64,000 nucleotides of DNA from Dermatophagoides farinae (Eukaryota; Arthropoda; Arachnida; Sarcoptiformes; Pyroglyphidae): positions 1,426,001 through 1,490,000 of the forward strand of contig NC_134681.1 in NCBI RefSeq assembly GCF_024713945.1, written 5' to 3'. The translations under genes and the position numbers were made by a program. Below are positions 1-64,000 of the stretch, piece after piece. Below the pieces are notes generated by a model that ran no database searches, had not been told where the DNA came from, and worked only from the letters and a program-made list of their open reading frames with translations. Position 1 is the stretch's first letter. Every line of letters begins with the position of its first letter.

Positions 1-122
1 CCGCCTACATTGATTTGCCAGTTCTGATTTGTCAATTTCAATTCATTGATTGTCATCATCATCAATTCATTGTTGACAGCCATCATCATCATCGTTGTTG
101 TTGTTGTTGTCGATGTTGACAT
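1..122 (-). CDS. N-terminal start of an unidentified gene, cut by the window edge
   Basis: On the minus strand an ATG at 122-120 opens a frame that stays open for 40 codons to base 1. It begins with Ser/Thr repeats and a short Met run, then reads AVNNELMMMTINELKLTNQN and WQINVGG, which is not simple repeat and looks coding. No domain can be recognised from so little. The gene would continue to the left of the window. Its neighbour on the other strand is the Ig-domain gene more than 24 kb away, so the two would be divergently arranged. It could be a chance frame in repeat DNA. Confidence 0.35.
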   Translation of the reverse strand, partial: MSTSTTTTTTMMMMAVNNELMMMTINELKLTNQNWQINVG

Positions 123-370
123 TTTCAAATTTTTTTTTCATTCTGATTTTATCTCTGAAAAAAAAAATGCAGAAAGATTGGTGAATAAATAATAATAAAT
201 TTTTTTTTATGATTTGAGAATAAATAAATAAAAATTCATCTTGAAAAATTCTAAAAAAAAAAATGCAAATTAAGATGATGGTGATGATGGTGATGATTAC
301 GGCAATCTAACAATAAATAATAAAACATTTGTTCAGACGCGCATGCGTATGTTATGTAAAACAAAAAAAT

Positions 371-395
371 GTGTGTGTGTGTGTGTGTGTGTGTG
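371..395. repeat. (GT)n microsatellite
   Basis: Uninterrupted GT dinucleotide run, typical of the many GT/CA arrays in this window. Confidence 0.95.
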
Positions 396-648
396 CATGT
401 GTGTTTGTTGAATCTTGTTGCATTTTTTTTTTCAATGATATATGAAAAATGATGATGAGAAAACACATTTAAAAGAGAGAGAAAAAAAATTTCTAGATTC
501 GAACATCTGGTTCACCTCGTAAAAGAAAAAAAGAAAAAGAAAATCTAATTGAACGAAAATCAAAACCCAAGGATGAAAAAAAAAAATCATCCATATAGGC
601 CTTGAATGAATGAATGAATGAATATGACCCCCTAGTTTAGTTTTCGTT

Positions 649-676
649 CCACCACCACCACCACCACCACCACCAC
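649..676. repeat. (CCA)n microsatellite
   Basis: Nine uninterrupted CCA units, one of the few GC-richer triplet arrays here. Confidence 0.95.
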
Positions 677-1091
677 GATATGTTCAATCCAATTGGTTGT
701 TTGATTTTGTTTGATTTTTTCGATGTTTTGGGTGGAAAAAAAAAGTTTTTCTTTTCAGTACGGCGGCAACGGCAGTTTGCAGTTTGAAATTTTAAATTTT
801 TAAATAAAAAAACTTTTTATTATTATTTGCAATCAGAAAAACTTTCGCACTAAAAAAAAAAAAACGTTGAAAGCAATGACTTAATGGCTCGTATAAAATA
901 TAGCAATATCTTGCTTTTGGTGCGATGTGTGTGCGTGTGTGTCATTGTGTTTATATGGCGTTATTTTTCCATCATTTTCATCATTGAATTTCAATCCGGA
1001 TAGGAGGCGTGAAAATGAAATGAACAAAAAAAAATTGACCGTAGAAAAATAAAAAGGTAAAATTCGTCTTATTTTTACTGTTTTGTTTTTC

Positions 1092-1120
1092 GTTTGTTTG
1101 TTTGTTTGTTTGTTTGTTTT
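1092..1120. repeat. (TTTG)n microsatellite
   Basis: About seven tetranucleotide units. Similar short TTTG arrays recur near 16030 and 19230. Confidence 0.9.
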
Positions 1121-4100
1121 TGGTTCCACAATGAAACAGACTTTCTGTTTGATTGGAATTGAAATTTTATGAATAATAAAAAGAGAAAAGTGAAATGAAA
1201 TGTGTTTGAATGCAAACAAAAATCTAAAAAAAAAGAGAAAAAATCAAAGTTGACATATATTATCATTACTGTCTGTGTTTGTGTGTGTGTCATATTCGCC
1301 CTTTTTTCCATGAAACACATGGGTAGGTAAAATTAGTAATGCTTGTTTTTTTTTTTTTTTTTTGCTTGAAAATTATATAATCAAATTTTTTTTTTACTAT
1401 TAATATTTGATACACTAGAGTCAGTCAATTTTTTTTTCTTTTGAATTTGTTCAATGCACTCTTGCTGTGTTTTGTGCGCCATTATTATTATGTTTTATGT
1501 ACAATGCACATTCAAACACAATGTTTTTTTTATTGTGAAACAAAAAAAAATTAACTCAGCAATGATGAAGCAAACAGAACAAAACAAAACAAAAAAATAC
1601 CAACCACCAATCATTTGAATTTCGAATTAATAATAGAAAATATATATTTGTATGATGATGATGATGATGATAAAGGGCGGACTTGTGAATATATTTGGAA
1701 CAATCATAATTTCTGAATTGTCCCGGTTCTGGTTTTTCGTAGTTTTTTTCTTGTCATTGTGTGTGTGTGTGTGTGTGTGTGAAACATGAATTTTTGACAA
1801 CAACAACAAGAATATGCACAGGAATATATATAAAAACACGTCAATTAACTGAATGAATTTTTTCCTTTTTTTTCACATATTCCAATGATGAATCAAATTG
1901 AATTTGATTTTTTTTTGTTTTGTTTTGTTTTTATGTTTTGTGAACAGTGATTGTTTCATTTCATTAATGATGACCTATGAAACTGTATGGATGGACCAAA
2001 AATGAAAATTAATCGAAAACGGCAATGGCAACGCCAATCACATACGCATATATATAAACATTTAAATAGTATGTAATTTTGCTAAATTAATTCATATATA
2101 TATATATTCAATCATTTTGTTTGATCTAATTCATCCGATTTATATGGAGACAAACAAAACAAACGAAAAAAAAATGGATACAAATCAATTTTTTGTGCCC
2201 TAAGGTCTATCTAGCACACATATACAATTTTCATTCTTCATTTATGATTGTTGTTGTTTGCAATATATAGAATTTGATGGATTTATTTTTTCATTTCATT
2301 ACATTCCATTCCATTTACTATTTAATATTCCATTGTTTTTAATGGATTATCATCATCATCATCATCATAACATGAATTGATTTATTGAAATTTCAGAATG
2401 AACAAAATGAAAAGAATTTATATCAACCATATAAATCTAATGAGAATTTTTTGTTGTTGTTGTTGTTGTTTGAGTGTGAAACAAAACAGCAACAACAACA
2501 ACATAAAAAAGTTCCAATTCCGTTTCAATGATTCTTTTCTCTGTTTTTTTTTAAAATATATTATTTGTTTGTTTAGATTCCACACCATCAAAATGGATGT
2601 GTGTGCGAATTCAAATGGCTGAAATTTTTTTTTTTTTATTTATTTATTTTTGTTTTATTTGTCTGATTCAATGTTGGTGATTTTGGGTGGCAAAATACAT
2701 GATAGAGGAAACAAGCCTTGAAGGCAGATGAGTAAACTTTTTTTTTTATTTTCACGCTTATATTGTTTTTGTTTTCTCTGCTGTTTTAATGTTATGGTAC
2801 CATTTGTGTTCAAAATTCGTATTCAATGCCGATTATTATACAAATCATCATTCCAATGTTGTTGATGATGATGATTTGATGATGGATCTAATTTAGTTTT
2901 CATCATCATCATCATCATCATTATGAGAGTTTGCGTATTTGTTTGTGACATTCTGCATAGGTGTGTGTGTGTGTGTGTGTGCTTAATGTCAAAATGATAA
3001 GATTCAAGCATGTATGTATGTATGTTTGGGTGCATTTTATCTATTTAGTATACTACAACTGTTGTACTTACTAAGAGGTCGATGTTTGATTGATTAAATT
3101 TAAGTTGAAAATATTTATCTTTGTGAAATGAAAAAAAAAAATTCGAATGACTAATGACCAATATGTCAATGTCATCATCATCATCATCATCATCGATGTC
3201 ATCGATGATAATGTGTATATGTTTAATGATAAAAAACATATTCAGAAGCTCTAAAAAAAACATTTTTCCTATTAAACTGTTTTGCACCTCTGCAGTGTCA
3301 AATGTCATCATCATTCATTCGGATTTTTCATTTTTTATTTCAATTCCTAATAAATGAATGAATGAATAATATCCATCCATATGATATGACATGTGATTGA
3401 TTTCGATTCAAATCTGATTTATATTGACAATTTTTTTTTGTGTGTATGTGCATATGTGTGTGTATGTGTTATTCATTTCCATATTCATGATCATTATTGA
3501 TGTTGAATGATAACTGATGAATGATGATAATGATGACTATAGTGTAGTAGCTAATGGCAATTTGTCAATCGTTTGCGATGAAAAGCATTGGTTGTCTGAT
3601 ATATATTTATTTATGAGAGCTTAAGTGCTTTTTTTTCTTGAATTTCTGAAAAAACGGATGTTTTAAAAATATGCAAAAAAAATAAATCGTTTAAATTATC
3701 GAGGATAAATGAATTTTTTTTGTTTTGGCCACATTTCGGATTAAAATTGGGTACTGATTTTTTTTGTTTTGTTTTGTTTTGGGTTTTTTTCTCGACATTT
3801 CTTCATGATTATTTTCTTTTCTTTTTTTTTTGTTCTAAGTTGATTTGATCCTTCCTACGCAGTAATGTTTCCGGAAAGATCAATGATCAACGTTGGATCA
3901 GACAGACAAATTTTTTTTTATTCTGAAGATCAACAAAAAAAATCGACAAATTTCAATATTTCAGTGGATGGTTTTTTTTTCTCCTGTGATATAACAACTG
4001 TCCAAATATTCACATTTTTAAAAACAAAAAAAAAATACAACAACAGCAGCAGCAGTAGCAGTTGTTTATCCAATCATCAATGAATCTATCAGGTTTCAAG

Positions 4101-5266
4101 ATCTTTCAACCATTATCTAGACAGATAGTGGAAAAAAAGAGGAAATCTGGTTTCAAAGCTCACAAAAAAAAACAGAGAAAAAAATTTTCAATTCAATTCA
4201 AAACAATGGTGAATCAAAAATCAAAATCAAAAAAAAAAAAAAAAAGATTCCAGTAATTTTAATGTGTACCAACACTATGAGACTGAATGAATGAATGAAT
4301 GAAAAAAAAAGAAAAAAGAAGAAGAATAGATAACCGAATATGGGTATTAAGAATCCGACAAAAGACTATTATCATCATCATTATCATTATCATTATATGC
4401 TACTATATGAATGGCTATTATTATTATTATTATTATCATTATGCTAATGTCATTTTGGGTGTTTCTTTTCATCATCATCATCACCATCATCAATGCCATT
4501 GTCATTGTCGTAGTTTATGTTTTTATTGTAAAATGTGAAAACTAGAAAAGAAAAAAAAAATTACTGTAAATGGGTGTCGGCCGACCAGACTAGAGAAGAC
4601 ATAGAAGACAGAGATAAAGAGAGAGAGAGAGAGTGAGAGAAAATTCGGTGAAATTACCGAATTTTTTTTTCTTTCTTTTTTAATTCGATTGTTTTTTTTG
4701 TTTTTGCCCAACAAAAAAAAAGTTATTTATTCAAATCGCCATGTTGGCCATTGTTGTTTTCCCTTTTTACCACCATCAGCATTGTTGCAACTTATTGTTG
4801 TTGTTGTTGTTGTTGGCTACTGTTTTTTTTGGTGAAAATTTTTATCATTCATTCACTCTGGCAATCATAGAATCAGTGAATGGACATTTGGATTAATGAC
4901 AATTAAGATAAAAAAACAAAACAAAACAAAAAAAACAATCACTATTAATGATAATGATGATTAAAAGTGTGAACAAAATACCCCCTCCCCACACCAAAAA
5001 AACAACAACAACAACAGTTTTGAACAGTTGACAACAAACTGATAAATCAAAGATTTATAATGCTGTACTGAGAGAGAGAAAGAGAAAATTTAAATAAAAT
5101 AGAAAAAAAAACCGACACCCATGAAAAAAGTGGCTTGTGAATTTTCAAATTGTGAATGGACAAAAATAAAAAAAAAATTGTTGACTACAGCAAAAATAAA
5201 AGGATTTTTTCATCCATTCATCTCTTTTTTTTGTTGAATGATTGAATTCAATGAATAATTCCGGGT

Positions 5267-5269
<3 letters not shown>

Positions 5270-5310
<41 letters not shown>
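5270..5310. repeat. (CA)n microsatellite
   Basis: About 20 perfect CA units preceded by GGGTACG. Confidence 0.95.
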
Positions 5311-5313
<3 letters not shown>

Positions 5314-5949
5314 TGTTTTGACAAAACAAAAGAAAAAAAAAACATTCAAAAAGATCGATGAGCGATAGATAAAAAATTATCTTTAACCCGATTTTGAAAA
5401 ATGTACATTTTTTGTTGTTGTTGTTGTTGTTCTCTACATTTACACCATTATTATGTTGTATTTTTTTTCTCATTCAATTTTTTTATTCGTATGTTTTCCT
5501 ATTCACCGTATTGTTTTTTTTTTCATTATTATCGAAATGTTTTGGCCATTATTTTTCATTTTCCTCGAACAATTGATGATGATGATGATGATGAAGTGTG
5601 ATGATGGTTGGTTATATTTGGTGTGTGTGTTTTTTTTTTTTTTTTTTTTTGTTTCGGATGCAAGGTCCACACACACACGCACTCACACATTTGGACAAAA
5701 AAAAATACAATAAAAATTATTCGATCTCAGCAAAAAAAAAAGAGAAAAAAAATCCATATTGTCAGTCAGAATATTCTGATAGAATTTGGCCATGGTTTTT
5801 TTTTATTTCTCTCTCTCTCTATTTTTTTGTTTTGTTTTGTTTATGTCATGTTTAACCATGAATTTGTGATGATGATGATGATTTAGCAGCAGCAACAGCA
5901 ATTGTGTTCTTTTTTTGGGTATAAATAAATATTCCGTACAGCAAATTTA

Positions 5950-5980
<31 letters not shown>

Positions 5981-6330
5981 GGTGGATGGGTGTATTGTAA
6001 ATTGTTTCCAACATGGGGGCGTGTAGAATGGATAGTAATATTGTTTTATAGGTGGTGGTGATGGTAGCCACCATCATCATCATCATCATGACAAAAACGA
6101 ATCGTTTTTTTTTGTTTCTGTTTTTTCGCTTAGATCAGCGTTAACTCTTTTATTTCTATTTTATATTATATAACAGAAAAAATACAAATTCGATAACAAT
6201 CCATCCAAAGAGAATATTATTTTAACTTGACATCCACAACAACTGGAGAAATTTTTCTATTTTTTTGAATTACGACAAGTTTAGGTTGTTGATCGTATGA
6301 TCGTTAGGACGTTGTTTTTTTGTTTTTTTT

Positions 6331-6480
6331 TGTTTTATCGTGTTTTTTTCCTCTCGTTCTTTGTTTTTTGATCGATTTATTCATTTTTCTTTGGAATTTT
6401 GTTTTTTTTTTGTTTTATCGTGTTTTTTTCCTCTCGTTCTTTGTTTTTTGATCGATTTATTCATTTTTCTTTGGAATTTT
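6331..6480. repeat. 80-bp direct tandem duplication
   Basis: The block at 6331-6400 is repeated base for base at 6411-6480. The two blocks are separated by a T-rich linker that itself resembles the sequence before the first copy, giving an 80-bp period. The unit carries CTCTCGTTC and TTTGATCGATTTATTC, so it is not simple sequence. Perfect identity suggests a recent duplication, or possibly an assembly artefact. Confidence 0.9.
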
Positions 6481-7201
6481 ATGGTGGTGTTAGTGGGTGG
6501 TGGCGATGGTGGTGGTGGTGGTGGTGATGATGCTGCAAATGAAGGCAATTCACAATCAAGCATATAAGAAGCTGAATAAAGCAGGATCATCATGGATGGC
6601 CCAGAAATTTTTTTCATTTTATGAGCAATTCATTTGAATGTCGTAAATCTAAATCAGCGAAATAAAAAAAAAATATAAAGTAAAAGTAAGAGAGAAAAAC
6701 CTATCTTCAGCATCATCATCATTGGAGAAATTTTTTTTCAGAATGAATGAACAAAACGAAGATGGCTGATAGATGAGATGAAACTGAAATCGAAATAAAT
6801 TTTTAGAAAAGAAAAAAAAATTCTCTAACAACCAACCAACCAACCAACCAGCTTATATACTTGGAAGACAAAATAAATGAATGAATGAATGAAAAAAGGA
6901 CCAAACTTTGAATCTGTGTGTGTGTGTGTGTGTTTGCGACTCACCAGAATTGGAAATAAATTTAAATTTTTTTTTTGTTCTCTTCGTTTTTGTTGTTTGT
7001 CTTCAGTTGAACGTGTACAGTCAACCAAGACCAAATTCAACGAAAAAAAATTTTTTTTTTTGATATATAGTGTTTGTGTAGGGCAGGCAAGAAAAAAAAA
7101 CCTAATGCGACCATTTTTCAAGGACCATGAAAATCATCATCATCATCTTCTTCTTCATATACAGAATGTAAAAATGACAAACGAATGTAAATGAAAATAA
7201 A

Positions 7202-7233
<32 letters not shown>

Positions 7234-10200
7234 TGTGAAAAATGATTCGATTCGACAAAAAAAAATACCATTCATTTATACATGGATTTTTTCCTTTCAC
7301 AAATACCGTTTTCTGAGGATTAAGAATAATATTCTAGTTTATATATATTTTCTAGAACCAAATGATGATGATGATCATCATCATTGAAAGCAAGAAAAAA
7401 AAAGATTATCACTTTGTAATGGAAAAATAAAAAAAAAAAAGAAAAACGAGAATTGTACGTGTGTGTGTATTGTTTGAAGGCTTGAAATTGTCGACCATTC
7501 GATGATGATGATCAACATCATCATATGAGGATAAATATTAGCATAGAGATGAGATTTGACAAAATTCTCTCATTCAAAATTCTATAAGTGTGTGTGATGT
7601 CCATGTGTAAAGAGAATTCAATGCATTTTGACCTCACATCTTATTGGGGAAAAAAAATAAAAGAATATTCCAATTTTTTTTTGGCTGTTATCGTTGTTGT
7701 TTTTATTGTTTCTACTGTCCTTTTTTCTCAACTGATCAATGATCGATATATACAGAAAAAAAATTACTTTGAATTAGATAAGAAACGAGAATGGATGAAA
7801 AAGAAGAAAAAAAAATATGCTTGAACGAACATGTCATCATCATCATCGTTGTTGTTGTTGCTGTTGTTGTTATTGGTCGAATAAATTCCAAATTTTTTTT
7901 TTCATTCATTCATTCATTCTGTTTTTTTTCTGGGTGTTTTTTTTCTCGTTTTGCTAGTTGTGTGTGTGAAGAAAAAAAAATGTCCCAATTCCATATCGAT
8001 TCAATGGTTGTATGGGTTGGTAATAACGCGAATTCTTTGCCATTTTCTTAATATAATCGCTTCCACTTTCTTTTATTTCATTTCATTTTTTTTTGCAGTT
8101 AGTGTATCCGTTTTTTTTCTTCTTTTGTTGTTGTCAGTACAATTTTTTTTCTCTTTAATAAGAAAAAAAAACTCTTCTCTCTCTCTTATTTTTTTGATGA
8201 AATAAAATGAAAAAAAAACAAAAAAAAATTCGTATCAAACCAATTTTAATAACCAAAAGAGAAAAAAAAATGGAAAATTTCTCATGAATAATAATAATTT
8301 ATTCAGACACAATTTAAGAATATTCAGATTCTCTTACTCTCTCTCTCTCTCTCTCTCTTTTTGGATGTCCCAATTTTGTTGTTTGTTGTCGTCGTTGTTG
8401 TTGCTTATTCTCTTGAGATTTATTTTCTTGATTTGATTCTTTCAAAAATAAAAAAAACGCTAACAAATACATAAAATATATATATGGCCCTTTTACATGG
8501 TCTATTGAAAATTTTTTTTTTTCTGGTCATAGATTCATAGATGACCGAATTGTTTTTTTTTGTCTTTTTTTTCGTCCAACCGGATCGTTGAAAGAGAGTC
8601 TGAGAATGGAAGATTTTGCTGATCATTTTTTTTTTTGCTTGCTTGCTTAGAAACTTGATCGTCCCCCTTTTTTTTGGAAGATTGGAAAATGAAATAAATT
8701 TTAAAATTTAATTTTATTATATTGAATTCAGTCATCACATAACATGGAACTAAATATATTAATGGATCGATGGATCAACAACGACGAAATTTGATGTAAA
8801 ATGAAATGAAATTGAAATAAAAGTCAATTTTCTTAATGTGAATTTTTGAATATATTGAGTATATATGGTAGAGATTTTTTTTCAGTTTTCATCATTTTAT
8901 TTTTGTTTGATTCAATTTTCATCGTATGGAATATAGAATATGAGAAGATGTTCACAAAATAACAATCTGAATGTTCATTTTCTGTTGGTCAATTTGTTGC
9001 CATGATCATCATCATCATCATCATAATCATTAATGATATTCATTGGATGACACAAGAAAAAAAAACTATTGCAACAAGAATCAAATTTATGAATAGCTGA
9101 TTTTCGTGTCTTTTCTTTTTTTTTGTTGTTGTTGTTGTTGTTGTTGTTGCTGGTGATAACCATCATCGTCTTTATTTGTATTTGGATTCATTCCATGATT
9201 ATCATTATCAGATTTGACTTTTTTTTTGCTAGGCAAAACAAGAAGAAGAAGAAAAAAAAAACTGAAACCAGAATCCATTTCCATATATTTATCACATGAA
9301 TTGATACAAGTGTATGTGTGTGTGTGTTTGTATTTGTCCATTTTCATTGTTAATAATCACCATTTTTTTTCTCTCTTTCTGTTATATGAATAAAAGCATA
9401 AATGTAAATGTGTGTGTGTGTGTTGTGTATGTTTGGAACAAGAGATGAAAATAATTTTCAGATCACAATCCTATCCTGTTTAATGTCTCCTATTCAATGA
9501 TGGTTGATGATGATGATGATGATAATAATCATAATAATATCGACTGATGGTTGTATATATAATCATCATCATCATAAAAATATTTCTGGTTAATTTTTTT
9601 TTCTTTTTTTCTATCATTTCTGGTTAATTTTTTTTCTTCTGGGTTATTATTTATAATAGATTTCTATTCGTATAGTTAGGAATCATGTGTGTATATATAA
9701 TCAACAACAACAACAACAAACTGAATTCAATTCATGAATAGCATGAATTTTTTATTTTTATTTTCATTCAGTTGACCAAACTGGAAAAAAACGGAATTTT
9801 TTTTTGGTCAAATACGGATAATATGTTTTGATCGCGTCCATACTACATGTATATATGAACAAATGAAAATAAATCTATTATTATTATTATGATTAGGCCC
9901 CGAAAAAAAAATCCTGAACTAGAAATTTTTTTTATTATTATTATTCACTTGGATTCTGGATAAAACCTGCGTTTTCTCTATTCTCTCTCTTTTTCTGTGT
10001 GTGTGTTTATTTCGGTTATTTTTCTTTTCATAGTGAAATTTAGTGCAAATGGTGATTGTCATTATTCTGTCGCTATTCATTTTATTCTCGGTGTTATGGA
10101 CAATATTTATGATTATTGCCGACAACCGACTGACCAACCAAAAAAAAAAAAAATAAATTTATCCAACAATTCAGTGAGTAAAAAAAGAGAGAGAGAGAAA

Positions 10201-13200
10201 AAAAAAACTTGACTAAATTAGTGATCATAGAGAGAAAAAAAAGAGAGAAAGAATCATTTTGAAGCTCTGGTTTAGTTTTGAATCTATGGATTCTGATTCT
10301 GATTATTATTATTGTCGCCATCGTTGTTTTAGTTTTAGTTTTTATTTTTATTTCTATTTCTATTTTTTTGTTGTTGTTGTTGTTGCTGGCTTTAGATATT
10401 TTCCACTTTGACCAGAAAATTTTTTTTTCCCCCACATATATCCATTTTGAATCTTTGCCACTTGAAACAGTGAATATTTGGTGTTGGAACATAAAAAAAA
10501 CTCATGTTAAGTATAAAGTATTATTATTATACACACTACGTGATATGGGCGACAAAATTGACAATTTTTTTTCTCTACTTCTTTCCATTTTTATTTGAGT
10601 TTTTTTCTTCTTCCATTCAATTCATTCAAGAATTTTTTTCCTTCCTTTCTTCTTGGCAATTTCTGTTGTTGTTGTTTTTTTTTTTCACACAGTGAAAATA
10701 GATATAAATGATAATATACGACCAAAAAGAATCTAGCACTTGAAATAATAATGTATATTAGGTGTGAACCAATGAGTGGGAGAGAGAAAAGAAAAAAAAA
10801 TTTTCTTATAGAATCAATACTGATGATGATAATAATGATGATGATGATGATGGCCACTTGACCATTGAACCGAGAATATATGTCGTTGATGGAATAATAG
10901 GTTTTAGTTTCATCTTTACCTTTTTTTTATATTCTATTTATTTTCCATTCATTTCTGGCTATTTCATCAATGAAAAGAAAAGTTCTTCAAATGGATAAAA
11001 AGGTTGACAAAATAATAATCAATGTCGTTCCTCCATCCATCCATCCATCTATCCATCTATCCATAGCGGTTATTTGATACGCTGGTCAACCATCAAAAAC
11101 GACGACTATAATAATAATAATAATGATGATGATTGGCTTTCAAACAACTTGGCTTTTAAAAGTAAAGAGAGAAAAAAAAATAAAAAAGAAGAATTGAACA
11201 AATACGTAAATTGGTGTTGAGTTCAATAAGTTTTGCAATAATTCACAATTGAGTCATCATTGAATCTAATCTGTAGAAAAAAAAATAATGTTGTAATGTA
11301 GAATATCAAACAAAACAAAACAAAACAAAACGAAAAAAATATTCTTCATTTTTGGATGAATGATTAACATCATTATTATTAACAAGTTCTATTATCAAAA
11401 TAATAATTTTGTCATTGATAATCATCATATTTACATCATCATCATCATCATCATCATCATTTAATCTTCAAAAATGTGTATGTGTGCGATGTGTGCGATG
11501 TGTCATTACATACATGTGTTCATTGTTGTTTGATATATTCCATTATTTCCATTGAATTCAATGATGATTATGATGATGAAAATGAACATACAGACACACA
11601 CACACACACACACACAGACACATTCAACAAATCCGGAAATGCATTTCAACTTGAAAAGGGAAATTGATTCAATTTCCCTTTTTTTCAGTCTCACTCAATG
11701 TGTGTCTGTTCATTTGAAATGCTGTTGTTGTCATCATCATCATCATCATCATCATTATTATTGCTGTTGTTGAATTTTTTTTCATTCCATTTTCTATCAT
11801 CTCTCAATTTTCTATTCATTGATTCATTGTTGCACATAAGAGTGATTTAAACAAAAATAAAAATAAAAAATGAAAAAAAACAGTAAAAAAAAAATCTAGT
11901 GAAATACGAAACTTTTATTGATTTAAATCATCATCATCATTATCATTTAGAGAGAGAGAGAGAGAGAGAGAGAGAGTGTTCAGATTCCAACCATGCATCA
12001 AATTGATTTCATGCACATATCACTGTGAGATACAAAGACAGTTCTACATCCGGAATAACTGCAATATACCTGAAACTCAAGTTGTTGTTATTCTAGACAA
12101 TCTTTGTTTTCACTTCCTTTTCTTATTTTTTGTTTCGTTTCGTTTCGTTTTGTTTTCTATTGTTTATTGTAGTGGCCATCATTGCAATTTTGTTATTTTT
12201 TTTTCTTACTTTCTTTATTAGTTTCTTTTTTTTTGGGTTGGTTTCCGTTTTCACAAATCAACCAAGTCATCCAGGTAATTCATTCATTCATTCATTCATT
12301 CATTCTAGTCATAGTTGTTGGTATACTAAGAGAAAAAAAAGTAAGAATCATTTACCCATGAGAATTGATGGTAAAATAACAAAAAAAAAAAAATGGTATG
12401 GCATGGGGAGTGTCTCTCGGTAACTTCATTTTTTTTTGTTCTTCAAGTTTTTTTTGTGTTGAAACCTAAGAAACCTGTCTACTTATTATCATTATCATTA
12501 TTGGACAGTAAATTGCTTGAATTTTTCTCTCTCTGTCTCTTTTTTTTCTGGTTGAAACTCATTGTATGAATGCGTTTCGGGTGTATATATTGTCATCATC
12601 ATCATCATCATCATCATCTCTCGTTAACAAAATTGTCGTCGTTGACAACGAAAGAAAAAAAACTTCCTACAACAACATACAACAGTAGTAAAATCGAAAA
12701 AAAGCGAAAAAAAATCGAACCAAGAATAATGGTCGACGAAAAAAAAAATAGAAGAAAAAGGAAAACTCGATACCCATTTTTTTCCACGTTTTCATCACTA
12801 GCGAACATTTTAACTAATTGACTGACTGGTTGAATGAATGAATGAATGACGGAATGAGACTTGAATTGATCAAGTTATTTTTTTTTTGCACTTTGTTTGT
12901 GTATTTGTACCATTATATAAAATGAAGAATTTTTTTTTTTTTTTTTTGGTGCAAAACACATATTGCCAAACATCAACAACATCATCAAATGATGATGATG
13001 TTGAGACAAGTAATAGAAAAAAAAACAAAACAAAAAACAAAATGAAACGAAAGAAGAAGATAAAAAATTTGTCACATTTCCATACAATGTCACATCTGAT
13101 ATTTTGAACGAAGAATTCATTGATTTTCACTTATTTAACACATTCACACACACACACACACACACATTATGATAACAGATGGAAATTATGTCCGTTTTTT

Positions 13201-13976
13201 TTCATCATCATCATCATCATCATTTTTGATCGTGATTTGTTTCATTCAATAATCATCCAATTTTTTTTTTCTTTTGACATTATTTTTTTTTTTCACTGGT
13301 TCATCATCAAAGTGATAATGATGACATTTTCTTTTTTTATTTTCACTTATTTGTTACTGAAATAATAATTCATGTCTCTCTGTGTGTGTGTGTGTGTGTG
13401 TGAAGTCAATAAGTCAGGTATCGATTTTTTTTTCGGTAAATTTTTTTTCCTTTTGTTCCCAAGCCTGTTTGTACTATAGTACTACTGGTAGTAGTAGTTT
13501 TTATACGCTAGAATAGTCGTACACACACACACACAACGAATAAAATTCAATTGTTGTTGTTGTTGTTGTTGAAGAACAAAAGAATATAACCAGAAAATCA
13601 GGGCCACGAACAACCAGAATTGAATAAAAATTTTTTGGGATCAATAATAATAATAATAACTAGTACTAGTGTAGAAACGATCAACAAACGAAATAGACCA
13701 CAAAAAAAATATGAAAAGAGAGTAAGTGAGAGAGAGAGAGAGGGAGAAAAGTGAGAAATGAAAAAAAAGGATAGAGATAAAAATGATTGTTGTTAGTGTT
13801 GTTGTTGTTGTTGTCGCAACTCAATTTATTCGAATATTCGGTGTGTATGTATCTGTGTGTGTGTGTGTGTGTCCCATCATCATTATTATTTATCCTTTTT
13901 TTTCTTGCCAAACGATATGTCTCATTTCATTTTCATTTTATTTTTATTTTTTTTTTTTGGTTCCGTTTCATTTTCC

Positions 13977-14014
<38 letters not shown>

Positions 14015-14655
14015 ATTCATTGAGAGCAATGAAATAAAATGTGAATGAATGATTGAAAGTGAACAAGAAAAAAAGTAGAAGTGAAATACTAAATGAAACC
14101 AAAACTATTCGTTGCAAAAAAAAATGGAAATGAAATTGAACCGAATAGAAAATGAGAGTGTTAAATCATTTTTATTATCATCATTATCATCATTATAAAT
14201 GTGTGTGTGTGTATGTGTGTGAGTGAGTGAGTGAAACCAACACTAAAACGAAATCCTGATACCAGAAACCTATCATATATAGATTTTTTTTTTCGTTGAA
14301 AAATATTTTTCAATTTTTTTTTCTTGTTGTTGTACCGAAATTGGATTGATCCAACACTATATGTTGTTGTTGTTATATAACAAAAAAAAACAAAGCAGAA
14401 AAGAGAAAATAAAAACCATAACGGTATCTCACTACCACTATTAAATGACACACGACCAGATGAGTCTATGGTATTGGATCTACGGACACACACACACACA
14501 CACACCAAATACAATCAATACAGTCCATCTAAACAAGCAAATCTAATATTTTATTTTTTTTTTTTTTTTTTGAATCTAATTTTCAATCGAACAATTTATT
14601 TTGAACGAATTTTTTTTGTTCCGTTCGGAGGATGATTTTCATTTGTGCCCCATTT

Positions 14656-14657
<2 letters not shown>

Positions 14658-14694
<37 letters not shown>
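14658..14694. repeat. (TC)n microsatellite
   Basis: Perfect TC run of about 18 units; the pyrimidines lie on the plus strand. Confidence 0.95.
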
Positions 14695-14696
<2 letters not shown>

Positions 14697-15635
14697 CAAT
14701 CAGGACAGAGAATCTGTTATCCGTTTTTCATTTATTTCTGTTTTGTTCTTGTTGTTGTTGTTTTTGTTTTTTTTTCGTTCGTCTTAACAATGATGATGAT
14801 GATGATGTCATTATATTATTATATTCGATTCGTCAGCCAAAAGATAGAATGAAAAAGTCAATGTTGAGATGTGTTTTGTTTCTATTTGATCAAACAGCTC
14901 AAAAAATTCAATATGAATCGCATATGTGCGACAAAAAAAAAAACATAGATTCAAAGATCATCATCATTATCATTTTGATCAAGGAATTTTTTTTTTGTTA
15001 CAATATCACCATAGTAGGTAATAATAATGAACAAATTTTTTCTTGATTTTTTTTTCTTTGGAAAATTAAATTATTCATTATTATGATTATCATCATGATC
15101 TTTCTGTCTCTCTGTGATCAGGATGTCAATTTTTTTTTTGTTTTCAAATAAAATATCCGGAATCATTATTATCAATATATATTATGAGAAAATTGAATCC
15201 AGGTGGTAAATTTTATTCATATATAGAGACAATGTTATTATTAATAGCTAGCTAGTCTAAAAAAAGAGGAATTGAGTATACGATAATATTATGATGAGAA
15301 GGAAATTCCTGATGATGAAATTTGATATTATGATTAGCAATGCAAGCAAACAACAAAAGAACTTTTTACATTCTCGAAATTTTTTGTTTTCATTCTTTTT
15401 ATCAAACAAACACAAACCACCCTCACAACCAAAAAAAAAGGTATCAGCCCATCATATTTGAAAGAATTTAATTGCCGTTTCATGACTTTATTCAATTAGT
15501 TGTAGTTTTTTTTTCTATCGTCAATTCTCTCATTGTTTCGTTGTCATTGGTTTGTTTCAATAATCATCAATAATGATCATTGTCATTTTTTTTTGTTGGT
15601 TCGGAATCGTCCGCTCTATTCTTTATTCTATACAG

Positions 15636-15770
15636 AATTTCAATTTTCAAACGAATAAATTGTATCAAATTCAATAGAAAATCAAATTCATTACGTGAAT
15701 ATAATGTTCATTGTCAATATTCATATGAATTGTATTGCATAATGAAAAAGTTTTGGTTCATTCCATGTTG
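15636..15770 (+). other. Orphan exon-like block in the gene desert
   Basis: This 135-bp block is unique sequence within repeat DNA. It is preceded by a pyrimidine-rich acceptor-like TTCTTTATTCTATACAG and followed by the donor-like GTAAAT. One frame is open throughout. It reads ISIFKRINCIKFNRKSNSLR, then EYNVHCQYSYELYCIMKKFW and FIPC, with the synonymous codons typical of genes here, and it meets a stop only inside the putative intron. No domain is recognised. It could be an upstream exon of the Ig gene at 24288, part of an unlisted gene, a non-coding RNA exon, or chance. Confidence 0.25.
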
Positions 15771-18700
15771 GTAAATTTTTTTTCTGATCAGTCATTGTTT
15801 CAAATGAAAATGTTTCTACTATTGTCATTTGTGTGATTGTGGAATTTGAAAAAAAAAAATACAAACGAATTTTATTTCTCTCCCTCTCTCTCTCTATTTA
15901 TTTATTTTGTTTCTTGGGATTTGGTTGATTGGGTTTTTTTTCATATGGATTCTCTTGAATATAGAGAATCGGATTATCATCAACCAGACCATTGAATCGA
16001 GCTGCTTTTGATTTGTTTTTTTTTGTTTGTTTGTTTGTTTATTTGTTTGTTAGTTTTATGAGAATCCATCATTTCATGATTCTTTTTGGTTATAACGATT
16101 ATTATCATCATTATTATTTGGTGGTATTCAAGAATTGAAAACAATCACACAGAACACAATCGGATTTTATTTTTTTTTCATTCTCTTTTTTCCTGGCCAA
16201 AAATACAAGAATGTAACTCATATATGTCCTCCTGTGATTCTGCAACAACCAGAGAAAAAAGACAAATTTTGTTTGCTTGTTTGTCTGTTCGTTTCATTGT
16301 TTTTATTTCAAAACGAGAAAAAAATAATGATACAACCAAACCGAATGATTTGATCTTCTTTTCTTTAGTTTTCGAAAGTTAAATCGATTTGGATTCTTTT
16401 TTTTTTCTTTCTTTACGTTTTCATCGTTATCGATAACAAACCAGATGATAATAAAAAATAATAACCATTTGTGTCAGATGATTGAACAAATAAATAAACA
16501 AACCGAATCGAACAGAATCGAACCAAACTGAATGGATCGGAACCTAATACGAAAATTTCAATATTATCGAATTTGACTTATTGACAAGAATTTGTGTGGA
16601 CAAAAATTAAATCACAAACCACCACTGTTACCATCAACATTGGCCATCACCATCATTATTATTATTATGGCCATCTATCACTACTACTGTCCCCTGTTAA
16701 ACCTTACTAACGAACTAGCCAAATTGGAAAAAAAATTGCAAATAATATTTTTCTACAATGTAGAAATAATCAGGATATGCGAAAATTGAATCTGGGTAGA
16801 CAACATCGACGACGACGACGACGAAGGCGAAAAAAAAACCAAAAACAAATAAATTTTCTATTACAAACGTAAATGTGTAAATCCTGAATGCGAGAGAATG
16901 AAAAAAAAACAACAACAGTGAAACTGTTCTAAAACTAAAACTAAAAACAAAAATAGCCATTGCAAACTATTGGCTATCGTGTCTCAATACATTATTATTT
17001 CAATGTTTTGTTTTGTTTTTTTTTTGCTTCTTTTTCATAGGTTCCCGGGTTTTTGTTTTGGGTGTTGATGTGTGTGTGTGTGATGAAATTTTTGTCTTTA
17101 TTTATTTTTTTTTTCATTTTGTGCTATGGACACATTCGTTGTTTTTATATTGGATAGTAGAGATTCTCTTCCTGGTCTGTTGGTTTATTTATTTATTTCT
17201 ACGGCTTTAGAGATTGTTTTTTTTATTTCTTTTTTTTTCTTGGATGTATGTGTGTGTGTGTGTGACCATAATCATCATCATCAACACAGAGAAAAAAAAA
17301 CACATTCATTTTGGAGTTAAGAGAAAAAAAAACATAAAGCCATCTCTCTCTCTCACTCTCTCATTAGCTCACAATTGAGATTGAAACAAATTCCATCGTA
17401 TTGAATGATCAAATCATGGATTCATGCAGACCATCTGAGACACATAAAATAGGATGTAAGCAATCATCACGATCGTCATCATCATCATCATCATCATCAT
17501 AATCATGGTTTTTTTATGATGATGATGATCATGGCTCTGACATTGTTATTTATGGATGTGTGTGTGTGTGTAGTATTTCATTTCAAAAAAAAAAAAAATT
17601 GTAAATGACAATAACAAATAATAATGGGTAGGATTTTTTTTTGTTGTCTTTAATTCCTGGTTCCAATGATAATGACGACGATGATCATGATGATGATGAT
17701 GATGATGATGATGGAGATAACGCGGTAAAATCTTTGATGATCATCATCGCATTACATCACATCATATATTATTAGCTTTAAATTGCTGACCATCATTCTT
17801 GAAATTATGTTTTGTGAATGGTCAGTGAAAGAGAATTTTGTGTTTTTGTTTTCCTAATGTTTGGTGCTCGATGTTCGGTGTTTGTGTGTGTGTGTGTGTG
17901 TGTGACACTCCTTATAGTCGATGGACAGTATCAATATTGTGTCAGATGTGTGTTTACCATGTGTGTTTTTTTTCAAGTGTCCCAGAATTTATTCTGGTTT
18001 TGTGTTAATTTTTTTTCTTGTAACTGCTACAACTGCAACTATTATTATTACTACTACTATTACTACCACTGGTGTTGTTTGGATCAAATTTATGCTACTG
18101 AAATTCTTGTTATCGTTGGTTGTTGATAAAACTTGAAAAAAATAATAATAAATGCCATTTAATAAGTAAAAATGTTAGGAACCCTATGTTTCTCTTTCTA
18201 ACTTTGTTGTTGTTGTTGTTGTCGTTATTGGCTATTTATACTTGAGATTTCAGATATAATTTTCTTCCTTTTCACATCCTTTTTTTCGATATTCTCTGTG
18301 TATCTTTGTGATTCCATATGTATTGGAATATAAATAAAGAATATCAGGACATCCACACATACACACACACACACAAACATTGAGAATCTGATTCATTTAT
18401 TTTTCCTGTTCATTCAATCTCTATAACTAGTGCTATCAAAAATTTTTTTTTTCACCCGAAGTAAAAAAAAAAATAAATAAATAAATAAATTGGTGGACAT
18501 TCTATGCGACCACACCACCACATATCCAAGCGAATAAGAACTGACTGACTGACTGACTGACTGAAAAAAATTTACTCAATTTCATTCAGTTATTATTCTG
18601 TATAACTGTATATGGATATGACAAGAACAGAAAGTGTCAATGACTGTATATAAACAAAATTCTTTACACTAGAATAGTATTCTCTTTTTTTTCTCTATAT

Positions 18701-21700
18701 ATACGTATTTAATGAATGGAAATAACAAAAAATATTTTCGAATGAACAAACTGCATACTTATTACAAGAAAATTGTAATAATAAGGAATTTTTTGTTTTT
18801 CATTTTCGTAACGACAATCAACCATCTAATAGTACAATGGACAAGACTGATAAGTTGTAATTTTTTTTGTGTGTGTTTATAAGAATCAGACAGACAATCA
18901 GCTATAAAAAATACAACAAGCATCTGAAAAATCCTATTAAAAACCATTTGAATTATGACCACCACCACCACTACCATCGCCAACATTTGCTATCATACTT
19001 GAACTTTGGACACTATGAATTCTTTAGTCCGTTCTTAATCATCGTCATCATCAGTAACAAGAACAACAACAACAACAACAAAACTGATTCTCTAAATTCT
19101 GTTAGTTTTTATTCTGTATGATAAACTGAAAGAATATTCTTTGAAATGATAAACTACAAGGAGAAAAAAAAATAAAATTACTTGTTGTTGTTGTTGCTGC
19201 TACTGTGTGTGTTGGATACCAAACTTTGTTTGTTTGTTTGTTTGTTGGCATTGGATACTGATTAGACTCAATGATCAATGGGCCAATTATGACCAAATGG
19301 TCATATTTGTTTGTTTGCATTTTTTTATTTTTATTTTGCAAATAATCTGTGTCTACAGCATTCATTCATTCATTCCTTCCTTCATTTATTTATTTGGTCA
19401 ATTGAATTATTTTCTCGTTTTCTTTCTCAATATGTGTGTGATATGTGTATTCGTGATTTTTGTGATTGTCACAAAATTTTAAAGATAGACAGAGCAATAG
19501 AAAATACTGGTTGGTTTCCATATTTTTTTCTACTTATTGGCCCATTACTGTTTAGATATGGAGAAAAAAAATATTCGAATTCATTCAAAAGGAAAATCCG
19601 TATTGATGCTAGAAGAAAAATGGTAAATGGCCGCAATAATCTGAATATAATCAAACTTTTTTTTTCATTCGGGCAAAAAAAAAAAATAGAATTTTCAATA
19701 CATAATCACCATAAATGTGATTGTGTGTGTGTGTGTGTATGAGTGAACAACAATTCAAGTGTGTAAATTATCGTCCAGTGGAAATAAAAATAAAAATAAA
19801 AAATAAAAAAAATTCATCCATTTATATTCAACTTGAATTCCATTACTCCCAATATACACACATACCAAAAATTGTCATTGAATTGTAAAGAGCAAGAGAG
19901 AAACGTTTTTTTTAAATTATCATCATTATTATGATTATTATTATGGCCGTACAGAAAAAAAATAAATAAATAAATCCTTATAATTCTATATATGCCATTC
20001 TGGTATTGTCGCTGATACAAATAATCATTGCCAGCCATAAACGATAACGAATAAATACGGTATTGAATGAATTTTCATTTCAATAACCATATTTTTATTT
20101 ATGATTTCAACAACAACATCAAAAACTGGCATTTTTTTTCTTGAGATTTTAAGAAAAAAAAAATCATCACCATCATCATCATAACCGGATTCCGGATTGA
20201 ATCGGTTTATATATATATATATATCGGACATCAATCATGATAACAAAAAAATTTTTGTTTGTTTGAACAAACAAAAAATTTTTCCAATTTTTTTTTCTCT
20301 ATTTCCACTGTTCAATGACCCGATGATGAATCTTTACATTTTTCGACAAATAGACAAACAAAACAAAAAATAGAAAACAACAAAAAAAATGCTTCAAATG
20401 ATGATGATGATGATGATAATGGAAAAAAACAGAAGAACGAAAACAAACGAAAATTAATCTTTCCACCGTTAGGTAGTAGTGGTAATAATAGTGATGATAA
20501 ACTAATACTATCAATATACAACAATCATTTACAAGTTTTGATGACAATGTTTACAGTGGGAAAAAAAATGAACTGTATTTGTGTATGTGTGTGTGTGTGT
20601 GCATATGACAGGTGTCAAAATTTAATGTATGACTGTGTGTGTAGATAGATAGAGAGAGAGAGAGAAAGCAAAATATTAAAAAAAAATTGAAATATCATGT
20701 TCAACAACCATAATATTTACAACAACAACAACAACAACAACAACAAAACTGGCTAACTGACTGAAAAATTTTTTTTTCTTCCTGAATCACAATTCAAATT
20801 TGAATTCAACGAACCAACATTGAATTAAAAAAAAAATGGATAAAATGGTGAAAAATGTTGTGTGAAATTTTGAATGGTGGGATAAGGCCAACAAAAAAAA
20901 AATTGATAAATAAAAATCCCAACAAGAACTGAAGAGAAAAAAAGATGAAAAACTAAGAAAATAAGTCCCAATAGTCAAATTTCAAATTTTTTTCATTTAA
21001 TGTTTGTCGATGTGTGTTTGTTTGTGTGTGTGTGTGTTCACATTGTGTACGATTCCGTATTCGATAAGAATAATTTTCTTCTCGCTTCACAAAATATATA
21101 TATATATATATAAAATACTGATCTATCATTGAAGATGAAGATGAAGTGAAAGAGAAAAAAAAAATATTGTTGAAATCGACAGAGAAAACCATCTGAGAGA
21201 TTGAAGTACAGAACTGAATAGTGAACAAAAAAAAAAAACAAACCAAAAACCAAAAACGAGATAAAGTTGTCACAAGTCAAATGATGATGATGATGATGAA
21301 AAAAAAATTTTTTCTGATTTTTTTTTTGTTATTCCTGCTAAACTAACGAGAATCAAGAATCTCAATATATAACAAAAGAATGTCATTTCTATTTTTTTTT
21401 TTTTCATGTGCGAATGAGAATGCAAAAGTCACATGAGACAACCAGTGAGGGGAAAAAAAAGATTCATTGAATATGGAAAATGAACAAAAAACAAAAAAAA
21501 AAAATTTGTCCCGATTCCACATATTTGAATTTCGAATACAATTGATGATTATGGGCCAATTCCATTTCAATTTCAAGAATTTTTTTTTCTCATTTTCATT
21601 TTTTTTTCATTGTTTATTTTTTTTTGCTTTTGTTTTGTTTTGTTTTCCAGATAAAACTGGAACTAATGACGAAAAATTCATTGCATTTTTTTTCCTAATG

Positions 21701-21912
21701 GTTACCACAGTAACAAATGAAGTTTTCATAATTTTTGTCGCTAGATAAAAAAAAAGTAGTGCCCTTTAAATGATGATAATCATCATCATCATCATCATCA
21801 TCATTATTGATAGAGCTTGAAAAAAAGGTGTACAAAGTTCGTTCGTTCGTCGGTTAGTTTTTCTCTTCCAAATACTATGCACAGTTGCCGAGTTTGTCAA
21901 AACGGTTATGAT

Positions 21913-21940
21913 CGACGACGACGACGACGACGACGACGAC
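21913..21940. repeat. (CGA)n microsatellite
   Basis: About nine CGA units, an unusual GC-rich triplet array in this AT-rich window. Confidence 0.9.
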
Positions 21941-23226
21941 AACAAAAATCGATTGATTGATTTTTTTTGCCGTTGAAAAAAAAAACTTTTCAAATGAACA
22001 AAAAAAACCGAGCAATCATTTTCATTGTTTGGTTTTTTTTCCACTGTGTTCACGAACAAACACACACATTGATCCATAGATAATGATCCAGGAATGTTTT
22101 TTTTTCACTTTTTGAATTTTGGAATTTCTTTTTTTTATAATGATTGCAACCATGAAACAAAAAAGAAAAATAAACAGCTTTTTTCACCCGAAGAAAAAAA
22201 AACATTACGCATAAAGTTTTACCTGAAATTTTTTTTTTTTTTTGGTTTTTCAAATGATTATTCATCATCAACTTTTCATTTTTTTTTTCACCGAAAAAAA
22301 ATCGATTTCTTTCTCTATTTCTTTGCTCAAATGACAAATTATTGAAGAAAAATTTTTAAAATTTCAAATTCAAAAATGCAAATGATTCGACATACGCAAA
22401 CACACACGACCAGACTGATTTCATGTATCTGCAGTGAATAACAAAAAAAAAAAAAAAAATGAATACGAATAATGACTATTGAAGACTAAATTCTTTTTCA
22501 TCTATTTTCGTCAATTCTGTCTCACTCTCTCTCCGTTTGTTTGTTTGTGTTCATTGAGTAGATATTTATTCATCAAGTAATTAGTACCATCATCATCATC
22601 ATCATCGTCATTTGATTAGAATCTTTTGCATTCACAAAAGTTGAAAATTTTTTTTTTACACTCAATTCATTTGAAAATTCTGTCAAAAAATATCCAATGA
22701 TTGTATGATATTAGTAAACCAGAAAAAAAATTCATGTTATGTGTGTGTGTGTGTGAGAATTTGCGTGAGATGTGCATCATATAATTTCACATTGATGATG
22801 ATGATGATGATGATGGTATAGTTGTGTTGTGTTGTGATGTGCTACTGCTTCATAGCCACCATTATCAATTCGAATGTTTAGTGTGTTGAAAACAAAAACA
22901 AAAAAAATTTTATTTGGCAATGGAAAATGAACAACAAAAAAATCTTTTTCTTCTGCCATTCGATGAGAGAGAATTGTTTAAAGAAAAACAAAAAAAAATT
23001 TCATCCAAAATGATGATGGTGATAATTGCTCTGTAATAATGATGATGATCATCATCATCATCATCATTATAGCAACCCATAATTTTATTCACAGTCAAAA
23101 CAAATGAAGATGCCAAAAGGCATAAAGAAAAAAGAGCTAGATAGAGAGAGAGAGGAAGGCTTTGATTTTTGAAATTTGAGTTTTAAAATGAAAAACAAAA
23201 ACAAAAATTAAAATTCAAATAAAACG

Positions 23227-23257
<31 letters not shown>

Positions 23258-23374
23258 AATTTTTTGGCAATGTTCACCAAGCTACCAATCAACTGAATGA
23301 ATGAATGAATGGCTGTTTTATTGTTCTTTTTATTTTGTTCGTTGTATAGTTGACTAGGTTTTTGTTTTCATTGC

Positions 23375-23375
<1 letters not shown>

Positions 23376-23416
<41 letters not shown>
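23376..23416. repeat. (GTT)n microsatellite
   Basis: About 13 perfect GTT units followed by GTCAGG. Confidence 0.95.
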
Positions 23417-24287
23417 CAGGGTTGATTGAATTCAAATTTTTTGTTTTGTTTTATTTCTGTATTACTTGTTTGAATTTTGAATAATAACAACAACAACAAC
23501 AAAATTCATCATTTTTATCTTGATTTTCATCATCATCATCATCATATATATATTAATTAATTGTTTTTTTTCTTTTCTTTTTTTTCTTCCAATTTATTAC
23601 CAGGATCCCTCTGTGTGTTACCATCAAAATGATATATGTTGAACATCCATCGAGAGACAATTTTTTTTTATTCTCACTTCTCTCATATCACATCGAAAAT
23701 GTGTGTAAATAACGACTTTTTTTCTGTGCATTTCTCATTCTAGGCATTGCTCTAGATTGATTTTGTGTACGTGTGTGTGTTTTGTATTTGGATTTTGTTG
23801 GCGGCAGACATTAAATAAAAAATGAATAAATGAATGGCAAAAAAAAAATTGTCAACCTAAGCAAAAACAAAAACAAAAATTCATCGTCAATTTTTTTTTT
23901 TTTTTTTGGTGTGTGCTTGTCAAAAAACAAAACAAAAAAAAACTTTGCAAATGAGAAACACATTTGGAATTCTGTGAAAAAATAAAAACATTAAACTAAA
24001 AAAAAAAAAAAATTGAAATAAATGAATTTGTCGTCTCTGAAATTATGTTCATCATCAACATTATTATTCAATTTCAGCAGAATATTCATCATAATCATCA
24101 TAATCAACGATAAACATGACACGAAATTCTGTATGAAAGTGATATTTAGATATATGGACCACGAAAAAAAAATTTTTTTTTTTTTTGTCACCAACATCAT
24201 GGCTCAAATATCGACAATTGGTTGTTGTTGTTGTTGTTTTTTTTAGTGACGATTCTTGACAACAGAAATTCATTATAAAACAAAAAA

Positions 24288-26701
24288 ATGAAAATTATGG
24301 AAAAAATTCCTGAATATTGTCCATTGAATTATAATAATAATGATGATGGTGATAATAAAAACGACAAAAATGAACAAGAATTGTTCACATCAGCCATTGA
24401 TAATGATATAATTAGACATTCGACAATAACAACATCAACAATGGACACTTGTTGTTATCGTTCACCATCATCATCATGTTTAAGATGTTGGCCATGTTTA
24501 TCATTTAATAATTATCATTATTTATTATTATCATTTCCCGTGACGTCCATTATAACATTTGATCATCACCATCATCGTTATCATTATAATGATCAATTAA
24601 TTCCACCATGGTGCCAAATATTAACATCAACAACAACATTATCCATTATGGTACCCTATATTCATCATCATCATCATCATTATCGTTATTCCATTATTCA
24701 AATGATAATAATGATGACCATCAAATTGATGATAATTTTAATGTTTAAAATCTTAGATTCATCATGGAAACATATCATGAATTATAGAAAATTGAAAATC
24801 AACAACAACAACAACTACAACAACGATAAAATAAAACAACAACAACAACAACATATCGATGATGATGATAAATTAATTAGAATAAATGATAATATTGATG
24901 ATAATGAAAAAAATCGAGCTTTAAATATTCAAAAAACCTCATCACCATCATCATCATCATCATCATTAATTAATTATTATAATAAAAATTATCATTATTT
25001 TCCTATTAAAAATTACATTTATCCATTATTATCGAAATCAACCAGTGGTCATCAACATAATTCATTACGGATGAATAATGAAAAATATTGCAATACAAGT
25101 GATTCAATTAGTTCGTTAGTAACCACAAATATCCATCATCATCATCATCATCATCAAAATAATGGACATTATTATTTGGCAAAATTTGTGATCATTATGA
25201 TGATGATTATTATGACCATCAATCGATTTGGTAAGTGTTTTTTTTTTCTTTTCCTTTCAATTCTACTATTATTGTCGCTGTCATTGTTTCGATTATTTTA
25301 TTGTTTATAATTTTATCTCTGTTGTTGTTGTTGTTGATGCCGAACACACTTATACACTATCTATCTGTATAGAATAATTTATAATTGATGATGATGATGA
25401 TTGTTGTTGTTGTTGTTGATCCATTCAATTTTCGATTTTTCTTTTTTGTTCTGCCAAATTGCAACGAGAAATCAGTATTATAACCAAAATCTAATAGAAT
25501 TACCATCATCATCATCATCATCATTGTTTTGACATGTACAGTGATGGATGATTGTATCGATCATTGAATGAAATTGTTTTTTTTTTCACTTTCACTTGCT
25601 TTCTATATCGGACAAACCATTAAGAATGAGGAGTGGTAACAAAAAGTGCATAATATTTCACTCTCTCTCTCTCTTTCATTTATGGTTTTGATTCCGGTAT
25701 CGGGTATCATCATCATCATCATCATCTTTTTTTTTCTTTGTTTTGTCTCAAAATCATCATTACACATTGTATTGTGATGTTGAACAATTTTTTTTCTAGT
25801 TTCCGGATATATTTTTTTGTTTTTTTCTCATCATAATTGTCTGACAATCTTTTTTTCGAACTATTCTGATCCATCCATCTAATATGTTGATAGGATCATC
25901 ACACCGTTTATAATGGTCATCAAGTTGTTTATGACAAACATTCACACATGCACACACACACACTTGACACATTAATTCAAATGGAAAAAAAACGGCCATG
26001 CGTTCAACGTTCGGTTGAGAATTGTGTAATTTTTTTTTTGCTGTTTCCAATGATTCCTGATTAATTCAAGGAATTTGAAGGAATAAAAATAAAAGAACTT
26101 TGAATGAACCAAAAAAAAAAATTTCTGTTTTGTTCTTAACTTTATTCTATTGACTTTCTGCTTTGAGTATGTAAAAATAAAAAAAGGCAAACATTAATTC
26201 CAGAGCAAGCAGAAAAAAACCGGAATTGAAATCGGAAAAAGAAAGTTTTTTTTTTCATTCCTTAAAGTCTGATTCTGTATTTGTGACACACACACACACA
26301 CACATACACACAAATGGATCTCTGGAACATTCTATAGAACCGAGAAAGATGGAGAAAAAGCAAAAAAAAAACACTGGCTGATTTGAATCAGTCTTCTGGG
26401 GTCCATGAATACAATGTTGGCATTTAAATATAAATAACAAAACAAAAAAACTTTGAATTTAGAGTTTGCATCATTTTGAGTGTTTTTTTTTCTTTTTTTT
26501 TGTTTTGTTTAAATTCTAATTATAATTTTAAATAAATTCTTTCAGTTTTTTTATCGCATTTTTGATGAGCGAATTTTTTTCAAAAAAAAAAAAAACGAAC
26601 AAATAAACATTCCATCACTGGCGGAATTGATGAAAAGTAAAATTCTCTCAATTCTGCCAAAAATAATGTGTGTGTGTGTGTGTGTATACTCTTGCGATTT
26701 C

Positions 26702-26739
<38 letters not shown>

Positions 26740-27482
26740 GAAGAGAAGAAAAAAAACTTCATTTTTATTATTGTCATCATCATCATAATCATTTGATTCT
26801 AGCCATATATAAATAATATAGTTCACTGATGATCATCAAGATGATTATATATGAAACTTGTCTTTCAATTTTGATGACAATGATGTTCTGTGTGTGTGTG
26901 TGTCTTCGATCTCTTCTTTTCTGGAATCTGGAATCGAGATCAATTGACAAACAAAAAGAAAAAAAAATTTCTTCTTTGATATAAAAAAAATAGAAATAAT
27001 TATATGGACAATCAATCGTTGTAAATGAATATAATGTTGTCCATAAAAAAATGTCTATGTATGTGTGTATTATGGGAATGTTGGAAAAAAAAACTTTTTT
27101 TTTCCAATAAAGAAATATTTCGGCCGAAAAACAATGACAATGGCCATGTTGATGATGATGATGATGATCATATATATGGTGATAAAGACAAAAATGTGAT
27201 TTCGATTTTGATTTACTGGTCGTTGTTGTTGTTGTTGTTGTTGTCGCACAACGATAAATTCCTTTTTTTTTGTTTTTGCTTTTGCTTTTTTTTTATATAA
27301 TTCATTCGATAGACCGATAATAATAAATATCACGAGAGAAAAAAAAAAGTTTACCCGAAAATTCCAAAATTCTTTGATTCTCATCATCATCATCATCAAA
27401 AGACATCATCGCACACACACACATTACATCACCCACATTACAAATCATCATCATCGATGGACTTAATCTTTTTTTTTCTTTT

Positions 27483-27556
<74 letters not shown>

Positions 27557-28267
27557 TATTGTCTATCTATTTGGGCAATCAATTTTCTTTTTTGTTTTTT
27601 TCCGTATCAAGATAGATATTAGGATAGAATCAGTAAATTGAAATGTACGACAATATCGATGGTATCGATGATGACGATGATTAATATTGACTAATATGGA
27701 ATTTTTTTTTTGCTCCACATTTCTTTTTTCCATTAATTTAAATTGATTTCTTTGTAAAACAAAACAAAACAAAAAAAATTCCATTTTTTATTTGAAAAAC
27801 AAAAAATATTTTTTCAAAGGTAAATTCTTACTTTCTATTCCTACATTCTGATCATCAGAATTTTTTTTTATTTCGTTTAAATTTGAGTTCCGAATACTAG
27901 AAAAAAAATATTTCAATTCCAATGTTCCAGTGGACCGAACTAGAACTAGAACTTTTGGTTTATTTTTTTTTTCGTAGGAATTTTGTTTTTTTTTTCATTC
28001 TTGTCATTTTTGTGTGTGTGTGTGTGTGTATAAAATAACATTGTGCCTGTCAAATTGAATGGATTCTGCTGCTGCTGCTGCTGTTGTTGTTGATGATGAG
28101 GATGATGATGTCAGTACGAATGAAATGAAAAGGAATGGAGAGAAAAAAAAATGTTCAAAAATTCCATTCGGTAATTCCTTTGGGCTTTTTTTGTTTTGTT
28201 TTGCTTCCAATAGAATTTTTTCCTCTAAACTACTAAAAACATGAACTCTCAACTTTCAACTATCAAT

Positions 28268-28299
<32 letters not shown>

Positions 28300-31200
28300 G
28301 AAAAAAAACATTTGAGACAACTAGTATGAAAAATTGAAATTTTTTCGTTTTTTAAAGAATTTTTTTTCATTTTATATATTCTGAAAAAAAACTTGAAAGT
28401 AGAATTTTATTCTGCTGCTAAAAACTCAGTGACAGTTTATCGAAAATTGGGTATTGTGTTGGCAGGTGTCACACAAATGTTTTGTATGGTGGCACGTGTG
28501 TCAATTAGTCTTCTGATATATAATAATGGTGATTGTTTTGGTCGTCTTTTTTTTCTTGTTTGTTTGTTTCGTTTCGTTTCACTTTATTTTTTCCCCTCTT
28601 TTTATATATGTCTTTCAATTTTTTTTTTGAATCAACTTGAAAGTTTTTTTTTCCTGTTGCCATTGTTGTTGAAACTTTTAACCGGTATTTGACATATGAA
28701 ACAATTTTTTTTCTTTGAAAAATCAAAAGGGAAAAAAACGTAAATGATGACGATGACGATGATGATGAAGAAAGCTTTTCATTGGACACATTGACGAAAA
28801 ATTGTAGCTTTCTTTTTTGAGCCACAGCCGACGCCACTACCGCAACCACTTTTTCTCTTGCGATGTCTAACAAAAATGAAATGAAATGAAATTTAAACGA
28901 GCAACCATCTGCTTGAAATTTTTTTTTCTATCGTCTCCTCACATAATGATGATGGTGGTGGTGGCGGTGGTGGTGGTTAAAATGATCATCATCATTATTA
29001 CGATCAAGAAAACAAAAATATATAAAAGTGGTTTCGATTCGATTTTCGCGGGGGGGGGGAGGAGGCCTTGCTTTTGCTTTTGCCATCAGACGATCATCAT
29101 CATCATCATTTACACGAACGAAAAAAAAAATTGGCCCCCATTTCAACTTCTTTTAAAAATGAGAATCCATAATAATTTCAATTGTTTTTTTTTCAATATC
29201 GAAATCGATTCTTAAGCAAATTCTTTGAGCTCCATCTGTGTGTGTGTGTGTATGCTTGCACATACATTTGGTTATTACTGGTGAATAGATGATTCTAGAA
29301 AGAATTTCATTGCAGAAATTATAATAAAATTTTCATAACAATATCATTTCATTCACTATTCAGCCATTCTTTCAACGATAATAATAATCATCATTATCAT
29401 TGGATTTGATTTTTGGACTTAAATTGACTAAACTAAACTAAATAAATGAATTGCCCTTTTTGTTTGGTCAAACAAACAAACCAAATCAAATCAAATCAAA
29501 TTAGAAACGAATAAAGTGAATTAAATTGATTGTTACCAATGATGATGATGATGATGATTATGGAATAAATTCTTACACAATTTGATTGTTCAATAGAATC
29601 AATATTATTGACATGAACAGCAGCAGTATTGAAATATATCAATAATTTTGTTGCTGTTTATTTTTTTTTATTTGTATACATCCATATTGACCATATACAT
29701 ATATATGATCATGATCATTTAAGTGTAATACCTCTAAACACTATCCACACTTGCAAAACAAAATTAAACAAATGATAAACGAAACATGTAAAAACATGAT
29801 GATGATGATGATGATTCTTCGTTTGCATCTTTTCTTCACTACAGTCATCATCATCATCATCATCTTCAGAAACAGCAACAGCAACAGCAGCAGCAGATGT
29901 GCTACACCATAAATTGAATCAAAAATCAGAAACAAAAAGGAAAAAAAATTACCAGAAACAAGCAAATAATCGAAACGAATTGGGGAATGGATGGGTGGAA
30001 ATGGTGGATATAATAATATTATGAAAATAGAATGAATGAATGAATGAATGAAATTGAAATAAAATGAATGAATGAATGAATGGCAAAAAAGAAACCAGAC
30101 AAAAGAGAGAAATAGACACCCCCCCAAAAAAAAAGAAAAAGTAAAAGAACAACCAATCTAATATCGTATACGCTGTAAGTTACGACATACATATCAATTT
30201 GCAATCGAATTTTTTTTTCTCTCTCTGGTGCAAATAATAATAATAATAATAATAATATGATCAAGGCCTTGTGTGTTTTGGTTGTTGTTTTCAATGTTGT
30301 TGTTGTCGATTGTCGATTGTTGGTTGGTTGGATGGTTGGATGGTTGGTTGTTTGATTGTATCTTGAATGTAGAATATTGAATCTTTTCGAATCATCGAAA
30401 GTCGATCCATACATACACCAAAACAGCCATTATATAATATGATCCAATCATCTCTCTCTCTCTCTGTGTGTGTGTATGTAGTAGCAGAATTCTATCTGGT
30501 TTTTTTCTGTGTCTTTTTTTCTTTTTAGCCAGCTATCATCATCATATCATTACATTGCAATTTTGGATATCTTTTTCTTCCTCCGTCTTCTTCTTCTTCT
30601 TCTTCTTCTTCTTCTTCTTCTTCTCCTGGGGATGATCGTTACATCATCCTCATCAAGAATAGAAAAAAAGCTTGATTGTTTTTGTTGTTGTTGTTGTTGT
30701 TTTGGCGTTTGATTTTTTTTTCTCTGTATCATAATTTCATTTTTCTTTTTCCACTTTTTTTTCTTGGCTCTGTTTCAATTTATCCATAATCACGATCCAA
30801 TATGTATTTTCAATTGCCAACAACAACAACAACAAAAAAAAATTGTCATCCAATATATTGTCACATACACATGCATGAAGAATTTGAAAATGTTTTTTTT
30901 CTCACTGCGAAAAAAAAATTGAAATTTCCAATATTCGATTCAGCCTAGCCTTAGGCTTTGAACACAAACAAACACATGTACAGAGCAATATTTATTTCCA
31001 ACTTTATGCATAAAATTTTTGAGAAAAAGTAACACACACTATACCAGAACCATAGTGTCTGTTTTCGATAGAATTTCATTCGTAGGTGTGTGTGTGTGTG
31101 TGTAAGTGGTAGGAGGAGATGAACCAATGAAGGAGATGAAGAAAAAAAAACAAAAATTCAAAATGAATATTCCATACAGACAAAAAAAAACGAATGCATG

Positions 31201-32308
31201 TGCATTAGAATGCAAAATTCTTGACTTTTCAAGAATCCAGAGCAAAAAAAAAGTAAAAGTAAAAGTAAAAGTGAAAAGCAAAACGTGAAAATATATTCAT
31301 CCCAGAATCATGATGACGATGATGATGATGATGGAAAAACAAATGCAATACGAAAAAAAAGTGTTTATAGAATTGAAATATTCAAATTCGACTTTTGAAA
31401 TTTTTTTTCTCTCTGTATTTTTTTTTGTCGTTGCAGTTGTTGTTGTTGTTGCCAAATGAATATATCGGTTATTGTTATTTACACATATTGTTTTTATTGT
31501 TCTGTTCATAGTGGTGTAGAATAGAATCGTTTGGTTTTCTTTTCACAACACCATCATTATCATTGCAAGTTTTTTTTCTGGTTCTGTTGTCGTTGTTTGG
31601 TTTTTCGTTCATTTTTATGGTGGCGGATGGATCCTAGAACCTGGTCGGTTGATTTGCAATAAAATTTGTAAATTTTTTATTGCCCATGTTGTACTAGGGT
31701 ATTGGGTAACATATTTTTTTTCTATTCTATGATGTGGGTGTGTAAACATGGATGTAAAGAGTGATAAGTGGATGGGTGAAAATAAATTCAAAGAAAAAAA
31801 AAGAATTTGTTAAAAAAAAAAATGAAGAATTCCATCAAGAAAAAAAATTTTTTTTCGTTTTTTTACCGAATTTCTGGAACTGATGATGATGATGATGATG
31901 ATGATGAAAGAAATAAAAAAAAATGAAGAAGAAAATCTTTGAAAGTTTGAATTTCAAAGTTTTTCTTCTTCTTTTTTTTCTATTCCATTTCACCATTTCC
32001 ATCATCATCAAATGTGCATGATGTTAATGTAGCGATTGGAATAATCTGTTCATATTCTGTTTCTATTCTCACACACACACAGACACACAGACAGAATAAT
32101 GCCACCAGCCTGCCCGATTGGTTGGAAACGATGAATTTGTGTGTGTGTGTATGGTGAGATTGGATGGATACAATCCGGATGTTAAAGTTATATTATTACT
32201 ATTAGCGATTTTCATTCAAATATTTATGGATCCATTTATTCGATATCTATTCATTTTTTTTTTTTTTTTTTGGTTGTTGCCTCAAAAAATGATATTACTA
32301 TTTAGTGT

Positions 32309-32342
<34 letters not shown>

Positions 32343-32499
32343 TGTCTCCATGTGCATGTCTGTGTGTGTGTGTGATAATATACAAATCCTGAATGAGAAT
32401 ATATTGCCTCAGGCAATCTATGTTATGTTATGTTACACGATACCAAGTGAACCATGAATAGAAATAAAGAAAAACATGATATAATAAAACACGGTTATC

Positions 32500-32530
<31 letters not shown>

Positions 32531-34989
32531 ATAGAGTTCGATCGAGAACATAAACTCCCATCCCCAACCAAAAAAAAAAAAAAAAAATCCATGAATTCAA
32601 ATGAATATTCTGATATACAATATTCAGACAGAACAGAAATCTCATTTTCTCTCATCTTTTTTTATTGTTGGTTATGTTGTTAAGAATTCATGGCGTTTTT
32701 TTTTATTTAAGAGAATAAGAGAGAGCGAGAGGTCGATAGAAGAATTTGGAATGATGAAGATGATGACGATGATGAGGTTAATATAGCTATTTTCTTTCAG
32801 GGCCAAAATATCATATTTATACATGGGACAATCTGATTAACAAAAAAAAGTGGTGATTCTTTCTTTTTTCATCTGTCTCACTGTGTTTGCGTGTGTGTGT
32901 TTGTGCGAATGGATTTATTGAATGAAAGTTTTTTTTTTGTTTCTCATTGATCCAAATTATTATTTTCATATTTAACGGAACAAAAAATAAAAATATGTTG
33001 ATGATACGCACACACACACACACAATGTTTGATTTTTTTTCAACATTCTCGATTCTTATCCTTGAGGCCAAATATAAATATGATGTTGGTGGTGGTGATG
33101 GTTTGAATGGATCAACAATTTTGTTTTTTTTATTGAAATTGAAATTTTTTTATTTCATTTTTTCTCTTTTTTTTTCTTTTTCATTTAATTCATGTTTACT
33201 AGATGTTTGTGATGCTAAAGTGAAAATACATCAGATAAAAGTGCCCAAATATATTGAAAATGGTACACGTGAATCAATAGTATTAGATTGTGAATATACA
33301 TTAGATCCAGATAATGATCCTGGATTAGTAGTGAAATGGTTTTTTCGTGAAGATCCTGAACCAATTTATCAATGGATTTATGAATTAGATTCACGTCATG
33401 TACCACAACGTTATCAAGGATGGGTTAATACAAATTATCGTCGTCCAAATTTAACGGAACCATGGCAACAATATCGTTCGCTCAATCTTATTAGGCCAAC
33501 GGTTGAAATGACTGGACGTTATTCATGTCATGTGATTGCACTTACAAGTGAAGCTCATGATGCTGATACAATGATTGTTTATGGTAAGTGTGTGTTTGGT
33601 GTGTAAATTGAAAATTCTTATTTTTTTTTTTTTGAATTCGTGTTTAAATAAAATATTAATGATATCGATTTTTTTTTTGTACCCTGTAGCGAAAACAAAA
33701 TCCATTGATCTGATTACAAGACGTGTAACAAGACAAAGAAATGTAGCTGCATTCAAATCAAATGGCCAATATGGTGGTAATACTGGACCATCATTGCCTG
33801 CTGGCTGGTCTATTTATCATCATCATCATCAGCAGCAACAGCGACAGCAGCAACAAAATCAAGCGAATTATACAAATAATGGACGCATATTGGCAGCCGG
33901 ATTTACACCATCAACAACAACAACAATAATGACAATATCGAATAATAATATACAATCCGATCGTCAACAACAATCGGATCATCCATTCGGTGGTGGACAA
34001 GATCAATATCAATATCAACAACAACGACAACATTCACGTCCATCTGATGGTTTATGGTCTGGTTCAGCTGCTGGACTTTCATCATCATCACGTCAATCCG
34101 ATTCAACATTATCGAAACGGCCTTTATCAATAAATACAAGGCATCGGTCACAACAACAACAACAACAACAACAGCAACAGCAGCAGGGATATAAAGATTC
34201 AATATTGCCTCAAGGTGTTAATAATAATAATGATGATCATCATAATCATCCTCTAGTTACAGTTACTGAAATAGAATGTACAGTTGAAAATGTATATCCA
34301 TTACCGGAGCTTACAATTTATCAAGTATTAGGTGATGGACAAACAAATGTACATCGTCCACGTTCATTAGAACGTGCACGTGTACAACAGAATTCAACAC
34401 AATTATCAAATGGAGCTTTTCGTGTATCAATGATTGTTTCTATTGATGATGAAGATTTATTAATGATGTCAACGGCTGGTAATACAGATAATGGTGGTGG
34501 TGGTGGTGGTAATGATCGATCACAATCATCATCATCATCATTACCAATGGCACAGCCAATGTCAACATCAAATGATGGACATTCATATCATTCATATTAT
34601 CATCCACAACAGCAGCAATCAAAAGTTATTATACCAACAAAATCATCATCATCATCATCATCATCGACAACAACAAAAACAATGGCTAAACCAACAATGT
34701 TTGAATGTTTGGTTGCCCAAGATGAACTTAAACATGAGCTAAGAAAAAGCACCGTGTTTGTACCAAACATAGGTAATGAAAAAAAAATTTTCAATATTCC
34801 AATTCAAATAAAAAAAAAAAACAAATTCTAATATTCTAAACTTTTTCTTTTCCACACAATCAAGCTCAATCATGGTTAGAAACCGGTGAAAATAATTCAG
34901 CAACCATCCAATTCAATAGAAATCAATCATCATTATTATTGGCCATATTTATCATCAACGTCATTGCCATCATTATCAATGGTTTATGA
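24288..34989 (+). CDS. Two-Ig-domain cell-surface protein with a very long first intron
   Basis: Four exons join cleanly: 24288-25230, 33203-33583, 33690-34772 and 34865-34989. All three introns are phase 1 and GT-AG, giving 843 residues. Exon 1 is low-complexity (N, H, D, S) and ends in a hydrophobic stretch (about residues 296-312) that could be the signal sequence. Ig domain 1 follows, with Cys in VLDCEY (about 343), VKWFF, and YSCHV (about 422). A poly-Q/H/S linker leads to Ig domain 2, from IECTVENVYPLPELTIY (Cys about 637) to FECLV (Cys about 779). The last 20 residues are hydrophobic, suggesting a GPI signal or membrane anchor. The layout recalls beat-like and related uncharacterised arthropod Ig adhesion proteins; I cannot name the orthologue. 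The start is uncertain: the true Met may be further inside exon 1, for example near 25070. Function is probably cell recognition. Confidence 0.75.
27485..27551. repeat. (TC)33 microsatellite
   Basis: Uninterrupted TC run of about 67 bases inside the long Ig-gene intron. Confidence 0.97.
30586..30624. repeat. (CTT)n microsatellite
   Basis: About 13 TTC units, a pure pyrimidine tract within the long intron. Confidence 0.95.
32311..32341. repeat. (GT)n microsatellite
   Basis: About 15 perfect GT units, about 0.9 kb before the second exon of the Ig gene. Confidence 0.95.
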
Positions 34990-37219
34990 TCTTTATCATC
35001 ATCACCATCACCATTATCATCATAATCGCCGCCCTTTCTCTTTTTCTTATTCATTCATCATCATCATCATCATTTAATCCTTTCTACATTTTACAAACAC
35101 ACACACACACACACACAAACATTTGCTAATCATTTTCAAACAAACAAACAAACAAAAAAAAAATCTTGTAAATATAAAGACAACAACAACAACGAAAACA
35201 TTTGGAAAACATGATTTTTTTTTTGTTCGAATTTTCTTAAAAATTTAAAACACAAAAAAAACATGATTTTGTGGCGCCATCTATCACCGAAATTATAAAA
35301 CAAATTGAAAACTATTCAACAAAAAAAAATTACCATATGTTTGGCTATCATCAATCGATTATAATCGATTGAATTGAATCAAATCAAATTTATTTGAATC
35401 ATTTGAAACAATAACAACAACAACAACAACAACAACAAATGACATTATTATCATTTTGAATGAATTATAATTATCATCATCATCATCATCACACTGATTG
35501 ACTTAAATTCAATTTCTTCTGTTTTTTTTTCATTTTTTTTTCATTTTGATATATCGATTTTAATTTAATCGATCGATCGATCGATTTTTTTTTCTTTATT
35601 TTGTTTGTTTATGTGGTGCAATATTTATTTTTTTTTCTTGTTTCTGTGGCGTGTGTGTGTGTTTGCTATATATGAATTTTGTTTTTTTTTGTTTTGTTTT
35701 GATTTTTGTGCTTTTGGAATGGAAACTGACCACTATTTTTTTTTTTTTTAATTTTATTTTGTCATCATTTTTCAACCACTCTCTCACCTCTCCAAACACA
35801 CACTCGTACACACACACACACACCAATTGATTGCTTCGAAATTGAAATAATTTTTCTGTTTTTATCAAAGAATTTGCAAACAAACAAGAAAAAATTCATT
35901 AAAAAAAAAATTTTCATTTATCAAAAACCCAAAAAAAAAACAAAAATGAATTTTTCAAATTTTCATTTCATCTGCTAGAATATATTTTCGATATATTCTG
36001 GAATTTCACTGTGTATGCGTGTGTGTGTGTGTGTATGCAATCAGAATATGAAGGTTGGCCTGAATTCTCAATTGCGAGACAATATATTTCCATTTTTATT
36101 ATGCATTAAATATATTCGTTTTTTTTTTCTTTCTGGAACCTGAAATATATTAATCGTATGTTTCCATAATAATAATAATAATAATAATAATAAAGAATTT
36201 AACGAGAGAAAAAAAAACGAGAAAATGCCATTTGATATGCTTGGTTGATCTGGATTTTTTTTTTTTTTTTTTGATTATTATTCTTTTACACTTTGCTCTA
36301 AACCAGTTGAACAAGAATCCATTTTGAAATCTGTATATATATACAATATATATATGGTGCGTTTATTATTTTGGTATTCACAGCAAAAAAAAAAAAAAAA
36401 CGATTTCTTTCAACCCACCACAAATATAACGTGTAAGAGATGTTCCAGATGAATGGTAATTTAGTGCTTGAATAGTTATGAGATGAGTGTGTGATTATTG
36501 AATGGGAAAAAAAGGGTAAAGTGTTAAATCTGGCTGTTGTTGTTGTATTTTGATGTCAAATTTTTTTTGACTCTCTTATTTCCATTTATTTCATAACCAC
36601 AATCATATTTCTTTTGATCGATTGAACCATCATTTGAATGTGTGGGGATAGACTTGATTTTTCTCTGCCACCACCGCTACCACCACCACCACTACAGATA
36701 TTTACATTCATAAAAATAATTTCAAAATATTCAAACAAATATGGATTATCATCATTGACCATTTTTTTCATTTATGTACAATAATAATGATGATTATGAT
36801 GATAATCTTTTCGAAATATTAATGATCAAACAATAACAATAACAATAACAATAATGATAACAGATTCTGAATCGTGTGTGTGTGTGTGTGTGTGTATTTT
36901 GTAAATAATTAATAATAATGATGATGATGATGAGAATATTTATATGAATACCTAGAATCATAAGCAATTTTATTTATTGCAATCATCATCATTGTATAGG
37001 ATTTTTTGTTGCTGTTGTCGATTGTCACACGCCCTAGATTTTGTTGCCGTTATTGTTGTTGTTGTTGTTGTTGTTATTATTATTATTGGTAATATTATGA
37101 GGTCAAATGACTGATTCATTTCATAGTGGAACACATTAATTTTTAACCATACAGCAAAACGACCAGTTTTTTTTATATATTTGAATCATTCATTTCATTT
37201 ATTCCAATGAAATAGAATA
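34990..37219. other. Intergenic repeats between the Ig and WDR86-like genes
   Basis: Contains the 3' UTR of the Ig gene and the promoter side of the WD40 gene. Visible features are CA, GT, ATA, GTT and CAA arrays, a self-complementary ATCG array at 35569-35586, and one TAGATGGCG motif on the minus strand at 35275-35283. No coding exon is seen. Confidence 0.6.
35275..35283 (-). promoter_or_regulatory. TAGATGGCG motif, copy 1
   Basis: Minus-strand match, about 290 bp after the stop of the Ig gene. It is one of four exact copies in the window. The core resembles the AGATGGC/AGGTGGC part of CTCF sites; that role is inference. Confidence 0.35.
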
Positions 37220-37261
37220 ATGTTCATCATCATCAACAACAACAACAAAAATGGCCAATAA
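37220..37261 (+). promoter_or_regulatory. Small upstream ORF overlapping the WDR86-like start codon
   Basis: An ATG 31 bases before the main start opens a 13-residue frame, MFIIINNNNKNGQ, ending TAA at 37261. The frame differs from the main one and overlaps the first codons of the main frame. If it lies in the mRNA it would compete for initiation, since a terminating ribosome would already be past the main ATG. Whether the transcript includes it is not visible. Confidence 0.35.
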
Positions 37262-39642
37262 TAATCATCATCATCGATATAAAATTCGATCGGCACCAAT
37301 ACGATTGACCAATAAACAATCAAATATCATCATTGATTATAATAATAATAATCAACGTTTATCAACAGCACCGCCTATTTTAGCTAATCAATCACAATCA
37401 ATCAAAGAATCTGTTCAAAATAATTCCATCGAAACATCACCATCGATTGGTGATAATCTATCAACAGTAGCAAATGATGATGAACATTCATCTGTACCGG
37501 ATATCGATAAAAATATTGATGACCATAATGATGATGATAATTGTGATAAAAATGAGAATGAAAAAAACAAACAATCATCATTAGTGATTCAAGAATCATC
37601 ATCACCAATAAAATCAGTGGAAAAGAATCGTTTAAAATCTGATCGAAAAATTGGTTCAATCGTCTCAACATCATCAATAATGACTGATCGATTTGAATCA
37701 TTATTACGACGTACTAGTTTTCTTTCCACTAGAATTCTAAATCCTAAAGCATTAACCGGAAATCATCTATTACAACAGGAAATTAATGATCATTCTGGTG
37801 CTGTTAATTGTCTAGCAATAAGTGAAGATTTATCATTATTAGTGTCCGGTGGTGAAGATGGTATCATATTATTATGGAGTACATTTTCCACTCCTTGTGA
37901 ATGTATTGGTATATTAAGTGGACATAAAAATTATATTACCTGTTGTACAGTTCATCGTTATCTGGTCATTTCTGGTTCAGCAGATTGTACGTTGAAAATA
38001 TGGCGTATTGAAGATGGTAATTGTCTTATGACACTTTATGGTCATGAAGCATTCATTAATCGTTGTTGTACATATGGACCAATTTTAATGTCAACTTCAT
38101 TCGATAATACGGTACGTGTTTGGTCATTGACTGATAAATTGACAATTGTACAAAGTGAAAATCAATTTGATCATCATATTGATGATGACGATGATAATAA
38201 TAATCAATTAGAATCACGTGGTATTCTACGACGAACAAAAATCTCAACAACATTTGGTCAATGTTTATACGTGTTGCAAGATCATCAAAAAAGTGTCACA
38301 CAAGTAGCAATAATAAATTTTGAATCACAAAATCAATTATTATCAAAAGGTGTGATTCAAGAATTGGATATTATCATATCAACATCGACCGATGGTACAG
38401 CTATGACTTATTCATTAGCAACTGGTGAACTTCGACACATATTCACTGGTCATGAAGGACCAATTAATTGTCTGGCAATCGATGGAAAAGAATCAAGTTT
38501 CGTATATACAGCTGGTGCTGATTCGGTTATAAAAAATTGGGATGTTATTACCGGTGAATTTGTTCGTGATCTTATTGGACATGAAGGTTCAATATTATGT
38601 TTATTGGCACAGAATCGTATTCTTTATTCTGGTTCAACCGATCGTACTGTACGTGCATGGGCAATGGATGTTGGCCAATGTACACGTGTTTATTATCAGA
38701 ATACAGCACCGGTTAGTTGTTTACAATATTTCAAAGGAATTCGTAAGTTCTGTAGACTTTGTCATTTTTTTTTTTTTAATTTCTAAATTCAATTCTTATT
38801 CTCCATTTTAATTTTAATTAGTTTATACTGGATGTAATGATAATTGTGCACGATTATATGATGCAAATTCAGCTGTATTAATGCAAACATTTACCGGTCA
38901 TTCGGGATTAATAACAGCATTACAAGTGATACCAGGAAAATTATTTACATCATCATATGATGGACATATTCTAGTATGGGATTGTGAAGAATTACAAATG
39001 AAATTGGATACGAAAAAATTACGAGCCAATAATCGATTAATAACTGAGTCATCATCATCATCATCATCATTTGGACACAGTATGTTAACGGAACAATTAC
39101 GTTCAATTGTAATGGATAGCGCCAAAACTAGTTCATTGTTATTATCAATGGGAAAACATATGAATAGTAATAATAATCGACAACTATTGAAACGTTTAAA
39201 TTATAATTACAATAATAATAATAATAATCGACGACGCACATCAACATTATTTTCAAATCAATTGGCAAATTTTTTTCAAAAAACAAAAACAATCAATAAT
39301 AATGATGATGATGATTATGATCAATATGATGATGATGATGGTTGTTTACCATTTCTTTCATATTATTGTTGTTGGCCAAATTTTTTACGTTTCATTTCCA
39401 AACATAAATTGTTTTCATCATCATCAACCGTATCAAAATCTGAAATGAATTTAAATTCAAATAATCGACAACAATATCGACCTAAACAGCCAATAAATAA
39501 TATGATGATGATGATGAATATAAAAGGATTTCATCGCTATGCTAATGGTGATCTTGATGATAATGATCAAAAATGTGATGATAGTGCCAATGTTTGTCGT
39601 GCTATCAATGCTATCGAACCATATTTACGTTCATTCAGATAA
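37251..39642 (+). CDS. WDR86: WDR86-like WD40 repeat protein
   Basis: Two exons, 37251-38742 and 38822-39642, are joined by a 79-bp phase-1 intron (donor GTAAGT, acceptor TAATTAG), giving 770 residues. Residues 1-180 are disordered and rich in N, S and D. About eight WD repeats fill residues 181-553, with blades such as SGSADCTLKIW, STSFDNTVRVW, SGSTDRTVRAW and SSYDGHILVW. The GH starts (SGHKNY, YGHEAF, TGHEGP, IGHEGS, TGHSGL) are clear. Blade order and wording match animal WDR86, including the unusual seventh blade LYTGCNDNCARLYD, which spans the intron and supports the splice. Acidic spacer residues interrupt blades 3 and 4 (about 303-327). The 217-residue tail is low complexity with a small Cys/Trp/Phe patch (YCCWPNFLRF). 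WDR86 function is poorly known; it is presumably a scaffold. Vertebrate WDR86 lacks such long tails. Confidence 0.85.
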
Positions 39643-40143
39643 TATATACTAAAAGATCAAATATTCCTAAAACTAAAAAAAAAAAAAAAATTTTTTGTTT
39701 TGTTTCAACATGCCTTTTTATCTCTGATCATGCTGAAAACATGCCAACAAGAAAAAAAAATTCAAACAACCACACACACACACACACACGTTGTGCAATA
39801 TGGGACAATGTTCATAATTAAACAATGTAATCTTGTCCCTATAATTATGATGATGATATGTGTTTGATAAATTTTTTTTTTCCTTTTTTCGTTATCATCA
39901 TCATTTTCTTTATATTACAAGGCAAAAAGTTTTAAAAGAAATTAATCAATAAAATCGATCAATTGATTGATTGATTGATTGATTATGATATTTATATATT
40001 GGATGATATTCAACGTTTCAATCGTTTTTTTTTCTTGCTTCAATCCATTTCATCTCTTGTTGTGTACGAATTAATTACAATCAAGCAAACAAACAAACAA
40101 CAAAAAAAAAACTTATTTTGAAAGTGAAGCAAAAAAAAAAAAA
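39643..40143. other. Short intergenic spacer, WDR86-like to CBS
   Basis: A-runs, a CA array and a GATT array at 39961-39985. It holds the WDR86-like 3' UTR and the CBS promoter. No gene is seen. Confidence 0.6.
39948..39953 (+). terminator. Possible poly(A) signal for the WDR86-like gene
   Basis: AATAAA about 306 bases after the stop and 190 before the CBS start. It is plausible but unproven, because AATAAA is common in AT-rich DNA. Confidence 0.35.
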
Positions 40144-41915
40144 ATGGAAACAGCTCAACAATGTCGATTTGAAATGGCATCCAAAATGAAAATTATCGAT
40201 TTGGATACGAAAAAAGCAAAGAGTATGGAAATGGGTCCTGAAATTTCTTCAGCACCGATTCATGGTTATATTCCACCAGATAAAATAAGTGAATGTAAAT
40301 GGTCATTAAATATGAATAAAATTGACCCACAATCAAATCCACATTATCATCGTGAACATCGTGAAAAGCCAAAAATTATGGATACTATCTTGGAACATAT
40401 TGGTGATACACCATTAGTACGTTTAGATCGTATTCGTGAATATTTTAAAATTAAATGTGAATTATTGGCCAAATGTGAATTTTTCAATCCTGGTGGTTCA
40501 GTTAAAGATCGTATTGGTTGGCGTATGATACAGGATGCTGAACATGATGGTAAACTGAAACCAGGTTATACGATTATTGAACCAACATCCGGTAATACTG
40601 GAATCGGTTTAGCATTAGCATCAGCTATTCGTGGTTATCATTGTATTATTGTGATGCCGGAAAAAATGAGTAATGAAAAAGTGAATGTTTTACGTGCATT
40701 GGGGGCGGAAATCATTCGAACACCAAATAGCGCCAGATTTGATGCACCAAACAGCCATATTTGTGTGGCACAAAAACTTCAAAAACAACTGAAGAATGCA
40801 ATTATATTGGATCAATATCGTAATCCAAGTAATCCATTGGCTCATTATGATAATACTGCATTAGAAATATTGGAACAAACCGATCATAAAGTGGATATGG
40901 TTGTAATGGGTGCTGGAACAGGCGGTACAGTTACTGGTGTGGCTCGTCGTATCAAAGAAATGATACCAACATGTCAAATAGTTGGTGTAGATCCAATCGG
41001 ATCGATTCTAGCTGAACCTGATCATTTAAATGAAACGAATGTTACATTCTATGAAGTGGAAGGTATTGGCTATGATTTTATACCAACCGTATTGGATCGA
41101 TCAGTTATTGATCAATGGATTAAAGTGGATGATCGTGAAAGTTTACGTTTAGCCAGAATGTTAATTCGTATGGAAGGTTTATTATGTGGTGGATCATCTG
41201 GTACAGCATTAGCCGGTGCATTACGAGCGGCTAAATCATTGAATGAACAACAACGTTGTGTTGTCGTATTACCGGATGGTGTTCGTAATTATATGACGAA
41301 ATTTTTAGATGATGATTGGCTTGAAGAACGTAATATTGATCTACCAATAGAACTTCGACCAAAACAGCCAGCTAAATGGTTTTATAATAAAATCGTTAAA
41401 GAATTGATTGGAGGTTTGTTGTTGCATATCTAATATATATCATCATCTAGATATTTAGATAAAAGAAAAAGAATTTTATAATATATTTACTTTTATTCAT
41501 TATTTCAGGTGTTAATGTTAAAACCATTGATGAAACAGCTAAATGTTTAGAAGCAATAAATATAATGAAAATGAATGGATTCGATCAATTACCAGTGGTG
41601 GATAATAATGATGGAATAAATAAAAAACAATTAATTGGCATGGTAACTGTTATGGATATAATGGCTAGATTAGCAGCCGGTACAATCAATAGTTTAGATT
41701 GTCCAGTATCAAAAGTGGTACAAAAACAATTTCCTGTTATGCGTTCAAATGAAACTATTGGACGTTTAATACATTTATTACGACGTCATCCATATGTAGC
41801 TATTGTTGTTGAATCACAACATCAACATGAATCAATCAATCGACAAATGATTGCAGCTATTATAACACATATTGATATATTGAATTATTTGGCTAAATTG
41901 GATCAATCAAATTAG
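40144..41915 (+). CDS. CBS: Cystathionine beta-synthase
   Basis: This PLP enzyme condenses serine and homocysteine to cystathionine, the entry step of transsulfuration in the cytosol. Exons 40144-41413 and 41509-41915 join in phase 1 (95-bp intron), giving 558 residues; human CBS has 551. The N-terminal haem motif is visible, with C51 in ECKW and H67 in NPHYH. The catalytic core has K121 in GGSVKDR as the PLP lysine, SGNTG (149-153) for substrate, and GAGTGG (256-261) as the phosphate loop. It ends near residue 420 with [15 protein letters not shown]. Exon 2 encodes the regulatory part with two CBS motifs (FDQLPVVD...GMVTVMDIM and PYVAIVVE...[13 protein letters not shown]), where AdoMet binds in animals. 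The human redox CPGC is only IPTC here, so one Cys of the pair is missing. The start sits after a poly-A leader and matches the expected length. Confidence 0.95.
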
Positions 41916-42518
41916 CCATGTTGCTGCTGTTGCTGCTGATGCTGCTGAATAACTACCGACGACAAACAAAATTTAAAATAATTTTTTTCTGTTTTGTTTT
42001 GTTTTGTTTTTCATTTCCAGGTACCAAACAAATAATAATGAAATCATAATAATCATGAAATAATAATAAAAAAGCTACTCTATCAATCTGATCGATCTAG
42101 ATTTTTTTTTTGTTTGTTTGTTTCTATATTCAGATTCATTTGAATCACAACTAAAACAAAACAAAACAAAACAAAACAAAAAAACATCCATCGATCAATG
42201 AATAATAAACTGTTGAATATTTCAACAAAATTTATCGATTATTTCAATCTCAATGTGCAAAAACTAACTCTTCTCCCATCTCTTTTATTCTATGTGTGTG
42301 TGTGTGTGTTGCTTCTGTTGTAAAATGTTTGGACGCCGCGTGGTCTCCATAGGACTTGACTCCCCCGTTTTTTTTTCTTCTTCTTCTTCTGTGCACTGTA
42401 TATTGGGCTCAACCGACAGAAAAACGAAGACAGAAAAACGAAAAAACGAAAATTTGGACTCGTCCACATTTTATGATGTGCAAAAGGATATTTTTTCAAC
42501 AACTGCGCATTCAATATA
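41916..42518. other. CBS 3' flank and spacer before the MITE
   Basis: Contains a CTG-rich stretch just after the CBS stop, AAAAC arrays, a GT array at 42293-42310 and an unusually GC-rich island at 42325-42370 that I cannot identify. No coding gene is supported. Confidence 0.5.
42065..42070 (+). terminator. Possible poly(A) signal for CBS
   Basis: AATAAA 150 bases after the CBS stop, the first such hexamer downstream. Confidence 0.4.
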
Positions 42519-42717
42519 CAGTAATACCCCGCTTAACGCTGCCCCGTTTAGCGCTGATTCGATATAACGCTGTACAATTACCCTACATTGCATTACATTG
42601 TTACATTGTATATGAAGGGTAAAAATGCATTATGTAAAGATAGCCCCGCTTAGCGCTGTTTCGCTTAACGCTCAGAATTTTTGGAACGTAACCCCCGCGT
42701 TAAGCGGGGTATTACTG
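42519..42717. mobile_element. 199-bp pogo/Tigger-type MITE
   Basis: The element starts with CAGTAATACCCCGCTTAACG and ends with its exact reverse complement; the perfect terminal inverted repeat is 21 bp. It is flanked on both sides by TA (42517-42518 and 42718-42719), as expected for a TA target-site duplication. Inside are further GCTTAACGCT and TTTAGCGCTG-like repeats, next to GTTTCGCTTAACGC, which resembles the termini of pogo/Tigger elements. It is too short to encode a transposase, so it must have been mobilised in trans. Its GC-rich content stands out sharply in this window. The perfect ends suggest a fairly young insertion. Confidence 0.85.
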
Positions 42718-43064
42718 TATTTCTTATGGCCAGAGAGTATACTGCAGCATTCACTTTCTTTTCTTTGTTTATGTGGGCCAATGTGTACTTGTTGTTTTTT
42801 TTTTTGATGATGATGATGAGTAATAATTCACACTATTACACACACACCAATCGTTGACAAAACGAAATTTTTGACGAACAAAATAAAAAAGAAAAATATC
42901 GTTTCGATCATTTCGATTCATTTTGCATTTGATTTTGTTTGATCTATTTGTGTCTGTCATCATATTGTTCACACATATAATTTGTCTCATCAATCACTAT
43001 ATATTTCACTATTTTAATTTTTTTAATAAAGTGATTTAAATCTTCATTTTTTTTTTGATTCAAA

Positions 43065-43738
43065 ATGGCTGGAATCATATCGAAATTTTTCGTATTTATT
43101 GTTTCAATAATCGCTATGATCAATTTGATCAATAATAATGGTGGCAATGCTTCTGTTTTGGATTCGATTAAAAAATCCATTTCAAATGGTATCGATTCAG
43201 TATTGGAAGAAGTACAAGGTGCAGCTTGTTTGATACAAAATCGTGAAGATTTTGATGGCTGCCAGAATCAGATCAACTACTGGTATAGTAACATTGATGG
43301 CCAACGCGATAGAGTGAAGGTAATTATGATTTTTTGTTTTCATTTTTTGAATTTTATTTTGTTTTCCTTTTTTTTTGTTTGATATAAATAAATATATAGG
43401 AATACTGTTGTGCATTCATTTCTTATAAACAATGTCTCAATACTGTAGCACGTTTACGTTGTGGCTCAAAAGCACAAGAAACCGTTGATGGTATTATGAA
43501 TGCAATGAAAAAAGGTCTTTATCCAAGTGATTGTGATCCTTATGATAATATTGTCGATTGTATGGATCCATTGTTATTCTGGGCAATATGTATGTAGTGT
43601 TGATGTTAATGATAAATCAAATTTGGTTAATATTTTCCTCTCTTTTTTTTGTTTTGTTTTTTAGTTGCTCTTATTGTCGTGATTATTTTCATTCTTTTCT
43701 GTTCGCTAATTGGTTGTCTTAAACGAACATTTTGCTAA
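43065..43738 (+). CDS. Eight-cysteine single-pass membrane protein A
   Basis: Exons 43065-43319, 43400-43589 and 43665-43738 (introns phase 0 and phase 1, 80 and 75 bp) give 172 residues. An N-terminal signal peptide (KFFVFIVSIIAMINLINN, cleavage near residue 29) is followed by a small luminal or extracellular domain. It has eight Cys (55, 66, 88, 89, 97, 106, 130, 139), including C-x10-C and an adjacent CC pair. A C-terminal membrane helix (about 143-166, FWAIFALIVVIIFILFCSLI) and a short basic tail LKRTFC follow. I recognise no named family. The gene 1.3 kb downstream (45039-45848) has the same order of signal peptide, cysteines, introns and helix, so the two are tandem paralogues. Function is unknown; an outward-facing, disulfide-bonded ectodomain is inferred. 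Confidence 0.75.
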
Positions 43739-45038
43739 ACAACAAACAACGAATGAAAATTTCATCATTGATCGTCGCTTTTTTTTTAATCATATAATAA
43801 TAATGTCATTGAATTGATTGATTTTTGACATAGACAACACCCATACACGCACAAACAAAACAAAACAAACATTCTGATTCTCATTTTGTAATCAATGTAT
43901 AATATCATGTGATGTCCATTCCATTATTTTGAAACATTCTTTCATGTTTTTCGAGCTTTAAATACACACACACACACTAACACATAATTCAAAAAGTTTT
44001 TTTTTTTATTGTTTTCATATTCCAATTGTAACATTTTCTTTTGCATCATTATTATGCTGGTGCCAAAATTTTGATTTCATACTCTTTGTGGTTTGTTTTT
44101 TATTGTGATTCATTTCATCATCTTCATCTAGGACATTATACCCTTACAAAATACACGCACACAAAAACAATTTTGAAAAAAATGACCAAAAATTATCATC
44201 AAATTACTTAAAACCATTATAATTACATATATTGATATATTGATATTGATTTTCACATCCAATCATCACAGGCACCTTGGTGGAGACGTAATCTGTTACA
44301 ATAACAACAACAACAACAAAGCTTTTTTCTCACACAAACATACATACACACACACATTGATTAATTTCATGTGCCAACATCGTTTTTTTTTTATGAAAAC
44401 AAATATGTACAATGATCATTGTCATCAAACCATGGTCGTTTAAATTTATCATTTTCCAAGATTTTTAAATTTCACATTCATTCTGATTGACGATTTTCAT
44501 AAAAATTTTTTTTTTTCATTAATAATTTGTGTATTTGTAATTAATAATTGCTGCTCATTTATGATTATGATAAAAAAAAAATCTGAATAAAGATTTGAAA
44601 AAAAAATTCGTTGTCAATTGGCCAAAATTGATATGTGTGAATAGAAATAATAATATAGAAAATGTAAATATCAAAACGAAAAGAAAAATTTTTGAATTTT
44701 TTTTTATTTTTCCGCCATTATGGAATGGAAAATATTTATTTATTTTTTTCTGGCAGAAAATTTATGAGCCAATAATGATAATCATTAAATCGTGTGTGTG
44801 TGTGTGTGTGTGCGCGCGCGTTTTTTGTGGCGAATGGAAATTGACAAATTGATGATGAGATTTATTGGCTATTTTTCGATTTATCAAATGTATATGTGTG
44901 CTGTGTATATATTCATATTCATTTATATATAAAAACTGTACACACACGCAAAGATCAATTTTTTTTAAATTTACAACAACAACAAGAATATCCAAGACAA
45001 AAGAAAAGATCCGGGAATTCAAAAAAAAAAAAAACAAT
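43739..45038. other. Spacer between the two eight-cysteine genes
   Basis: Repeat-rich. A phrase at 44271-44303 (acceptor-like TCATCACAG, then codons for APWWRRNLLQ and a stop) could be a tiny alternative last exon but is unsupported. A GTGCGCGCGCG array lies at 44807-44820. Promoter elements for gene B should be here but are not identifiable. Confidence 0.5.
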
Positions 45039-45848
45039 ATGATGAAAATGATAACGAAATTTCCTATTACAATAACCATTTTAATCATCATCTTCATTGA
45101 CAATTATGGTAATGCTATTGATTTTGAATTATGGATATTGAATTCGACATTTAAAACAACAACAACAACAACGACAACAATTGCAACTAGTATCAATAAT
45201 AAAATGGCCAAAGATATGGATGATTGTTATAGAAAAAATTTACGACTTTTTAAACGTTGTGATTTAGATTTTGAAAATCATTTAGAAGATTATGATAATA
45301 TATTCAATGATGATATGATGATTGTTGTTGACAATGACAATTTATCCAATGATCAAATGCAGGTAAGAAGTATATGAAGATTGCAACAACAACAACAAAA
45401 AAAAATGTTTTTTTTCCAATTCTTTTAAAATTATATTTAATAATTCATAGAAAATTTGTTGCCAATTGATTGTACCATACCAAAAATGTTATAATAATAT
45501 TGCCATACGTAAAAATTGTAAACATAAATCAATTATTGATATACAAAAACATTTGGACGAATATTTATTACGAAAATATCCATTCATAAATTGTGTGAAT
45601 TATGACAATAATTCACATAATAATCATTGTTTTAATAAAATTTTATTCTGGTCATTAGGTAATTATCATTATCATTATTATATCATATATTCATCATATA
45701 TTTTCCTGTCACATGTACTGTTTGTTTGTTTGTTTTTTTGTTTTTTTTTAATATTCGTTTTCATTTCATAGTTGCTGTTTGCACAATAATCGGCATTATT
45801 GTCACTGGTATTGTATTCGGTTATTATCTATGGAATTTTATTTTGTAA
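45039..45848 (+). CDS. Eight-cysteine single-pass membrane protein B (paralogue of A)
   Basis: Exons 45039-45362, 45451-45658 and 45772-45848 (introns phase 0 and phase 1) give 202 residues. The signal peptide (FPITITILIIIFI, cleavage near residue 25) is followed by a poly-Thr stretch and an acidic linker. Eight Cys lie at 63, 74, 111, 112, 121, 131, 156 and 168, and the membrane helix lies at about 173-197 (ILFWSLVAVCTIIGIIVTGI). The C-x10-C, CC, YP...C..YDN...C and LFW motifs match protein A in order, and the second intron splits the same place just after LFW-x-x. Overall identity is low, so the duplication is old or evolution is fast. An in-frame upstream Met at 44865 exists, but its extension is repeat-derived. 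The Met at 45039 directly precedes the signal peptide; Met at 45042 or 45048 would serve equally. Confidence 0.7.
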
Positions 45849-46114
45849 TGAAAATCAAAAAAAAAGTGTCTGTGTGTCTGCGTGTGTGTCTGTGTTTGTT
45901 TTTGTTTGTGTATATATACGTGTCTTAAATCTAGTGTGTTGGATAACCATTACCATAACCTTGTAATTTGTTTTGTATTTTGAGATTTAAGAAACAAACA
46001 CACACACACGCACACACGAAAAAAAAATTTGATTTTAATTCATGTTATGTCGGAATAAAAAAAACAACAACAACAACAACCAAAGTTTTTGTTCATGTGT
46101 GGAAATCAATGATA

Positions 46115-46146
<32 letters not shown>

Positions 46147-48357
46147 AACCGGAACAATGTGTCCTTTATTTTACATTTTCAATTCAATTTTGAATATATT
46201 TATATATATTAAAAAAAAATCTAGTTCAAATAATTGACACAAAAGAAACACACACAAAAAAAACAATATCACCTGTGGTCAATACCTGTTGTCCTCACAC
46301 ACACATAAAAAAAGAGTCAAGTAAATCACCTGAAAATCACCATTAAATGTGTGTATGACCTTCAATTGTTTGTCAGAAATTTTAGGTTTTTTTCTTATTT
46401 TCCTGTTATAAATGATTTACAAAAATTTTCTACGAGAGAAAATAAAAAAAATATGACCAAATCTGTTCAATGTAACTGGTGATGACAAACACTCAAGGCT
46501 AATGGTTCATGGTTTCGTGAAAAAAAAAATAAAAAATTTTCTTCTCTTTTTCTTTCTTGGTTTACAGATAACCATTTGACAATGATGATGATATTCGCGA
46601 TTATGATGGCGATCAACTTTTTTTTTAATTTAAATGGCCACACCAAAAGCTTGAAATTCAAAAAAAATCGCTTGGATACAAAAAAACGAATCAAATAACA
46701 AAAACATTCGATTATCGATTAATCATATCCGCTGAAATGAATACAGAGAAAGAGAGATAAAAAGAGACAGATGAATAAAAAAAAAGGCTAGCCAATCAAA
46801 ATTAATCAATCAATCGATCATTCGATATTGTCGGACTTTATTATTATTAATTTTGTGAATAATAATGATGATGATGATGATGATGATGATGTTAATCGAA
46901 TTGAAAATACCCAGTCAAGTAATAATAACCAGAAGAAGAAAAATTCTCATTATAGATTCAGAAAAAAAAGGAAAAAAATTATTCAAAAATTTAATTGATA
47001 ATTGTTTGTGTGTGTGTGTGTTTGGTAGAAAAAAAAACTGAAAATGAAAGAAGAAAAAAACAAAGGCCATAAGAATAGAAAATTTCTTTCATTCATTCAT
47101 TCATTCAATAGATTTGCTTAAAATTTCATTTTAGAACAAAGAAAAACATACCAGACACTCGTACACACCAAACTATGAGATTGGCAATGTCATTCAATCG
47201 ATTATTATTATTATTATTATAATGGCCATTTCAACACCAGTCATCATCAAGTCAGTTGGATTAAATATATAAAAAAAAACAGAAAAGAAAATTGAAAGTA
47301 ATAATTGAGATATAAAAACAATGATGATGATGATGATGATAATAGTCAACGATAGATGGATAGATAGAGAGAATGAGAGTGAGTGAGAGAGAATGAAAAT
47401 ATTTAAAAACAAAACAAAAGAACTCGAATAAAAAAAAGAGAAAGAGAAAGAGAGAAATAGTAATTCAATTCAAGAAAATGAAAAATGAATTTATCATTCA
47501 AAATTTTGTATTTTTTTCATTTGATTCTTTCAGTATATTTTTTTTTCCTACATAAATACACAACAACATTGACTAAGTGAACAATCAATCAATCAATATG
47601 AAAGGAAGAAAAAAATTTTTTTTTTTTTTTTGCCAAAATTAACATCAACAGCGACGACGAAACTCTTTATTGTATTAGTGAAATCGATGATGAAGATGTT
47701 GGAAAAAAAATCAATAAATAAATATGATAATATACGACAACGATGAATGGTGAGAGCAAGAGATATTCATATTTGTTCATTTTTTTTTGTTTTGTTTTGT
47801 TTTGTTTAATTTAAAAAATTTTCTTTTTGTTTTCAAGTTCAAAACAAGAAATGAATGATGATGATGATCATCATCATCATCACTTATTGTTGCTGCCCAA
47901 ACAAACATTCAACAATGACAAACAATAATAAATTGTGAAATTCGATGTGATGATCAATGACTTTGAAAATAGTTGACCATCATCATTTTTTTTTGTTGCG
48001 ATAAAAAGATTGTTTCATGAATGAAAAATGATAGCTTTTTGATTTCTGATTTTTGAGAATTCAATTTTTTTTGTGTGTTTGTGTGTGTGATTAAATCATA
48101 AATTTTACCACTGTGTTTTTAATGATGTGTTTATCATTTACCTGTTTTTGATAATAATAATTATATATATGTGTTTTGATGACAAATATTAAGAATTTCG
48201 TTTGATTTTTTTTTTTGTGTGTGTGTGTAAAAATTGACATAAATCAAATCAAATCAAGAAAAAAAAATACAACAAAAGCAACGTACAAGCAAACAATCAA
48301 TCGAATAATCAATTAATATCGATTATAAATCAATCAATAAATTAAAATTTCAACGTT
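45849..48357. other. Intergenic repeats upstream of the ABC transporter
   Basis: About 2.5 kb of CAA, ATG, GT and A/T arrays, with short inverted AT-rich patches. No coding exon is recognised. The region should carry the 3' UTR of gene B and the ABC promoter. Confidence 0.6.
46054..46059 (+). terminator. Possible poly(A) signal for eight-cysteine gene B
   Basis: AATAAA about 206 bases after the stop codon. Confidence 0.35.
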
Positions 48358-50830
48358 ATGGCAACAACTGATGGTAGAATTTTTTCCGAAAAAACCACAA
48401 ATATTAGTAGTGGTAATACCAATGGTGATACCAGTATGATACCAATGAAAACATTTGGTATATCCGTTAATACCGAATCGGATAATTCATCCAATGTTAA
48501 TAATGGTATTGGAAATGTAAATAAGAAAAAAACTAATCGTCCATATCGATTATCGAATTTTAATTATAATAATAATAATAAAAATACAAATGAAGATAGT
48601 ATGATGATTGAATTGATTGAAGTTAATATTATCAATGGAAATCGTACATTATTTGAATCATTAAATTTTCGTATCGATAATGGACAAATATTTGGAATAA
48701 TTGGTTCGAAAAAAACTGGTAAAACAGCATTTTTGGAAACAATAGCAACCATACGATCACCACGTACAGGAAAAGTTACCTATTATGGACAAACATATGA
48801 TCAACCAGTTCGTATTGGTTTTATGCCACAAAACAATGGATTCTTTACACAGCTTACAATTGCTGAAAATCTAAATTTAATGGCACGATTACATGGTTTA
48901 CCAATAGAAGTGGCAAATATTCGTTATGAAAGTTTAATTGATTTGATTGGAATTAGTGAAGCTAAACAACCATTACAACAATTAGATCAATCACAACAAT
49001 CATTGATTGCATTGGCAATGGCATCGATTCATTCACCAAGTGTATTAGTATTGGATGAACCAGATTTTGGTTCAGATCTCATACAAAAAGAACAAATTTG
49101 GCATCAATTAAAATTATCATGTAAACAGGAACATATTACTGTCATATTCTCTACAACACAGGTTGAAGATTGCCGTTATGCTGATCATGCAGCCATCGTT
49201 GATCATAGACAATTATATCCATGTCGTTTATATCAAATCAATATAAGTGATCCGATTGCTAGTTCAAGTAGAATTTCAATGGATAAAAAAAGTCCGGAAA
49301 TGAAGAAAAAATTCTCAGCAATCGCTATGGATGCAAATCATAAAATTAATGAATTTGCTCGCCATTGTTTATCGGCAAGAATTAATAGCGAAATTGTTCT
49401 AGCTGAAACAATGGATCAATTAAAAAAATCGACTGATTTAGAACCATGTGAACCGAATCGTTATCGACAAGTTTCAGCAAGCACTAAATTTATGACCATA
49501 TTTCAGCTATTAATTCAATTGTTCATTCTAAAACGATTATCATTATCATTATTTCAATTAATACTACCAACATTATTGGCTATATTTTGTGTACAATTAT
49601 TGGGCCAAAATCCACATGATTTACGTGTTGCTGTTTATAATCCTGATTCACCACCAATTGTCAGTAAACATGTATTGAATGTATTGGATAGTAATACAAT
49701 AAATCTAATATATGAGGATAATTTGGATGATGCCATTCAAATGGTACGCAATGGACAGGCATGGGCTGCATTAGAATTTCCAGCCAATTATACGAATTCT
49801 ATATTCAATCAAGCATTAGAGGTTTGTATGAAATAAAAATTGTATGATTGATGGAATTAATTTTAAATAATATATCTAATTACAATTAATGTAGCATTGT
49901 GATGATTTATCCGGTGATGATGATGAAATAAATGAAATTCTAACGTCAGTAAATGGATCAACATCAACGACAACTGTATTGCCTGAATCAGAACCAGAAA
50001 CAAAAATTAATATGGTCACTATATTAATGTATGTGGATAATACAAACATATTGATAGCCGGTTTTGTTAAAGCAAAAGTTTTACAAGCACTTGAACGTGC
50101 ACATCATGATGCAAAAGAAAATCAAGTTGAAACACGAATGACACAACCATTATCGGTGGTCAGACCAAATATTTATGGCAATGATGATACACCGATGACT
50201 GATTTTATTTTACCTGGCGTTATCATGCTGGCCATGCAATTCGCCATAACAATATTATCGATTTATGAATTGAATGAATTGATTCGATCACAAATGTTTC
50301 GTTCATCATTAGCAATGGCAAGAATATCCAGATGTTCATTATTGATTATTTGGTTTTTGATAAAATTTGCAATGTTAATTGGCCAAACAATTTTATTTAT
50401 GATTATATTAATATCCATTATGGAAATCCGTTTTGAAACATCTGGTATGACGCTATTCATAACATTATCCATTATGCAATCAGTTTTGATTTTAATGGCT
50501 ACGATTATACTTATGTTGTGTACATCATTGACAACAACCATAGTAATTCATTGGATTAATTTTATCATCGCTATCACATTGGCTGGACTAATATTTCCAC
50601 TTGAATGTTTACCACCAATTATTCATACAATAATGTTATATTCATATCCATGGACATCTATTGCTGAATCGATGCGTTCAGCAATGTCACGTGGTTGGTC
50701 ATTTGATCATTATTTTGAACATACACAAGTAGCCGAATTTGTATGGCTTTCAATCAATTTATCGGCTATATGGATATTATCATTATTATTATTATTCATA
50801 ATCATTTTGAACAAAAATCGATATAATTAA
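48358..50830 (+). CDS. Divergent ABC half-transporter, ABCH/ABCG-like, with degenerate ATPase motifs
   Basis: Exons 48358-49821 and 49895-50830 join in phase 0 (73-bp intron), giving 799 residues. The N-terminal 80 residues are disordered. The nucleotide-binding domain has Walker A GSKKTGKT (116-123), a Q-loop at MPQ (Q158) and Walker B VLVLDEP (229-235). The signature, normally LSGGQ, reads LDQSQQ (209-214). The H-loop His is replaced by Gln in STTQVEDC. The membrane part follows: a first helix near 395-416, an extracellular stretch with LRVAVYNPDSPP, then TDFILPGVIML (about 586) and five or so further helices to the C-terminus. NBD-then-TMD order and the DF-x-x-PG motif fit the arthropod ABCH group or ABCG half-transporters, which dimerise and move lipids. 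The altered motifs suggest weak or absent ATPase activity unless a partner supplies it. Gene symbol left open. Confidence 0.85.
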
Positions 50831-51463
50831 TTGATGACAACAACAAAAAAAACTTACAACTCACTCACTAGATGGCGATATGTGTTTTATTATTAAAAAA
50901 ATGACAATATTTTCTTTTTTCATCTTTTTTTTGTATTAATAATTTGAAAACAAAACTAAAAAAAAAAAAAAAACAAACCAACTCAATTGACGACTTTTTA
51001 TTATTATATTATTATTCAAATCCATCAAAACAATTAATAAAAAGACAGAAGAATTATAAAGATTGTTATTATTATTATGTATTCGAGTATATACGAGACA
51101 GAAAGAGAAAAGAAAAATCATCAATAAAATTTTAAATGGAATCATCATCATTAAATTAATACACGAAATGAAAAACGATTCTGAAAACTCTGAAAAAAGC
51201 ATAAAAAAAAATTGTGGAAAAATCATTTCACTTTTTTGTCCGAAAAAAAAATACATCACCGGTACATTTATATTCATATATAGATATAAAATCAGATCAT
51301 TGTGAGAAACAAAAATAAAATTGCATAATTGAAAATGAAAATCGAGATTATTGGAAAAAAAAGCGAAAAAAATTTGATGATTTTCAATCAAATGGAATCA
51401 AGGAATATTTTTTTTTTGTATGGAATTCCAAATACCAATTGATGATGATGATGGTGATGAGTA
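50831..51463. other. Convergent 3' region of the ABC and PPxY-protein genes
   Basis: Contains a TAGATGGCG motif at 50869-50877 and AATAAA at 51123-51128 (plus strand, possible ABC poly(A) signal). The minus-strand AATAAA for the PPxY gene appears only at 51470-51475, overlapping its own coding end. No gene is seen. Confidence 0.55.
50869..50877 (+). promoter_or_regulatory. TAGATGGCG motif, copy 2
   Basis: Exact copy 39 bases after the ABC transporter stop, preceded by CTCACTCAC. The longer string CACTAGATGGCG resembles a CTCF core; the role is inference. Confidence 0.4.
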
Positions 51464-52743
51464 TCAAGTTTTATTTATAAATTCTGGATTATATGGTGAT
51501 TGTCTATTGATTCCTGTTGTTGTTGTTGTTATTATTTGGCCATTATTATAATTTTCTTCATCGATTAATGATTGATTTTGTTGTTGTTGAGGTACATTTA
51601 TATTAATCGTATTGATCATATCATTATTATTATCATTTGTATTTGTAATAGCAATCGATTCATATGGTGGTGGTGGTTCCAACATTGGCATTGTTTGTTC
51701 ATCATTTATTGATCTTCTTATAGTTGCACCATTTCCGTTATTTTGATTATTATTATAATTATTAGATCTATTTGTAGTGGTAATAGTAGTATTCAATGAT
51801 GATGCCGGTGGACAACTAGGATCAGGATGATGTGCACGATGATAATTTGTAGAAGAAAGATGTTGATGCTGTTGTTGTTGATGGTATTTATCATTTTTTC
51901 TTCGAATACAAAAATAATATAAAATGACCAATATGAATGCCGATAAAATGACCAAAAATATTTTTATTATTATCGACGATAATGAAATACGTTGTGGTTC
52001 AGCTTCACCAAGACGTTCACTCCATTGACAACAGGTTGGATGTAATGTATTCGATTGACAACACCAGGATTTTATTCGTGATTCAAATAATCTTGGACAT
52101 TCGAATACTTCAATTTTTGAAGTATTTGGTAAAATTTGACGACATATTTCACCTTGTACCAGGCCTATATATATATATATATATATATATATTCATTTAT
52201 TTATATGTAGAATAATCAATCATGTGAATATGGAAAAAATTCAGGAAAAAAAATAGAAAAAAAATCAATATAAATTCATTCATCAAATTAAGGTCAAATG
52301 ATCATATGTTTTTTTTTTTTTTTTTTGATTGGCCTTGATTGGATGACCGGAACAACAACAATAAAAAAAAATGCAAAAGAAAAAATTGGATCAACTTACC
52401 AAATAAACATAATGTTGAAATGATGATGATAAACAATAGAAATGATAATGATGATGATGATGATGATGATGATGTATTTTGATTTTGATTCAATTTAGCT
52501 GTATTTGTTGTCAATGTTGATGATTTAATTTGTCTAATAATAATATTTAATCATCATCATCATCATCATCATTGTGATGATAATGATGATTATTATTATG
52601 ATTATTAACATCACAATACATTTTCGTTGTAAATTTTTGATCAATATATGGTCGATAATAGTAATAGTATGATGATGATGATGATGATGATGATGATCAG
52701 AATGTCTGTTTTTTAAACATTTTCTTATATTAATCATTGTCAT
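51464..52743 (-). CDS. Cysteine-rich single-pass membrane protein with PPxY tail
   Basis: Two exons are well supported: 52533-52400 and 52164-51464, joined in phase 1 (donor GTAAGT). The first encodes a hydrophobic signal (LSFLLFIIIISTLCLFG). The second encodes an ectodomain with EICRQI, FECPRLF, SWCCQSN and PTCCQW, a membrane helix (KIFLVILSAFILVILYYFCI) and a basic stop, IRRK. A low-complexity cytoplasmic tail follows with PPPPYES, a possible WW-domain ligand. Neither exon has an ATG before the signal. The best start is the Met at 52743 in a small His-rich exon (52743-52610) joined by a 76-bp phase-2 intron with a weak donor, GTTAAT; the total would be 322 residues. CC pairs, one helix and a PPxY tail recall Shisa or VOPP1-type adaptors, but I cannot assign the family. 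The acceptor of the last exon is formed by a (TA)n array. Confidence 0.65.
52166..52191. repeat. (TA)n microsatellite forming an intron end
   Basis: About 13 TA units that directly abut the last exon of the PPxY gene. On the minus strand they read ...TATATAG, supplying the AG acceptor. Confidence 0.9.
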
Positions 52744-52761
52744 TTTGGTTCTTTAGTGTGT

Positions 52762-52763
<2 letters not shown>

Positions 52764-52802
<39 letters not shown>
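52764..52802. repeat. (GT)n microsatellite just upstream of the PPxY gene
   Basis: About 19 GT units, 20 bases upstream of the proposed start at 52743, so it lies in the promoter or 5' UTR. Confidence 0.95.
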
Positions 52803-52804
<2 letters not shown>

Positions 52805-53450
52805 TGTTTGCTAGCTGTTGGATTTGTTTTTTTTTGTGATTGTGCGTGATTGGCGGTGGTGGTTATCATTAATATATCTCATCCAATCATCATGTGTCAC
52901 ACGTATAAGGATTCTGATTTTTTTTCTACCAAAACAAAATCAGAATTTTTTAAGCAAAAAGAAATACACACACACACACATACCATCATCATCATCATCA
53001 TCATGATCACTATTTATTATATTCATCAATACAGTGCAGGGTTAATGCAACAATCAATGGCAGATAATAACTTGTGATGTAAAACACACACACACACACA
53101 CACACTGTGTTATATTAATGATAATAACAACAACAACAACAACAAAAAAAAAATTTCACAAAAAAAACGATAATAATAACAACAGGTAACCACGTTGATG
53201 ATGATGATGATGGTAACTCATGAACAAAAATTTTACTCCATCCATTTGATGATGGAATAGACTAATGAATGAATGAATGAATGAATAGAAATAAAAAGAG
53301 AAAAAAAGATTGTTCAAGGAAATCATCATCGTCATCATCGTCATCATTCACTCAATTCAATTCATTTCACAAAAGCCATCATCATCCTGTATTATTTATT
53401 CATTCATTCATTCATTCAATTCATTTATATTTATACGAGATGTATATTTC

Positions 53451-53451
<1 letters not shown>

Positions 53452-53484
<33 letters not shown>
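53452..53484. repeat. (CA)n microsatellite
   Basis: About 16 perfect CA units. Confidence 0.95.
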
Positions 53485-53490
<6 letters not shown>

Positions 53491-53971
53491 GTATATGGCT
53501 CCCAGATAGTTCTATACAAAAAAAAAAATTTCATCATCAACGAAAAAAAAATAGTTTTGCTAGTTCTCACTATATACATACATACATACATTTATACTAC
53601 TGCTATTTATTTTCCTGTATGGCTAGTTAGTTAGTTAGTTAGTTTGTTTGTTGTTTAATGGTAGAAAATGTTGGACTGGATGTATTATAGATGGAAGCCA
53701 TCATCATCATCATCATCGAAATGATGATCAGAACAAGTTATATACTCATTGTCGACACACACACACACACACATACTGGGGGGGGGGAGGAAAAAAAGAT
53801 CGACAAACAAGAAATGAAATGAAATGAACTATGCAAAAAGAAGCAACAAGCTTTAATTTTGTTGTTGTTGTTGTTGTTGTTGATTTTTTTTCATTGAATC
53901 TATTTGAAATTTCAAATTGCTTAAATAATAATAATGGTGATGATGTTGTGAAATAATTAATGGATTAACAT

Positions 53972-54010
<39 letters not shown>
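53972..54010. repeat. (ACA)n microsatellite
   Basis: About 13 ACA/CAA units. Confidence 0.95.
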
Positions 54011-54911
54011 GAAACAGCAACAACAACAATATTCTATGGAGAATGAATAAGAAGTAGCATATAGAAATGTTAAACAGGTTTTGTTTTTTTGTTTTTTTTT
54101 TTTTTTTTTGATTTCATCCATCCCAAAAATCAACATTTAATTCATTGTATATGTGTGTGGTTGGCATTCAATCCCATCCATAGAATGATGAAGAATAAGC
54201 ATATATGTTGAACATGGTGCCTGAACATTCAATTTGCTGGTTATAGTTAAGTTATAGTTTTTGGCGTGAATTAGAGTACACACACACACACACAAACATA
54301 AATACTGACACATCATCGTCAATATATATTATATATGGGCGAACAACAAATTGCCAATCCATTTATTTTTTTGAGCCATACATTTTCACACACATTTGTT
54401 CTCATTTTTTTTTTTTTTTTTTTTTGGGGTTTTGTTATTGATGACTAACTACTGTCTTGTATTCATAATCACCACTATGTTTGAATCACCCCCCTCTCTC
54501 TCTCTCTCTCTCTTCATATTCAACACGTCCCACATTCTAATAAATTAAATTTGGGCGTATTGAAAAAAAAATTACATATACATTCGACAACAACAACAAC
54601 TCTAACCGAACAAGAATTTTTTTTTATGATTTAAAAATGAACAAATTGACAAGCAAAAACAAAACAACAACAACAAAAAAATCTTTTTATTCAAGAACAA
54701 AATGCCATATATTACATACACATACACAAATTCCTTCGATGACAGATTAATTTTTTGTTGTTGTTGTTGTTATTGTTGTTGTTTTTATTCAATTTGAGAA
54801 TTAGAATCCATATGATGATGATATGTGATGATGATGGTAAATGGTTTTTCATAAAGCACATGAATTTTGAATCTATAATTGGCAAATTTGTTTTTTTTTT
54901 CTTTTGTCTCC

Positions 54912-57447
54912 TCATTCAATACCACTTATTAATTTAATCACATTGTCCGTTTGTTCACTATCCAATGGTCGATATGAATGTAAACGTAAATCAAATGTAG
55001 CCATACCGGATGTTATTGTACGTAATGTTGTTGAATAGTTAAATAATTCTGCTAGTGGTACTTGTGCTAATATATGTCTTTCTTCAATCTGTTCGGTTTC
55101 TGATGATTGTTGTTGTTGCTGTTGGTTATTATCAGCTGCCATTAATCGACTACGACGTATAGTTAGATCGGAAATAATAGGACCAATAAATTGTTCTGGT
55201 GTTATGATTTCAACAAGCATAATTGGTTCCATTAGAATCGGTTTTGATTGTCGTAATGCTTCAAGAATACAATGACTAGTTACATTTGTAATGAATGGTG
55301 ACAATAATGGTGATGATGAATTGATTTCAAATTCATGCAACAAAATCTGTACATCTACAACTGGAAATGAAAATAATGGCCCATATTCCATTGCTTTGGA
55401 TACACCGGAATAAATTGCTTTCAATTGCCATGGTCGTATCTGACTAGAAAGATTATGATCTTTTGAATTAACAATTTTCACTATGGTTTCAGCTTTTCGT
55501 TTTATATTTTCCATATGATTCAAATCATTTTCATTTTGATCAATATTTTCTGATAATAATAATACATTGTGTTTATTATCAAGTGAACTTAATTTCGATC
55601 GAACTTCACAGCTAATTTTCATCTGATTTGAATGGCCACCAATTATTTTTGTTTGTTCCATTGTTTCACGATGATTTTTTGTTATTGTTTCTCTATAGGA
55701 TACTTGTAATGGACCAGTTTCCACCTGTATACCATATTCACGTTTTATACGATCTTTTATGATCTAAATGAAAAAAAAATTAAATCATTATAAACGGAAA
55801 ACCATTAAGATTTTTTGTAATTATTACCTCAATATGTAATTCACCCATTCCTTTGATGATCAATTGCTGTGTATTTTGATCATGATTAACATGTAATGAT
55901 GGATCTTCACGTTGTAAATGATCTAATGCTAGCTCTAATTGTTTGAATTTCGAAACACTTGGACATTCTAATGAACAATAATAAACTGGTTCAGGTATTT
56001 CAATACCGGCCAACATTGGTATTTCATTATTGATATCATGATCATTTTCATGCATTGTATGTATCAATGTATCACCAGTAATGGTATTGGATAAACCAGA
56101 TACGGCAATAATATCACCAATAGTGATCATATTATTTGATATTGATTCTCGAATTGTTTTCGGATTTTGATGATAATGATTTGAAGTAACAGTGGTGGCA
56201 GTAATTTCACGAAAATGATCAGCAAATGGACGATAAATTTTTGTAATTTTTTCCATTGATTGTCGATTTAGATTATAAACATTCATACCGGGTGTTAATG
56301 AACCAGAATATATACGAAGATAGGTTAATAGACCTAATCGTTGATGATAATGAATTTTAAATGCTAATGCACAAAGATTCGTTGTGGATGTTGGTTTTGT
56401 ATGATTTCTTGTATAATGTTCATGAAGAATTTGATTTGTACGTGTTTCCATTGGTTCAGGTAGATAATCACAGATTGCATCCAATAATGGCTGTATACCA
56501 ATATTACGATAAGAACTACCAATCAATAATGGAAATAGTTGTCGTTTTAGGCACGATTTACGTATAGATTTCATTAATTCAATAGGATTAATACGATGAA
56601 TTTGATCCAATGAAAGTACATGATCGGCTAATGTTTCATCAAAATCACTTAATTTTGATATCAGACATTCACGTTCACGATACATTTCATCACGATATTT
56701 TTGATGTTCATCCAGAGTTAAACATTTCGTTGAAAGCTCATTAGATAAAAGACAATGTCTTTGGATTTGTGCGGAGTTGTGATCCAAGTCTAAACGATCA
56801 TAATGATCTAATGGCCATTGTAGATAATTTCCATTAATTAAATCAATTATACCGGTTAATATGCCTTGTTTTTGTACAGGCAATTGAAGTAATAATGGTT
56901 CAATATGAAGTTTTTGTTTTAAACTTTGTAAACATCGATCTAATGATGCATTTGATTTATCCATTTTATTTGCATAGAATAAACCGGGTATATGAAATCG
57001 TTGTACTTGACGCCATATTTTTATCGTTTGTGCTTGTACACCGGCTGCTGAATCTAGAACAACTACAGCACCATCTAATACGGATAATGATCGTTCAACT
57101 TCGAATGTAAAATCAACATGACCAGGTGTATCGATAATATTGATATGATGTTTTAACCATTGAATTGTTGCTGCAGCCATTGTTATGGTTATACCACGTT
57201 CACGTTCCTGATCCATATAATCCATGACTGTATCACCATGATGTACTTCACCAATCTGTGAACTTGAACCGGAATAATAAAGCATTCGTTCGGTTGTTGT
57301 TGTTTTACCTGCATCAATATGTGCCACAAGACCAATATTTCGAATTCGTTTAGTCGTTTCGGATGATAAATGGCGAATGACCATTTTCCATCGTGGATCA
57401 AATATCAATGATGATGATTTTTTTATCACAAAAATCGATGGCAACAT
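54912..57447 (-). CDS. GFM2: Elongation factor G2, mitochondrial (ribosome-recycling GTPase)
   Basis: Exons 57447-55828 and 55763-54912 join in phase 0 (64-bp intron, donor GTAATA, acceptor CATTTAG), giving 823 residues. The GTPase domain shows G1 AHIDAGKT (42-49), G2 RGITIT (84-89), G3 DTPGH (106-110) and G4 NKMD (160-163). Domains II and III follow, ending GMGELHIE exactly at the splice, and domain IV starts KREYGIQVETGPLQVSYRET. The end (VPLAELFNYSTTLRTITSGMATFDLRLHSY) matches EF-G family domain V. The wording fits GFM2/EF-G2mt, which splits mitochondrial ribosomes with recycling factor, rather than GFM1. The first ATG, 57447, starts a basic and hydrophobic presequence (MLPSIFVIKKSSSLIF) suited to mitochondrial import. 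The frame runs open further upstream but without an ATG. A low-complexity insert (about 70 residues) interrupts domain IV, and a poly-Q lies near the end. Confidence 0.93.
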
Positions 57448-57549
57448 TTTTACGATTAAAAATTTAAAAAAAAAATCGAAAATCAAATAATTCCACTAAT
57501 AAAAAAAAACAATCATATGTTTACTAGAATTTATTCGATCAGCTCACGC

Positions 57550-57558
57550 TAGATGGCG
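57550..57558 (+). promoter_or_regulatory. TAGATGGCG motif, copy 3, in the GFM2 promoter region
   Basis: Exact copy 103 bases upstream of the GFM2 start, in the context TCACGCTAGATGGCGTTATA. Position suggests a promoter or boundary element; no factor is proven. Confidence 0.4.
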
Positions 57559-59837
57559 TTATAAACGTGTTTTTGCAAAAAAAAATTCCCAAAATCAAAA
57601 GTTAGATTCAAAATCATCGAATCATCAATCTATAAAATTATTTATATAGAAAGCTTGAACAAAGACATTAAACACACACACACACACACTAGGCATGCGA
57701 ACGAACGAATGGGCAAAAAAAAAATCGAAATTGGTTTTTACGACAACTAGAACAAGAATAAAAATAAAGAAAATATAATTTCATTTTCCAGGGCCAGGAC
57801 ACTTGTCATCAACGGGAAAAACAAAAAAAAAAAAGAAAAAAGAATCGATCAAATTGTGAACACAAAGACAACAATGTATATAATGATTAGAATTTCAAGA
57901 CGAAAAAAAAACAACATACAAACCAAAAAAAAAAAAAAATGAAAAAGAAAAGAAAATGGAAAAATTTTCATCATTTACCACCTGCTCATTGGATTTATTT
58001 ATTTTTTTTTTTTTTTTTTTTGATCATTGATTGTCATTGTTCTTATAAATGACAATTTTTTTTTTGGAAATTGAAACTTTCATTATCGATCAAAACTCTA
58101 TTTATCACAACAGAAACAAAAACATACCTAGACACCGGGTGTGTGTGTGTGTGTGTTGAAAGGAAAACTTTTTTTTTGTTTTTTGTCCATTATTAATCAA
58201 CAAAAATGCCCATTGACCAGTGTCAGTGTGTGTGTGTGTGTGTGTGTGTGTATGGATTCTATGTTTTGATTACAAAGTTTACTTTTTTTTTATTTTGTTC
58301 TCTCTCTAACACTCACTCACATTCAATAATAATCTGATCAAAAACTGATATTTTTTTTTTTTTGAAAATTTTTCACTTTCTATCTTTTATTTCATCTTTA
58401 TCGTTTGATTATCTTTACACGGCAACACCTAGTGTGTTATCAAAACATTTTTGCTGTTTGTTGTTGGATAATGATTGCGAAATATAAAAGTTTTTTTGAT
58501 TCACTTTTCCAATAGAACGTGATTGAATGAATTTCAATGAAAACACATGTATAAAATACATTGAAGCCAGATGATTTTCATTTACCAAATAATAATGTAC
58601 ATTAACACTTTCAGTGAGTATGTTTTTATGCCAAAAAATTTTCAGAAAATTTCTTTGCCTCTTTCTTTCTTTCTTTCTTTCATTTTTTTTTTTTTTTTTT
58701 GGCATCCCCATTCACACTGATCGATCGATGAATATCAAACAATCGTTTTTGTGCAAAAAAAAACATTATATGTAATGACGCCATCATGTATTTTAACCCA
58801 GAATAGAATAGAATCGAATAGAATAGAATAGAATTTTTTTTTAATCGATAAATGTTTTTGGGGTTTTGAAAGAAGAGAGCAAGTATAAAAAAAATTACAA
58901 AAATTCCAAGGATTTTTTCAGTTGAAAATTTGAAAAATTTAATGACATGGATCATGATGATCATGATGAAAATTGAAAATCTACACGAATCTCGATTATG
59001 ACTATTTTTTTGTTGTTGTTGTTGTTGTTGTTGTCATTGTTTGATTGTAGAAGAATCCGTGGTATTCAACTATTAATCAGTTTGAATAAAGTTTTGCAAG
59101 GATAAACGGTTGAAAATCACTGAATGTTTTTTTTCCCAAATAGAAAATTCTTGATTAGATCTCATTGTATGTGTGTTTGGGTTTGGGTTTGAGTTTTTTT
59201 TCCACTGGTTGACAAACCATCATTATCATCATCATCATCACCAGAATACATCATAATCATTGAAGTAAAAAAATAAAAGTGGTAAACGAAATGGCAAGTA
59301 ACAAACAAACAAACAAACAAACGAATGAATGAACGAAATGAAATGAAAAAAAAAAAATGCCCGAAAGCATTGATCGACCGGTTCGACCTAAATCAATAAT
59401 CGACACAATCGTGTATATGGTATATTGGTATAGCCAATTGATCAAAATTGCTATGATGATAATAATAATGTATTTTTTTTTTTGCTTCAAAGTACGCGAA
59501 AAAAAATCCATATAATGGACAATAAAGATTGATGATTGGCAATATTAATGTCAATATACAATAATAATAATAAGTATTAACGTAAAAAAAAGCAATGAAT
59601 ATTTAAATTAGTTTTTTTTGTTCGCTGCTACTCTTTTTTTTTTGATCAAGTTGAATCCAAATTCCAGAAAAAAAATTCGTCATCCTCATCATCATCATCA
59701 TCATCATGACGATGAGAATTAATTTAAAGTCAAACTTTTGAATAGCAAAACAAAACAAAAAACAAAAAAAAATTCAATAGAATTTAAATATGAATGAAAA
59801 GAACAATAACGAAATAAAATTTTCAATTGGCAATCGA

Positions 59838-59951
<114 letters not shown>

Positions 59952-60710
59952 CTCGGTGTTTGTTGGGTGTTGGCTACACATCATTAATTTTTATGATGAT
60001 GATGTATTGGGCGTATCTATTGTCGGTGGGTAGTAGGTGTGTAGCTTTCATTTCTATCGTTTTTTTTTAATCTGATTAAATTGATTTCAACTGAATTTGA
60101 ATTCGAAAACAGAATTTTTCAATCACAATGACCAAAACAAACTACAAATATATAATGATTGGATTAAATCAATTATATAATCAATTTGAAGAGAAAAACG
60201 ATGACAAAAACAAAAAACAAAAACAATTTTTTTTGTGATTTAAAAAAAATTCATCGATTCCATTTCCAAAACCAGGACAGAGAAGAAGAATGTAAAAAAA
60301 AACTTGACAAATTCTATTCATTCCATTGTAAATTGATGAATTTCCATTTCGCTAATTAATAATAGTATAATAATTATCATGTCAATTCTTTTTTTTTTTT
60401 GCTCGGCAGTCGATCAACTTTTTTTCAAACAGAATTTATTCTGGTTCTGGTATTTTTTCGTATCTCAATACCACACACACACACACACGCACACACCCAC
60501 TAATTATCATTATCCATGCGGACGGGTTTGGTGGTGGTGGTGGTGATGGTGATACCGTACGACTAAATTGGGTTTTATATTTCTTTATTATTATGTACAG
60601 ATCTAATTAGAATAATCATAATGATGATAATGGCTCAAAGTTTTTTTTTAAAAAAAAAGAAAGAAAGAAACTTTAAACGAAAAAAAAATTGATCAAAAAA
60701 AATATATAAA

Positions 60711-60899
60711 TTATGCTCTATAATGATGAATTGAAGAAATAAGACAAAACACCGGAATTAGTGGCGACCCTACACTATTATTACCACCATCATCATCACC
60801 ACTGCTACCAAAATCACCATCATCATCATCATTACCACAAGAGCCATTATCATCATCATCATCATTTTGTGGGTTATTAATTTTTTCTTTGGATTCTTT
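60711..60899 (-). other. Possible last exon of a minus-strand gene
   Basis: After an acceptor-like TTGAATAAATTTTTCCAG (minus strand) a 63-codon frame runs to TAA. It reads KESKEKINNPQN, an Asp/Gly/Asn/Ser stretch, then GNNSVGSPLIPVFCLISSI and HHYRA. Part is triplet repeat, but the beginning and end are not, and the frame starts exactly at the splice site (phase 0). No partner exon was found to the right. It could be real or chance. Confidence 0.25.
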
Positions 60900-61611
60900 C
60901 TGGAAAAATTTATTCAAACAAGTTATTATAATGATGATGATGATGATGATAATAATAATAATGTGAATGTGTGTGTTTGTGTGTTTTCCATTTTTTTTTC
61001 TCTCTCTCTCTCATTGATTATTATTACCAAACACCCACGCACGAAATCTTGAAAATGTCGGAAAAGAAATGGCAAAAGAAATTTTTTTTTCCAAATCTGA
61101 TTAGTATCAAGGAAAATTTTTTTTTTTTTTTCGTTTTTCCTATGAACAACAAAAACGTGTGCAGCTCTTTTGTTTTTGCTTGCTGAAAATGGTTATCGAT
61201 TTGGCAATGGAAATATCTCTAAATACTGGACCATTGGAGCTTTTTGTTTGATTGTATGTGTTCTGGATTTTGTTTTCTTTTCTTTACGATTGTAATTAGC
61301 ATTAGCATCTTGATTTATGTATAGAAGTGGACAATAACAACAACAACAACAACAACAATAACAACAACAACAGCAGCAACAACAACAAGAAAAATAAACT
61401 TCATCAACTTGGATTGACCATTATTATTCTGTTGAATTGAAATGATCATCATTGTCATCATTGAAATTAAATTGAGAAAAAAAAAGAATTTACATATAAA
61501 ACAAACAGCCAAAAAGAAGAAAAAGAAAAAGAAAAAGAAGAAGAAGAAGAAGAAACTAGGTCAAAATTGTCAATTGATTCATTGGAACTGATTCAAAAAA
61601 AAAAACAGCAG

Positions 61612-61643
<32 letters not shown>

Positions 61644-62042
61644 AAAGTTTTGATTCTACTGTCAATATGATTGGTTTTTATACTGTGAATTCAATTCGAT
61701 TCGATTCAATTCAATTTAATCAAATTCTAGAAACACACACACGCACATAGAGCCCATAGGGCACAAAAATAGTGGCCAAAAATAAATACCATATAATACA
61801 ACAACAACAATAGTAAATAGGAAATCTGATCTAATAGAAAATTCTAAATGAAATCAAAGAATCAAAGAACTGATGATGATGATGAAAGAAAATAAATCGT
61901 AAATGAGAAAAAAAATAACATCATGTCCACCATCAGGCGATAAATAATCTTCTTAAATAACAAAAAAAAACACAGAATTATCATTTATCAAAATTTTAAT
62001 TCTCAAGAATCAAAAAAAAAAAATTTGATAATTTTTCTCTTA

Positions 62043-62051
62043 TAGATGGCG
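62043..62051 (+). promoter_or_regulatory. TAGATGGCG motif, copy 4
   Basis: Exact copy in the right-hand repeat stretch, with no assigned gene nearby. If the motif marks gene ends, a gene end may lie here. Confidence 0.3.
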
Positions 62052-63114
62052 TATTCTCGTCAATTAAACTAGTTTTATATATCATTTTTTTTTAATTCTG
62101 GAAAAATGAAACTTTTGTAACCATTTTTTTTCCATCATCATCATCATCATCATTACATAATCAATAATATAAAATCATTTAATACCGTTATAACGGTTGT
62201 AACAACAAACAAACAAACAAACAAAATTTGTTCATCCAACCGATATATGATAGGATCGAATCGAATCGAATCGAATCGGATTGTAATATTTGGATAACGA
62301 AAACACAATCATCTGCCAACGAAAAAAAAAAAAAATTCTGGTAATGAGAAAACATTCTTTCATTCTCCTACTCTCTCACCCTACTCATTCATAATGCAAT
62401 CAACCATTAATAAACGAATTTTTTTCCTTTTCATTTCATCAATATTTTGTCTTTCATTTTTTTCCCCATTCTGTATCTGTTTCTGTTTGTTGGTTTAGAA
62501 TTTCTACATTGATACATTCTCAATACTGATTCATTTCAATTTCCTATGATGATGTAATCATGATTTGTATCAATCATCGTGGTAAAATAACCGGGAAAAT
62601 TCGTGAAAAAAAAATTTATTCAAAATGATGACGAGGATGGTAGCAAATGGTTGTTGTTGAAATGATTTTCATGAATTTATAAATCAAACCAAAAAAAATG
62701 TATTTTAAATTTAAAATTGATTCATTCAATTTTTTTTTCTCCCAGTGAAATTTCGAAATCAAAAAGAATGGAACCAAATTCTGTGAAAAAAAAGAAGAAA
62801 ATTCTTGGCCGCTGTTTGTTCCGTGTTTATTTATTTGTATAATAATGAAAAAAGAAAACGAAAATTTTCTCATACGCATAATAGGTATTTCAGGAAAATT
62901 TATAAAAATTCATTCATTTTGATTTTCATTTTCATTCTAAATGCACATGATTCATAATGTTTTCATCATCATCTCATCATAAGAATCATATCTTTTTTTC
63001 TCTCTTGTCGGTTCCAATCTCATAGTTTCATGTCCTTGTTATTCATTTTCATACGAGTGAAGAATCTGCTTTCAATGGAAATATACAATTCTATATGACA
63101 TATATCATTGTTTG

Positions 63115-63120
<6 letters not shown>

Positions 63121-63146
<26 letters not shown>
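63121..63146. repeat. (GT)n microsatellite
   Basis: About 13 perfect GT units. Confidence 0.95.
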
Positions 63147-63594
63147 CTGTGTATATTCATGTCCTACGACCTCGATTCTTTTCTACTTCATTTTTAGGAT
63201 TTCATTTTATTTTTTTTTTTCATTTTCTCGGCTTTTCGGTCCATGTTTTTTCCGGCCTTACTCATTTTTTATAAATGCATGAATGAATGAATATGATTCA
63301 AGTAGCTATATATATGTATAAAATGAATAACAATAATAATGACAACTCCCCTTTTTTATAAAGATTTTCCTGTATGTATGTGTATGTTTTTCGGGATATC
63401 CGATATATTTCTTGTTGAAAATGTCCTTGGAACCTCTATATTTTTTTGATTGCTGCAACTTTGTTGTCTATATTTATATTTGTTGTTGTTGTTGTTGCTT
63501 ATGCTTGTGATGGCTGTTAGAAGTAGCATTGAAATCAATGAGGAATAACCATGATGATGGTGAACAAAAAAAAAAATTTCTGGATCCAATTCAG

Positions 63595-63725
63595 GACAAA
63601 ATCCCAAGGACAGGCCATCATCATCACAACCACCACCACCACCAGCACCATCACCATCGCCATTATCAGAATATTATGGATCCATGATAAGAGGTACAAA
63701 ATTAAAAGTAGCAGCAATCAAATGA
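63595..63725 (+). other. Possible proline-rich exon near the right edge
   Basis: After an acceptor-like GGATCCAATTCAG a frame reads QNPKDRPSSSQPPPPPAPSP, then SPLSEYYGSMIRGTKLK and VAAIK before TGA at 63723-63725. An internal donor-like AG/GTACAA at 63693/63694 would instead make it an internal exon. The Pro-rich part comes from a CCA-type repeat, but SEYYGSMIRGTKLKVAAIK does not. No family is recognised, and it may belong to a gene extending past the window. Confidence 0.3.
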
Positions 63726-64000
63726 AAAAAAATGTGATAAAATAGTGCAAACAATGTTTATTGGCCATTGACTGGCGTCCAACTAACTAACTAACCTAAC
63801 TAAAAACAACCGACAACCCAATTCAATTGTGATATTTTTGTATAACGCATGCACTGATAACCCAATTTTTTCTTTCTGAACTGAAAATTATTACATAACA
63901 GTGTGCCTCTTTGTGTGTGTGTGTGTATATAGTTCAAGATTAGAAAATAAAATTGGTAGTGAGGGTATTGTGTTCGAAACGGTAAATATTTTTTTTTCCT
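63726..64000. other. Right window edge, nothing recognised
   Basis: Contains a CTAA array near 63780-63800 and a GT array. I see no coding exon. Confidence 0.5.

Follow-up and report, generated by a model that had tools for sequence, protein, structure and literature searches.

A tandem gene pair of Dermatophagoides farinae, putatively membrane-tethered, within a large DUF19-like family of cysteine-rich proteins

Two neighbouring genes of the mite Dermatophagoides farinae raise the question of what kind of protein they encode and whether they stand alone in the genome. They form a tandem pair on the plus strand at positions 43065-45848 of a stretch of 64,000 nucleotides (contig NC_134681.1, positions 1,426,001 to 1,490,000), hereafter the window, to which all coordinates refer. 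Gene 1 (43065-43738) starts with its ATG at 43065, and gene 2 (45039-45848) ends with the final base of its stop codon at 45848. Both gene models are complete, with predicted lengths of 172 and 202 amino acids, respectively; their splices and signal peptides were derived from reading the sequence (Table 1).

Table 1. Exons and introns of the two genes, in window coordinates
Feature	Position	Strand	Supporting observation
Gene 1 exon 1: signal-peptide-like start and C-x10-C portion of the module	43065..43319	+	sequence reading
Gene 1 intron 1: phase 0, GT-AG, two codons ahead of CC	43320..43399	+	
Gene 1 exon 2: CC-x7-C-x8-C-x23-C-x8-C and LFW	43400..43589	+	rank 1 of 1647 window segments, pair-free profile
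Gene 1 intron 2: phase 1, GT-AG	43590..43664	+	
Gene 1 exon 3: hydrophobic helix, short CLKRTFC tail, stop	43665..43738	+	maximum 19-residue hydropathy mean 3.29
Gene 2 exon 1: signal-peptide-like start, Thr-rich stretch, C-x10-C	45039..45362	+	
Gene 2 intron 1: phase 0, GT-AG, two codons ahead of CC	45363..45450	+	
Gene 2 exon 2: CC-x8-C-x9-C-x24-C-x11-C and LFW	45451..45658	+	rank 2 of 1647 window segments, pair-free profile
Gene 2 intron 2: phase 1, GT-AG	45659..45771	+	
Gene 2 exon 3: hydrophobic helix nearly reaching the C-terminus, stop	45772..45848	+	maximum 19-residue hydropathy mean 2.46

The initial annotation had described the two as a homologous tandem pair sharing a signal peptide, eight cysteines in one order, two paired introns, a YP-C-YDN-C-LFW motif and a single C-terminal helix, and this layout was recovered in both genes. 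The cysteines are spaced C-x10-C-x21-CC-x7-C-x8-C-x23-C-x8-C in gene 1 and C-x10-C-x36-CC-x8-C-x9-C-x24-C-x11-C in gene 2, followed by one C-terminal hydrophobic helix; further cysteines (three in gene 1, one in gene 2) lie in or after the hydrophobic stretch. As judged by eye, each protein begins with a signal-peptide-like sequence, at the likely end of which both carry the residues GNA. The first intron interrupts the reading frame in phase 0 shortly before the CC pair (RVK/EYCC and QMQ/KICC, with the slash marking the junction) and the second in phase 1 at the onset of the C-terminal hydrophobic stretch, and all four introns are of the GT-AG type. The YP-C-YDN-C-LFW motif is found in both genes with slightly different spacing. 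Exon 2 is 32% identical between the genes, and a global alignment gave 47 identities in 168 aligned residues. Homology of the pair was supported by BLASTP of the full-length proteins (E = 1e-6 across 76 residues) and by the ranking with a profile built without the pair, described below. When bare modules were compared by BLASTP, gene 1 was not listed against gene 2; its best partner was a module from elsewhere in the genome (L012, 34% identity over 73 residues). Retention of gene 1 intron 2 would lead to an immediate stop (WAICM, 43590-43600), resulting in a form without the membrane helix.

The relationship of the pair to similar modules elsewhere in the genome was assessed using a profile of 21 other genomic modules, applied to 1647 six-frame segments of the window of at least 25 amino acids. 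Exon 2 of gene 1 ranked first (E 5.3e-6) and exon 2 of gene 2 second (E 0.0082); nothing else in the window resembled the module, the next segment having an E-value of 0.58. Scored as modules, gene 1 reached 33.7 bits and gene 2 21.1 bits, and in 1000 cysteine-preserving shuffles per gene none attained the real score (maxima 26.2 and 17.8 bits, respectively). In this test, 3 of the 23 modules, including that of gene 2, had been cut too long; the corrected cuts were used for the tree and the spacing analysis. An earlier profile of 12 copies likewise placed exon 2 of gene 1 first in the window (E 1.8e-7) and gave an E-value of 0.39 for the gene 2 exon; spliced gene 2 scored 10.5 bits with it, below the best of 500 cysteine-preserving shuffles (12.8 bits). 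Gene 2 matches the other members of the mite family weakly. The eight-cysteine order with CC-x7-C-x8-C is exact in gene 1, and each of these two gaps is one residue longer in gene 2 (x8, x9).

Frames upstream of the pair encode a pyridoxal-phosphate enzyme domain and a CBS domain, which we take to represent cystathionine beta-synthase, and downstream of it is an ABC transporter. Directly upstream of gene 1, the window contains an element of 199 bp (42519-42717) with perfect 21-bp terminal inverted repeats and TA flanks. Among 99 candidates, 40 copies including that of the window were scored, with 97-100% identity over about 200 bases, and three copies, the window copy among them, had the full score. 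The copies suggest that a non-autonomous DNA transposon, presumably of the pogo-like class, spread in a recent burst. On the minus strand, a frame at 51467-52192 has a CC...CC arrangement ahead of one hydrophobic stretch, and a PPPPY motif; its match to SARAF was weak (22.1 bits, cut-off 30.8 bits). Elsewhere in the genome, a group-2 allergen exon (L079) is identical to Der f 2 at 107 of 108 positions, which fits the assignment to D. farinae; L078 is a distant relative of group 2, and the exons L081 and L084 had no match in the PDB.

The view of the two genes as a family in themselves, as initially proposed, had to be given up, since the module, whole or partial, occurs at 39 other places in the genome. 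These emerged when the D. farinae genome was searched in six frames, the queries being the pair, five of its relatives and DUF19. Among 42 loci that were profiled, L028, L047 and L070 lacked a module match and were dropped, and L059 falls at the same place as L066. The count at E <=0.05 came to 39 distinct places, two with values above 0.01, the E-values referring to the 42 loci and not to the whole genome. The profile itself had been fed by 20 of these places (21 non-window rows in addition to gene 1 and gene 2); the other 19 are independent of it, 17 of them with E <=0.01. Two more listed places (E 0.0064 and 0.079) are outside the count of 39. The CC pair was present in the best frame at 25 places and the later part of the module alone at the remaining 14, where introns are probably the reason for frames without CC. 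In total, about 42 genes were seen including the pair, with one place (L040) holding two genes; as for any count of a large family here, this is a lower bound.

In an alignment of 21 modules (A3; 19 rows from outside the window), seven of the eight module cysteines were invariant and the eighth was present in at least 90% of rows. With L038 and L044, which were added later to the 19, the modules from outside the window number 21 and come from 20 places. Across the resulting 23 modules, the first two cysteines were spaced C-x(9-14)-C, with the exception of L014 (30 residues), and exactly C-x10-C in 12 modules. The distance from the second cysteine to the CC pair ranged from 19 to 65 residues. 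It was followed by CC-x7-C in 22 of the 23 modules, gene 2 having x8, and then by a gap of x8 in 18 (L014 being counted across an extra cysteine), by 18-26 residues and finally by 8-11 residues to the last cysteine. The final two cysteines often flank an aromatic residue, for instance in CSDYPERSLKC and CGDYTESTDRC, and the C-x2-YDN of the pair is one form of this arrangement. Because the same module is found in dozens of other proteins of D. farinae, the tandem pair would appear to have arisen by local duplication as a membrane-tethered branch within a large, DUF19-like mite family.

In gene 1, gene 2, L014, L027, L038, L039, L040 (two genes), L042, L044 and L046, the module leads closely into a stretch of strong hydrophobicity (mean above 2 over 19 residues). 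Outside the pair these are nine genes at 8 of the 39 places, in a count that covers the stretch directly after the module, the next exon being outside it. In L039, a tryptophan replaces the cysteine after CC, and its eight-cysteine count was established only from CC onward. The two genes of L040 (234-926 and 1237-1779 of that locus, on contig C1) are likewise membrane-type and arranged in tandem. In all nine genes the CC part and the helix share a single open frame, whereas in the pair the helix is on an exon of its own. As read by eye, L044 has an intron near CC in phase 0, one codon before the CC pair; that of L038 is in phase 1 and farther upstream. Longer relatives, for example L022, L033 and L012, have extra cysteines in front, and some end in a moderately hydrophobic tail. 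In seven longer relatives (L054, L055, L062, L067, L070, L072 and L074), the frame reads ...CW and then stops at the expected CC, as if an intron split the codon of the second cysteine, unlike the phase-0 intron of the pair.

A phylogenetic tree of 23 modules joined gene 1 and gene 2 with support of 95/83. The pair was placed weakly (78/90) with the longer type, and ten other membrane-labelled rows grouped together; among these, two rows (L043 and L045) owe their label to weaker hydropathy, 1.13 and 1.65 respectively, and the tree did not include L039. Because gene 2 and several others are on very long branches, the placement of the pair serves as a lead only. A tentative wider reading, to which we give rather less than even weight, is that mites possess an unrecognised family of about 40 DUF19-like surface and secreted proteins, in which the C-terminal part of the domain, standing alone, gave rise on more than one occasion to a membrane-anchored protein resembling a receptor.

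As to the proteins themselves, the combination of a signal peptide, cysteines and a single helix is most simply read as that of a type I surface protein. Judging from the predicted sequences, gene 1 and gene 2 probably encode small proteins of this type, which display a disulphide-stapled binding module and have almost no cytoplasmic tail; disulphides, fold, surface location and binding role are all inferred here. The signal peptide would place a compact, mainly helical domain on the outer face of the cell, where up to four disulphides could staple it, and the one C-terminal helix would anchor it in the membrane, leaving a cytoplasmic part of a few residues in gene 1 and of nearly none in gene 2. 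With so short a tail, signalling through the protein's own tail is unlikely, and it would act through what the outer domain binds. Most likely, this domain would present a surface for binding or adhesion on a fixed frame of cysteines, and the residues from the second cysteine to CC would be free to vary. The combination of a constant frame and a stretch before CC that varies from 19 to 65 residues is what a scaffold with a variable face would be expected to show. Structure prediction of the two second exons alone gave a poor model (mean pLDDT 55, pTM 0.33) containing helices only. Some relatives carrying the module are longer and may be secreted, or perhaps GPI-anchored. By analogy with the nematode DUF19 family, a role at a barrier surface such as gut or cuticle, or in a stress or immune response, may be guessed at.

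The C-terminal helix could instead be a cleaved GPI-attachment signal, so that one or both proteins would be lipid-anchored. Gene 2 ends almost within the hydrophobic stretch, which runs nearly to the last residue of the protein; this is compatible with such a signal, as are the moderately hydrophobic tails in which longer relatives such as L022 and L030 finish; the basic CLKRTFC that follows the helix in gene 1, however, fits a membrane-spanning segment better, and L027, L038, L042 and L044 have hydrophilic tails after the helix. On balance we consider lipid anchoring a possible but rather unlikely outcome. Decay or lack of expression of either duplicate, or of both, seems improbable. In its favour, the exon G+C content of gene 2 (0.248) is below the window mean of 0.29; against it, both genes retain all eight cysteines and intact splice sites, their frames are open through each of the three exons, and in gene 1 the exons are richer in G+C than the introns (0.341 versus 0.181).

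A different reading of the pair, as large loops of the tetraspanin kind or as some other known receptor containing a CC motif, can be given very little credence. Tetraspanins, which have four helices in all, resemble the pair in that their large extracellular loop carries CC and additional cysteines beside a membrane helix; in the pair, CC and the cysteines after it precede the helix. In addition, 1 of the 21 members of the alignment matched Tetraspanin (E = 0.56); the pair differs from the four-helix layout in its single C-terminal helix and signal-peptide-like start, and the match did not recur. The Pfam hits to Tetraspanin, RGM_N and ODV-E18 were rejected as isolated. A PDB search with a 14-row profile listed five distinct sequences at E <=10. 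Four were manganese peroxidases and the lowest E-value was 0.44, and these matches were taken to reflect chance.

More weight attaches to the question of whether the family shares ancestry with DUF19 (PF01579; Pfam cut-off 23.2 bits), presumably the same as the 'T20D4.11-like domain'. DUF19 was the recurrent nearest family and the sole Pfam family matched by more than one of the 21 aligned members. Matches at E <=1 were obtained for five of these (gene 1, L022, L030, L023 and L033), compared with none of 21 shuffles in which the cysteines were kept; outside the alignment, L013 and L052 also matched. All seven proteins matched the C-terminal part of DUF19, with starts at 81-95 and ends at 149-156 of 157 positions; for gene 1 (16.5 bits, below the cut-off) the match covered about positions 94-156. 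L033 scored 17.5 bits as a trimmed module and gave no match as a full frame. An origin of the mite modules by convergence on a DUF19-like cysteine pattern, with no descent in common with nematode DUF19, would account for the finding that no member exceeds the cut-off (best score 21.4 bits, L023) and that 16 of the 21 had no DUF19 match, namely gene 2 (none in Pfam at E <=10) and 15 of the 19 rows other than the pair. Pfam searches likewise gave no DUF19 match for L012, L014, L015, L027, L031, L032, L034, L051, L054, L056 and L060, and the search of the genome with DUF19 found three weak matches, none above the cut-off. Convergence is at odds with the recurrence of DUF19 alone among the members and its absence from the shuffles, and also with L022, which when spliced by eye matched positions 9-151 of the 157 (18.3 bits); we regard it as a serious alternative, if one that we doubt. 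The mite family is probably a distant relative of DUF19 and not a member of it, as far as comparison of sequences can tell.

Matches to DUF1397 (PF07165; cut-off 25.7 bits) were confined to the N-terminal half of spliced L022 (positions 137-201 of 207, E 0.0044, 16.8 bits) and, weakly, L060 (E 0.034, 13.9 bits), both below the cut-off; neither gene 1 nor gene 2 matched this family in Pfam. The initial characterisation of the proteins as apparently undescribed holds in so far as no scanned member passes a Pfam cut-off and no title on mites was found among the 10 papers containing the whole word DUF19, and has to be qualified by the recurrence of DUF19 as the nearest family. The rapid evolution that the initial annotation proposed would be a conceivable feature of the family, divergence among paralogues of a single genome giving no rate. 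A literature search on IPR002542 found no papers. As far as the pair alone is concerned, the finding is modest. Taken as a whole, some 40 divergent, cysteine-rich proteins at the surface or secreted, none over a Pfam cut-off, would make up a sizeable, poorly named part of the surface proteins and secretome of D. farinae, a major source of allergens, and could provide a bridge from mite proteins to nematode DUF19.

In Caenorhabditis elegans, 51 genes are reported to encode DUF19 proteins of 140-220 amino acids, 42 of them with a signal peptide and 14 up-regulated on infection (PMC3534327), and one such protein has been called a worm-specific Cys-rich secreted protein (PMC3527274). The nematode proteins are thus cysteine-rich, secreted and encoded by a large multigene family (PMC3534327, PMC3527274). 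The mite proteins appear to be like them in these respects. The tandem pair differs from DUF19 in carrying a C-terminal helix and in the extent of its similarity, gene 1 matching the C-terminal part of the domain only and gene 2 none of it.
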